From Fennellomyces sp. T-0311 (taxonomy: Eukaryota > Mucoromycota > Mucoromycetes > Mucorales > Lichtheimiaceae), in NCBI GenBank assembly GCA_025266875.1, contig JALLLT010000027.1, positions 372,001 through 436,000 of the forward strand: a stretch of DNA of 64,000 bases, in the 5' to 3' direction. Numbering within the stretch: position 1 is the stretch's first letter; every line of letters begins with the position of its first letter. Made by a program: the position numbers and the translations under genes. Below are positions 1 to 64,000 of the stretch, one piece after another. The notes beneath the pieces were generated by a model. It did not search any database. It had not been told where the DNA came from and saw nothing but the letters and a program-made list of their open reading frames with translations.

Positions 1-924
1 GTACAGCTTTTCATCTCATAACGGTTTATTATTTGTCCCATGGACCAAACGCTTGGCTTACCAAGTCTAATCTATCCAAGCTAAACTATGCGTCCATAAA
101 TTCAGAGTGGTACATTTGTTGAATGACTTGTAACAAAGTGGAAGCTATTGTGAAATCATAGCCTTGCTTACATAGGAAGTATCATAATAGAATGAAGCAA
201 ATACGTATCCGTTAGTAAACGATTCATTATCTAAGCGAGAGCTATTCCCCGGGGTGCTCATGCATTCTCTGTGAAAAAGTTACGTAACAGCCCTTTAAGT
301 ACGCAGTGTAGTATCGATTGTAGCGGATACAGACTTCAACTTGCTAATGCACGTATCATCTCTACATACGCAGATTATGGACTATATATGTGGAAGCATT
401 GTGTGTAGATGCTTTGTCACTGATGACATTTTGGGATAGGCTTTCGTTGTCTATTTGTGTCTATAGTTGCCACGATATGCATGGAAATACTGATAAGCAA
501 CATTCGTTTTGGTGTCGAAGACAGAAAAGAAGCCAAAAGATTGAATGGAAGCCCTGTATTATATAGTCGACATCTAAATAGCTACATAAATGGCTTTAAA
601 GGTCAGAACAAAAAATAACAGGTGGTATGTTACTATAACATGTGAAACAAAATGTCACTGGCCTTTCCACAGACGAGTGTTTGTTGCTGAGTTGTTTGTT
701 GCTAAAGGTATAAACGACCAGGGCGTCTGAAGCAAGGTCGTTTCGATACGCTTTTGAGAAGCGGTACCAAGTTAAAAGCTATGATGTTCTATATCATCAC
801 TGCAGGAAGTTGCGTAAGAACATATACAATAAGGTTACGTAATAGAACTTTTTGGGTATTGGTGAGGTCAGCTCCACCCATAAAGACTCTGAGACGAATT
901 TGCATTACATTTTCGTGTTTCATC
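1..924. other. intergenic, no gene seen
   Basis: No reading frame with a recognisable domain, convincing length or splice structure was found on either strand. The sequence is AT-rich and probably holds the 5' flank of the lectin gene that starts at 925. No RNA gene or repeat was recognised. Confidence 0.5.
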
Positions 925-1579
925 ATGTCCGACTTTCCCGAGGGCTACTTTTACATACGGTCTCGACATTGCGGAAAAGTCATTGACGGTGAGAAACCAC
1001 AATAAAACGAATAAGAGGCCGAGCTGACTCTTTCCCAGTTGATGGTGCTTATACAAAGGTGAATTGTTGCTCGATTCAAATACCTTGAAATAAAAAACTC
1101 AATCTTTTCGCAGAATGACGCCAAGATTTTGATTTGGACCCCCAAGCATAATGACGATCGAGACAATCAGTTATGGTACTATCAAGTAAGGATCACGGAG
1201 AAGTGAGCAAGACGGAGTCTAACTGCCCCCATACGGATAGGACGGTTTCATTATAAACAAGCATTCGAACAAGGTACTCGACGTGCGCGGTGGACCACTG
1301 CAGGAGAATGCACCGATTATCCAGTACGATCGCAAGCTTGTGATGGATGCACAAAACCAACGGTTCGGATACAAAAGCCGCGACGGTGTGATTTATGTGC
1401 TTGCAGACCCACGGATGGTGCTCGATATCCGGGGTGCTTCCCCTGATGATGGATCTAGGGTGATTCTGTACCGCCGAAAGTTGACATTGGAGGATAATCT
1501 GAATCAGCAATGGGACCTTGTACCTGCTGGTGATGTACGCGCAGAACGCGAGGTTTTGTTCGAGTCTGATGATTTTTAG
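925..1579 (+). CDS. ricin B-type (beta-trefoil) lectin-like protein, 4 exons
   Basis: Exons fit at 925-988, 1039-1058, 1114-1185 and 1241-1579, giving 164 residues. The second exon is a 20-nt micro-exon. Its acceptor (TTTCCCAG) and donor (AAG|GTGAAT) keep the frame and restore the family pattern GKVIDVDGAYTK followed by NDAKILIW. Three QxW-like positions mark the beta-trefoil repeats: DNQLWYY, AQNQRFGY and LNQQWDL. The repeated phrases KVLDVRGG and MVLDIRGA are typical of carbohydrate-binding ricin-type domains. There is no signal peptide and no attached enzymatic domain, so it is probably a cytosolic single-domain lectin. Mucoralean fungi often carry many such small proteins. The start is the ATG directly before DFPEGYFYI, a common beginning in this family. 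The sugar ligand cannot be told from sequence. Confidence 0.8.
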
Positions 1580-2042
1580 GAGACCCTACGAAGTTGTACT
1601 GCTCATTCGTTCTTCCAATGACATGAATAAAACCACAAAACAATTGTACGCACCTACCTAGCTTGGATGGGGATACGCTATCCTTATAACTATTACAAAA
1701 AATACAGGCGTTCAGCTAACTAAACTCCTTTTTATCCAGCTTCAAAGCGAACGAGAACACGATCTACACCGAAGGGATTTCCATATTGGGAAAGATTTGA
1801 TATGGGTCTAGTTGAAAAAGTATAAATTTTATTTGGAAGACTTTTTGACCTGCTCCAATAGGTATATGGTCGCTTCCATGCGGTACAAATTTATAGATAT
1901 AAAAGGGTATTTGTGCCATGTCTGAAAAAACCCCTTACTGGGAAAAGACAGGCCGATGTCGAAACGTTCTGAATAGTTATAGAAATGGAGAGAAGAAAAA
2001 CAGTGTAGGTATAATATCAATAATGTAGACGTGGATACCACC
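1580..2042. other. intergenic between convergent genes
   Basis: This lies between the 3' end of the lectin gene (plus strand) and the 3' end of the Fanzor remnant (minus strand). It is AT-rich with no coding signal I trust. If the neighbouring element ever had a guide RNA, the part next to 2043 is where its scaffold would be expected, as for TnpB/Fanzor elements. Confidence 0.4.
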
Positions 2043-3330
2043 CTAAGTGTGGTTGTTTGTAGGTGCTGATGGTCTGCCTTGGAGAGCTTCTTCTGGTTCT
2101 GGTTCATCATCATCGTACTGCTCGTCTTTATGGTATGGGTCTAGTGGATTTCTCCTGAACGCGGGCAGCGGTGTGTTGTCTTTTGAAATAGTAATGGACA
2201 GACCTCTAATTGCGATGTTAAAGGCCGCGGCGTCATCCCTTCCATAGGTAATGTTTCGATGGCAAGGGCAACGGACCTTCGTACACCTCAGTGCGCCATT
2301 TACTGTCTTCAGTTCGCCTTCTCGACAGTACTTATGCAGCTTCATTGGGCTCAAGCATACGGGACATGTTTTACTTGAGTAGTCCTCCGAGAAGATCTCC
2401 ATGATGTCTTCATCTGGGGCATCTATCCCCTGTCCCAGCGCGATCAGACTTGCTTTCCTATGGCCTTTGATGCGTGGGCTTATTGGCCAGTGCGAGCCTA
2501 GTAACCGTAGCGAAATGTTAGCAGACAGAGTATTACTTGGGCTTTTTGTTTACCGTTGAACGTAGTTGTGGCTCCTTCTCGCGAAGCACTAGTCAACTTG
2601 CGATGGTATGTGACACCTAGTATTTCATGTGTCCTTTTGAACGTTTCTTGGTATTATCAATTTGTCTCGCTCACCTACGACTCCCGTTGGCAGCATGAGC
2701 GTTATCAAGGCGTGCGGCGTGTAGGTGGCGGGCTGTATATCGTTTCGCTTTTGTAGGTCGCAGCAGGTTGGTTATCGTATTTCCTGACGCGTGGCTAGCA
2801 ATTTTTTCATAGGCATCTTGGAGGGTCAGTGTTGAAATCGTGGCCGCTGTCACCAGCCCTGGGTCAACGCCCCTAATGTTCATACGGGAGCCGTTGTGTA
2901 ACACATGCTTGATCCGCTCTTTAGCAGCTGCCCAAGAGTTCCACAGATGCCTTCCACTTTATCTGAGAAAGCCTCGCACGTATTTTCTTACCATTTCTTT
3001 CGAAACTTTGTGAACTTTGTCAGTAAACCCTCGGGCGGCACGGTTGGTATCATGTAGATTGGCTCGGACTTTCTTCAGCTCTTTCTCATGTTCCTCGATC
3101 GTCTGCTCCAGATCCGCAATTGCCACCCGTGCAGACTTCAGCCTTCCATACAACGCGTAGTCCCATACCAGCGCCGGTTTTTGTTGCTGTAATAGTCGGT
3201 TCTCGTGCCCAAGATCCGCTCGCTCCTTTTCCGCCTTGGCCTTCCCTTTGCAGTCTTTGGTTTTACCCTTAGATCATTTGGTCTTTCTGCAGTCGACTGT
3301 GTGGTGAACCACTACATGTATGCACATAAT
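2043..3330 (-). pseudogene. decayed Fanzor (TnpB-like RuvC protein) remnant
   Basis: Read on the minus strand, the blocks follow the order of the larger Fanzor-like gene at 26994-30931. A lysine/glycine-rich stretch (about 3330-3230) leads into KERADLG, then a coiled-coil block (3153-2965). RuvC-I follows as IRGVDPGLVTAATIS (about 2880). RuvC-II Glu is in SEDYSSKTC (about 2385) beside zinc-ribbon cysteines CPVC. RuvC-III Asp is in GRDDAAAFNIA (about 2230), with a further Cys/His cluster CTKVRCPCH. Decay is visible. An in-frame TGA lies near 3270, upstream of the KERADLG block. A TAA follows the coiled-coil block; it may sit in an intron, since a GTAAGA donor lies just before it. Frame is lost between about 2670 and 2520. 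The N-terminal half present in the other copy is missing, so it is probably a dead 5'-truncated copy. Confidence 0.75.
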
Positions 3331-4204
3331 GGAGATCGGTCAAACATCCATTCTAGCATATTCCATCAGATGAACACTCTGGAAGAGTATTGATGACTAA
3401 GATATAAACGGTATTACCTTACACCGGTTTCAAGGAAGCTGAATGATGTTCTACAGGACATGCATCTATCGCAGAGTACACGGAGTCGATATCTGCCGTC
3501 GTCGGTAAAACATAAGACGAACACGCAACCCGATACGTCCTCGACCAAGTATCATTTATCCAGGAACGGATATTAGAATCTCCAGTAAAAGATATAAAAG
3601 AGAGAGAGTTCATCCATAATAAAGCGGATATACAATTATTCAGATTCTCAACGAATTCTATTCTTGTTACAATTCTATCTCTTATAACTCTCTCACCACA
3701 GACTGGTATGTGGTGGGTTTTCGAGAATAGGGTGAATGCAGTGGGAAGAAAGAGAGGAATATGGTAAAGCTGTGTTTTTCCCACCCTCTTATTTTCTTCG
3801 CTGCAACTCTGACACAACTTTCTGGCGTCAGTTCTCAAATCCAACCCTGCAATGTTTAACTTCAGCTGTCAACCGATGGGATCGTTACACAGTGCGTACC
3901 ATTGTCTTCATGCAACTACCCTTTGCTTGCTTCCAGAATTGACGACCGCCTTCCCATATATCACACACCACCTCTGCTCTATTCGCATCAGCGCTACCCC
4001 ATGATGTCATGTATACGCAACAGTATCCTGTGCCCGACATAACAGTTTACCACCGCTTTCCATTGATTGATTGAAACTTTTCTATCAGCAGTCCCTATCA
4101 CTTCCTTTCTATGCAAGAAAGGTCATATCTCCTACCGCAGATGCCCAGTAGCTTATGCGGTGCAGTACAATCGAGAACAGTGACATGGATAAAATGAGGA
4201 ACAC
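3331..4204. other. intergenic flank of the large inverted repeat
   Basis: A 141-codon minus-strand open frame (3419-3844) has no recognised domain and no similarity to the N-terminal part of the other Fanzor copy, so I do not call it a gene. The segment ends at the outer edge of the left arm of the inverted repeat. Confidence 0.4.
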
Positions 4205-5365
4205 ACTCTTTTGGGAGTGATCTATGTAGCAGCATCCAACGACAGTAGTTTTTTTTTTGGATCACCATGCCTTTTTATCGCGCAACATTCCTCAATAATC
4301 CGCGCTGAATCATCATGCAGCAAGATCGCGTTTTGTTAAGACTTCCATCGTGAAGCAAAAGTAAAGTTCCGCACTGGACAGGCAGGGATGGACTGTTTGA
4401 TTTTGCCAGATGCAGATGTGAGCATCTTCTTCACCGGACGTTGCTTCAAGTGTGGCTCTCTCTCGCAACAATGAATAGCCTTCCAACCGGCCTCGCCATT
4501 CAAAGCATAATGCTCTGCCAGTACATGAGACTTTTAAAACAAGTTACCGTGGCCCGTACAATGCATAGAAAACAAGACTTGGCCATGGCGGGAAAAATGG
4601 AGCTGAGGAAGTGGATGGTGAAATGAAAAGGTGTGTCCCTCTCAATGTTGGCGTAACGAAGCGGTGCCGATGGTTCAGAGCGATTTAAAGCGAGAATACC
4701 GTCTGCTTGCACTGGCTTTTCGATATTTAAGGGTGGCGACTAATACGAGGGAAGTTTGATAAGCATCGTGAAAAATGTCTGTGATAAACCGAATATTCCC
4801 CATACTTGCGTCGATTGACCAGTGTGAAAGGCGTCAGACCTATCGCCGACCGGAACAGCGTACCGTTTTACATCCAACACAGAATTGAGTATAAGCGTCG
4901 GCTTATGTCGTAGACGACGGCTAGTGGATTCACTTGCATCGGATCATTCCTTGGTGATCACAAGCCCAGATGACCGATCCGCCTTGAATGGTGGAGTGAT
5001 GGGCAAACGGCGTTCAATGATGTGGCATTGAGACGAAAAGAACAGTTGGAAGGCGGCTGTGGCACTATTTTACTGGGAGTCGAATTATTCTCAGCATACA
5101 CACGGCGAGACAAGGAGACAGCGAACGTTTCACTTTTGTGCGACATTCGCTCTGTGTAAGCCAAAAAAAAAGTGAAGTTGCTCTGGTTGCTCCAAGCCAT
5201 GAACGCGCACGATGTGAAGAGCGGGTGGGGATGGAAGAAACCAAAGTCAACCGTCCAGGAGGTTACAGATCCGCGTACGTTGCCTACCAACATTCTGACA
5301 GGCTTTGTTACGATAGCAACACTGCTTGACTGAAGGGTTGGTCAGGGTTGCTTATGTAATTTATC

Positions 5366-5737
5366 GTGGGGGTCCACTGTCAACAAGAAGTGCAAGTCAA
5401 TGGTCGGGCAGAACTGACAAAAAAAGAGAGCCGAGGAACACGCAGCAGCTCCTCAGCACGATTTAAAAAAGATTTGGCTATAACGTCAGAACTCTCTGAC
5501 CAAAAGTCTCTCGATGGCGAACATTGTTGTCGTAATGAATGTATGGCGATCGAGATCAAAGTTGCTTGTTGGGAAAACGGTGTCGTAGAAGAAGTGCACG
5601 TCCCCTTAGAATCAAATTCGTCCGCCGCCATGCACAGCAGCAATGGCCCACTGCCCAGAAAAACGGCGATCTATATGAAAAAATCGATTTGCTTGCTTTT
5701 GGGATCATTCGATGCGGAAAAGACGACTTTCCGATAG
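5366..5737 (+). CDS. hypothetical 123-aa frame in left arm
   Basis: This open frame has a start and stop and is kept intact in the other arm (15286-15657, minus) with a few residue changes. I recognise no domain. Its opposite strand also carries fairly long open frames, one with a clean GTAAGC...GGGCAG intron-like segment in the right arm only, so the true coding strand is undecided. Conservation between the arms reflects their recent duplication and is not evidence of selection. Confidence 0.15.
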   Translation: MGVHCQQEVQVNGRAELTKKESRGTRSSSSARFKKDLAITSELSDQKSLDGEHCCRNECMAIEIKVACWENGVVEEVHVPLESNSSAAMHSSNGPLPRKTAIYMKKSICLLLGSFDAEKTTFR

Positions 5738-6158
5738 TAAAAGTGTCCATTTTGAAACCTGATCGGTAGGTTTTGCGTTATTCGTCGTCGCACTTTCTGA
5801 AATGGGACCAAACCCACAAATCGCAGTTAATGCAGGGATAATCGGTTCAGCCGGCGTGGACAAAGAGAGGTCTGTGCACTGTACATCGTCAAGCGGACTT
5901 GTCGGTATGGCAGTAGTGTGGATCAGTAACAAAGACCAGCAAAAAAAAAGCTACTTTTCAAGCCATACAATGCCTTTATTCCTCTTGCACACCGTCTGCT
6001 GTGGGTCATGGCCTGTTGCTGAGGCTGTAAAACGTCATAGCCTGGGTGACTGTTGCTACATGTGAAAAAAAGGGGGACTGCTCGCTTTCAAAAAGATATA
6101 AAAGGAGGTCAGAATCGGCAGCTTTTTTCTTTCTTTTCACAATAATCCCAAGAGAAAG

Positions 6159-6431
6159 TTATGCTCGAGGGAAACCACCAGGGTTTGCAGTAGCGAGATG
6201 GCACAGACAGATGAAGGGATAAACTTCCCCTTGCTCTTTGTTTGGTTGTGCTTCATTACTGTTCAAATCCAAAAATACCGAAGCTGCTTTGGTGGCTGCT
6301 GGTCTTCCTTTGGACGGCTTGTCTTCTTTGGAGACTTGATCAACCTCCTTGGAGACTTGCTGCTCTTCTGGGGACTGTAGCCTTCCTTGTGGAAGAAGCT
6401 GCTTCGGGGGATTATGGGACTGGTGGCCCAC
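6159..6431 (-). CDS. hypothetical Lys/Ser/Gln-rich 90-aa frame in left arm
   Basis: The minus-strand frame has a hydrophilic composition with an internal repeat (QVSKEVDQVSKEDKPSK), which looks more protein-like than the opposite strand. The same frame is intact in the right arm at 14593-14865. No family is recognised. It lies downstream of the Hsp70-like debris on the same strand and may be another fragment of a decayed gene. Confidence 0.2.
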   Translation of the reverse strand: MGHQSHNPPKQLLPQGRLQSPEEQQVSKEVDQVSKEDKPSKGRPAATKAASVFLDLNSNEAQPNKEQGEVYPFICLCHLATANPGGFPRA

Positions 6432-6689
6432 CTATCCAATCAAACAAGAGAACGAAAAAAAAACTTAGTGGTTTCCTGAAGAAGGCCTTTAAATTGGCTT
6501 GTTGTTCAAGTGACCCGTTCCTGTTGGTGACGGTCACTCAGGGTCTCGATTCAATGAAGTCATTGCTTTTTTCCCACATGATCTGCGCGCTTACTGCCTG
6601 ATCGACGCGTTGTTTTTGCCACTTGCTGCTTACATCGGTGCGATTTTATCCTAATAAAGTACAATCCGTGTCCGTTCCAGCCCTGCCCA

Positions 6690-7055
6690 ATCAAGTCGTC
6701 TTTCTGTGTGTCGACTGTTTCTTTCGCTCGCGGTCATGACAAGCGAATCCAGGAAATACGTTTGATCCAATCGTGGCGTTCGGTTTACGATGCTTTTCGA
6801 GTGAGACCTCGTTTACTATGTGAAGCTCGCTCGTAATGAGCACACTGGAAGGCCTGGTTAAAGCGACTTTCTCTGGCGTTCTCCATGTTTGATCGCGCCC
6901 GGTAACAAAATGTCAGCTACTCTTGCCAAACCATATGACGTGAACCTTTGATCGTTTTGACTGATATAGACCGAGGCGATTCGGGTGATGATTCGATGAT
7001 TGCTCGTTGGAACAGCAAACACCGGCGTATCCTGTGCCAAGAATGACGTTGGAAC
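6690..7055 (-). pseudogene. broken Hsp70-like N-terminal fragment (left arm)
   Basis: Three successive reading frames on the minus strand together follow the order of the Hsp70 ATPase N-terminus. They are VILGTGYAGVCCSNEQ (like the phosphate-1 loop GIDLGTTYS region), then RIASVYISQNDQRFTSYGLA (like the TPSYVAFTDTERLIGDAAK region), then PSSVLITSELHIVNEV followed by GSNVFPGFACHDRERKK (like the VPAYFNDSQRQATKDAG region). Each block sits in a different frame, so it cannot make an intact protein. No C-terminal half is recognisable. The similarity is from memory of the family and should be searched. Confidence 0.4.
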
Positions 7056-7388
7056 AGGTTATACGTAGCACGGAGCGCGGGTCACCCTTATCCCCCCTAA
7101 AAAAAATGAGGCGACAGAACAATCAAACTCAAGCAAAACGTCCGGTTTCACTTTGCCTCGGCGCCGTTGTCACGCTAATCAGTGTAGTAGAGCATGACTG
7201 ATACTTTGAATGGCGTTTGGATGTCTCCATGGAGGCATATGCATGCTTGAAAACTTCTTCTTATGATTTGAGCTTTTTACGGAATGGTTTGCTGGCACCG
7301 TGTTATGTTTGGGTTACATAGATCGGCGTACTACTAGCGGACTGGCACAATCTGCGCGTAGGTTATGGCTCGGATATCCCCTTTTTCG

Positions 7389-7789
7389 GAGGGCCCTTTT
7401 TTTTCTGCAGATCATCAATACGCTTGGGATTTTACTATAAGGAAATGGTCCGCTTTCAAAGGTGGTCAAGTTTGTATGCAAACCTTCAACAAAAAGTACG
7501 CATCATGCGCTGATTGGCGATGGTATGCTATGATCGTATTACGATTTTATGCTTTTAACTTTCCGGATCACATGTTTTGATCGCTGGTTTTTTGGTTGCC
7601 TGCTTAATTTTAGCAGTAGCTGATCTGCTTTTACTTGTAGCTCGGCCCCAAATAATGCTATCAACATAAAATCACCCATTCCGTAAAGCTTACTATTTGA
7701 ACCACTTACTAAAAAGGTTTACACGGGTGTTTGCATATAATAAGTGTGTTACAAATCTCGCTTAAATGCCAAAAGTCGCTTCTTTTGTA
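7389..7789. other. inverted-repeat spacer, unassigned
   Basis: This AT-rich sequence lies between the left arm and the first MITE. No coding or RNA feature was recognised. Confidence 0.4.
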
Positions 7790-7960
7790 CAGTGGCCGCT
7801 TCATATAATGATATTTTATATAACGATAATTCGATATAAGGATACAATTTCGATTAACCGAAACGGTAATCACTGCCAAATCCCATTTTATATAAGGATA
7901 TTTTGATATAACGATATAATTTTCGATGCGTCATCATATCGTTATATTAAGCGGCCACTG
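7790..7960. mobile_element. MITE with TA target duplication (Tc1/mariner type), copy 1
   Basis: This is a 171-bp AT-rich element with terminal inverted repeats starting CAGTGGCCGCTT and ending AAGCGGCCACTG, flanked on both sides by TA. Internal motifs of the ATATAACGATA type recur as direct and inverted copies. CAGT termini, a TA duplication and no coding capacity fit a non-autonomous element of the Tc1/mariner (pogo-like) group. Confidence 0.85.
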
Positions 7961-8501
7961 TATGTGATTTTTCTAGCCGCCACTTTGGCACGCGTCGATC
8001 ATCACTGGACGCACCATAGTACTTCAAGGGAATATAATCGTTGGTTGATCCAGTAACCGTGCTGAAAGATCTCTCACAGGTCTTACTGCTGGCGCGGAAC
8101 GATGAACGCAAAAAGTGAACGTATTCGCCTCAGGTGCCACTTACACAATTTTGTGGCGACTAATATATTCATAGATTGTGTTTATCAGTCTGGATATACC
8201 TCGAAATTGCTGTAATTGGCTTGGGAAAAGTATCAGAATTCACTTATCCGCCGTAATCTCGTCCTTTATGCCTGGAAGGTTCTCGGATCTGGCTTTCTGC
8301 GTATTTTTTACCCACGTCACTGCTACGTGTACTCACTAATCCTAGAGCCTTAAGCGCTGAACTTGTTAAAAAGTATAATTATAGCCGATGTTTTCATACT
8401 TTCTGGGATAGCTTCTCATCCAGCTGGTGGCTCGGCTATCTATAAAAGCTATTGAATGACCCTTTTATGTCACCTACAATTGGTTCTCTTGCACCAACGT
8501 A
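7961..8501. other. spacer between the two MITEs
   Basis: No gene is recognised. The sequence is AT-rich with short open frames only. Confidence 0.4.
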
Positions 8502-8673
8502 CAGTGGCCGCTTTATATAATGATATTTTATATAACGATAATTCGATATAACGATACAATTCTCGATGCACCAAAACGGTAATCACTGCCAAATCCCATT
8601 TTATATAACGATATTTTGACATAACGATAAAGTTTGGGCTGCACCATCGTATCGTTATATAAAGCGGCCACTG
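8502..8673. mobile_element. MITE with TA target duplication (Tc1/mariner type), copy 2
   Basis: This is a second copy of the same 172-bp element, again between TA dinucleotides with CAGTGGCCGC/GCGGCCACTG termini. It differs from copy 1 mainly by point changes in the inner part, for example CGATAT versus GGATAT steps. Two copies about 540 bp apart indicate repeated insertion into the spacer. Confidence 0.85.
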
Positions 8674-9999
8674 TAATCCAAATTACTCGGTGGCCCGCAA
8701 ATACGGTTATACTATATTATGTTACTTCTAGCAAAACGCTTTACTTAGCTTCTCGTTCTACTGACTACCGTAGCCTCTCAATGCGTTTTTGCTTTCTCGA
8801 TCGCTCATTTCTGTACATCATGTAAATCTAACCACAGGGTAGTTTAATAAAAACACTTTTAGTCCTCACAAAATCTACCCGATAATTTCTCATCTAACGC
8901 TTAGATATACTTGGCGTACTATAATTATTTGTAGAGCATAGAAAGGCGCATCTAATGGGCTTTTAAGCTCGCCAATCCAGCGCCTATATAAAAAGCTATC
9001 GTGGGAATCACGCAAATATCGGCTGTAATCACACTTTATGGATCATTTAGTACCGAAAGTGATGGGTTTAATGAATGAAATCAGTAGAAACGAGCTTGAA
9101 AAATAGGTAGAAAGTTGAATTCGACGACCTCCCTTATATAGTTGGCGAGATTGAGCTCGAAGAGTTTGATGTTAGTGTTATTTCCGAGCCAATTCCAGCG
9201 ATTCAAATGCCTGTCCATACCGATGAACTTAATCCATAAATTGACCTCTGAAGAATTGTGTAAAGAATTGTGGGAAAGAATACCGTTGTACAAGATCCAG
9301 TCAAACGGAAACAGGTTCCATATACAATCACCGCTGAGAAAAGGTTTGAAGCGGAATGCCATGTAATGATCCCGTTTGCCATTTGCACTTGCAATCGCAA
9401 TGCGTAATTGCGTAAACTTTAATTTTGACAGTAAGTAAATATTTTTAGCTGCTTGAGTCCCAGCGCATTCCAGTCGCAGTTTTTTTACAATGAGCTTGCT
9501 TCCGTTATATAATAGCGTGAGCTGTCAAACGTCGGTTCGGGAGTTGAGGAGATGGAAAAGGTTAGTGCGAAATTAATATGTTTCCAAGACAACTTTTGTC
9601 ATGCATACACGTTTCAGATCAGAGCTGCGATTCGCGTGTGTACCACTTCTTCCGACGCCCACTTTATTCTTTGACCTGCTTGCTGTTGCTTCGGCTGTAA
9701 CTAGAAATTGGTAAGTCCGGAAGCTTTGAATGATCTGGAGGCCCTTTGCCTTTTACGTTTTTTCTCTTTTTCTACTTTACTGCTGAACATGTTCACTTTC
9801 GCGCTCATTATTGCTGCTGCCCTTGCCTTAGTGCTTTCCTTTGCCACCCACGGCTCTCCCTTATTCTGCGCCTCTTTCCCCACGCTGACCACTCCGCCGC
9901 GAGGTAAATATAAAAAGCCGGCTGAATTGGTGAAAAAGAAAGCATGAGTAGTAATCCTCGTGTATTGCAATTGATAGGCTCTGCACCCGCTATTTTGGT
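8674..9999. other. spacer with decayed coding traces
   Basis: A plus-strand stretch around 9110-9412 reads like protein in two frames separated by stops (EFDDLPYIVGEIELEEFDV, then DPVKRKQVPYTITAEKRFE), as a broken gene would. I cannot name it. Around 9790-9850 a hydrophobic frame (FALIIAAALALVLSF) could be a signal or membrane segment, but no complete gene could be built. Confidence 0.3.
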
Positions 10000-10014
10000 T
10001 ATTCTGATTGCGGT

Positions 10015-11090
10015 ATGAATGGCAATGTTGGATTCAAGATCATTCTCTCCGACTTTGGCATTCCAGGTGTGTTTGGCGATGACGGTGCTTACAGTGGTGC
10101 ATTTGATGAAGACGTTTACGGCGATGTTTATGATGAAGAGATGTACGACCAAGGCGATAACGGTGAGAAGACACTGAATATGGTTACGAGGAGTACAGTG
10201 AAGGCGAGAAGGAGGAGGAGGAGGAGGAGGAGGAGGAGGAGGAGGAGGAGGAGGATGACGACGACGACGACAAAGCAATGAAGGAAGAAAGTTCTGATGA
10301 AGGAGAAGAAGATGCCGATGACGAAGTTCAAGATAATGCGAACGTCGAGGAGGAGAAGAATGCCGATGACAGTGACGAGAAGCACGAGGTGCGGAAGAAA
10401 ATTGGTGATGAAGAGGGCAAGAAGTGTAAGGAGAAGGCAAAGAAGAATGGTACATTGATGTAGACAACGAAGGAGAAGCAGATACCAGAGCCGAGGATAG
10501 CGACGGAGGATACGATGGAGACTGATGACGATGTAGTAGTTGCAGTGAATGGCGTTCCAATGATTGCTGTGAAATTCTACAATGATGAGAGAGAAGGGGA
10601 AGTGTTTGAAGAAGAGGAGCTTGATGGAGAGGTGGTTTACGAAGAAACAATGAGATCCTCTGAACCCAATGACGTTACAATGTGCGATGAGAAGTACGAC
10701 GATCCTGATGCGATGGATGAGGATGTTCATGAGACGCAAGCTGACGACAACAAACTGGCGCTCCTTATTGAACGAATGTCTATGCTTTGTATTATGGACG
10801 AGGACATTGAGGTACTGCTTGCCCCAGCAATACTGACAGTGTACTATGAGGATGTTAATATGCCGCCTGCCCCACCTCTCAAAGTTGGATCTCCCATTCT
10901 TGCTGAGAGTGTGGAGATAAACGCCATGTTTTTTTATCCACCTCATCCTTTCCCTATTCTCTTCGAGGGCGAGAAAAAAACTAGAACGACGAAAAAAGTT
11001 CAAAAAACAAAAACACACACACACAAAAAGAAACCCCCCTATCAGTGCCTCCCCTTTGTCTTTTTCTTTTCTTTCTATACCCATTTCTAA
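10015..11090 (+). pseudogene. acidic low-complexity protein gene, broken or mis-spliced
   Basis: One frame runs from GYEEYSEGEK through a poly-Glu tract (encoded by a GGA/GAG microsatellite at about 10211-10255), a poly-Asp tract and further Glu/Asp-rich sequence to a TAG at 10461-10463. The same frame resumes directly after it (10515-11090) with another acidic 191-codon stretch. The stop could lie in a 39-bp GT...AG segment, but that is very short for an intron here. The upstream 10015 frame is out of phase with the poly-Glu frame. It is probably a decaying gene, or one whose repeat has changed length. No catalytic domain is seen. Confidence 0.45.
10211..10271 (+). repeat. GGA microsatellite followed by GAC repeat
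   Basis: About fifteen GGA units are followed by several GAC units. In the acidic frame these encode poly-Glu then poly-Asp. Such tracts change length easily and may explain the frame disruption of this gene. Confidence 0.9.
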
Positions 11091-13324
11091 TACCCTTTTT
11101 GATACACACTTGTATACGTCGCATTTTGCATATACTCTCATTTCATCCCGCATACTCGCATCGTCGTCATCATCCAGCATCGTCATATCCTCGCTTAGAC
11201 ATTCGGCATTTTGCATCACATCCTCATGTGTACATACTTTCAGCATTCCTCACCACCATGGGATGTTAAGGTTATATATAACCATACAAATACTTTATCA
11301 TAAATATACTCCTTGTTGTAGGTCACTTGGTGACAAACCAACGGCTAAGAATTAGAAACGAAAAATGAAATCCTGCCACGCACTTCATCCAATGTCAACA
11401 AACTGAGGGGTGCATCACGGACAAACAATAGTGGCTTCCCTACCCACGATAACCCATGGGAAGTCCTGAACAAAGGCTCTGCTGTGGCCATGCCATGGGA
11501 TCAAGGTCTTCCTAGTACGGTCGACGCTTCTGGTGATCAGTTGCGGCGGTGCAATGGCCGTGGTCGATCATCCATCACTTGCCGGCGCACCAATGCACCG
11601 GATCTGGGAGGACACCCGTGACTCCAAAAGTGCTGCGGTACGAGGCTCTGAGCGGCGTAGTGGTGCTGGCAGCTTGGTTTGCATATGCTATTGTAACTGG
11701 GGAAACACTGGGAAAACGGTAAGCCTCCAAAAAAAAAAGCGCAAAAATAGCATCCTTCCCACATGCCAAAAGAAATATATATATCATTAGGTGGGCCCAT
11801 CAGATAAAGCACATGGAGTACTGGCGTGGCTTATGTCAAATATGCTTGTCAAACTGTTAATTTGGATCGTGCACAATCAGCATCTGTTTCCAAGCTGGGC
11901 CATGGCATCACTACCCGTCAATTTCGCTTGGCTCCAAATTCACCAAATCACTACAGGCTCTCAGTCAACCAAAAGACTCGACTTCAAACTTGGAGCACGT
12001 GGTAGGATTCTCTTTACTGAATGCATAACATCAAGAGCAATTTAATATCATGACAATGGGAGCCAACTCAAGATTCGGTTGTAGCTACATGGCAAGAAGC
12101 AAAAGCTTTCGCTGTTGCCCCCACGTACCGAGGGAACATAGTTTTTTGATCATTGGTATCCAGGTTGCCGGCCGATTGCGGTATATCCACCAAATCAAAG
12201 GGGTCCCAGTGTGAAACACATCAGGGGTATCACGCGAAAACAAACACATTTCCATCCGTGGTCCATAACAACTTTCGGGCCTCGTAACACTCCCTCTTTT
12301 CTGCAAAACAAGGCATATGTGATCGTTATAGAAGGGTATCAAGGAGAAAGCATCACTTTTTCAAGTATGCACAAGCAGCTTCACTGTCGGCGTCACAGCA
12401 TCAGCATCGCAAAGCAAGCAGCTATAAATCGTACTACATTACAACAGGCAAGCAACATCTGGAGCGAATATCTAATCATCGCCCTATATACCTCTTCATA
12501 TTCGAGTACGTACTACCAACATCAGCGAAATACAGTCATCATCGTCACTGTCACTTACCTTTGTTTGCTTATCGACAATGTTACAGTAATTTTCCGATCT
12601 ACAGCCACATACCTGTTCTTGACATGCGTTTCTCGTAATAACCTTGCGTATTTAAGAAGTTACCTGTGCACAATCATGCTAATCAATCTACCCGATCGAA
12701 TCGTGATTCCTTTTTTCAGCAAAGAACTGAAAAGTACCAAGTTAGGGATAATAGAATAGGCAAGCGCATAATTGAAAGCAGCAGCCAGTATATGTGCCAA
12801 CACGTTCGCGCACATAGATCTTTGAATACGCAGATCGTGAGCTGATGCTGTCCACCGTGTTGAACTCCCCCTACCGGTTTGACGCGCGCTATATGACATG
12901 AAAGCCCACATTATTCGAAGAGAAAAAAGAATTTCTGATGGTTGGCATAAACACGCTGGTGGCGCTTGCCGATTGCATATAAAGCTGTCGCCACTTCTTC
13001 ACATTTTCAACAGACTTGTGGTTTCACGTGGCAAAAAACGGGTATTAAACTTATGTACACATGCTTGTAAACCACCGGGTGACAGTTGCTTTACCGAATA
13101 TCGAGCTCCAAAGAAAGCCCTGAACAATCTATTGACCATACAATATATGAACGACGGAAAGCGTCAGGATGTCCAAGGCATGAAAGTCAGACATCCGAGA
13201 AGGAGACCAAGATCAAACTGCTGCAATTTGCGTGATTGTATATATATATATACAATTGCTTGCAGCTTCAGACCAAAAAAACACGACTGTGTGTTTTCCT
13301 TTGCGCAGATATGTGCGAATGGAG
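11091..13324. other. spacer with no supported gene
   Basis: Several open frames up to 182 codons occur on the plus strand (12211-12759, 12898-13410), but their composition is irregular and I recognise no domain or splice structure. Fragments near 11400-11720 look weakly coding in more than one frame, consistent with old decayed sequence. A short TA microsatellite lies near 13241. Confidence 0.35.
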
Positions 13325-13624
13325 TCAGATCAAAAGTGTATCTGCGTAAAGCTTACGTACCTTTATCAACTTGGTGTCAACTCCCATCTCCACCAACAAA
13401 CCCTTCATAGCACCTTTATGCCCGAATGACGTATGCCGGAAAAGTACAGTCTTGCGCGGTGTAGCCTTTGTTTGACACGTGCTTGGACATAAAAGCATCC
13501 AATGAAATTGAGCTAGATCAGCTTGTTGAACGTGTGAAGCTGCTTTGGTAATGTCAACCACCCTCGTACGGCTCAATCGTGAACGTTCGTCATCGTTCGG
13601 TAGATCGCGCTCCTCTCTTTTCAA
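13325..13624 (-). pseudogene. ankyrin-repeat-like fragment
   Basis: The frame contains one stretch with the ankyrin signature, TVLFRHTSFGHKGAMKGLL then VEMGVDTKLI, comparable to the G-x-TPLH-x-A...GH...LL-x-x-GAD pattern. The repeats on either side are not recognisable. The reading frame stops about ten bases short of the inner edge of the right arm of the inverted repeat, as if cut by the rearrangement. The chance of a coincidental match to one repeat is not negligible. Confidence 0.35.
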
Positions 13625-13964
13625 GCGCTGTGATCGAAAAAAGGGGATACCCGAGCCATAACCTACGCGCAGATTGTGCCAGTCCGCTAGTAGTACGCCG
13701 ATCTATGTAACCCAAACATAACACGGTGCCAGCAAACCATTCCGTAAAAAGCTCAAATCATAAGAAGAAGTTTTCAAGCATGCATATGCCTCCATGGAGA
13801 CATCCAAACGCCATTCAAAGTATCAGTCATGCTCTACTACACTGATTAGCGTGACAACGGCGCCGAGGCAAAGTGAAACCGGACGTTTTGCTTGAGTTTG
13901 ATTGTTCTGTCGCCTCATTTTTTTTAGGGGGGATAAGGGTGACCCGCGCTCCGTGCTACGTATA

Positions 13965-14330
13965 ACCTGTTCCAACGTCATTCTTGGCACAGGATACGCC
14001 GGTGTTTGCTGTTCCAACGAGCAATCATCGAATCATCACCCGAATCGCCTCGGTCTATATCAGTCAAAACGATCAAAGGTTCACGTCATATGGTTTGGCA
14101 AGAGTAGCTGACATTTTGTTACCGGGCGCGATCAAACATGGAGAACGCCAGAGAAAGTCGCTTTAACCAGGCCTTCCAGTGTGCTCATTACGAGCGAGCT
14201 TCACATAGTAAACGAGGTCTCACTCGAAAAGCATCGTAAACCGAACGCCACGATTGGATCAAACGTATTTCCTGGATTCGCTTGTCATGACCGCGAGCGA
14301 AAGAAACAGTCGACACACAGAAAGACGACT
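13965..14330 (+). pseudogene. broken Hsp70-like N-terminal fragment (right arm)
   Basis: This is the mirror copy of the fragment in the left arm, with the same three out-of-phase blocks in the same order and the same frame breaks. The damage therefore came before the duplication of the arms, or was spread by gene conversion. Confidence 0.4.
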
Positions 14331-14592
14331 TGATTGGGCAGGGCTGGAACGGACACGGATTGTACTTTATTAGGATAAAATCGCACCGATGTAAGCAGCA
14401 AGTGGCAAAAACAACGCGTCGATCAGGCAGTAAGCGCGCAGATCATGTGGGAAAAAAGCAATGACTTCATTGAATCGAGACCCTGAGTGACCGTCACCAA
14501 CAGGAACGGGTCACTTGAACAACAAGCCAATTTAAAGGCCTTCTTCAGGAAACCACTAAGTTTTTTTTTCGTTCTCTTGTTTGATTGGATAG

Positions 14593-14865
14593 GTGGGCCA
14601 CCAGTCCCATAATCCCCCGAAGCAGCTTCTTCCACAAGGAAGGCTACAGTCCCCAGAAGAGCAGCAAGTCTCCAAGGAGGTTGATCAAGTCTCCAAAGAA
14701 GACAAGCCGTCCAAAGGAAGACCAGCAGCCACCAAAGCAGCTTCGGTATTTTTGGATTTGAACAGTAATGAAGCACAACCAAACAAAGAGCAAGGGGAAG
14801 TTTATCCCTTCATCTGTCTGTGCCATCTCGCTACTGCAAACCCTGGTGGTTTCCCTCGAGCATAA
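14593..14865 (+). CDS. hypothetical Lys/Ser/Gln-rich 90-aa frame in right arm
   Basis: This is the mirror copy of the frame at 6159-6431, identical in translation as far as I can compare. Function and reality as a gene are both uncertain. Confidence 0.2.
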   Translation: MGHQSHNPPKQLLPQGRLQSPEEQQVSKEVDQVSKEDKPSKGRPAATKAASVFLDLNSNEAQPNKEQGEVYPFICLCHLATANPGGFPRA

Positions 14866-15285
14866 CTTTCTCTTGGGATTATTGTGAAAAGAAAGAAAAA
14901 AGCTGCCGATTCTGACCTCCTTTTATATCTTTTTGAAAGCGAGCAGTCCCCCTTTTTTTCACATGTAGCAACAGTCACCCAGGCTATGACGTTTTACAGC
15001 CTCAGCAACAGGCCATGACCCACAGCAGACGGTGTGCAAGAGGAATAAAGGCATTGTATGGCTTGAAAAGTAGCTTTTTTTTGCTGGTCTTTGTTACTGA
15101 TCCACACTACTGCCATACCGACAAGTCCGCTTGACGATGTACAGTGCACAGACCTCTCTTTGTCCACACCGGCTGAACCGATTATCCCTGCATTAACTGC
15201 GATTTGTGGGTTTGGTCCCATTTCAGAAAGTGCGACGACGAATAACACAAAACCTACCGATCAGGTTTCAAAATGGACACTTTTA

Positions 15286-15657
15286 CTATCGGAAAATCGT
15301 CTTTTCCGCATCGAATGATCCCAAAAGTAAGCAAATCGATTTTTTCATATAGATCGCCGTTTTTCTGGGCAGTGGGCCATTGCTGCTGTGCATGGCGGCG
15401 GACGAATTTGATTCTAAAGGGACGTGCACTTCTTCTACGACACCGTTTTCCCAACAAGCAACTTTGATCTCGATCGCCATACATTCATTACGACAACAAT
15501 GTTCGCCATCGAGAGACTTTTGGTCAGAGAGTGCTGACGTTATAGCCAAATCTTTTTTAAATCGTGCTGAGGAGCTGCTGCGTGTTCCTCGGCTCTCTTT
15601 TTTTGTCAGTTCTGCCCGACCATTGACTTGCACTTCTTGTTGACAGTGGACCCCCAC
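15286..15657 (-). CDS. hypothetical 123-aa frame in right arm
   Basis: This is the mirror copy of 5366-5737 with a few residue differences, for example Ala for Glu in SALSDQ versus SELSDQ, and Ile for Thr near the end. No family is recognised. Confidence 0.15.
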   Translation of the reverse strand: MGVHCQQEVQVNGRAELTKKESRGTRSSSSARFKKDLAITSALSDQKSLDGEHCCRNECMAIEIKVACWENGVVEEVHVPLESNSSAAMHSSNGPLPRKTAIYMKKSICLLLGSFDAEKTIFR

Positions 15658-16819
15658 GATAAACTACATAAGCAACCCTGACCAACCCTTCAGTCAAGCA
15701 GTGTTGCTATCGTAACAAAGCCTGTCAGAATGTTGGTAGGCAACGTACGCGGATCTGTAACCTCCTGGACGGTTGACTTTGGTTTCTTCCATCCCCACCC
15801 GCCCTTCACATCGTGCGCGTTCATGGCTTGGAGCAACCAGAGCAACTTCACTTTTTTTTTTGGCTTACACAGAGCGAATGTCGCACAAAAGTGAAACGTT
15901 CGCTGTCTCCTTGTCTCGCCGTGTGTATGCTGAGAATAATTCGACTCCCAGTAAAATAGTGCCACAGCCGCCTTCCAACTGTTCTTTTCGTCTCAATGCC
16001 ACATCATTGAACGCCGTTTGCCCATCACTCCACCATTCAAGGCGGATCGGTCATCTGGGCTTGTGATCACCAAGGAATGATCCGATGCAAGTGAATCCAC
16101 TAGCCGTCGTCTACGACATAAGCCGACGCTTATACTCAATTCTGTGTTGGATGTAAAACGGTACGCTGTTCCGGTCGGCGATAGGTCTGACGCCTTTCAC
16201 ACTGGTCAATCGACGCAAGTATGGGGAATATTCGGTTTATCACAGACATTTTTCACGATGCTTATCAAACTTCCCTCGTATTAGTCGCCACCCTTAAATA
16301 TCGAAAAGCCAGTGCAAGCAGACGGTATTCTCGCTTTAAATCGCTCTGAACCATCGGCACCGCTTCGTTACGCCAACATTGAGAGGGACACACCTTTTCA
16401 TTTCACCATCCACTTCCTCAGCTCCATTTTTCCCGCCATGGCCAAGTCTTGTTTTCTATGCATTGTACGGGCCACGGTAACTTGTTTTAAAAGTCTCATG
16501 TACTGGCAGAGCATTATGCTTTGAATGGCGAGGCCGGTTGGAAGGCTATTCATTGTTGCGAGAGAGAGCCACACTTGAAGCAACGTCCGGTGAAGAAGAT
16601 GCTCACATCTGCATCTGGCAAAATCAAACAGTCCATCCCTGCCTGTCCAGTGCGGAACTTTACTTTTGCTTCACGATGGAAGTCTTAACAAAACGCGATC
16701 TTGCTGCATGATGATTCAGCGCGGATTATTGAGGAATGTTGCGCGATAAAAAGGCATGGTGATCCAAAAAAAAAACTACTGTCGTTGGATGCTGCTACAT
16801 AGATCATTCCCAAAAGAGT

Positions 16820-18093
16820 TTTGAAGAAACGCTAATCCATATACGCGGCGAGGGCTATCCGAGTTGTGATGGATGGTGGCACAAACAAAAACAAGTTGTC
16901 AGTCATAGCGGACCGGATGAAAGAATAATGTCAGCAATGGCCCGTGCTACACAACACATCATCACAACGTTTGCTATATCTCAGGAAACACGAGTAACAG
17001 CTCGCAAAGTATGATCTAAATTGAGTGTCTGTCGCATCCTCGACAGACACCATCATCCATGGTTACATGCTTTCTCTTAGCCTTGACTATATTCACTGTC
17101 ATTACGACATCAACAACCGTACAGTTATCGATTGCCCTATTTGCTCTTATGTGCAATCTTGATCCGGCTTTACCGATCATGTCTCAGATATTCGGCCTCT
17201 TCGACGATATGGCAAGATCATGGGACTCGGTGATAACATGGATCGTTGGGACTCCTACACATAGCATTCGTCTTCTCCGTCCCGGCTCATCATCAGTATA
17301 AATAGAGATTAGTTCTCCTCAATAAAACATTATCTTATTTTTGATTTCGTCATTCAAAAGCCTTTTCTCGTTAAGCGATACTACACCCGTTCCTCTTTGG
17401 TACCAAACAATGACTGTACCATATGTAACAGAAGTATAATCTACAGTAATGCGGAGCTAAGATGCTTTTTCATCCTATATCAAGATTAAAAAAATGGTTT
17501 CATGTGAAAGCAGACTTGGTGATGCATGGTTCCAGTTAAAGTTCATTCAAGTCAGCAGTTTTGGTACCATCTACACTTTTATATTAGTAGTTATCGTAAG
17601 CTCAGGTCAATACTATTATACTAAAAACGCTATCTCTGTCAAAGTTGTGGCTTTCCGAGTTCTTAGAAACGAAGTACTAGATGCAGTTTACGATGGAAAT
17701 GGTCGGTTTAAGATGGGTTGTACCATACCCGTCCGTAGTAAACATGACAGTGAAACGCGTAGTGGGTGGCCACACATTAAGCAGAGTTTGCCTTGGATGA
17801 TGGATGGTTGCACGGAAAATTTTATGCTACTCTTATGGAGTCATATGTAAACTGTTTTAGCAGCACAGAGATGCGTGTCTACAATTCAACGACTCTTGCC
17901 TGACGGCCAAGACAGATAACACGTGTTTGGCAGTGCAAGACGTACAACGTGGCCATGAATGAATGACAAAAAAAACAATGCTTTATGTTTTCACCTCGTG
18001 GAGCGGGGCATGTATAAAAAAACTTGTATATGTAATATCGCAAAGGTTGAAAAATCTAAGTCTTTTTACAGAAAAGGGAGAGGAATGTTGGGG
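16820..18093. other. right flank of the inverted repeat, fragments only
   Basis: A frame of about 60 codons begins right at the repeat edge (about 16819-17012: GEGYPSCDGWWHKQKQ...) without its own ATG, which looks like a gene body cut by the repeat. Frames at 17059-17301 and 17494-17850 (118 codons) have no recognised domain. I do not support any of them as a complete gene. Confidence 0.35.
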
Positions 18094-18924
18094 TTACTTT
18101 CTCGCAGCAGCAGCAGCACCAGCCGTAGCCTTGGACACTGCGCTTAAGAAAGCGGTCTTTTGGTTGAATCCATAGCTTGCATTAGCACCCATCAAACAGT
18201 TCAACGTGTCTACGCTGACCGTGGGCGCGAACGTTAATCCATTAGCCACCTGGAAGTACCGTTCATAATCACCCGTCTGCAGCTCAGCCATCAGCTTTTC
18301 ACGGGTTTCCGGAGTTTGCTCCTCTGCAGATCCTGCCACCATAGCTGCTGCCACTTCGGCTTCCTGGTCATCGAATCCACTGATGGCAGTCCAGTCGATA
18401 TCCTTGTCAATGAACGTCGTTACTCGTCGGCTTTCTACAGCCTTTCGTGGCGTCTTGTTTTGTCGCTGTTGTCGCTTTGGTTGTTGCTTGTCATTAGCAG
18501 CCTTCTTCTGTGGCTGACCATCGGCAGACTTTTGTTGGTCATTGGCAGCCTTCTGGCGTTGTGGGCGGTTATTGTTCTTTCTGGGTCGTTGTTGCTGTTG
18601 TTGCGGTTTCTTTTCTTGTGCATCGTCGAACTGGCCGGGAGCAGCAGCAGAGGCCTTTCTGTTTCCACGCTGCGGCATGCGTCGGTTCTTTTGTTGGGCG
18701 TTGTTGAGGAACGCAGCGAAAGGATCGGCGGCTTCCAAAGACTTGCCACGACCTGAACCTCCAAGGCGACTTGAGAGCGGAACTCGTTGCTGTCGCTGCT
18801 GTCGTTGCTCTGCAGGCTGCTCCACCTCAACAGCAGCAGCGGCGGCGGTCGACTGGTGTCGTAGGGAAATCAAGGGCGAACGCCATGCAGGTTGGAGACT
18901 CTTCAATGCACCGGATCGCAACAT
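18094..18924 (-). CDS. putative mitochondrial protein with Gln/Lys-rich linker
   Basis: This single-exon gene encodes 276 residues. The chosen start begins MLRSGALKSLQPAWRSPL, which has the Arg/Leu/Ser pattern of a mitochondrial targeting peptide ending near LRHQS. An open frame continues 32 codons upstream but lacks that character. Residues of about 30-170 are low-complexity Gln/Lys/Arg/Asn-rich sequence, probably disordered and nucleic-acid binding. The conserved-looking C-terminal block holds TTFIDKDIDWTAISGF and DYERYFQVANGLTFAP. I suspect a fungal mitochondrial ribosome or translation accessory protein, but I do not recognise the family. A poly-Ala tail ends the protein. Confidence 0.7.
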   Translation of the reverse strand: MLRSGALKSLQPAWRSPLISLRHQSTAAAAAVEVEQPAEQRQQRQQRVPLSSRLGGSGRGKSLEAADPFAAFLNNAQQKNRRMPQRGNRKASAAAPGQFDDAQEKKPQQQQQRPRKNNNRPQRQKAANDQQKSADGQPQKKAANDKQQPKRQQRQNKTPRKAVESRRVTTFIDKDIDWTAISGFDDQEAEVAAAMVAGSAEEQTPETREKLMAELQTGDYERYFQVANGLTFAPTVSVDTLNCLMGANASYGFNQKTAFLSAVSKATAGAAAAARK

Positions 18925-19741
18925 TTTATCGACAGGAAGCAAAAAAAATAGTGCACTGTCACAAACGAGTTCGCCCTGGTCTCTTTTTTTCAACTCCGGC
19001 TCTTGCCTTATCCGGCACACATTACCACTTCGCTCTTTGTCGAGCGGGAGCCCAGCGATCTATCCTGGAAACAGTGTTATCCATAGATGAACTTGAGGAA
19101 CCCATGATATACGGAGTGCCGAAATGCCAATGCAATCTATACATAATGTAAAGTACTCTTTTTTGTCCAACATCCACAACCTGGACTGTGCGACCGCCTC
19201 GCAACAGGTGATGTTGGATAAGCATGTGTTTGTGTTTGTCAAACTGTCGGCTTTGAGGCTACTTGTTCAGCTCCTTTCCTGAAGAAAAGATCATTATAAC
19301 TTCTTTATGATATCTCAGATGTTTTTGACCATTAGATCTAGAGAACAACAAGCATACCTTGATCAATAAATTAGCCATAATACCTACCATGTCGTTAGTA
19401 CTCTACATGGTTGGTACAAAGCGGCTGTATATGTTTGGATCAAGTGAAGTGATAATAGTTCTGCTGCATAGCTAGCTGTCTTCTTGTGCATCGAATATGG
19501 TATGATACATATCGAGAGTAACTATGCCGACCTAAGCACTTTTGTTGCTATGTATCCAGTATTGTACAGGTACGCAAAAGATATACTCGGGTTTCTCGAA
19601 CTTATGAATCAGTTAAGCTCAGCCATCCTCTTATATAAGACCGCAAAATGTTAAGCAACCGTCTATTACCGTCTCTTTTATTACCACATGGATCATTATG
19701 CCCAACAGCCGTGCTTTATTAGACGTGTCTCGATAAATGAG
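18925..19741. other. intergenic
   Basis: No gene is supported. The part next to 18924 should hold the promoter of the mitochondrial-type protein gene; the part next to 19742 is the 3' flank of SPC3. Confidence 0.4.
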
Positions 19742-20463
19742 TTACGTGGATGCAGCAGGAGAAAGAATGATATTGGCGAGGCGAGCTGGCGTATGACCAC
19801 CCTGGATGAGGCCGACATAAGGTGTGACATCCCAGTGGAGCGATAAATTGGCTTGCTGGTGGCTATATATCACAATCAGCAACCCTGAGCAATCATTGAT
19901 AGCCAGGTATCACTTTACCTCCATTTCCGACTGACATCAATCAATGCATATTTGTTTGCCACTTCCTTCAGCTGCAAATTCGCATCCTCCTTGCTCGTAA
20001 TAATCTTATCCCAGAGTACAATCGAGTTTCGGTCATGTGTTTTGGTCTCGTACTCTGCGACCACGGTAACAAACACTTGCTTGGTGTTCCAGTTGAAAAT
20101 GGGCGTAAAATCCGCATCCAAATCGAACGTCAGTCGCGCAAAATGACTCTTTGGTGTGCCATAATCGTAATAATCAGGTCCATACCGTCGGCTCACGCTA
20201 TAGTCACATGTTGCATGAGCATAAATCATCAAAAAACGGTTAGGACACGATCTTACACGCGTAAAGTGTTGGCATCAACACGAATGTCACCAGTGATGCC
20301 CGGATAGCCGGTGATGAACGAGATGCCAGCGACAACAGCAAGGATGGAACCGAGTGCGGTTACTGCGAACGAGAAAAGGACCTAACAAGATCAACGGTTG
20401 GAATACATGGCTATGATCGAGATGCAAGGATCCTACATTGGCACGCTGTTGTAAATTGTACAT
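19742..20463 (-). CDS. SPC3: signal peptidase complex subunit 3 (Spc3/SPCS3, SPC22/23)
   Basis: Four exons fit at 20463-20437, 20381-20257, 20197-19919 and 19862-19742, giving 183 residues, about the usual length. The first exon encodes only MYNLQQRAN. A single membrane segment follows (VLFSFAVTALGSILAVVAGI), then the lumenal domain. Family landmarks are ARLTFDLDADFTPIFNWNTK, EYETKTHDRNSIVLWD, IITSKEDANLQL and ALIDVSRKW. The last exon supplies the expected NLSLHWDVTPYVG strand. The protein is a type II membrane subunit of the ER signal peptidase that supports cleavage of signal peptides. Ending at the TAA at 19915 would drop the last exon, so the splice at 19918 is preferred. Confidence 0.92.
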
Positions 20464-20560
20464 TGAAAAGTGTGCAACGCTGCAGTAAAAAAGTAAAAAA
20501 TCTCAGGAACCTCTCCTTAAATTGAATGGTGACACGTAATGCAAGTGCATATTTTATTGA

Positions 20561-22221
20561 TTAGCTGCGAAAAGGGCGTTTTGAAGGTCGCGAGTCACCG
20601 TGAGCGCCCATCTGCGGATCATCGTCTTCGTCATCAGTGTCGAGAGTATCCATGCTGTCATAGAAACTGGATGCACGAGACATTTCCATGGAAACACGGC
20701 GACCGGGAACGTCATTCTCGTCAACGATGCGGCGTTTGAGAGTTACTTGCGAGAACGAGATTGCTTCCTCGTCATCATCAACAGACATATCCCGTCCTCC
20801 AGCTACCAGTGCATTGATGGACTGCCACGCAGCCCTTGTTTCCTGAGTCATTTCAGTCGGCGAATCGGGCGACATACTGTCGGTTGGGGTGTCAAAAGCA
20901 GAGTCGTCCAAAGGATTGCGCTTTTTTCTTAGACCAGACATTCTTTGTAGCCGTTTCATGATAGCCTCAGCACGTAGTTCTTCGAAGCTAATCGGATCGG
21001 ATCCATTGTTCAAGCAAGCTTTTGACGCTGCAATGTATTCTATTCGACCTCGAGAATCTTTGGACCGAATGTATTTGGATCGATTATGCTTGAAACGTTC
21101 CTGTAAGTCAGGTTCACATGGCTTTGGTATCTTGGAACGCTCAATATGGCTGGTTGATGAAGGGGCGTTTTCTGATGTGGAAGCATCATCCTAACCCAGC
21201 AATCCCATGAGCACCCAGCCTATGCTTCAATGCAGAAAAGGGAACTTACATCATCACGGAATACGGTAAATGCGGGCTCATCTTTGGGTCTTTGGTACGG
21301 TCGCTGTGGCAAAGTAGTGCCTGCAAACTTTGACACGGCTGTCTGGTTTTCTGTCCGTTGAGCTGGATTGTTGATACGAACAGAGGATGAAGCGGATGAA
21401 GAGGGGATCGGTGCACCTGGAGCATCTAGCTCGGGACCGGTGTAAACGGAAAACTGTGGATGGCGGGAACTGTGGGGTGTGGATACGGATGATGAGGGTG
21501 CTTGTTGTTGTCGTGATAACCGGTGTGTCCCGTCGTATTTCAGTCCTAGAATAGTACGATTACTGGTGGATGATCGCTGCTGTTGTGCACTGCGCTGTTC
21601 AGCCCGTTGACGTTCAATCCTCGTAATGAAATGGTTTCGACGTCGTCTTAGACGGGTGATTGGTCGTGCATTCCGTTCGATTCCGCGTTCGTATATTGCA
21701 TTCGCATCCGTATACCGCTGTCGTCCTTCCAGATAATCCGCGTATTCCTCATAATACAGTGCCAGGTTTTGACCAATGTTGTTGCGTGCAAGAAGTTGGT
21801 AGGCTTCACCTGGATCATCCAAGAACTGGATGTAATGTAACCAGCACTTGAGGTAGCGAACGTCGTCTTTGTATAATGGGTCTTCCTGAAACCGGCTCGT
21901 AGCCTCTTCCAACAGTCCTCGTAGATCCGAATGCTGATTGTGCCCTTCCGGGTACATTTGTATAGTCCAGTCAATGTAGCGCACAAACACGTCGAGTGGA
22001 TCGTCAAGCTCGTCAATGTCTTCCAATTCGCGTGCAAATTCGTCGTGTCCTTGTTGTAACTGTTGCTCTCGCTCTTCTGCATTGGTTTGGAACAGAGTGC
22101 TTAATGCTGCTACGCTACGGCCTTGGCGACGCGGCATGACGTTTTCTTTTTGACCTTCGATTGCAGAAAACTCTGGAATGGCGTTTAGAATTTCCTGCCG
22201 TCGTCGCTCTTCGTCATTCAT
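20561..22221 (-). CDS. MAD3: spindle assembly checkpoint protein Mad3/BubR1-like
   Basis: Two exons (22221-21250 and 21190-20561) encode 533 residues. A KEN box lies near the N-terminus (GQKENVMPRR, residues 24-33), as in Mad3/BubR1, where it inhibits APC/C-Cdc20. The TPR-like Bub1/Mad3 homology domain follows at about residues 55-200 (DPLDVFVRYIDWTIQMYP, LKCWLHYIQFLDDPGEAY, ALYYEEYADYLEGRQRY). No kinase domain is present, which separates it from Bub1. The second exon holds ISFEELRAEAIMKR and an acidic C-terminal region. The start ATG follows a TTG six codons upstream that is not used in fungi. The intron has a good GTAAGT donor. Confidence 0.9.
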
Positions 22222-22299
22222 TTTGACACACGAAGACAAAAAAAAGAGAGATAAAAAATTCCAAATTCAAAAGTGGTCGCGCAACTGATTAACCACCTC

Positions 22300-22743
22300 C
22301 GAACACGTCAAACACTGTAACAATCAAGGCACTCTGCAACAATAGTAATCGCACGTTTATTCGATCAATGGATGGAGAGCTAAATAAGCGCAGACTTGTT
22401 TTGATGCCTCCAATGTCTGCGGCGGACGTCCGAGGAGTACGGACAGGGTGGGAGTAAGTTAGAATGGGTACTGAGTATTGTGTGCGTATTGTACCACAGA
22501 ATACGCTAGGAAATGCGGCAAACCGAAGCTTGTGTTGTGAGTATCTTTCTGCTGGTGTAACTTGAACATAGCTTATGCTGTGCCCCAGTGCATGCGTCAA
22601 TACGTCAGCCCGCTGCCGAAGAGTCAAGGTATTGCTGATCATCGCGTGCACCGAATTGGCACGTCGCTTTTCAAGGGTCCTTTGACAGCGATAGATGCAA
22701 CGTTTCCGGTGCCGCCAAGGATGTAGAGTTTTTCCGTTGTCAT
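22300..22743 (-). pseudogene. NmrA-like NAD(P)-binding protein, internally deleted
   Basis: From the ATG at 22743 one frame reads KLYILGGTGNVASIAVKG then DVPIRCTR, the Rossmann glycine motif and beta-2 end of an NmrA-like protein, and then hits a stop. A second frame just downstream reads NTLTLRQRADVLTHALGH then SISYVQVTPAE, which resembles the middle to late part of the same family (TYVQVP-type segment). About 60-100 residues expected between them are missing, so the gene looks internally deleted and dead. Nothing more is recognisable at the 3' side. Confidence 0.55.
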
Positions 22744-23624
22744 GGCTAAGCGAAAGAGAAACTTGGGCTCCAACCTTTCTGTCTTTATTCATCAGTACTA
22801 AATTTTTCCTCATAATTGGGAAGTATCAAATACCTGCCCTTCCCGGTTATGAGGAAAAATTCAATAGGTGCCGACGTTCAGATGTAATATGCATCAATCG
22901 GATTATTATATTCCCCAATGGTATATGCATTGTCTCTATCCCGCAGCATGACTTTGTGGATGAAGGTTGCTGCTGTTACGCCAAGTAGGATCACACGTGC
23001 TACTTACAATTGAAACGATCCAAAGCATCATATACGCACTTTAGTTGTTACTCCAGCAACGCAAGAGAACTCCATCGCTATGGAATATAATAACGAGAGG
23101 ACGTCAAGTATTTTGAGCTTTTGAGCATTACCAATGTCGCAAACACAGATAGATCCCACGGTCTGTGCTGTATTGACCATGTATCTTCTATTACTGCTAC
23201 TTTTTATATATCGCCCGTAGTGATGTTAATCCTTCTTGACAGAGCTCTTTACTTCGAAAAGAGTGCATGTAGTGGCTCAGATAGCGGAACTTTAGTATAT
23301 TGAATCAAAGTAATAGAGTTTGAATTTGGCTTGAACATTACAGCTGAAGTAGCACGATGACTTATCGTGGATTCAGGAAGGCTATACTCGTTTGGAAAGT
23401 GCGCTTTTTAATTTCGGTATTCCGCCATGTACCTTCTGTTCATATAGTGCTAGTAGCAAAAGTCTCTACTATAGATGCACACTTTTTAAAGACGATCGGA
23501 AGTGCTTGCATAGGATGGAGAGCTGCATTATGCGCATGTAGCCATAGAAACCAAGCCACTTCACTTTTGAATTTTTACTTAATGCCGACCCGCTTGAACT
23601 TTTTTTTTTGGGAACTTTATAACA
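22744..23624. other. intergenic upstream of NOP4
   Basis: No gene is supported here. Short frames only. The T10 run at 23602-23611, just before the NOP4 ATG, is probably part of its promoter or 5' leader. Confidence 0.4.
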
Positions 23625-26263
23625 ATGGCCGAGGAAGAAGCCAAATCGACGACTGCCGTATCGACGCTTTTTGTGGGCAAGATCCCACCAACGGCCACGA
23701 GCAAAGATCTCGAAGAGTTTTTTGGCGAGATCGGTCCCCTTCGCAACTGTTTCGTCGTTGCAGACAAGACCAAGGCCAAGGTCAAGGAAGACGATCCCAG
23801 TTTTCGCAACAAGGGCATTGGTTATGTCCATTTCGCTGTAGCTGACGATGCCAAAGAAGCCTTGGAAAAGTTGAAAGACGTCAAATTCAAGGGCAAACGA
23901 CCACTCAAGATGGAATTCGCTCAACGCAAATCGTCCAGCAAGCGACCCAACAGCGAGCAAGAAACGCCGGCACCCAAAAAACAGCGTATCAATAAAACTG
24001 GCATCACCAAGGCAGCGCGTCTTATTGTTCGCAACCTTCCGTGGAAGTACAACGAAAAGGATCTCAAAGAGTTGTTTGGAAAGCATGGGCCGATCGGCGA
24101 CGTCCAATTGCCTCGCAAGTACCCCAACGGTCCTCTGCGTGGCTTTGCGTTCATCCAGTTTCACAAGGTCAAAGATGCTGAAAAGGTACCTTGCGGTTTG
24201 TTTGTAAGGGTTGTTTTATGATTCTGACAACTTCCTAAAATAGGCAATGGCTGCATTAAACGCGACGGAACATCATGGTCGAACAATCGCTGTTGATTGG
24301 TCGTTGTCGAAGGATCGATTCAATCAAGTCGAGAAAGCCGAGGAAGCCCCTACGGAAACAAAGGAAGCCAAGTCAAGCAGCGAAGAATCGGAGGACGATT
24401 CATCGAGCGATTCATCGAGCGACTCCTCCAGTGACGAAGAGTCAGAAGAAAGCGACAATGATGCAATCGTACCTGATATCGAGCAAGAAGCCGACAGCGA
24501 CGAGGAGGAAGAGGAAGACGACGACGACGACGACGACGAGCTCGATGTTTTACAGCAATTTGAAGGCGAGGAAGAGGAGGAAGATAGTGACGATGAAGAG
24601 GAGGATGACAGCGATGAGGATGAAATAGATGAAGATGAAGAAATGGCTGAAGTCGATGATGAGGACGACAACGAAGAAGAGGACAGTGAAGAAGAGGACA
24701 GCGAAGACGTTGAGATGAAAGACGTCAAAGCCAAGGAAAAACCCAAGAAGCAGCGACTTCCTGACGCATCCGAAGGCGCCACTCTGTTTGTCCGCAACTT
24801 GCTGTTCGAATCGACCGAAGAGGCTCTCAAGGAAATGTAAGTGCGGCGGAGAACGATGTGCAAATGGACATTAACCGGGTATTAGGTTCAAGCAGTGGGG
24901 TCCTGTTGTTTACGCACGCATCACCAAGAACAAAGATACCAATCTGTCGCGCGGCAACGGTTTTGTCCTGATGAAGAACAAGGAAGACGCCGACAAGATT
25001 TTGGCCGAAGTCGAACAATTCCGTAAAATGTCACTGCGCGACCAAGATGACGACGAAGACGCGTCCGACATGCTCATGTCCAACCGTGAAAAGAAAAAGA
25101 AGGGTCTTGTCTACGACAGTATATTGACACCGGACTCTGGCAGCGGATTGGGCTTAAAGTTCACGTTGGACGGTCGTGTATTGGACATCACTCGGGCTGT
25201 GCAACGCAACGAAGCTTCCAAGCTCAAGGAAGAAAAGGCTGCTGTGCGAAGAAAGGAAGACAAGCGCAACCTTTATCTGATGCACGAAGGTGTGATTTTC
25301 CCAGGTACACCCGCGGCAGCCAACCTGTCAGAAAGCGAGCTTCAAAAGCGACAAATGGCGTTTTCGATGCGCAAGCGACTGCTCAACAATGACCCGGCTC
25401 TATTTATTTCCAAGACACGTTTATCCATCCGTAACCTTCCTATCAGCGTTGACGACAGTGACTTGCGGAAAATCGGCCGCGAGTGTATTCAAAAGTTCAA
25501 GGATCAGGTCAAGCAGCGCCTGCGAACGGATCTGACGGCGGAAGAGAAGGAAGAAGGATGGCAATACTTGGCACGTGTCCAACAAGCCAAGATCATTCGA
25601 AGCAAGGACAGAGTGGATAGCGCAACATCCAAACTTCGTAGCAAAGGTTACGGTTTCTTGGAATTCTCAACACATGCCCATGCACTGGCTGCACTGCGAT
25701 ACCTCAACAACAACCCAGATCTGTTTGATGGAAAGCGGTTAATTGTTGAATTTTCCATCGAAAACAAGGACGTCATCGAAAAACGGAAAGCCCAATCGGC
25801 TGAACGTGCTGCTGCACGCGCCAAGGCAAAGACCGAGAGCAAGGACAAGTCAGATGGCAAGCCCGGTTACAAGTCTAAAGGCAAGCCTGATCACAAGAGG
25901 GACCGTGCAAGTCGTGATGGCAACTCTGGAAGAGGTCGTGATGGCAACTCTGCAAGAGGTCGTGATGGCAACTCTGCAAGAGGTCGTGGTGGCAACTTTG
26001 GACGAGGTCGTGGCGGCAAGTTCGGAGGAAACCGAGATGACAAATCTGATGAAAGCGGCGAGTCGGGTGGAAACCGAGGGTTCCGTGGTGGCCGAGGAGG
26101 CGGATTCCGTGGAGGAGCTCGCGGAGGAAGTCGCGGTGGCAAGTTTGGTGGAGATCGAGGTGGCCGCGGTGGCCGAGGCGGTCGCGGTGGTCGAGGAAGC
26201 GGATTCCGTGGAAGCCGAGGCGGTAGAGGCGGCCGAGGAGGCGGATCCCGTGGTAATGCATAA
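23625..26263 (+). CDS. NOP4: nucleolar RNA-binding protein Nop4/RBM28
   Basis: Exons 23625-24185, 24244-24836 and 24886-26263 give 843 residues. Four RRM domains are visible. RRM1 is at about 14-95 (STLFVGKIPP, GIGYVHFA). RRM2 is at about 128-205 (RLIVRNLPWKY, RGFAFIQF). RRM3 is at about 362-440 (TLFVRNLLFES, NGFVLMKN). RRM4 is at about 560-680 (RLSIRNLPISV, GYGFLEFS). A long Glu/Asp/Ser acidic region separates RRM2 and RRM3. The tail from about residue 730 is rich in RGG and RGR repeats. Nop4 acts in the nucleolus in 27S pre-rRNA processing and 60S assembly. Yeast Nop4 is about 685 residues; the extra length here is the acidic insert and the RGG tail. Intron phases agree across all joins. 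Confidence 0.93.
25905..26000 (+). repeat. coding minisatellite of about 30 bp in NOP4
   Basis: Roughly three copies of a 30-bp unit encode GRGRDGNSA-type repeats at the start of the RGG-rich tail. They are in frame and read through, so length variation would change only the number of RNA-binding repeats. Confidence 0.8.
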
Positions 26264-26406
26264 AACAACAATAGACAAAAGCCAAGTGCTGAATAAAATA
26301 AACCGCAATACCTTCTTGTTAATACATCGCATGCATTCATTGAATTGATTAGATTATGTACAGGAAGTATAGGTCTAGACTTATACAATTAGGTATTACA
26401 AAGGGG

Positions 26407-26911
26407 TTAGTTGTCCTGATTCGGCACAATGGTATAGTCTGCCCTGGACTGTCGCTCCTACAAGGCCATAAGTGGTCTGCTATCTTTGCCTTAAGATAAT
26501 GCCATTACCTGACGCCAGCGTTGGTAGTGAGGCTTGAGTGCGGCACAGGCAATTAGGCCGACCGTCAGTATAAGAAACAGACACACAATGGATTCATCCT
26601 TGTACGAGTCGCGTGCTACACAATTTGTTCAGTTATCCAGGAACAGCGCCAAAGAGGATCTTTGACATACCAAAACAAGTGGTGCGGAAGTCGTTGCTAG
26701 GACACGTTTCATCGGCAATACCATCGCACATTCCATCTTTCACATTGTCTAGGCAGAATTGCTTGGTGCAATTGCCGCATGGTTTTGCGTCCAACATTGG
26801 AAGCTCAAAGATGGTGCTGTTGGATCCGCAAAAACATTTGCAGAACAAAATGGGGTTGGCCGCTTGACCTTGGGTAAAGGCCATGGCGAACAGCAATAAG
26901 TATTGCAGCAT
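26407..26911 (-). CDS. small Cys-rich type I membrane protein
   Basis: Exons 26911-26671, 26615-26509 and 26457-26407 encode 132 residues. A signal peptide (MLQYLLLFAMAFTQGQA) precedes an extracellular domain with about ten cysteines (FCKCFCGSNST, CGNCTKQFCLD, CDGIADETCPS). A single membrane helix follows in exon 2 (SIVCLFLILTVGLIACAAL), with a short cytoplasmic tail (HYQRWRQ...YTIVPNQDN). Both introns restore frame exactly. I know similar small proteins in Mucoralean genomes but no function for them. The start codon lies only 82 bp from the 3' end of the Fanzor-like gene, on the same strand. Confidence 0.8.
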
Positions 26912-26993
26912 AATTTTCGTTTTTGTACAAGGTAGAAAAATCAGACGTTCTATACTACTTTAAATCCACCGTCACGGGGGAGACAAAAAGCAC

Positions 26994-29900
26994 CTAGCAC
27001 TGGTGTTCCGTCAATCGCTCCATGGAGGCAGCGAGTTGGAAGGTTTGGTCGTGGGAGCGGGAGAAGGGTGGGATGGGTAAATTGTTGTGAGATACAGCTT
27101 TCGAAAGGCCACTGACAGCGATGTTGAATGATGCTGCTGCATCACGGTTGAAAGTATTCGCATGGTGGAGAGGACAGTCCGGATTCGTGCACCTGATGGC
27201 GCCGTTAGCTGCCTTGAGCTTTCCATCTACTCGGTACTTCTGCAGTTTTGTCGGTGCATGGCATTCAGGGCATGTCTTAGATGAGCGATATTCGTTGGTG
27301 ACGATGACGGTATCTTGCTTGCATGACTCGAGAGCCTGTCTCAGTTTTGCGTTCGCGCCTCTAGCATGCTTCTTGATGCGACTGTTGACTGCACGATATG
27401 CGCCATAGAAAGCCAGTGTTGCTATCGATTGCTGAACGCGCCAAGATGTTGCAAGCTTTCGGTGCAGGATAAAGTGACGGATCTCCCTCGTCCTTGACTC
27501 TTTATTCCTCCTGTTGCCGTCGTCCTTTTCCTTGTCGCGTTCGCGTCGATTTGTATGCTTTGCTTCGAATGTCGCAGCCTTTTTTATTGACGATGTATAC
27601 TTTTTTCGCTTTGAATGGACGTGTTGTCTGTTGCGGCGGTTGCTGCTCAGGTGGTGGTGGTGTGGTGTACCTTCGCACAACGCTCATCACGGCGTCAAAG
27701 GTGGTGGTAACCGCGGTTGCCGCGACAACTATCCCTGGATCGATCCCAATGACACCCAGCGGTTTCTGGCTGTTGAAGCTGTCAATGATCGTCTTCTGGA
27801 TACGTTTCTATAAACACAGTGATAAGCATATATATAACGCGCCTTTGATCCAAGCGCTCTACCTGTTCTATTGTTTCTTGAAGACGAACTGTTTTGTTCG
27901 ATTTTAACGCTTGCATTCGAAACAGCTCGGCACGCAAATCCGCCAGCTTCCTTTGCTTCAATGAGATGTCCTTTTCAAATTCCTGGACAGTTCTTCGCAC
28001 CGCCCATAGCTTCGCGTAAACACCACGATCCCAATACTTCTTCCCCATGTTCTTTTTCCCGTTCCGGAATGTACGACCTAGGTCTGCACGCTCGATCTCG
28101 TACTTATTGCACCTCTTGCGTACCGATGTGAGCTCGGCCTGTAGCTCCTTGACCTGTTTCTCCTTCTCCTCCAGAAGCTGTTGGTTGAGATTTTGGTCGA
28201 TGTTAGCCCTTTTCGACCCAGATTCTGCTGCTGAAGGGTGCGGCCTTTTCTGCCCAGCTGTCTTGATCGCCTTCTTCTTTTTCCGCTTCCGAGCCTTCTT
28301 GGCCTTTCCTTTGCCAGTCATTCCCTTACCAGTCTTGTTCTTTGCTGTAGGGTGCGTCACCACAGCCCTACCCTTCCCTTTGCGAACAGGAACCACTTCT
28401 TCCGCACTGGAATCAGAGGAGCTAGATTCTTCATTTTGATCGGCAGACAGGACCCTGCTTGCTTCTTTCTTTGCTTGGCTAACATCGTTCGGGTCAGCGA
28501 TCTTGTGACCACGACCAAGCACCCGGACCTGATACTTGTTAACATAGGTCAAACAGTGCTTGAAGACAAGGTTCTTGGTTTTGAGAGCTTGTGTTATCTT
28601 CGGTAAGCGGAAAAAGGCACCGAAAACGTCATCGCGCCTCTCTGGCAGGCCCGCCTCTCGTTTGCTGGTGACTTTCCCCTTGGCGCTGGTAGATGGGATC
28701 GTGTAAGTACCGGAGAATAATGTGTAAAGCACATCTGCTCCAATATGGATGGAGTGGTCTTTGTAGTCGACGTACGGGACGATCGCCCAGATATTCTGTT
28801 GCGGGACCACCAATTTAACGACAGCGTTTGTGATATAAGCCAGAGGGACGCATTCATGCACTGACAGAACATCCGCTTCGTCGTCATCGTCGTCCTCCGC
28901 GCTATCGTCTTGATCTGGTTCTGGGTGGTAGTATGGTCGAACTGCGTTGGCGATTTCGGCAGCAGCCTGGCACTGCTTATCTGTTAGGTCGCTCCCCTTG
29001 TAGGCTGTATCGCGAATTGCTCTGGCAGATACCTGCTTGGAGGTGGTGGACAGGACTCGTTTGATAATGGCTACCAGTGCTCGAACTTGATGGACGGTAA
29101 CTTCTTTTTCTTGGGCATCTACGGCAGACTCTTCCACTTCTTCCTCGTCGGCGTCGTTGGTCTTTGTACTAATCGGATTGTCCTTGTCAAGATTCTTAGA
29201 AAGAGTGTAATCCTGTTTGTGCTTTTCTTCTTTCTCGGCTGCCTCTTTGCTACTAGGAGCTTTTAATGAACGGGGCAGCTTGTTGAACTCCCGCAGAGCA
29301 TTGTTCATGGCACCGTTGAAGGCAAAGTCATCCTGCTTGGTGACAACACCAGTATCCACGATCGCCTTGCGCGATTCATGAAAAACAAATGATTCCATCT
29401 TTTCGTTCGCGCTTGAACCGACGCACCCTAAGCATAAAACATAACACGTTAATTGATGGAAACGGAAAGTGTACACTGCGATGACGTACCTGACAGTATG
29501 TTCGAGAAATGTTCGAACTGATACACGCGGGCATCTTCCAACTTGTCCAGATCTGGTGGTATTGGTGACACATGGACAGCCGTTTTCGCCTCTGGTCCGA
29601 AATCAAAACCAGGTACCAGAACTTGGATATCGAAAATTGTGTCGTCGACAACAGTACCGCACAGTCGGGCCATTCTTCCGTTGGCGATCATATCAGTCAA
29701 AGCTGATACCCCGTTCGAAAGTTGTGCCATACACCGACCGACGCGCAATTTCTCGTTCTCCAATCGGTTCAAGAACCCGTCGTAGGCGATTTCCTCTCGT
29801 AAAATAGACCGCAATGAAAACGTCATAGTTTCTGTAAAAGTTGCTGTTTCGCGCATTGAAGTGTCTTTGTTCTTGACCGCTTGGCTACCTTCGTCGTCGG

Positions 29901-30931
29901 TTTCTTGGTCATCACCGTTATTGGCTCCTTGATCGCTGTCCTGATCACCCATGACTTCGTCCCACGTACATGAGTCCAAGAAACCCTGTACTTCCTCATG
30001 CATCCGATACCCTTCACTTTTGAAGTATTGAAATCGGTCGTAATCTTTATAACTTTTTATCCGGTCAGCGAACCAGTTAGGAGCCACGTCCATGGAATGC
30101 CGTTTTAGGATGGATGCTTGGATCTCGTCATAGATGCGAGGAACGTTTTTTCTTTTGTCGTGCTTGTTGTGCAGCTTTTCTAGCATCTTGACAGCTTTTT
30201 GCTTGCTTTCCGCTCCTTTAAATGCCTCTTCAATCTCTTGACGATGGAACCGCCTGACCCCGGCCTCAAACTCGCTGATGATCTGGTCTCGGGTAATACC
30301 TGTCCGAGACATTGTCACCTCTTCGTTGTCCACGTCATCCTCATCATGGCCTGTAATCGTGGCTACAGTAGATGATGGTGGAGCTGGTGCGGGCGTTGGC
30401 TGACACTTTACCTGCTTCGGAGGCTTCAAAAGAAGTCGGTTTGAGTATATCATTACTTTAAATGGTTAGTCAAAAGCCAACCTTGTACTCGGGCAAGTCG
30501 CAAAGTTGGAACCATTTGGTCTTCTCGCCAAGGTATGAGTCAGTATGCTGCAGCACACTAACAGTTGTCTTGCCAATTGGATTGATCACCTGCGCATGCT
30601 TTCTGGTGGAAAAGTAGAAAACACTCAGATCCTTTTGATGAGCAATGGCTATGAGCAACATCAACCCTTTTGCTTTAGTTGGTGGCGCGGTTCGCAAGAA
30701 AATGGCATGATCAGAGTCACCGGAAAGCAGCCGTGTCAATGCCGTGGATTGGAGAATATCCATGCCGCTTCTTTTAAGGGCCTTGGTTGTTTTGCGCAAG
30801 TTCTCGGCACCGGGAACAAAGTTATGCAGACCACTGAAGGCGTTCTCCAGCCGGTTGGCTGAGATGGGTGGTGCTTCGATCTGTACCTCTTCCGAATGAC
30901 CAAAGATCTTCTGTACAAGCGTAGGATTCAT
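26994..30931 (-). CDS. Fanzor-like RuvC protein (eukaryotic TnpB homologue), probable single frameshift
   Basis: Proposed exons are 30931-30482, 30423-29490, 29427-27863 and 27807-26994, about 1,253 residues. The C-terminus has the TnpB/Fanzor order. RuvC-I Asp is in GVIGIDPGIVVAATAV (about 27740). A long basic linker follows. RuvC-II Glu is in VTNEYRSSKTC (27293). The zinc ribbon is CPEC plus CTNPDC. RuvC-III Asp is in NRDAAASFNIA (27143). A lysine-rich coiled-coil segment precedes RuvC-I, as in the remnant at 2043-3330. Residues 1 to about 980 have no domain I can name; GAFFRLPKITQALKTKN may be wedge-like. Within the last exon the frame shifts once. Dropping one T from the T6 run at 27580-27585 joins both halves, whereas no good intron does. 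Known Fanzors are RNA-guided DNA nucleases; activity here is inference. Confidence 0.8.
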
Positions 30932-31384
30932 AGTTGGAAAGAATGTGGTACAGCATGAAACGCGAAACGCGAAAAAAGAGAGTCGATGGAAGCACGCAAC
31001 TGGGCGTGTATTTTATTTGGTACTTCCTTATTAAGTTAGGCTAACGTTGACATCCAAGCATTGTTACTTTCATTTGTAGTATCTATCATAATGGTCAACC
31101 CTATTGGCCATCGCTATTGTCTCAGTATGCGAACGAGGCACACGCTTCATGTATGGTATGCACAGATCAACTGTTTCTGCACACGAAATGCTATCGGCAA
31201 CCAATGATATACATAGACGGTGCAACCCACCAGCTTCCGTTTAAGTAGAATATCTCGCAGTAAAAAGCGTGACAGACACCCAGCCAGCCGTATCGACCAA
31301 TCCCTAAAGGCTGTTTCAAACGCCGTTAGAACGCCTAAAAAGGAGAAAATTTATTTTTTTTAAGTCTGTACATATATAATGGTA
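30932..31384. other. intergenic
   Basis: This sits between the start of the Fanzor-like gene and the 3' end of the myosin gene, both minus strand. No coding signal is seen. It should contain the promoter of the Fanzor-like gene and, if the element is bounded, one of its ends; no obvious terminal repeat was found. Confidence 0.4.
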
Positions 31385-34300
31385 TTAAGCCGATGCAGGC
31401 TGGCTTTGTTGTACCAGGACGGTGAGCGCACGGACATGTTGGACATTGATCTAGAAAATGTGTTAGTGGAGCAGCAAAAGCCAGGCCAGGTTTGCGTTAC
31501 CCATGATGGCATGTATGTCTGGAGTTCTGTCACGCGCGGTACGGGGATCTCAAATGGATTGGCCGTGTCATCGATTGGTACAGAGTCTAGCAGCAGAATA
31601 TCTGCAGTGTCTCCACTCACAACATGCGAGGCCACTGTTTTTAATATACCGGGCGGGATGGGACTCTATATATCACCAAGCTCAGTAAACGTGGGACACA
31701 CGACAACAACCTGCTTACCTCATAATCTGCCAAGAGGTAGTTGGAAATCAGCTTTTGAACCTGCGTCGGAGACAAGATCCAGCAGATATCATAGATATTT
31801 TCAATATCCTCATGAGTTGCCTTCTTGAACTGCAACATCTTGGTCGCTTGCATCAGGTGCTCCAATTGGAGACTGCCTTCGGGAATATCGTGGCCCTTGC
31901 ACCATTCCTCCAAGCGTGTGATGTTATATTGGATTTGCATGGCTATACACATGTAAGTCGCATACACACACACAGACACACACAACTTCAAATCGCATAC
32001 CTCGCTTCCATGAAGAAAAGTTCTTGCGCATAAGCAAGTCATTGAAACCATTGACGCCAATCATCTTGAGCAGCTCCGTCAATACTTGCGTGGAAACGGA
32101 TGGCTCAATGTAATAGCATGTCATGGTTCGATGCACCTTGTTCAGCAAGTTGAGCAAATCATCCATGCTGAACGCTGGCTGCGATGATCCAGTCAGAAGC
32201 TTGTTGAAGAAGCGACCCGTATCGTTTGTGATGAACCCGGGTAGCGATTGGCTTTCAATCACAGCAGGCACAATGTACTTGTTCAAGCGCTTCTTCATTT
32301 CCTTCATCCATGCATGGAAGATATTGTCTTCAAGACACTGCATTTCAAACTTGACCGTTGCCACGAGTTTTTCAAAATCGTGCCATCCGGCGCCGCGACC
32401 ATTATCGAACACCTGCTGTTCCAGTTCGTGTTCGGTTGTGCATACCATGGACAACAGCTCATGGACGTTTGTAAGCCAGAATGCACATGGTGCAATCGCG
32501 TCTTCTCCGGTGCAGCTCTACATATATATACTTATCATTCAGTACAACCCGAATACGTGTCGCATAAACATGTGTTACCAGGCATTGCTTTTGAATGGTA
32601 TCCATGACCGTAAACAGCAAACGTTCGGATTCCTGGATGTATTGTCGTCGCCACATTTCCTTCACGCACATGCAGATCATGTGTGCTGGGAAGAAGATTT
32701 CCTTCTGCGAAGGCGGGTTCTGTGGGGTTGGCAAAGGCATCTTGAGGTTCTTGATTAAGCCTTCAGTGATTTCAGACAGTAGTTTGTCTTCCTCACGCAG
32801 AATGTTGTGGATCTGGAAAAGAAACAGTGAGTGCCCGAGATATATCCATTAGATCTTTAGCCAAGTTACCTCTTCATCAGGATCCTCAATCACGCTGCCA
32901 GGAGTAATACGATTACCCTTGGCGCCAAAAATGTTGCTGTATTGATCAATCGACGTGGGTCGCGGATTCTTATTCAGTCGAAGTCTATCGACAGACTTGT
33001 TCATGCTTGGAGCATCCAAACTGTTGCGACGTCCCCTTCTGCCACGAGCAGGTGATCTGCTACGCTGGCGAGCCTTGTCTTCAAAGTCATTGACATCCAG
33101 TGGCTTTGGTGCAGGCGATACACTGCGAAGACGATCAGGTGCAGGCGATAAACCACGAAGATTGTTTGCGGATGATCCGCGACGCATGCCGACACGCATA
33201 GCTTGTGTCAACTGTGCCTTCAATGCAGCAATCTGGCTCTTGAGTTCAGCAACCTCACTTTCGTCAACGGCTCGTTCATTCGCAGCAGTCAGATCCGTAT
33301 GAAGTTTCTCGTTTTGCTTGCGCATCTTTTCCATTTCCTCAGTAAACTTGGAAATCTCCTTGTCGCGAGACTTTAGCGCACTCAACGTTTCCTTGTAGTT
33401 CTTGGATAACTCGTCGCGTTCGACAACAATGGCATCCCATTGTGCTTGGGGCACCGTAGGCTCTTCCAACTGAGCCTGGAAACCCTTTGATTTGTTTTCC
33501 ATCTTTTCGTACTTTTCCATCCATGTTCGGATCTCGGCTTCCAGTCGAGCAGTCTTGTCGGCCATACTCTTCTTGTCGCTCTTGAGTGCCGTGATGGTCT
33601 GAGTGAGTTCGACCACCGTGTTTTCCAGCTTGTAAGACACTTCCTTAAAGTGACTCACGGATCGTGCTTCAGCACGAAGAGCAAGCATTTGCTTACGACC
33701 GGTACGTCGTCGGACGCAAGCTTGCAAATGAATAACAAACTCGCGCTGCGCCTTGTAGTGTTTGCGAGCAAACCTATTTTACCAAAACGTTGTTTAGTCT
33801 CCCATCTTTGTGACCATGATCCGTTGGACCCACCAGCCACGAACAAGACGTTGGATTTGGATGGCGGCATTGTTCTTGCGCGCAGCTTCCAGCTTTTGGC
33901 GCGCATGATATGTACGGATCGCCGCTTGCAGATGGACAATGAATTGCTGGCGTTGGACATATGCTTTGCGAGCAGCGAATCGGCGCCATTGTGTTTGGAT
34001 TTGCACGGCGGCCTTTTGTTGTCGAAGAACTTGGAGCTGTGCAGCGGCTGTCTTTTGTCTTGCAATACATTGCAGTCGCAAAGCCAAGTCGCGCATGTGC
34101 ACGTATCGTGTACGGTAGATGTATCGGCGCATATGCTTTTGTAACAAAGTAGCGCTGGCATTGAACTTGTCTGCGCGAAGCTTTTCCATATGCGCCAGCT
34201 ATTTTGTTTTGAATATACATTGAGTTATCATGCCACCGAACGTCTTGAACTTTTTTGTTTACCTGACCAGCGCGGAAAAAGATCTTGTTTTTGCCGACTT

Positions 34301-37020
34301 GGTATTGGCTTTCATCAGTAATCGATTTCTCGAGAATAACAGAAGAAAGTTCACGGATGTCTGCACCGTTCCAGTGTTTTGAGGGCACAAGAGCATAGTA
34401 GCGTTCGGCGAATTCTTCAAATGTCCATCGCGACGGGTAGCCAGCGCAACTGATACGAATTGTTTCCAAGACACCACATGCACGCAACTGAGACAAGACC
34501 ATGCTGGGTTCAAACTCCCATGCAACCTTGGCTTCGTTGGGTTTGATACAGCGGATATAGTGCACGTTTGTATGGCCGATCGTGTCCATGAGTTGGATCA
34601 AGGACAGCTATTAATAAAACGTATTAGTTTGATCGATATTTCGATGCACTACATGCGCAAGTACCTTGAAAATCGAGCCCAGTGTAGGCTTCTTGGCAAT
34701 CATGCTCATGCGCTTGCTCTTTTCGGGCTACAAGCGGTATCAGCAGCTTTTCCTTCTGAGCAAATTATACAACTTACTGTTGGAGCTGGGTTATTGGCAG
34801 CCGCCCGCTCCATCACTTGTTGCAAGAACTCGAAATCTGATGAATTCAACAAGGCCAGATGCTCGTCCGGTACGGTGTCCTTATTCTTATCAATAAAGCT
34901 CTCAGCCTCGTACTGTACATCATGAGCATAATGAGCAACAGTGAACGCATTGTTGGAGAATCGAGGCTTTTTGAAGAATTGCTTATAGTCTGGTTTCGAG
35001 AAGTTGTCGTACAGTTTTTGACAGAAACCTTGATCCGAGCCTGCTGGTAGGCGTGATTCCTGCGTGCGTCCAGATATGAGCACATGACCATGAGATTACG
35101 TGAGACAGTACATTACCTCATCAAGAAGTGACAAGATACCAAGTTTGCCTTCAATCAAGTCGATACACTTTTGATTGTCGCTAAACTCGATAAATGTCCA
35201 ATTGATCTCTTCTCGTACATATTCCTCTTGCTCCAGCTTGAATACATGTTGGTTGAACTATGGCAGGAAATGGTTTCAGCTCATGATAATAATAAAAGAA
35301 AGAGCTGCCAAGATCGACGCATACCTGTTGTTGCAGCTTTTCGTTGGCATAGTTGATACAGAACTGCTCGAAGGAATTCTTCTTGAAATGCTCAAAGCCA
35401 TAAATATCCAAAACTCCGATAAACGTGAGAATCTGCTCAGGATCAGGGCATGACAAGCTGTCATTGATGACACCCACGAGCCAGTCAAACAGATTCGCGT
35501 ATACATATTTGGCAACGGAATCCTTGACGACGACGGCCTGCGTTGGGTTGAGGCTGGTGACGATCTTTTCTGAGCGGGTGACGATCTGCTTCTTGACGAT
35601 CCACTTTTTGAAGTCGCTGGTCTTGATGCCCAGCAGGTTTGTGGCAATAATCAGGGATTCATCTGTTTCGGAAAGCATGGCGTCATTGCGGCCGGTGATT
35701 TGGATGTTGCCGATATGGAGTAGGGCGGAAAGCAGACGGAAGATCTGCCATTGCAATTGCAGGGACAGGCCAACAGTGGAAAGGGCGCGCTGTGTCACTT
35801 CAAACTCGTATGCATCATCGACGCCGGGTATGGTGCCTGTACCGCTTTGGTTGAGGTAGTGGAACGTGGTATAATCGCCGAGATGGAAGTCTTTTCGTTC
35901 GGAAGTAGGCGCGCCTGCGCATAGCTTGATTGTTCATGTGATTAACATATGTGTGTCAACATAAACAAACGAAAACAGTGTTCGATACCAACCTGGTAGA
36001 AAATATGGTAGTTTCGCTCAGTCTTTGGCTGGAAAATCAAACGGGAGCGCTCCAGTAAGTATGTTCTGATCTTGGCGCCAATGATGTTAGCGCCGCTGTC
36101 GAATTGGATTTCAATGTATTTGCCAAAGCGTGAACTGTTGTCGTTACGGGTGGTCTTTGCGTTACCAAAGGCTTCCATGATGGGGTTGGTGGCGAGGATC
36201 TGCTCTTCGACCTCGGTCATGCCCCCTCCCTCCTTCTTTTTCTTTCCAACCGACTCCTGGTCATCTGCTGTGGCAAAGTATCGCATAATGTACTTGGCGC
36301 TGACTGTTTTGCCGGCACCACTACAAGGCCATGGTGTTAGGGCCGCTTTGCATTGTTATGGTTGCACCAAAACGTACCTTTCTCCTGAGACAACGATGGT
36401 TTGGTTCATCTGCTCCCGAATCATGCAGCGATATGCATCTTCTGCAATAGCAAACAGATGCGGCTCCAGCTCTCCACGCCTCCGTCCAGCGTACTGTTGC
36501 ACAATATCGGCATCGTACAGCGACACTCGATCGAAGGGATTCACGGCAATCAGCACGATGCCTGAGTATGTGTAGATAAGGTGCTGCATGTAGCGGGTGC
36601 GGATGGTGTTGAGGACTAGAGTCATGTGTGTTTGTTAAATCTGTGCATACGTATATATTAAGACATACCTGCAGGTTCATTCAGATAGCTCAGGTTGGTG
36701 AGATCATCGGTGTATTCCATCTTGGGCGGGTTACGCAGTGGAGGAAGGTTCGAACCGCCTGTTTTTTCGATATCACCGAGTTTGCATTCAACTACGTGTT
36801 CCTAGGGTTGCCTGTCTGGTTCAGCATTTTCAGGTGCCGGCAAAAGGAAGTGTCTTACCGCTTCGTCTTCGTCTTGGAACACCAGACGCACCTTGTCGTC
36901 TGCAATGGTGTTGGACAGACAAGTGACGGAGATCCAACAGGCATCGGTGTCGACTGGAAGCCATGCCTGGGTTCCCTTTGTGTATACCTCGGCAGCCTGA
37001 CGAGCTTTCTCGGTTGCCAT
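31385..37020 (-). CDS. MYO2: class V myosin heavy chain, 16 exons
   Basis: Sixteen phase-consistent exons run 37020-36859, 36801-36669, 36615-36378, 36320-35993, 35924-35325, 35257-35117, 35059-34778, 34727-34665, 34607-34263, 34198-33834, 33773-32870, 32812-32579, 32517-32001, 31942-31719, 31665-31501 and 31450-31385, giving 1,588 residues. The motor carries the P-loop GESGAGKT (about 176-183, across an exon junction), [15 protein letters not shown] (switch I), [15 protein letters not shown] (switch II) and HYIRCIKPN. About six IQ motifs follow from residue 764; one is completed only by the 33833-33774 intron (VRGWFARKHY). Next come a coiled coil and a Ser/Arg-rich linker. The cargo-binding DIL domain spans about 1190-1588 ([19 protein letters not shown]). 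It is an actin-based transport motor for secretory vesicles and organelles. Confidence 0.95.
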
Positions 37021-37323
37021 TGCGACGTGTTGTTGTTAAGGACCCAATTGCGAATGGAGAAAGGAGCTGGGTCGGGCAAAGGATTTAAAAAAGAGAGAGA
37101 AAGAAAGCGCGCGTGACAGACCGGTGGCTCAAACTGGACAGTTTCGATTCGGAACATGAATACCTCTCCGCCTGATCTCGCCAGGTGTCTCGTTACACAG
37201 TGAGGCCTTCAATGGATTAGCCACCGCGGTGATTTATTTAATATGAAATGCTTAACTCAAATAAAAACAAGGGGAAATGAAAAAGATGAGGAGGAAAAGG
37301 AATATAGAAACAAGCGTATATTT

Positions 37324-38781
37324 TTAATGCGATTGAAGGTAGTCGTCGCGCTCACGCTGCGCAGGCGTCCGCTGCTCGTCCATCGTCCATGGCATCGCTT
37401 TGCGTTTGCCGGACATACGCCGTCCGACATTTATCGTATTAAATGCGTCGTCTTTGGGGCTCACACTCGGTCTGGACACTCGGTTTGCGCGACCGTTCCA
37501 CGTCTGGTGTCCGTTCTGAAGCAGCGCAAAGTTTGTACCATCGATTTCGATTTTCTCTTGCGCGGCCATGCCAGCCGCCCCAAACGACTGTCCCTCGTTG
37601 CTTTCGGGAATCATCGTGCGCACCGTTGACGACGAAAACGACGCAACAGGCTCGGGTCCGCTTCTGTTGGCGATACTGGCCATCGATCCACTTTCCGTCA
37701 TCGACGCCTGTAGCATGCGTCGGATCGTATCGACATTGTTTGGTTTGGCTTCATCGACGAGCTTGCCTGGTTTTCTGGGTGGCGGCGGCATCCTAGAGGA
37801 AGATTCTACTTTGGCTGGCTTATTGTCCTCGGGGGACCACCACTCTGCTATTTCCCGTGCGGTCGCGCCGGTGTGCGCGCGAACGGCGGATACGGTAGCG
37901 CTTTTCTCAGTAACGATGCTGTCACGCACAAGACGACGCACAGAGCCAGTGGTGGGCTTTTCACGTACACTGCGAAAGTCACGCTGTTCTGCAGGTCCAA
38001 ACATTTTCATCACATCTTCTTCGTTTACAATCATCGAGCGTGTCTTGGACTTGCGCGACGCCGTACGGATGACTCGGCGCGCCGCATACACTGCATCGTC
38101 TTTTCCCTCAAACGCAGCCGCAGCCGCTTCTTCAACAGCATGTGGGATCGTTTCTTCCGCTGCTACTGCTACTGGAGGAGAAGGAGGAGGAGGAGGAGTA
38201 GGCGGGGTTGGTGAGGGAGGCTTTGACTGGGAAGGGGCTGGCTCGTACGAAGTTTGTTGTTGTTGTTCGTTTGTGAAAAGCTGGTTCAACGGGGTAGACG
38301 CTTTCGTTGACTTTTGACGACGCAACGATTGTCGAACGGTGCTTCGGATGGTGGCTGTCTTGTTTTGGACACTCTTATAAAAGCTTTGCTTTTCTTCTCC
38401 ACTGTTGTCGATCTTCATGTATTTATCAAACAGTTCCATGGCTTCCTCCGAGCTAAGCTCCATCTTGTCGGAAAAGAGAGACGCAGACGGAGGAGGAAGG
38501 GGCAGGTTGATCTTGACGTTGTCCTGGTGCTGCTTTTGGCGGGACATCTTGCGAGGTTTGGGTGGAGGGTCTTCATGCTGCGACGGCGCAGGCGACGGTG
38601 CAGGCGAAGGTTGACGAGCCAGCACAGGCTGCTGAAAGTTCATCTTTTCATCCTGAGCAATGTCAACGGTAGGAGGAGATGCTCTTCGTCGCCTTCGGAT
38701 CAGGAAGAACGCAAGCCCGCTCAACAGGATTGCAAACGCAGCTACGACGGCGCAGATGATTGCCCAGGCAGGAAAGCCCAT
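37324..38781 (-). CDS. single-pass membrane protein with long disordered tail
   Basis: This single-exon gene encodes 485 residues. Residues 4-28 form one membrane helix (AWAIICAVVAAFAILLSGLA) followed directly by FLIRRRRRA, which places the remaining roughly 450 residues in the cytosol. The tail is Pro/Ser/Thr-rich with proline runs (PPSPTPPTPPPPPSPP, MPPPPRKPGK) that could bind SH3 or WW domains, plus basic stretches (SVRRLVRDS, TIRSTVRQSLRRQKS). There is no ectodomain, so the very short N-terminus is the only outside part. I recognise no family; a membrane scaffold or stress-sensor adaptor is possible, but that is guesswork. It ends 300 bp upstream of the myosin start on the same strand. 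Confidence 0.75.
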   Translation of the reverse strand: MGFPAWAIICAVVAAFAILLSGLAFFLIRRRRRASPPTVDIAQDEKMNFQQPVLARQPSPAPSPAPSQHEDPPPKPRKMSRQKQHQDNVKINLPLPPPSASLFSDKMELSSEEAMELFDKYMKIDNSGEEKQSFYKSVQNKTATIRSTVRQSLRRQKSTKASTPLNQLFTNEQQQQTSYEPAPSQSKPPSPTPPTPPPPPSPPVAVAAEETIPHAVEEAAAAAFEGKDDAVYAARRVIRTASRKSKTRSMIVNEEDVMKMFGPAEQRDFRSVREKPTTGSVRRLVRDSIVTEKSATVSAVRAHTGATAREIAEWWSPEDNKPAKVESSSRMPPPPRKPGKLVDEAKPNNVDTIRRMLQASMTESGSMASIANRSGPEPVASFSSSTVRTMIPESNEGQSFGAAGMAAQEKIEIDGTNFALLQNGHQTWNGRANRVSRPSVSPKDDAFNTINVGRRMSGKRKAMPWTMDEQRTPAQRERDDYLQSH

Positions 38782-39706
38782 AATTAAACTACACTCCTGC
38801 TTGATAAGCTGCCATGCTTAATTTTTGGCCCGTAGATTGATCCACTTACACACGCAAAGCAAAAGAGTGACTTGAGGGTTAAGTGTGTTTGCGTATTATG
38901 CGGAAGAGAGAGAGAAAACGAGTGGGAGTGGAAGGGGAAAAGAACAATCAATCCAGAGTGTTGCAAATTCAAGTTCTTTAAGCAAAGCGGGGATTGGCGA
39001 GGGGAGTTCTGGTGGTCGTGTTCAGCCATCGCATGTGTAGGCCTTTCAAATCTCATATTAAGGGGCAACGCAGAAAATATAGAAAAAAAGGAGCATGGAA
39101 GAAAAGGCCAAGATGGCCCACATTCTTCCCCTTCGACGGAACCCATCTTTAGTAGCGCATCACGACCACGGCAATGTTAAAAATAAGGAGGCAAATGCTA
39201 TATAGTAAGAGATACTGTCCATTTATCTGGCCGCATTATATCTTTTGCATACAGTTAGCACCACCGACTCGAACCCGTAAGCCTTCCGACCAACCGAGAC
39301 TCGGTCAATTGCTATCAATGGCCAGACTCTTATCTGGATGTCGTAATGCCACCCAACCAGCCCCGCCGAGGTGAAAGGGAAACAGGGTCTGTGCTGGATC
39401 ATATGCTGGCAACGAGGCTGTGCAACATGAATACAAGCACGGCATTGAAACGTTGGATCGTCAAATCATGTCATGTTTACCGTAGATCCAGCAGATCGCA
39501 AATATTCAAGCAAGTAACCATATCTTGGTTGCAGCTGATGCTGAACATATTGTAAGCAGATAATGCACGATAACGGGCTTGGCGGAAGTGTGCACGATCC
39601 GTGCCTCCAGTCGCATGGCAGTATTCGAGGAACATTGTGATTCCAACCTTCTCTTCTCTCTTTCTCTCTTTCTCTTTCCTTTTAGTAGCAATCTTATCGA
39701 TCAATA
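38782..39706. other. intergenic, divergent promoter region
   Basis: This lies between divergently transcribed genes. A pyrimidine-rich tract (39645-39684, CTTTCT repeats ending TTTTAG) sits just before the ATG at 39707 and may be a promoter element or a 5' leader intron end. A short tRNA-like sequence at about 39245-39310 is discussed under rejected items. No gene is supported. Confidence 0.4.
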
Positions 39707-40611
39707 ATGGTGCTGGGGACGTTCGCCCTGGTCAATAGGCGCTGGAAGCCCTCCTATGTTGTGCACAGCGATTATGAAACTTACACGCAACTTGCACGAG
39801 TCGTACGATGCTTTTTCCTTGAACGATCGGCTCAAAGAAACCAGTCAAACTAATATTGTGCAATAGATCCCAAGAGAGATCTTTGAATCTCGAATGCGGA
39901 CCATAAAGCAGTTGGTACTCAAAGAATTCCCTCATGTCTGGATCGAAACGCATTTATTCGTCCTGGCCATGGCATTGGTCATTGCTGCTGCCGTGTTTGC
40001 CATCATTGCCCGTGCATTGGCCATTGCCTTGTGGTATCCATTATGCATTCTCATTCTGCCTGCGATTATTGCGTATTGGACAACGCGACGAAGGGGCTTG
40101 AAGTTTATAAAACTGAGCAAGGTTCGACTTTTGGAAAAAAAAAAGGGGGGGGCAGTGGATCAGGAAAATTAACTTTTTTAAAAAAAAGTTCCATGATTCG
40201 TTGCAAGAATGCTTAAAGAAGCTAACTGTGATGGATACAAACTATCAAATTCGATGGACTTATCGTCGACTGAAAGATGTTGATACCAGTGAATCACTCG
40301 GCTTGCGATCTCCACTGAGTAGCCACGCGATCACCCTCGTCATCGAGGTCACGCAAGTCGATAACAGCATTCAAAGGAGAAGCGATATATTACCGACCTA
40401 TGATTCAGTGCAACAGGATATCGTGCTCGATGTCGGTCCTCCTGCTATGGAGGAGCGTCTAGCCTTCCCACCACCTGTTTACAGACGTCATGAATCCTTG
40501 TTACCTCCATCTTATCGAGAATCCCTGCAGTCTCCGTCAATAATGCCATCACATGCTCATCTACAATCACCATCAGTACACGCTAGCCAGGTTATCAACA
40601 TCCCTACATAA
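39707..40611 (+). CDS. two-helix membrane protein with PY motifs
   Basis: Exons 39707-39802, 39867-40121 and 40189-40611 encode 257 residues. The first intron (donor GTACGA, branch ACTAAT, acceptor CAATAG) removes the TAG at 39864-39866 and keeps phase. Two adjacent hydrophobic segments (LFVLAMALVIAAAVFAIIA and ALWYPLCILILPAIIAYW) form a hairpin or two helices. The C-terminal half is cytosolic and ends in proline-rich sequence with PPPVY and LPPSY, matches or near-matches to the PPxY motif that binds WW domains of Nedd4/Rsp5 ubiquitin ligases, plus LPTYDSV. A role as ligase adaptor or ligase-regulated membrane protein is inference. The second intron contains a long A then G homopolymer, so local sequencing error is possible. 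Confidence 0.65.
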
Positions 40612-41143
40612 TTGTACATAGCTTTTATATTTTGCTACTCTAGAGGTGCCCTTACCCTTGTTCATATATGTCATTCTTCTTCCTTACCATTACATCGTTG
40701 TACCGTATTTTTTTTTACTACTATTTGATCCATTTCGTACTTCTCCTCTTCGCTTTTGATCTAGTAACTGCTCCATCATTCTATCAGTCAGGTGCTTCGG
40801 ACAGTAAACGTTGAATGGCACGCGCATTAAAGTATAAAGGAGATCAGGAGGTCACATTAGTCAATACCAGCACATCCGGCTGTCTTCTAAACCGGCTGTG
40901 CAATAGGTTCTGACGCACTGAGATGCATACAAAAAGTACTTGAAGTACTCAACGTGACCTGAGTACAAACACTAAGAAGCCTCGTACATTTGCATACCTT
41001 GTTTACCAAAGGTACATGTTACCATGGGAACCATTGCTTGGCAATGCAGCTGTCAAAGTGAAAATGCACTGGCGGAGCCATAAAAGTGATCGGTATACAA
41101 AGAATGTGCGACATCAGCCATAAAAAGAGGCTCTTGAAAAAAA
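40612..41143. other. intergenic
   Basis: This is the 3' flank of the PY-motif gene and the 5' flank of the GIY-YIG-type gene, both plus strand. No coding or RNA feature was recognised. Confidence 0.4.
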
Positions 41144-42029
41144 ATGTTTTCGTTGGTTAGGCGTACAATCTTTCATAAGCAGCCTTGGTACGTGGTGGCC
41201 GCAAGAGGAGCCCCGTTCTCGTCAACAAGTCGTGCTTTCGAACCTATTCTTCCAACCCCTGCGGATTCCTTGGTTTGGCGACAATGTCGTGGCAAACGAT
41301 TTGACGGCCAACGATGTCAACGTAAGGTTAAGGCAGATTTGCTCTGCACCAACGAAAACGAACTTTACTGTCATTCGCACCGCCTTGCATTTACTTTATC
41401 GCGCAAACAAACGACCCAAGTACACGATCCCTTGCATGACGGTTGGAATTGTATGTTTTATCAGGAACCGCATGCAAGAAAGGCACTAACATAGTTTAAC
41501 AGTATGGATCGATGAGAAAATCAGAAACGGGAAAAAAACAAAGATTCGACAGGAAATGAGCAAACCGGTATCTGACAACGACGAGCCAGGTTACATTTAC
41601 GCGTACATGTTGGGGAAAGGCCCACGCGTGTCAACCACACGATTCGCGTACTTTAAAATTGGGCGAACCATCGATCCACACCGTCGCATGTATCAAGTCA
41701 CCAAACTATGCAAATACACACCCGAGATCCTCGAGATATTTCCGCATCTGCCAGAGGAATTATCGTCGTTCACGACATTGCCCAAGTGTCCAATATCCCA
41801 TCGCGTTGAACGGCTCATCCATCTGGAACTTTCGGGCCGGTTCCCAAAGGCTGGATTTCAATGCAATGAATGTGGTACGGCCCACCGTGAATGGTTTCGT
41901 GTCCCGCGTGTCAAGGGTGGTGTGTCCATGACTAACCAAGAGTTATGGTTGAAGCAGATCCGCCCGGTGATTTTGAAATGGGTTCAATATGGTGTAGCAG
42001 TATCAGCCATGCTTGATGGTCGCACGTGA
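41144..42029 (+). CDS. T5orf172/DUF1766 (GIY-YIG-type) protein with mitochondrial-like leader
   Basis: Exons 41144-41450 and 41503-42029 encode 277 residues. The intron has GTATGT, a CACTAAC branch site and TTAACAG, and restores the frame LWIDEKIRNGKK before the domain. Residues 1-33 (MFSLVRRTIFHKQPWYVV...SSTSRAF) look like a mitochondrial presequence. A Cys/His cluster follows (CRGKRFDGQRCQRK, LLCTNENELYCHSH). The T5orf172 domain is at about 145-230: GYIYAYML, YFKIGRTIDPHRRMYQV and HRVERLIHLELS, with Tyr, Arg and Glu at the positions used in GIY-YIG folds. Fungal relatives resemble S. pombe Mug113. Many proteins of this family are uncharacterised; nuclease activity and mitochondrial location are inference. 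Confidence 0.8.
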
Positions 42030-42471
42030 ATGCGCCATTCAAGCATATATAGAGTGGAATCCATCTGCATTTGTAAATAACCGTTGTCACTATTAATTCA
42101 ACCGTACATTTTCTTTAGAACATTGATTGGACTCTGGTACTGTTCTTATTAGTTGTACGTAAACCATCACCCAATCAATTTACAAATGTTGAGTGACTGA
42201 CAATACGGATGGGATACATCACCTTCTCCAATCATCGTTTTTTCTCATCATCATCTATATCGACCCCACACATCAACACATATCAGAGAATCACTGCTTT
42301 GTCAAATTTTTCCATATGCAAGTTTATCAGTAACAATATCAGTGAAAGCGGTTATCAATATATGCATAATGTGTTTGAGGAAATCGGTACACAATCATAG
42401 TAGGGAATGGATGGCATATCACACAGAATCGAAACGCGCTCGTACACAGAACCGAAACGTCTTTGTCTTGC
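42030..42471. other. intergenic between convergent genes
   Basis: This is the 3' flank shared by the GIY-YIG-type gene (plus) and the IFI6/27-like gene (minus). No gene is supported. Confidence 0.4.
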
Positions 42472-42687
42472 TTAAGGCGTGGGTGCCGCCATGGCCATTG
42501 CTTGTAGACCAGCGAAAATCGATCCGGCCGCAACGTTACCGATAAAAGCTTGAGCACCTGCTGCGAGAGAACCTGCAACTGGACCGGTAATTGCAAAGCC
42601 TAGGGCGCCTGCGATCGGGGCTCCGATACCGGTGCACAAAAGAACTGCTCCAACGGTTGACACTATAAGAAAAGCAAAGAAACCCAT
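42472..42687 (-). CDS. IFI6/IFI27 (ISG12)-like small hydrophobic protein
   Basis: This single-exon frame encodes 71 residues starting MGFFAFLIVSTVGAVLL. The Gly/Ala-rich hydrophobic pattern GIGAPIAGALGFAITGPV then AAGAQAFIGNVAAGSIFA matches the IFI6/IFI27 (stress-induced) family. Animal members sit in mitochondrial or nuclear membranes; fungal members have no known role. An open frame continues upstream to 42768, but the family begins at MGFF. It stands alone, with more than 2 kb of empty sequence on its 5' side. Confidence 0.8.
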   Translation of the reverse strand: MGFFAFLIVSTVGAVLLCTGIGAPIAGALGFAITGPVAGSLAAGAQAFIGNVAAGSIFAGLQAMAMAAPTP

Positions 42688-45025
42688 TGTATAGGTAAGA
42701 GAGAGAGAGAGAAACAAGTTCCAAGAAGTTGATGAAAAGAAGCATGGGTTTAGCAGTTTTATAGACAATGATTAATTGGCAACAATTTTCCTGATCATGT
42801 ACGATACTAGATCCTTTGCTACCGCGAGCTGTTATGTATAAAAAGAAACCCTCACCAACAACTTGGAAACCGGTTCAGTCGGAACAGTATAAAATGGGGA
42901 CAGCCCGTTAAATTTGATGTACACCAGGATGAATGTCGCTTGCATAAGGAGTTTCCTTGCTGCATATATATTTGTCCAATACATCCTTTGTGTTGCTCAA
43001 AAAAAATGACCTCACTTAACCTGAGGCTTTTTATTTATTAGTATATAATCTAGATGGTATACGCAGATCTCGGGTTTATTATTTTCACAGTTCCGGTACA
43101 TATGACATAATATCATTTGTAGTGTTAAAAAATGACGGGCTATTCGGCAAAGGGTCCGTTTGGTCGGATCCCGCACGCAAGTGATGCATAAAAGTTCAAT
43201 GTGAGACAATGGAAACCGTGCATATAGAAAGGCATGGTGCCCGGGTTTTCTGGAGGTTAACGATCAAGTATGTAAGTCAGGAACCAGGTAAAAAGTATGG
43301 TTCCCTTAATAATTTCATGTGGATATAACGATGGGAAAATCATTGCTCTTCCAGACGCTCCCTTCAAGGTAATCTATGCGTACGTACGTTCATTTGCGAT
43401 TGTATGGATATTGTTTAATTTAACATCATTATATGCATAAATCATTGAAGCTTTCCATCTGTGCCAAAGTTATAGTGAAGCATATAGAAATGTACGCTTA
43501 TCGTTCATTGCATATCAAGTTACGTAGCTAAATTGAATTAGTACATCGAATGAAGTAGCACCGTGCACCTTTTGGTGTCAAATTATATAAACGTAGGTAC
43601 TTTATTCACATCACACTAGAATCCAGTGACTACACATGGATTCTCTTTCTTCAATATACTAGTCTTACCTTCCCCCTTTGTCCATCTTTTCCTTCTTCTA
43701 CAGTAATACAAAGTACCCTCGCACTGTATACAACCGTTGGTCTGTGGGTAATTTTGCCATACATTATATTTAGCTAAAAGTACTTTAAAATCCATGTTCC
43801 GGTTTAGAGTCCAGGGCAAAGCACAAAGCATCCCCCCGGATTTGGGTGTATTAAATTTAGTCGTGTGTTACAATTGTTTTTTTTAAAGAAAAACAGAGCC
43901 GTTTTATGATACAAGAAGAAATGTATAAATGATACGGGCAACAAAAAGCGTTAAAGCAGAGGAAGCAATCGTTTTGGCGATTCAATGACTAGTTTGATCG
44001 ATCATAGTACTAGCTTAAGCATCCATGTAGTAGATCGGAAACATACATTTTCTTTAAAGTAAAAGGTATGGACGGCGAAAGTTAATGTGTGTGGCAAATG
44101 CCTTGGGCCTTGTATGACGTTACAATTCTCAGTTTATCACTCATGAGAAAACAAGTATAGATATCACAATCACACAATTATTCGATAAGAATCTTTTATG
44201 TGGTATCTAAATTGGGATCTGTAATCGAAACAGTTACCAAAGATGCAACATGCAAAACCAGATAAGGCGTGCATATGATTACCATGAAAATGACGTTTGC
44301 GAATGGAGACTTTTTTTGAAACAATTGACTACCTCCTTGCACAGAGCGAAAAAGGTTAAAAGTAGTGATGAGAAAACCACGAGAAGAGATAGTTTGAAAG
44401 GTGTCAGATTATCAGTACGCGAAAAAAGGGCGGGGAGCGAATGATCCATAAACAAAAGGATCACTATAGCAACTGAGTAGCTTAAGAAGGTAACCACAAG
44501 AGGAGAAGTCAGCCACGTTCTTGGCTGGGTGAATCTAAGTGGTGAATGAGGTAATGTTGCTTTCGATTTAGAACTGTTTACATATAAACAAAGGACGGAG
44601 ATGGTATATGTCAGGGACGGTTTGTTTCGTAATGTTTTCCATCTTGAACAATCCGTCAATTCTAAATCTGAAACATCCGATCTTGAAAACTCCACGAAAT
44701 AGGAATGTAACGGTTTTGGTTATATTAGTGATGGAGAAGCCTTTATGTACAGTATTAAGATTTTGGCACATTCTATCAGTAAGGGATACATTGCATATAC
44801 AAAAACAAAAAAGCGGATGATCTGCTACAAGGAGAGGAACAATAATAATTTTAAACGATAGAAGTTTCCTTTGTGTACGTGTATGCAGATTGTGTGAGGG
44901 TTTTTTTTTTTACAAGATGCGGGGTGGAGAAAAAAAGGAGTTGGCGGGGTATCGGCAAATGCAGTAATAGTAATAAAGTTAGTAGTAATAGATAATAAGG
45001 TTGTTGTATAGTAGTAGCTCCAAAT
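42688..45025. other. AT-rich intergenic region
   Basis: The longest frame is minus 44279-44695 (138 codons) with two hydrophobic stretches, but it has no recognised family and its composition is AT-driven, so it is not called. No RNA gene or repeat was recognised. Confidence 0.4.
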
Positions 45026-47071
45026 TTAGGAAGATATAGACGAAGACTGCTCGTCCAATGACTTCCATAGGGCATTGCGGATTTCAGGATCGTTTCGAAG
45101 CACCTCAGCGTCTTGGAATAAGACGATATCGACTTTGCAGTACTGTTTGGCTTTCGCAACTCGAGATTGCAGAGAAACCGAGGAAATCGAAGACATATCG
45201 CCCAATGTTGCGGCCCGACGACTTCCGGTGTCTGCGCTATTGGTACTGTTTGGCGGCCGCTCAAGCTGTTGCTTCTTGTTTGGCGTGAAAATTGATGTCA
45301 GCGTATTGCGTCTGGCGAGGTCGACCTTTTTTGACGACACATCTCGGATAAAAATCTTGAGGATCTGATCATGATATTCGGCCGCGATGCGAGCGTAAAT
45401 TTCTAAATCGATTTCGCCAGAATCACCAATCAGAATAAACTGCCGTTGCGGGAAATCTTTGATGATCTGTAGGATGGCGTCGCGCTTGGCGCGACCAGGC
45501 ATTTCAACGAGACGGGCAAGCATGTTGCCATCGAGACGTAAATGCATGCTTCCCGGTGGGAAATCACTTGATTTTAAAAATCGATCAAGCATTGGCATCA
45601 GTTGAAACGGGCTGTTCGAAACATAATGAAACGAGGCACCTTGGGTGTACTGGAAACACAAAATATTTGAGTTAGAACCTTTCCACTGTAGATAATGTGA
45701 CATATTACATACCCAACGCATATACGCATCTGCCATCCCGGAAACTTCGCGTGGGTGCTTGAAAAATGTGTTGGAAAGAACGGTCCGAGCACCCGCCAGG
45801 ATTTGTGTATCCTTGATAGTATCGTCAATATCCGAAATGATCGAAATGCCGGTGGGCTCGACAAGGCTGACGTGCCCTTGACTTGGTGAGAATGTCTGTG
45901 CTGAGGAACGTAATCGGATGATGCGCGCATCGCAATGGTCTTGTTTCTTGGCCCAAGATAGTACCCGGCTGTGGGGGATGACTATTTCACCATTAAGGAA
46001 ACCTGAACCTTCGGTTTTGACTGTGATACTGTAAGATTGTGAAGTAGTGGCGTGAGATTGTTCTTCCGCAGATGACGCAGAAGATGCCGATTCGAGCGAG
46101 CCGACCGTAAATTGGTAGTCTAATTCGTCAGAGGCGCTGCCGGACGAATCGGATGAGCGCACGGATGGTGTGTAAGGCTTGCGCCCTCCGTCCAAAACTG
46201 TGGAGAGCGGATTTACAGGCCGGACTAGGTCGATCATTGGTGGGGGATAATCGTAATAAAAATCGTCTTCAACGATTGTCTTTTCATTATCGTCGTCAGC
46301 TGGTGATGACTGGAAACCTGAGTCATTGGACTCTGCCGAACTCCGGCGAGAAGCCGATGGCGTGAAAGAAGACTCAATGACTGTGGCTTTGATGTCTGTA
46401 ATGCTGCCATCCTCATAAACTGCATCCTCGTCATCGTCGTAATCCTGCAGCCGTTCTATCGATGTAGCTCCGACGGCTTCAATAGTGAATTTTTTGTTGC
46501 GCTTATTCTTCGCCAAAAAGTACTTGAACCGCTGTTCAAACAGATCCGAGGATGGTTGATCAGCTGAACCCTCGCCTGCAAAGTTTTTGGTGAAACCTAA
46601 AGATGTTTAGAGAGTAAACAACTATATTTAGTTTTTCCAGGGCTAATGAAATACACCTAAAAAGACATACCCATGGCAACTTTTTGCTTGGCAACAGAAA
46701 TGTTATGAGATAAGGCCCAACCTTTTGTTTGCACTATCCATTCAGAAGCATCTAATGGGGGGACGAGTCATGGGGAGTGTGAGAGGACCATGAAAAAAGA
46801 TGCTGATCATCTTCTTACTGTGTGGGTTCCGCATGGCATATGTAGGAAAGAGCACACACTCGCGGTCTGATGACAAACGCTCTTCTGACGACCTTGCTAT
46901 TGCTGTAAATGACGCTGGCATGCTGGAGCTGTCAGTGCTCGTAGGTGATAAAGGCGAATCATAGTCGTTCGTTGGCGACGTGAAATGTTGTAGGAGCTGC
47001 GTATAATTGTCGGATTGCATGAAGAAGTAGTCATATACGATGGGGAAGGGGCGAAATTGGGAGAGTGCCAT
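45026..47071 (-). CDS. APP1: App1-like phosphatidate phosphatase (DUF2183)
   Basis: Exons 47071-46819, 46751-46671, 46596-45713 and 45649-45026 encode 613 residues. The catalytic HAD-like DxDxT motif is clear in IISDIDDTIKDT (residues about 367-371). It is followed by AYMRW joined to YTQGASFHYVSNSPFQL across the last intron, RLDGNMLARLVEMPGRAKR and FILIGDSGEIDLEIY. The N-terminal block CVLFPTYA plus the spliced WIVQTKGWAL matches the App1 lead domain. Yeast App1 is a Mg-dependent phosphatidate phosphatase at cortical actin patches. A Ser-rich acidic insert lies at about 180-290. The last intron is certain, because reading through it would break the conserved block. An alternative start is the Met 17 codons downstream. 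Confidence 0.92.
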
Positions 47072-50000
47072 GTAGCACGCTGCCCCTTTTATATAGAAAT
47101 ATCGGGATGCCGGAGTGGCAATTTTTTTTTTGTTTGCTTATCGGCTCTTGATGATGGATGTGACATGCATGTAATGCTGTTACGAAGTCTCCGAACAATA
47201 CAATAATACAGGGTGATCTTCTATTTACAACCATGTGGCTCTCCCTTACACTCTTCTTACTTGGTAATTGCTTTCCTTTCTCTCTCTGTCACAGGATATC
47301 GTGTGTCGTCGTATATCGGAGTTATTGGCTGCCCGTGCATTTTATCATCGTTTGAGCTCCCGGTCTCACCAATAAACTTTTTCCTGCACGCCGTTGCACC
47401 ATCCACCTACGAGATAGACAATCATCGGGATTACGACGAGGTACGAGGTACGAGGTACTTGTACCATGTAAAGATCAGGTAAATAAACTGGTGCCACGTT
47501 GCTATGTTGTCAGTAGTAGAAATGCTTCATTTGTCATCAATGAGCCTTCTACCGCCTTCTTATGTATATGTCGCCATTAGTAAGGTATTACTTTAGCAAA
47601 ACGAGCCGAAAGGAAACAATTCCTCGCGTCGTTGTCATGTGAACAAGCTTTGCCATTCTGGATCTTGCCTCATTCGCATAATCTCAAATATAGTAGCCCG
47701 AGTTGTGTAACCCTAAATTCCTAAAAGTTCTGTTTACCCGCTATTATTACTGAAATGCCTTGGTTAGCTGTGGCCCGTTTGTAATTAGCAAATAAAATCT
47801 ATGTTGTACATAAAAAACGAGCCCGATCGATGATTAAGCATTATCGCGCCCACTCGGAACCATTTACCAATGATTTGACGACCAGTAAACAGATCAATTG
47901 ATCGATGAATATTACTCCACACTCATTCATACCCCTCTTTTTCCCGTAAAGTATATTTGAAACGAGTTGGAGTCCAGAAAACACGACATGCATGGACGTT
48001 TGTCCCGTTTTACGATTCAACAAGAACCCTTGAATTTGGTCTCCACCAAATATTATGCCCCCATGACCTTGTGAGTGTTGAACAATAAAGGTCGTAATCC
48101 CCAACACATACTTTGGTTAACCCACATGGAGATAACCTGGCATTGGGGCATTTTACCCACGAAAAAAGAACACTTGTTGGCCATACCTAAAGTACAAGCG
48201 ATCCATTCTTTTTCTTTTGCAGGGGCTAAAATATATTTCCGTTCCTGGAATAACGTTGATGCCGGTAAACGCCGACGCTAAAAACTCGTGTTGGCTGACA
48301 AAGGGAATGTAACAGCGCGCGGCAATGGCGAAGCCAAAGTAAGTACTGGCCGTATGTGAGTGTAAAAATAAAGGTTCTGCGCGAACCGATCAATACAAAG
48401 TGAGTAAAGAGCGGTAAGTGCGCGCCATTGGTGGGCTTATTTCGAGATATCTTTTTGTGGAAAATCACCTGGGCTTTGCCCTGGTTGCCACGGAAAACAC
48501 ACAGTTTCAGGTATTTTTGGTACTTTGAGCAACTGCTCTACAACTCAACAAATGCGACGCGTCCTTGGTTTGTCCAGGTGTGAATTTCAATCAACTTGAA
48601 AGATTCGTGTCAAAATCAATCCGATCGCGAAAGCCCTCGCGATCGACACAATTCAAGTGGAGAGGAAGAAAAAGTCCGAGGCATAATACAGTTGAGAAAC
48701 GAACTTGCTGCTGACAGCTTTTGATAGCTCCTGGAAGACATATACTGTGAGGATACCTGGCCAAGGATGTCATTATCCAGCATTAGAAATTATGACTTAA
48801 TTTCCTCGCTATGGTAAGTGCGCCTGACCTAGTGTATCCCCAAAACCCTTATCAATCATCGCTCTAGATCAAAATGACATCGTTTAATCCATGACGGTCT
48901 ATGCACAACTTCTTAAGCTGCCTAAATTAGGGATCTTCTTTTAGGTAATGTAACATCAAGTATCAAAGCATCGAGTACAATGTTTATATCGACAATTTTT
49001 ATTGACATCTATAGGTTAATGATGTGGGAGTTCAGGCGAACAGTTACGCGACCGGTGTCGCAAATTAATGAGATCGCTACAAGATTGCGTGCTTTATGCA
49101 GAAAAGAGCTGGTATGATATTCAGTGTGCATAATACGCCATTGAAGTGGCATCATCAACCAGTGTTTAGTGACCAACGTCGCGTAAATAGTATGTCGCAC
49201 TCTGTGTATAAAACTTTGAAGTGATGACAAAAGGTATGTACGTATACATTTTCCCTCGATAGCTTTTATGATTGGGTAAACTAATATTGTATTGCTTAGA
49301 CTGGTCTACTCCGTCGCATCCTCCTCAGCCCGGGGGGGGGGTGTTTGTTCAAGACAACATTGATATTGTCCGTGTTGCGTAGGAGGCTACAATAGATTGC
49401 GTCTAAAGACAATTGTGAAAATATACATGCGAATTATATAATTAAAATATACTAGACTTACATGCCAGATGGAGGTGCTTTTTATACCATATATGTGTGG
49501 TGCATTGGTTGATTCCAATCTCTTGCGCAAAGAACAGTGTAGAAGGTACGTACTATCGGGTACGAGAAGCGCCTTGACTATTGCGAGAAAAGAAAGTAAA
49601 AACAATAGAAGCTATTGGTATACAGTTAAAATCTTTGGGAGATTGAATAGTACTAGGAATATTAAGAACTGATGATGCAACGTGATCAGTGCGTTATTTT
49701 GAGCCTTACAACTTTAATTTTACGATGCTGACACTGCTTGGCAAAAGAAAATCAGTGTATAGTAGTGATACGGGTTGATAGGTGACCGAGTCCAAAAGAT
49801 AATCAAATGGGCCTTCTTCAGGATCTATCGCCTTCATGCAGATCCACCAAAAAAATATTTAATTGTCTTTATGCAAACAATCGTAACTTTATCGGAAACG
49901 CAGAGGTGATCCGATATGGTAACACCAGCCAAGTTAGGATACGTTGGACGACTTGCGAAAGAAATAAATATGGAAATAACTAATAGCATGTATTCCTGTG

Positions 50001-52287
50001 ACAACAAAAGCCATTCTCGAAATCACGGGAAAGTGCCAAGGACGAAAATGTTTTCTGATTGGATTGGACAAGGGGCCCAGAACAACTTTAAGGTTCTGGG
50101 ACAACGCCTAGTTTTGGAAACACTTTTCTTTATTTACTTCATTCAGTTATTCGATCGAAAGTTTTTTTTTTTAAAAAAAAAAAGTCGATAGTTTCACTAA
50201 CAGTCTTGGCTTTATGCAATGCAGTCCGTCTATTCCGTGAGTAAAAAAAGAAAAGTACCTGGTCACCATGTACCATGTGGATGTTTCGGACCCTAATCTA
50301 TACTAACCTTACTGGTTGGCTAAGGATCTTGTTGTTTATGGAAGGACATGAATGTCGCGACATCCAGACTAACCTAGTTTTCAGTCTGCCGATCATGCCA
50401 TGGAGCAGATGATGGGTGTCTGGTGCATACTCACAATTTAGGAATCCCAGTGCAAAACCAAATTGGCTTATATATAAACTACTAGCTACTTGAAAACTTC
50501 CAACGTGTGAAGATACTTGTGGCTGTCGTGCCGGTGCGCGGTTAATTCTACATAACACGAAGATTGGCTGCGTCTGCCATTGTAATCATTACACAATTTG
50601 AAACATGTTAACGAGAATTAAGTTTATCGTTACTGGATAAGCCAAAAAAGAAAATCGTGGACAATATTCGTCTTTTCCAGCGAAAACATAACAGCCTTAA
50701 TAGGCAAAAAACCTTAGCAATTAACCGTTGATACCATTATCAACTGATAAGGCTTTAGAATACCTTATTTGATATGTAATACACTAATACGTATTACTAG
50801 CCACCGCTTTCTTTCGCTCTTTCACAAAAAAAGTCATTTCATATCATTGTCCCACAAAGAACATGAATAAACATGTTTGTTGGATTGAGTGTATAATGCA
50901 CTATTGTAACTGAAAGTACTCGTTCAGAAAAAACTTACATATATTTATTGTCAGAGCATTTCATTAAACTGGAATCTGCTCGGGAATATGCTCATTTCGG
51001 AACATGACGTATTACGCATGTTACTATTGTTGAAACCTTGCCTTTCAGAAAACTTAATGTTGGTATACATTTCAGTTTCACTTTGAGTGATACCTTACAT
51101 TTCTACAAGGATATTTAACACGCGGCTCGCTAGTTATAATAGACCCGTGAAAGATCATCATGTGTGTGTAAACAAGCCGTTTGCATTACCCGTGGCAAAC
51201 AGTTTAACACAAGAAACCAAAAAAATAGTGCGTAAAACATATAAGCGGAATTTGACGGCATGGGTCTCTACTATGTCGATCAAACAATTGCTTTATTATC
51301 GTATCAAACATATCGACAGTTTCCAGTTCAGAATTAGAAATGGTCCCGAGAGATATCGCTAATCGGGATATTCTCATTAATCTAGACAGAAGAAGCTGCA
51401 TAAAATTGATTCATTACACATTTTCCTTGAAAAATAAACATATTTTTCCTTGCGAGACATAAGTACTTACCATTATATACTTCTTCGGAAAAAAAACCGT
51501 ACAAAAAATATGCTGCCAACGTTCAAGCAAGGCTATTAGAATTTGCAGTTGTTTACTTCAACGTCAGATATTCGACAGGCTTGCAGTTTGCGCTAGCCAC
51601 CAGTACCTCTATTCATGGCCCTGCTAGTTAGAGTGCTGATATATATATGTACGGTGAATAGACGAGCTAGTCCCTCCAAACGGTGACAACGATCAAACCC
51701 AGAAGATTCCTCTAATACAGAGGGGAGACACTCAAGAAGAACTTTGAAGTAATTGCCAACTTCCTACATAATACCGCCCTGTCTTTGTCAGCGTCACCGG
51801 CATTTTCAATGCATGGCACAAATGCAATAGTTGCTTTATCATAAACTTTTGCACTGCATGGAGGAGATCGTATAGTTCAGAAGTTATAATTTTATTTCTG
51901 TGAGATTTTAGACCTGCTGCTATAGGTATTAGGTCTTTGAAGAAATCAAATACCTAAAGGAGTAGATCTAGTAACTTCCAAATAAATTAACTCAGTTATG
52001 GATCGATTTTTATCAGTCTAACGACATATGTTTTGTAGACACGTACCAATACAAACAGATGTTACAAAGATATTATTTTATGGTGTGCATCCATATGTAC
52101 TGAAGAGCTATGCTTCGTTTGGTTTTTTTTTATCAAGTGAGGGATGGTACATTCTGGCAGTATACGATAAAAAAAAAGGAGAAATGATAAAAACATGGTA
52201 GAGGTGACGGACGAAAAGGGTATGAGCAAGTAAAAAAAATGTACAATTCAGCTTAGTGTAAAAAGAAAAATAGTATCATGCTAGTGG
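47072..52287. other. 5.2 kb without a supported gene
   Basis: The region is AT-rich with only short frames (none over about 100 codons) and no recognised domain on either strand. Homopolymer features include a G10 run at 49332-49341 and an A/T palindromic tract near 50161-50183. It could hold old mobile-element debris or regulatory sequence for App1, but I see nothing specific. Confidence 0.4.
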
Positions 52288-53620
52288 TCAGTGCTTGTGC
52301 CTGGATTCGAGCTTTTTTTTCAAAGCAAGCATTGCCAGGATTTCACGGTTCTTGGCAACCAGGACGTCCTCTCCTAATACAACCGTTTCCATAGTTTCTT
52401 TGGCTGTCTTCAAGTGGTTCTGGAATTGCTCATCCATGATTTGCTTCGTGTCCGCCCTTTCCCCGTCTTTGCTCTCTGGACTGGTGTCTGGAGACTCCTC
52501 TCCACCGCTGAGATACATCACATGGTATCCTGACACAGCTTCGCTGGCAACTTGCAACTTTACAAAGTTCAGCATCAAGGTACGCTAAAATACTTGGATG
52601 GTTAGAAAGAACAGAACTCCTACTACATTATATGAGTATAAATACCTTCAGCGATATAATTGTCATAAGATACTCTGCCAATGCTGCACATTGTGATGTG
52701 ATCGTGGCTGGAATTCTTGTGGATGCTTTGGTATAGTGGACATATTTTTCACCGATCTTCTTCGTTCCACGGATAACGATATCAAGGCCATGAGTGTGGG
52801 CGGTGACTGCTTCCAGATGGGCCCCCAGTTCTTCCATAGATAGACTATCGACTATACTGCGCAACATGCTGATTCTTTGCTCGTCACATTTTACACGATC
52901 ACTTTCCACATCTGATTCGCTTGCAGATCCAGGTTTATCTTCACAGATAAAGACGTGGTGCTTGGTGCCGAGATGACGATAGATCATATCCCAGCGCCTG
53001 GCCTTTGTTTTATCGTCCATGCCTGTGATTGCCTTCAGTTTGCTGCTTACAGTCGAGTTGCATTCGGATCTGTATATAAACACACGTTAAAATATGGTCT
53101 TATAAGTCTACTGTAACAAACACTTACCGGATCACTCGGAAATCGGGGTCAAAGAGCAATATACCATCCAAAAGATTGGCATGAACGTGCGCTTGAAAGA
53201 AAGTTTCCTTGTGTGCCGGATAGACAAGGTGGCGGTACTCATATAATGTCGCCCTAAATACAAAAGGAATGCGCGATTAGAACTTACATCCGAATAAACA
53301 ATGAATAAGAAGCGCTTACAGCTGATTCAACGCTGTCCGGATATACTTGATGATCGGTGTAACGCTGTCCTTCGGCTTTGCAAACAACTCATCCCGTATA
53401 TCCTCAAGTCACCAAGACCTTTACCACCCGCCAACTGCGTAAGCACGCAGTGTTCATCCATAGTTAATGCGAATGCAAGCTTCAGGTCATGGCGTTTCAC
53501 TAGCTTTTTCTTGAACCGGCGCAATTCCAAAGGTGACGAGTCAGTGACGGCAGCCAAGTCCAGGGTGGCAGCACCATTACAGTATGTACGCAGCCACCCT
53601 TTTTTGATTGGGATGCACAA
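52288..53620 (-). CDS. uncharacterised multi-exon fungal protein, 5' end uncertain
   Basis: The 3' exons are consistent in phase: 53402-53320, 53253-53128, 53069-52646 and 52584-52288. An upstream exon ending near 53447 (ELRRFKKKLVKRHDLKLAF) probably belongs, joined by a weak intron, but the true start is not found. Readable segments include IIKYIRTALNQLATLYEYRH, FFQAHVHANLLDGILLFDPD, DMIYRHLGTKHHVFICED and the Lys/Glu-rich end LALKKKLESRHKH. There is no enzyme motif, signal peptide or membrane segment. Mucoralean genomes hold large families of similar unknown proteins, often near mobile elements, and this gene abuts one. The function is unknown. Confidence 0.6.
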
Positions 53621-53854
53621 TGTCGAAATGGAATGGAGTGCCGGTAAAACAAAGCTGAGTCATATGGTAAAATTCAGTTGTATGGAAAATAAATATGGTC
53701 GAGTAGTACTGTATGTGGTGATTAAAAATTCGTTCTGAAGCAATATGGTCGACCTGAATTCTATTTGACGGCCATCGAGAGAAAAACGTTGCTGAAAAAA
53801 TGCAAAGCAGGATGCATTCCTACGCCATTTGCGATGTCGAATTGCTGGTTTGTC

Positions 53855-56662
53855 TCACTGTGTCGCTTTGGCTTTTTGTACTTCTTGGTCTTCCTTTGTT
53901 GCTTGCAGAAGTTCTGCTGTTTCAAAAAAGTGTGTGCAAGATAGCGATTACATGATCTAATACAATAAAGATGACTTTTGCCCAAACCTTATATACGATA
54001 ACACAAGGCAGAACCCCATTTCACTTCTACATTAGTCATTGCTGCATTAAGATCGTTTACATTGTAGATTTCATCGGGCGGGCCACTTTAATTTGGGCTC
54101 TTGTAATTTCGGGTTCGGGCAAAAGACATGGCCCGTTTAGAGCCCTAGTCAGAACCATTTATGGCAACTTTTTACCGTCAAAAATTTACCGTCAACTTTT
54201 TTACCGTCAAAAAGTTACCGTCATGGCCACAAATGGCAATTGTGATGGTAAAAATCCGGGGACTTGTCCGGCAGATGTCCGGCGTTACCGTCAAAATTTA
54301 CCGTCAAATTATACGACCCCCTGTTTGAAGTTGACGGTGGCAACTGGTAATGCATGAATTGATTATGTGCTGCTATTATTAAATTATACCACAATTAGCA
54401 CTATTCAGTATACATCAGATCTAGCAAGGGACTTACCATACAGTTGTTGGTCTAAAGAACTATACTGTATGATTGGTGGTGCGTACAGCTGCGAAAGTGG
54501 AACAGGAAGTAAAGGTGCCAAGCTGGGTTGATTGCTGGCACAAACTGCTGGTTGCTGTTGCTGCTCAATTGCTGAAGAGTGTTGTGGCCGCGGTGCTTTT
54601 GTTGGGCTTGGCGATTGTGCATGTGGCGCAGATCGCTTTCGTGCTGTCGAGGTTAATACGGATCGCAGATCTTTCAAAACTTTACTGTTATCGCTAACAG
54701 TTATTTAAATATTGTCATATTCGCACCAAATGCTGTTATAGTACCCGCGCAAGTGTTCTGGTGTTTTGTAAAATATGGTTTGACCATTGACACTTTCAGA
54801 CCACACTTTTGTGAACTCATCGAAGTCGATTGCTTTCGATTTGTAATTCGGGAACTTATCCTTTAGAATACGATCGAATACTGCACGCTCATATGAGGTA
54901 TGGACCGGAACAACAGCATGTACTGTTTTCTGTCGTGAGGCGAGAAATGAATACTGGGCACCGGTCGTTTGCAATGTTGAGGTGTTAATAATAACCAATG
55001 CGGCAGCTTCTTCCGATGTTGGCTCTGAATGTAACCGTACTGATGTTTGCGGTGCTTCTCGGATACCATACAGCTGCATAAAATCGCTCGACAAAGGAGA
55101 TATTCCAAATGTTTCTCCAGACAAAACAAGTTGTATTGCATGTTGATGGACACCAGGCTCATCATACTCATATGGTAGGCCAAGTGAAGCTCGCAAGTCA
55201 ACTATGTGCTGCGTTGTCCATGGCTCATAATGTCCATTATGAATACGGCGGTGGCGGTTAGCCATTCCCACCTTTGTGTCACGTTAATTAGCATAAATCC
55301 AAGTACACATATGGTTTAGTAAAGTTCATCCTTACATCAATGTTGTGGTGCAAGCGATAGTCTGCTAGCACTGCGTCAGCAAGTTCGGGGCTAGCGCCAA
55401 ACGATCCAAATTTTCGAATGATATTTTGGTGAATACCACCTTCGAGGGAATTAGTGCCACGACTGCAGCGATATATGGTCAGGCCATCTTTATCCTTTCC
55501 TTGGACGAAATAGAAAGGTATTCCAGGAGGATCAGAGACATGTCCGAGATGAATGGTTTTTAAAACATTCTTGGCCTGCCTCCAGTTTTCGTTGTCAAAC
55601 AATGGCCGCCCGGTTTTGCCACACCTTAATGGTCCGTACTCTTCAAAAAGTGCTTTTACCGTATTGTATAGCTCTTTGGGAGGAGGTACAACCCCTAAAT
55701 CAATTGTAGGTTAGTAAAACACAAGTAGATGAACATCGCCTATTACGTACGCCGTACTCTACGAAATATCCAATCTGGGTTTTTTGCCAGTTTTCCTTCC
55801 CATGTCAGGCCTTGCTTTTCCAAGACACTTTTCACCTTCTCTTTGTCGTTTTCATCGATGACGAACAATGCGTCGCGAAAATCTTTGGAAAATGGCTTAG
55901 ATAAGCCATGCTTACGTGAAACTCGAATCATTTGCATTAAATGAAAAGCGTCTTTCAGGATGCGAGAGTGAATTGGCGACGGTATTTCCTTGTTGGCTTG
56001 CTTTGGTAACTCGCTGAACTGCTTCCTCCCGTATGACTGACTTTCACGATCGATATCTTTAGCAATTGATACTACTGTCCCATCGTCATCTACTATGGCC
56101 AGTTCTTCGATCTCTTCTCCATCGCTATCGCCTGCATCAATATCGCTTGTTGGACGATCATCTGAATAACGGTAAAATAGAGTATATCTATTAGCTTTCT
56201 GACTATATTAGGATGAATTAACAGACCTTCATTTAATCTACTTTCATCTTGTACTTGTGCTGCTAGGTGAATACTTGACTGTGGTGCTGCAGTGCTGGAA
56301 AATTCGACTTGAGTTTCAACAGCTTTATAAGTGCGTAGGTCAGATATTTTGACAATACAGTCGAAGTTGGGATGGCCGAAGTCGCGAAGAGGCTTTTGAT
56401 GAAGCTTAACCATTGCACCAGGAATTTGCACTTTTTTGATTGTGATTATGACTTCGCCTTTTTTCACATCCTTCCCATCCAGCTTCTTCTGCTGCTTAGC
56501 GACTTCGCCATAAGCAGCTGCTTCATGTACAGATCCTGGGTTGTACGATATATGCGTTCCTTCTAAAAAACGTGTCTTGGATAAGTACTCAGTTGACTTT
56601 ATGTTTGAACATGAACTTGCCTTCGATCTCGTCAGATGCAAAACGCTTGCCAATGATTCCAT
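53855..56662 (-). CDS. transposase C-terminal half (third DDE residue), mobile element second frame
   Basis: Exons 56662-56227, 56161-55751, 55694-55336 and 55271-54705 keep phase. Introns at 55750 (GTACGT) and 55335 (GTAAGG) are well formed. The key block is YRCSRGTNSLEGGIHQNI, where the Glu is in the position of the last acidic residue of the DDE triad. ELADAVLADYRLHHNID spliced to VGMANRHRRIHNGHYEPW follows, a pattern I know from long fungal proteins that combine a transposase core with a 3'-5' exonuclease. After 54705 a further splice may add a Pro/Gln-rich tail and a short basic exon ending near 53855; that part is uncertain. It starts inside the end of the frame at 56589-58457 in a different phase, so the two may once have been one protein. 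Confidence 0.65.
54172..54340 (+). repeat. clustered TTACCGTCA motifs
   Basis: TTACCGTCA occurs six times (four close together at the left, two at the right) and its inverse form TTGACGGT once. Upstream (54090-54150) is an imperfect palindrome with GGGCTC and GAGCCC ends. This looks like a short mobile-element insertion or element terminus inside the probable last intron or 3' flank of the transposase frame. Confidence 0.6.
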
Positions 56663-58457
56663 GCTTCTTAAGTTCGTTATAAATATGTAGAGATGCCCAA
56701 GCGTCTAATGCGGCGTATTGTATCTGCTCTTGAGAAAGCTCTGGTGCGTCCCAGTCGCCTAAGCGAACCTCGTCGTCTTTTAACAGCGTATGCTCGAGAA
56801 CTGCTTCGCAAATCTCGGCGAGACCCTTTCTCCCATCGTTAATAAAACCTTTGTTTTTTGCAAGCTCGCCAAGCTCTCGTCCTCCTTTACAAGTGGCGTT
56901 AAAGTCTCGTTCGATTTTTTTGAGGTCGCCACCAACGTTACGTCCAACCTTCATAATCGTCTCATTGGCCAGCAAGCTGAGCAACGAAGATGGTAGCTTT
57001 TGAAGGTGGCTGACACAGCAAACAAGTACAACGTCGTGGTCGGCAATTTGTATGGTGGCAATCTTTCCCGGACCAGTTCTCTTGCTAAAAGGCCATTCGC
57101 AATCAAGGCCAATCACCTTTGGCATATATATGATTGGGCCATTATCCGACTGCCGTGATCTTGCTCTGTCGAGAAGTGATTCGACTTCGGATTGAATATC
57201 TTCAAAATTGCGAATGCATTTGACCACTAGGTTGTCCTTTGGTATTTGAAGCAATGGATATTTCCGTGTTTTTAAGCCTGGCAATAGCTCTTTTTCAGTT
57301 ACTGGCTCGACGTCTCGCAACAGTGAGGGAACAACATTCGCAAGAAAACCTTGGTCACCTTGGACATTATCAGTGAAGAATACTTGAGGGTGCTCATAGC
57401 CGTAAATCTCGTAAGCGTTCCACATTTTCTCAAATGAATAATGGAGGTGTGATAATGCTTTTGTTGGTACGAGAAACTGGAGGCGTACTTCTTCGTATTC
57501 ATTGCACACTGTGTACAGTGCAGCGAATATTGGTGCACCATTGATTTTGCTGATCAATTTGATGATCTTGAAAGTATGATCACCTTTCAAATAGATACCG
57601 TCGAGAACTTGCATCTGCTTATCGATGAGATGGCGAATTTCAGCAATGTATGCAGTGTAAAAGGAGCGTAGGTATTGGGCAGAAGGGATGTGGCCAGCAT
57701 ACTTCGAACGGTTATCAAACTCGGAGAAGGGAGTGATTCCGCTTTTGCGGATCATCGTTTTGATGCTTGGGGTATGCTTCTGGAACTTGGCAGCTTGTAG
57801 ATACTGCAATTCCAACCTCGAATGCTTTAGACGATGAAGTAAAGATGCCACGCCATCTTGAAGCAGCAGATGTGGAAACCATAAGAAGACGCGTGGTAGA
57901 TATAGCGGGTCTGGATCAATCACTTCTCTCAACGCGAAAAAGGGCTCTTGTTCGGGATAAACCCAAAATGTGCCCTTGCCTTCAGTGTTGTATTCACTTA
58001 AGTTGTCGCCCTCCTTCCTAATCCTTTCTTGCAGCTTTTCGAAGTAACGCTCAAGGACACTTCCTTTTTCTTCGGAGTCATACGTGTCACCCTTAGAAAT
58101 AGCCTCATCACCAGTATACTCTTCTTCAAGATCGATATCTTCGACTACCAGGTTGTCGGGATCAACTGCTTCAGGCTGTTGCTGAAGTTCGGCAAGTGTA
58201 GCGAATTCTTCAAGATCGAGAAGAGATTCCTCGCTCAAATCTAATTGTTCCCCGCTCATAGATGAAGCAATGAGATCAGTCTCATCCTCCTCGCGATTTT
58301 CCTCGGGATCGAGAGGAGTGGTGTTGCCAGAATTTGTGCTGGGGAAATTCAGAACTGACTGGTTTGGATCGCGTTTTTTAGGCTTTGGTCCGGGTTTCCT
58401 AGCTAAAGGTCCATTTTTTGACCCCATTGGACGACCCGTTTTCTTGTTTGGAATCAT
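56589..58457 (-). CDS. DDE-type transposase core fused to DEDDy 3'-5' exonuclease
   Basis: This single frame of 622 residues begins with AT-hook-like basic sequence (KTGRPMGSKNGP, RKPGPKPKK) and an acidic linker. YLPRVFLWFPHLLL and the region to residue 370 match a transposase core. A first Asp lies in LDGIYLKGDHTFKI (D286/D293) and a second in VFFTDNVQGDQGF (D363). Residues of about 405-600 form a Werner/RNase D-type exonuclease: VIGLDCEWPF (D452, E454), GRNVGGDLKKI (N507, D511) and YAALDAWASLHIY (Y581, D585), so all four metal ligands and the Tyr are present. The third transposase residue (Glu) is not in this frame but in the overlapping downstream frame. The gene is therefore either split, frameshifted or decayed. 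No terminal repeats were identified. Confidence 0.8.
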   Translation of the reverse strand: MIPNKKTGRPMGSKNGPLARKPGPKPKKRDPNQSVLNFPSTNSGNTTPLDPEENREEDETDLIASSMSGEQLDLSEESLLDLEEFATLAELQQQPEAVDPDNLVVEDIDLEEEYTGDEAISKGDTYDSEEKGSVLERYFEKLQERIRKEGDNLSEYNTEGKGTFWVYPEQEPFFALREVIDPDPLYLPRVFLWFPHLLLQDGVASLLHRLKHSRLELQYLQAAKFQKHTPSIKTMIRKSGITPFSEFDNRSKYAGHIPSAQYLRSFYTAYIAEIRHLIDKQMQVLDGIYLKGDHTFKIIKLISKINGAPIFAALYTVCNEYEEVRLQFLVPTKALSHLHYSFEKMWNAYEIYGYEHPQVFFTDNVQGDQGFLANVVPSLLRDVEPVTEKELLPGLKTRKYPLLQIPKDNLVVKCIRNFEDIQSEVESLLDRARSRQSDNGPIIYMPKVIGLDCEWPFSKRTGPGKIATIQIADHDVVLVCCVSHLQKLPSSLLSLLANETIMKVGRNVGGDLKKIERDFNATCKGGRELGELAKNKGFINDGRKGLAEICEAVLEHTLLKDDEVRLGDWDAPELSQEQIQYAALDAWASLHIYNELKKHGIIGKRFASDEIEGKFMFKHKVN

Positions 58458-61040
58458 GCTGTTTGATTGACTATATTAAAAACACACTCTCTTCCAGGGC
58501 CGACTCGGCCTTTTTATATCGGTTGGAGCCCAGTTAAACAAAAATGGTAAGGTTCCCTCGCAAGAGCGAATGAGAATCGATTATAACAAGTGTCAAAATC
58601 CGTTTTTATTGGCTGCGGCAGCCCCATAAGTATTACCTGGGCCCAAATTCGCACCTTGTGAGGACCTACTGACTTTTGGACTACGTAATACTCCAGTTTC
58701 TTATTACTTAGAGCTCCCCAAAGTTTAAATGCCGTTGATCCATAGTGTTGTGCAGCGGCAAGTTTTACATGACATCCATTTTGTGGGGATTTGCATGTAC
58801 AAAAGAACTATTTATCCAGGTGGATTTGATGTTAATCTACGTTCTTTGGAAAGGCATTTACTAATCTTTTTCTGGGTGAGCTCTCTCTCTGTAGATTTCC
58901 TTGCTTTACTTGCAGCAGGACCAATCGTCAGCGTGATAGTGTCTTGATCCACAATCTTCTGTTGTGGCAGCCTTCGCCTGATTCCTACTTTGACGGGTCA
59001 TCAGCTCGACTGGATCTTTTGAAGTAGAGATTGGTTATGCTCGCCAGCGTCAAAGTGTCTTTGATTCACAACTGCGTGTCGTGGCAAGCCTTTGCATGGT
59101 AACCACTTTGGCGGGTCTTCAGCTTGACTGGATCTTCCAAAATGGAGAGCTCCTGCTTGGATACAGAGGAGAAAGCCCATATGCGTACGAAGCGCGTAGT
59201 TCAGGTCATCATTTTCTCTTTAAGAATCGTTCCTTTTAAAGAAAGATTTACTAACTGCGGGTATTTGATCCATACCAAACGCCGCGATTATACCGTAGAG
59301 ATATATTAGGGTAGTTCAACAGTTCCATAAGTTCATAAGCTCAGGAAATCTAAGAAGAAGTAAAAAGTTGTGCCATCCAATGATAAGGAGCCTAGATACG
59401 AAACTGTGGAGTACTTCAAATGTAAACAGAGAAACAGGATGCGTATAAGCTATTCGATCCAGAAATTATTTAACAATTGATGGAATGATGCTTGTATTTG
59501 CATTTATGAACGAGATTAGCTACCTTTTCTGCTTTTTGCCGAGAACGACATTTGTTGGAAAATACTTCTTGGCGTGTTTTAGCGACCACCATCATAAGAA
59601 GATCCATCATAAGAAAGGGCGGAGTGAACTATGGCCAATCATAATGATCTCTTCTCTTAGATTTCCCGTGCTTATGGACTTAAGGAACTGTTGAACTACC
59701 CTATTATCAGCAATATTTTCTATGTTATTCTTCGGAATCTATTTTCTATAATATAATAGACAACTCTCGAAAACCCTTCATAAATCTCCTAGACTCATTG
59801 ATGTAGGCATTCCTCAGGAAAACCTGGTGGAAGGCCACATATTCGCCTCTGGGATCTCATAATCACGCCCACAGTGGTTGTCGTCCTCACAGGGTACCTC
59901 TACCACTTGCGGCTTATCATAGCCAGCTTGGTGTCGCCGGTGTCACTGGCACAAATGCTATCTATGATCAGGAATCGGCTAACTATCAAGACATGTTTTG
60001 CCGGCAATTAATCTCCTGGGTGATGCGTGTGGTGCGCGTGTTCGGCTTGGGAAAGTAGCTGCATGAATGAAGAAACAGGACGAGCATACCAAGTCTGCTG
60101 CTGCTATGGTATTGTCGACCTTCCTCCCATCCCTGCCCCACCGTAACATCTACTTAACTTGCTGAATGACTCTGGCCTAATGAGAAATCGTTTTTGACCG
60201 TTGCTTCTCGTGAGACGACAGCGGAAGTCCAGGAGAACGTGTCGAGTTTGTGCGCGGACCTGATACAGTCCACTGGCCACGATGACCTTTACATACATTC
60301 TGCGGATGCATAAGAAGGATTTACCATTTTTTGTACTGCACGTGCCGCACAAGGGTTTTTTCATTGCTAGCTCTCCAAAGAAAAACGCTCCGGGCGTACA
60401 GGTGTGTATGCGGGAGTCCATCAACAGTGACCGGCCTCTTCCACACAAGTTCCTGCAGTCAGATATCTTGCTCCCTGTTCAGTCGGTAGCGCGCTCATGA
60501 TCACAACCATTCGGCCACCAAAATCGTCCAGAGTCAAGTTCAAACTCGGACACGACACGTATTCGCAAGTATAACACTGTATTTTCATTTGCGTCTTTGG
60601 GTGCGACGGTCGATCATCACCAAAAGGGAGTGGAAATCGATGATGCAAAGAAAGAGGAGAGGGCCACTGTAGAATCGACTTTCGAGCGACCAATAACATT
60701 TAAACCATAGTGATTTTTGCAGCGTTAGCCTGAGTTTCCATGTAACGTAAGGTAAGGTACTTGCTGTCAAATTCTTAGGGTCGCAAGTATCGATTTCGGG
60801 AATTAAGCGAGATGGCATGCACTGGTCAGCATAAGATGCATTTGACCGACACTGCTCACTGCCTTGCACGTTTGGTCAATACTTAAGGTGTAACATATTG
60901 TCTGTGGTTGAGAGTTTGCTGCGTCATTTCTCCCGGGCGGTCCAGCTACTAGTATATATATGCTGTAACCTGCAGCTTCATTTTGGTCCACACTCGACGC
61001 ACTAGGCCTGCTGTGTGAATAACCATTACGTACAAAAGAT
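58458..61040. other. 2.6 kb flank with a degenerate tandem repeat
   Basis: Apart from the duplicated unit at 58926-59149, short frames occur at 60104-60869 on the minus strand (MSALPTEQGARYLTAG and others) that look like debris of an unknown gene in several frames. No complete gene or RNA feature is supported. Confidence 0.35.
58926..59149. repeat. diverged tandem duplication, period about 116 bp
   Basis: The two adjacent units share CGTCAGCG/CGCCAGCG beginnings, GTGTCTTTGATYCACAA-type cores, a TTTGRCGGGTC block and an AGCTYGACTGGATCTT block. They are clearly related but no longer identical. The origin could be old element DNA or a repeated domain of a dead gene. Confidence 0.7.
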
Positions 61041-62223
61041 TTATTGTGTAGCTATGGAATGTCTTTTCCGTTGTTTGGATTCGTGTTCTCGGCGAGACTC
61101 TAATTCCCGGATCTTCTCTTTCAGACGTTCCTGAGTCCTATCTTCCTCTTCAGACTTGCGTATCAGCTCGTCGAGACGAGCTTTATCCACCTCCAAATCT
61201 TTCGTCATTTTTTCAATGGTGCGATCATATTCCATGAGAGTATCATCTGCGCGCTAGTATGGAAGACGGTGTTACTCATTGTACTTCATCGTTGTCATAT
61301 CCAAATACCTCCATCTTGAGCTTCACTGCCCGTGTCTCTTCCTCTACTTCAACAAAAGCGGCAGATGTTTCCGATATCGTTTTCTAAGAACAGGGAATTG
61401 TTATTTGACAACCAAGACGCGGAAGAGAAACTCATACCTTTAGCATAGCATTTTCTGAATCTGCCTTTTCGCGTCTTTTATCAACACGTGATAGTTCTCG
61501 TTCAGCATCAGCATATTCCAATTGTAATGAGGCGAGTTTGCGTTTCAGAATCAAGTTGGTATCTTCCAGCTCTTGCCGATGTATCCGCTGCTGTGCCTTC
61601 ATGCTTTCAAGTTCATGGGCATTGTTTCGTTCGACGGCCTTTTGTGGTAGATGTGTGAGTATAAGGAGTTACAAAGATCGTTTGGTCGCACCTGTAAGTC
61701 GGCTTTTGCAACTGCTATTTGCTGGATCACTTCTTTGATCTCGATTTCTTTCTCCTCGGACGTGCTCACAAGACCTGCTCGATATACTTCCAGTTTTCCA
61801 ACTAAATACGTACATTAGAACAACGTGCTCATATGCTTCTATGTCTCTATGTACTTTGATCGGTGTCTTTCTTTAGTTGTTCTTCCATGTCCTGCATTCG
61901 ACCCTGGAAAATAGTAATCAGTAACCATTACAACAGGCAATCGAGTGAAAAGAAAGACCTACTCGAATGTCCCATGCTGCCCGTTTCTTCGGACCATTTG
62001 GTGGCGTGGTTGTTGATGCTTTTCGTTTTATGGGGGCTTTGGATGTTTTCACGGGAGGTTTAGAGGTTGTGGAGGAACTGGACGATGCTTGTCGTATAGC
62101 AGCTGCGCGAGCAGCTGTTGCTTTTGTCGTTGCCACGATCGGTGGTTTTGATTGCGATCGTTTTGTTTTATTCAATGTACTGGTGGACGATGCTGGACGT
62201 TTTTTTGATTCTCCAATGGTCAT
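61041..62223 (-). CDS. coiled-coil protein resembling kinesin-14 tail and stalk, no motor
   Basis: Six exons (62223-61963, 61903-61855, 61801-61692, 61638-61438, 61383-61309 and 61253-61041) keep phase and give 302 residues. The N-terminal 80 residues are Ser/Lys/Pro-rich and basic, suited to microtubule or DNA binding. They end in KKRAAWDIRGRMQDMEEQL, which closely resembles the tail-to-stalk junction of kinesin-14 (KRPAWDLKGQL in vertebrate HSET). The rest is continuous heptad-rich coiled coil (ELESMKAQQRIHRQELEDTN, DRTIEKMTKDLEVDKAR). It stops at KRHSIATQ with no motor domain, and nothing motor-like lies downstream to 60000. It may be a motorless paralogue or a truncated gene. Confidence 0.65.
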
Positions 62224-62686
62224 GGTGTCGGTGGTAGTACAATTAAAAGAAGACTCTGCGCTCGCGCACGCGTTTAGAAAAGCGCGAAATTGTTGGCTGC
62301 TATATCCTTGAATTTAGATATATACATGCGAAAATCTCGTGCATATTTTTGTGCTTATGATATATCAAAGCCCATCTGCATGCATCCTGTTGCACTGCTA
62401 ATCGAAACTGCCCTGTTTTGATCATTTTGCCATGCTACCGGATCAAATTTGGTGCCTTAAGCAGGAGATAGGGTCCAGCTTTCTATATGATAGCCAGTGC
62501 GCCATTATTCAATGGAATTGATTGGTATAGTGTTACCATACAGACCCGGTAGCATCACCGCAGTTCCAAGTGTCATTGGTGCATGACATCCAGAGCGGCA
62601 CAAGCTGGTTAGTAGTCACACTCACGACATCATTGTCGATTCAGCAGGTAGCAGCCTTGGTGCCTTCCTTTTCAACTGCAGCAGCC
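62224..62686. other. divergent promoter region
   Basis: This sits between the start codons of the kinesin-14-like gene (minus) and SPT5 (plus). AT-rich stretches near 62315-62365 could serve as core promoter. No further gene is seen; an upstream non-conserved SPT5 leader frame (from 62570) is possible. Confidence 0.4.
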
Positions 62687-64000
62687 ATGAGAAATCCAAA
62701 GACCTCAGCAATCGTTGAAGACATTGACGACGAAGACGTCCCGTACGATGAAGACGAGGAAGTGGACGACGACGTAGACGAAGACGAGGACGAAGACGAA
62801 GAAGACGAAGACGATGATCCAGTACGTTTTGGCATCTTGTGCACCTGCTTCAACCTGTTGTGCTAATGATCCCTATTCATAACAGCGTCCCAGAAAACGC
62901 GCAGCCAATCCATTCATTGATGAAATGGCTCTTGTCGATGAAGACGAAGAGGAAGAGGAAGAGGAGGAAGACTACGGACGTGAAGGTCAGTTTCTTGAAC
63001 AACAATTCTAGTGATCGACTCGCCAACATATAGCATGCAGATGGTTTCATTGATGAGGGGGCCGATGAAATCCCCTCTGAGGCCTCCATGCAAAGACGCC
63101 ATTTGGATCTTGATCGTCGGCGTCGTGAAATGGAGGGTATGGACGACGAGCAAGTGGCAGCGTTCTATGCACAAAAGTACGGTGGTCGACGACCTCAGAC
63201 GTTCAAGTCGTCTGAGGAGGTGCCGCAGCAACTGCTGTTGCCCAGTGTCAATGATCCCAATTTGTGGATGGTCAAGTGCAAGGTAATGAATAACGTGGGG
63301 GTACTTTGTTGGTCATTAACCATGGAAAACAGCCCGGAAAAGAAAGAGACATCGTCTTTGGTATGATGAAGCGCTATTTTGATCGGCAGTACAGCGACGT
63401 GCCTCTGGATACCTTCTCGGCTTTTGCGCGCGAGTCCTTGAAGGGCTATGTCTACATCGAAGCTCGACGGCTGGCGCATGTGCAACAGGTACGGTTGTCA
63501 CAACATTCATCGACTGCATCCAGTGTGTTCATTGTTTTGTTGTCAGGCCATCGCCAATATACCGCATGTCTATCAGACCACGCTGATGCTGGTACCCATC
63601 CAAGACATGATCGATTCCATCAACATTCAAAAGAAGGTGGCCGAAATCCCGGTGGGCGGATGGGTTCGCGTCACCCGAGGCACATACAGCGGTGATCTTG
63701 GCAAAGTGCTCGAGGTTGCCGATTCCCAAGACACAGCGCTTATCAAGCTGATTCCGCGTTTGGCGCTGGAGCCTCAAGAGGAAGATTATGACCGGAAGAG
63801 AAAGAAAGGTGCATCAGCACGACCTCCACAGCGCCTGTTCAATCCTGAGCGTCTTGGAAAACGACATATTTCAAGCTTACAAAAGAAAGGTCCGTACTGG
63901 GTGCTGGGCACCGACAGTTTCCGCGACGGCTATCTCGAAAAGAACATCAAGGTCACGTCGTTGCAGATCGAAGACGTCAGTCCATCACTTGAAGAAATCA
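62687..64000 (+). CDS. SPT5: transcription elongation factor Spt5 (5' part, runs off window)
   Basis: Exons 62687-62821, 62886-62985, 63041-63282, 63333-63488 and 63547 onward join in phase. The N-terminus is highly acidic, followed by RPRKRAANPFIDEMA. The NGN domain then begins at LWMVKCKPGKERDIVFGMM, with VYIEARRLAHVQQAIANIPH. KOW1 follows with GGWVRVTRGTYSGDLGKVLE, and the linker holds SARPPQRLFNPERLGK. Spt5 pairs with Spt4 on RNA polymerase II (and I) as a processivity factor. The KOW repeats 2-5 and C-terminal repeats lie beyond the window. The start at 62687 precedes RNPKTSAIVEDID; a longer start at 62570 adds a hydrophobic leader untypical of Spt5. Confidence 0.93.

Follow-up and report, generated by a model that had tools for sequence, protein, structure and literature searches.

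A decayed copy of a probably Helentron-mobilised element carrying a Fanzor1-type gene in Fennellomyces sp. T-0311

Described Fanzor1 elements and the Fennellomyces locus

In the parts of the literature on which we draw, Fanzor1 proteins are defined by the motif D-X(125,275)-[TS][TS]-XX-C4-X(5,50)-RD (PMC3627910), and their catalytic Glu lies on a loop between RuvC strand 5 and the TNB (PMC11423790). Among the elements carrying such genes, CRe-1, CRe-2 and CRe-3 of Chlamydomonas reinhardtii, which are carried on Helitron2, are described as having a Fanzor1 gene with introns, no Rep/helicase of their own, a 5' end common to an autonomous rolling-circle element, insertion 3' of T4 or T5 and, according to Bao and Jurka, variable-length duplications only with a non-standard 5' end (PMC3627910). 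The same properties are found in an element that we describe here from the window, i.e. the whole stretch of 64,000 nucleotides of Fennellomyces sp. T-0311 (Mucorales, Lichtheimiaceae) that was analysed. It differs from this account of the CRe elements in its fungal host, in the EEP endonuclease of its candidate partner (L056), in its longer CC-TTTTT motif, in the location of its 3' hairpin upstream of the 3' inverted repeat and in its 1357-aa protein.

The locus also resembles three other described systems. As in the account of Helentrons and DINE-1-like elements in PMC4067079, the partner encodes a Rep-helicase with a C-terminal endonuclease, the inverted repeats are subterminal and the insertion site is T-rich; however, no target duplication is reported for Helentrons in the parts of that paper used here, whereas 4 of 12 copies of our family A show 2-9 nt. 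MCi-2 Fanzor1 elements from another member of the Mucorales, Mucor circinelloides, combine a constant 3' Fanzor part with 5' parts that vary, and also have fuzzy 5' ends and TSDs, a likeness of description and not of sequence; they differ in being unclassified, in their constant ATAATT motif and in the partial Crypton gene of one subfamily (as described in PMC3627910). Finally, SpuFz1 (Spizellomyces punctatus) and PpFz1 (Parasitella parasitica) share with our family the RuvC Asp, the RD, a Glu placed between the final RuvC strand and the zinc ribbon of the TNB, and profile matches. These proteins are much smaller (633 aa for SpuFz1 and a chain of 722 residues for PpFz1 versus 1357 aa), similarity is detectable only C-terminally, and the SpuFz1 element, TA-flanked with 33-bp inverted repeats, differs from family A.

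Fanzor1 proteins are already known from such fungi, as are Fanzor1 elements on Helitron2. Among the papers searched, none joins any two of Fanzor, Helentron and Fennellomyces, and the supplementary tables of large surveys may list the family. New as far as searched are the EEP-bearing partner, the fungal CCTTTTT motif with its left-end rule, and the protein size.

The window gene and its product

An earlier note on this DNA had pointed to an ATG, small introns, a RuvC-I Asp, a RuvC-II Glu beside a zinc knuckle, a second Cys pair and a RuvC-III Asp. Our reading of the window recovers each of these features on the minus strand, with GT-AG introns, a stop codon ending at 26994 and all motifs in the order claimed (Table 1). 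The gene had also been called near-complete, which is literally true, but its frame is broken between RuvC-I and RuvC-II: RuvC-I lies in a frame at 27502-27807 and RuvC-II/III in a different one at 26994-27683, and no intact frame was found in this copy. Furthermore, about 370 bp of coding sequence and intron that siblings possess are absent at about 29283, this loss being in-frame. The window gene is thus near-complete but broken and, since its frame is broken, a full nuclease is not expected from it. In 6 of 11 siblings, one identical 270-codon frame spans all three RuvC motifs.

Table 1. Coordinates of the element, its gene and its ends in the window
Feature	Position	Strand	Remark
Insertion motif, TTTTT of CTCCTTTTT	31337..31341	-	Directly 5' of left end; regarded as derived from the target
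Whole Fanzor element, family A	26936..31336	-	Left end 31336, right end 26936; sharp common ends
5' asymmetric terminal inverted repeat AGGCGTTCTA...	31323..31336	-	Part of short hairpin
Left-end cassette, about 80 bp	31256..31336	-	Common to Fanzor family B and Helentron L056
Exon 1 of Fanzor-like gene	30482..30931	-	ATG at 30931
Intron	30424..30481	-	GT-AG
Exon 2	29490..30423	-	
Intron	29428..29489	-	GT-AG
Fused remnant of exons 3 and 4	27863..29427	-	Sibling comparison
Intron	27808..27862	-	GT-AG
Last exon: RuvC-I, RuvC-II Glu, C4 zinc ribbon, RuvC-III	26994..27807	-	Frame broken between RuvC-I and RuvC-II
RuvC-I Asp, GIDPG	27729..27744	-	
RuvC-II Glu and zinc knuckle, NEYRSSKTC	27270..27296	-	
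Second Cys pair, CTNPDC	27174..27191	-	
RuvC-III Asp, NRDAA	27135..27149	-	
Short hairpin CCCCCGTGACGGTGG	26966..26980	-	Candidate guide-RNA scaffold part (folding); upstream of 3' inverted repeat
3' asymmetric terminal inverted repeat GTATAGAACGTCTG	26942..26955	-	6 nt from right end
Right flank	26915..26935	-	Guide that this copy's RNA would carry by TnpB/Fanzor analogy; from right-end position

The motifs go beyond a chance resemblance: PF07282 (Cas12f1-like TNB) matches 17 places in the 45.6-Mb genome, five of them above the curated cut-off and the window place just under it (25.4 bits for a cut-off of 26.3, E=6e-4). Against solved structures, a C-terminal profile of the family matches the Fz1 proteins of Spizellomyces (E=3e-4) and Parasitella (E=0.025), its alignment pairing the Glu, the zinc ribbon and the RD with both of them; a wider profile gives SpuFz1 at 8e-5, but the Parasitella protein drops out of its matches at E<=1. 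Among PDB proteins, the Fanzor-type profile matches are Fz1 proteins only, and phmmer of the full 1357-aa protein against PDB gave no match. With a low-confidence family model (mean pLDDT 55), Foldseek ranked SpuFz1 first (E=2e-3), with no match at E<=0.001; a second, worse model (pLDDT 47) was left unused. A comparison with NCBIfam yielded no relevant family at the cut-off. Successive protein database searches yielded 1, then 12, then 6 relatives (one of these six being new), none of which is a well-known Fanzor.

The D-X-C4-RD motif of Fanzor1 is present in the open sibling L012 (D-X151-[SS]-KT-C) and in four relatives, the D-to-[TS][TS] spacing being 145 in P0002, 130 in P0003, 173 in P0004 and 190 in P0001, and all five have the RD 38 residues past the first Cys pair. 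The Glu occupies the position expected from Fanzor1, in NEYRSSKTC of family A and SEDYSSKTC of family B, which align with DEYKTSSVC of SpuFz1 and DEFRTSSFC of PpFz1. In P0001, a full-length 1415-aa relative from Circinella umbellata, the Glu is absent (DKYGTSKTC): a Lys stands at the expected catalytic position and the other motifs are kept. Motif order and spacing, together with the Fz1 profile matches, support the Fanzor/TnpB-type identity that the earlier note had put forward, i.e. a putative RuvC nuclease by its motifs, whose activity we infer.

The N-terminal part of about 1085 aa, searched as window pieces, has no Pfam family at cut-off; it is conserved over its whole length in a Circinella protein of 39% identity, which itself lacks the Glu. 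This could suggest that a Fanzor-like protein now acts as a DNA-binding or element-regulating factor, with the N-terminal part of about 1100 aa doing the work, rather than as an RNA-guided nuclease. We consider this unlikely: Asp, Glu, C4 and RD are all retained in families A and B and in Circinella P0004, and purifying selection is also detected in the RuvC part. For the latter, differences from L012 give a ratio of 0.52 (p=0.001). In the whole coding region, 236 synonymous and 328 replacement differences from L012 were counted versus 169 and 395 expected (ratio 0.60, p=2.5e-9), a deficit of replacements that indicates purifying selection.

Copies, ends and insertion sites of the element

Comparison by blastn of the window stretch with 9-kb pieces around the 17 PF07282 places separates 13 places of family A, including the window copy and the 5'-truncated L014, from four of family B; the C-terminal protein regions of the two families are about 41% identical. 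The window's left end is visible in three of the four family B places, the remaining one being cut off at the fetched stretch. Eleven family A siblings have both ends and are 94.6-97.4% identical to the window copy. These ends are sharp, the left one reading CTCCTTTTT and then, within the element, AGGCGTTCTAACGG, and the right one finishing with GTATAGAACGTCTGATTTTT before the flank. Genome-wide, the left 226 bp match 35 places and the right 226 bp match 23, 17 of these at 97% or more. Three of the 12 copies (L012, L010 and L009) are open across five exons, which amounts to 1357 aa. Stop counts are not comparable for the copies in which one intron pattern was not found (the window copy, L017, L011, L013 and L019) or for L022, which the script could not splice.

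Ordinary genes around the locus and short introns would be compatible with a domesticated, expressed host gene, and the earlier note had called the gene a settled resident. This status does not hold, since the gene is one of the 13 family A places of a dispersed, recently active element. A broken frame, an internal deletion and element ends identical to those of dispersed siblings make domestication extremely improbable, and we reject it. By sequence comparison, the window element is a copy of a young, multicopy element, dispersed and recently active.

Insertions lie 3' of a T run that ends the motif CCTTTTT. The left-end pattern matched 26 places, 24 of which, with T5, were counted; T5 was a condition for counting and the preceding Cs were not. 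A C precedes T5 at -1 in 23 of these 24 places, at -2 in 20 and at -3 in 15. L042 reads CCCTTGTTT, and one pattern match, in L056, is not a left end.

Duplications were examined in the 12 family A copies with both ends. None of the seven with a standard left end shares at least 2 nt between the left bases that follow T5 and the right flank, and four of the five with a non-standard left end share 9, 8, 6 and 2 nt. Of 200,000 permutations, 13 reached the summed number of shared bases, and 24 of 200,000 did so when three B copies were added. L011 and L017 are not independent in this count because they share their left flank. Flanking duplications were seen only with non-standard left ends, and the split has exceptions: L019, B_L024 and B_L023, which have no matching duplication of at least 2 nt, do not fit it, and neither does the 5'-truncated L014, which has none.

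Several observations concern single copies and neighbours. L011 and L017 (with L066 and L067), located on different contigs, have left flanks about 100% identical over at least 2.7 kb and right flanks that differ, the shared flank containing a 325-bp remnant of a B-family right end. Gene conversion, a duplication, ectopic recombination or a fault in the assembly may each account for this pattern. An initial reading as rolling-circle replication running past the left end was dropped as evidence because the flank is about 100% identical but the elements are only 97.8% identical. In L019, about 480 bp (5966-6450, plus strand) are inserted in the right end of the A copy with a duplication of about 15 bp (TTTAAAGTAGTATAG), and 143 bp are inverted between RuvC-I and RuvC-II. 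Next to the window copy, a small open frame, rich in Cys and starting like a signal peptide (26633-26911, minus strand), begins 24 bp beyond the right end, which would place the insertion in its promoter or leader region. Farther on, a 462-aa open frame (24875-26263, plus strand) has a strongly glycine/arginine-rich, RGG-like C-terminal tail.

At the right end, the last 63 non-coding nt contain four variable sites among 11 copies, and 3.4% of 63-nt windows are equally or less variable. Rfam gave no match, and the alignment of diverged right ends contains little usable covariation, so that support for an RNA structure is weak. A guide RNA as proposed earlier near 26900-27300 would fit the position of the right end at 26936, the right flank being read as guide by published Fanzor logic (described in PMC10432273). 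Moreover, the section of PMC10711439 concerned predicts that the inverted repeat and target duplication of Fanzor1 elements form part of the RNA scaffold, which agrees with T5 at both ends of elements of the window type.

A candidate Helentron partner and the proposed mode of persistence

The left-end cassette is 95% identical over 83 bp to the left end of family B and 78% identical over 90 bp to that of L056, an element encoding a Rep protein of 632 aa (Helitron_like_N, 1e-23) and, in a different frame, a 1147-aa protein with PIF1 helicase (5e-29) and Exo_endo_phos (EEP endonuclease, 4e-10) domains. L056, whose ends are shared, is therefore a candidate autonomous partner supplying Rep and helicase. 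Helitron-type Rep genes are abundant and diverse in this genome (44 PF14214 matches, with open frames of up to 1796 aa). The left end also lies upstream of Rep domains at C172 and C179 (3 of the 44 Rep matches examined); at C179:25413 it is 1.7 kb before a Rep domain that belongs to a 1796-aa open frame. A search of the 801 bp fetched did not reveal the right end of this C179 element.

The Fanzor element has an asymmetric 5' inverted repeat, with AGGCGTTCTA at the 5' end versus TAGAACGTC near the 3' end, and a 5' hairpin that is weaker than the strong ones of L056 (AGGCGTTC/GAACGCCT) and C179 (AGCGTTC/GAACGCT), the latter kept through changes on both arms. On its 3' side, L056 has an inverted repeat GTATAGAACGCCT, followed by a hairpin GTTTCGAGAAAC and a T5 end. 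The features of the L056/C179 type are those given for Helentrons in PMC4067079. As described for Helitron2, L056 has its 3' hairpin between the terminus and an inverted repeat located 20-30 bp away from it; family A does not, its repeat lying 6 nt from the end and its hairpin upstream of that repeat. Since its right end is atypical, we describe family A as Helentron-mobilised and do not file it as a canonical Helentron. The Fanzor gene and right end may even form a module able to acquire left ends from Helentrons, families A and B having received the same left end of 83 bp, an idea to which we give slightly less than an even chance.

Another mover, for example target-primed retrotransposition or some DNA transposase of unknown type, would imply that the left end in common was captured as a fragment. 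Duplications of variable length, with microhomology at the 5' junction, would also suit target-primed insertion, and the right end is unlike that of L056. However, introns are retained in every full copy, which argues against an RNA intermediate; the left end, the inverted repeat and CCTTTTT are common to elements encoding Rep, helicase and EEP; and the split between standard ends and duplications is the one described for the Helitron2 Fanzor elements CRe-1, CRe-2 and CRe-3 (PMC3627910). Such a mover hence appears quite improbable.

The window locus is probably a decayed copy of an element that is non-autonomous and Helentron-mobilised, its single gene encoding, when open, a 1357-aa Fanzor1-type RuvC nuclease. 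This explanation builds on the common ends, copy number, insertion motif, conserved RuvC and zinc motifs and purifying selection read from the sequences, as well as on the element encoding Rep, PIF1 helicase and EEP endonuclease with which the left end and terminal inverted repeat are common. Several of the observations above speak against it: the position of the 3' hairpin, the copies lacking a matching duplication, the absence of an Rfam match and the weak support for an RNA structure, the poor structure models, the failure of the full protein to match PDB and the missing Glu of P0001. In addition, L056 has one full-length copy (its first 3.1 kb match the genome over their full length once), and no transposition was observed. 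Helentron proteins would, in trans, nick the right end and the CCTTTTT target, and rolling-circle replication would insert the element 3' of this motif. An RNA that starts in the right end and continues into the adjoining flank may then load the Fanzor protein, which would recognise a T-rich TAM identical with the insertion motif and cut the matching empty site on the sister or homologous chromosome. Such a cut would favour the copying of the element back into the empty site. Since the ends of the window copy are present, its movement, or guide RNA supply, in trans would still be possible.

These results bear on why Fanzors ride so many unrelated transposons. A single fungal genome contains a Fanzor family of recent activity with open copies, together with a defined insertion motif and a candidate for the autonomous partner, so that RNA-guided cleavage as an aid to rolling-circle persistence is directly testable: one can state beforehand which TAM to expect, which guide each copy would carry and which proteins would act as helpers. 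With its long N-terminal part, the protein is roughly double the length of the Fanzor1 proteins of solved structure. The element would tie its insertion motif to the expected target motif of its nuclease, a link that can be tested.
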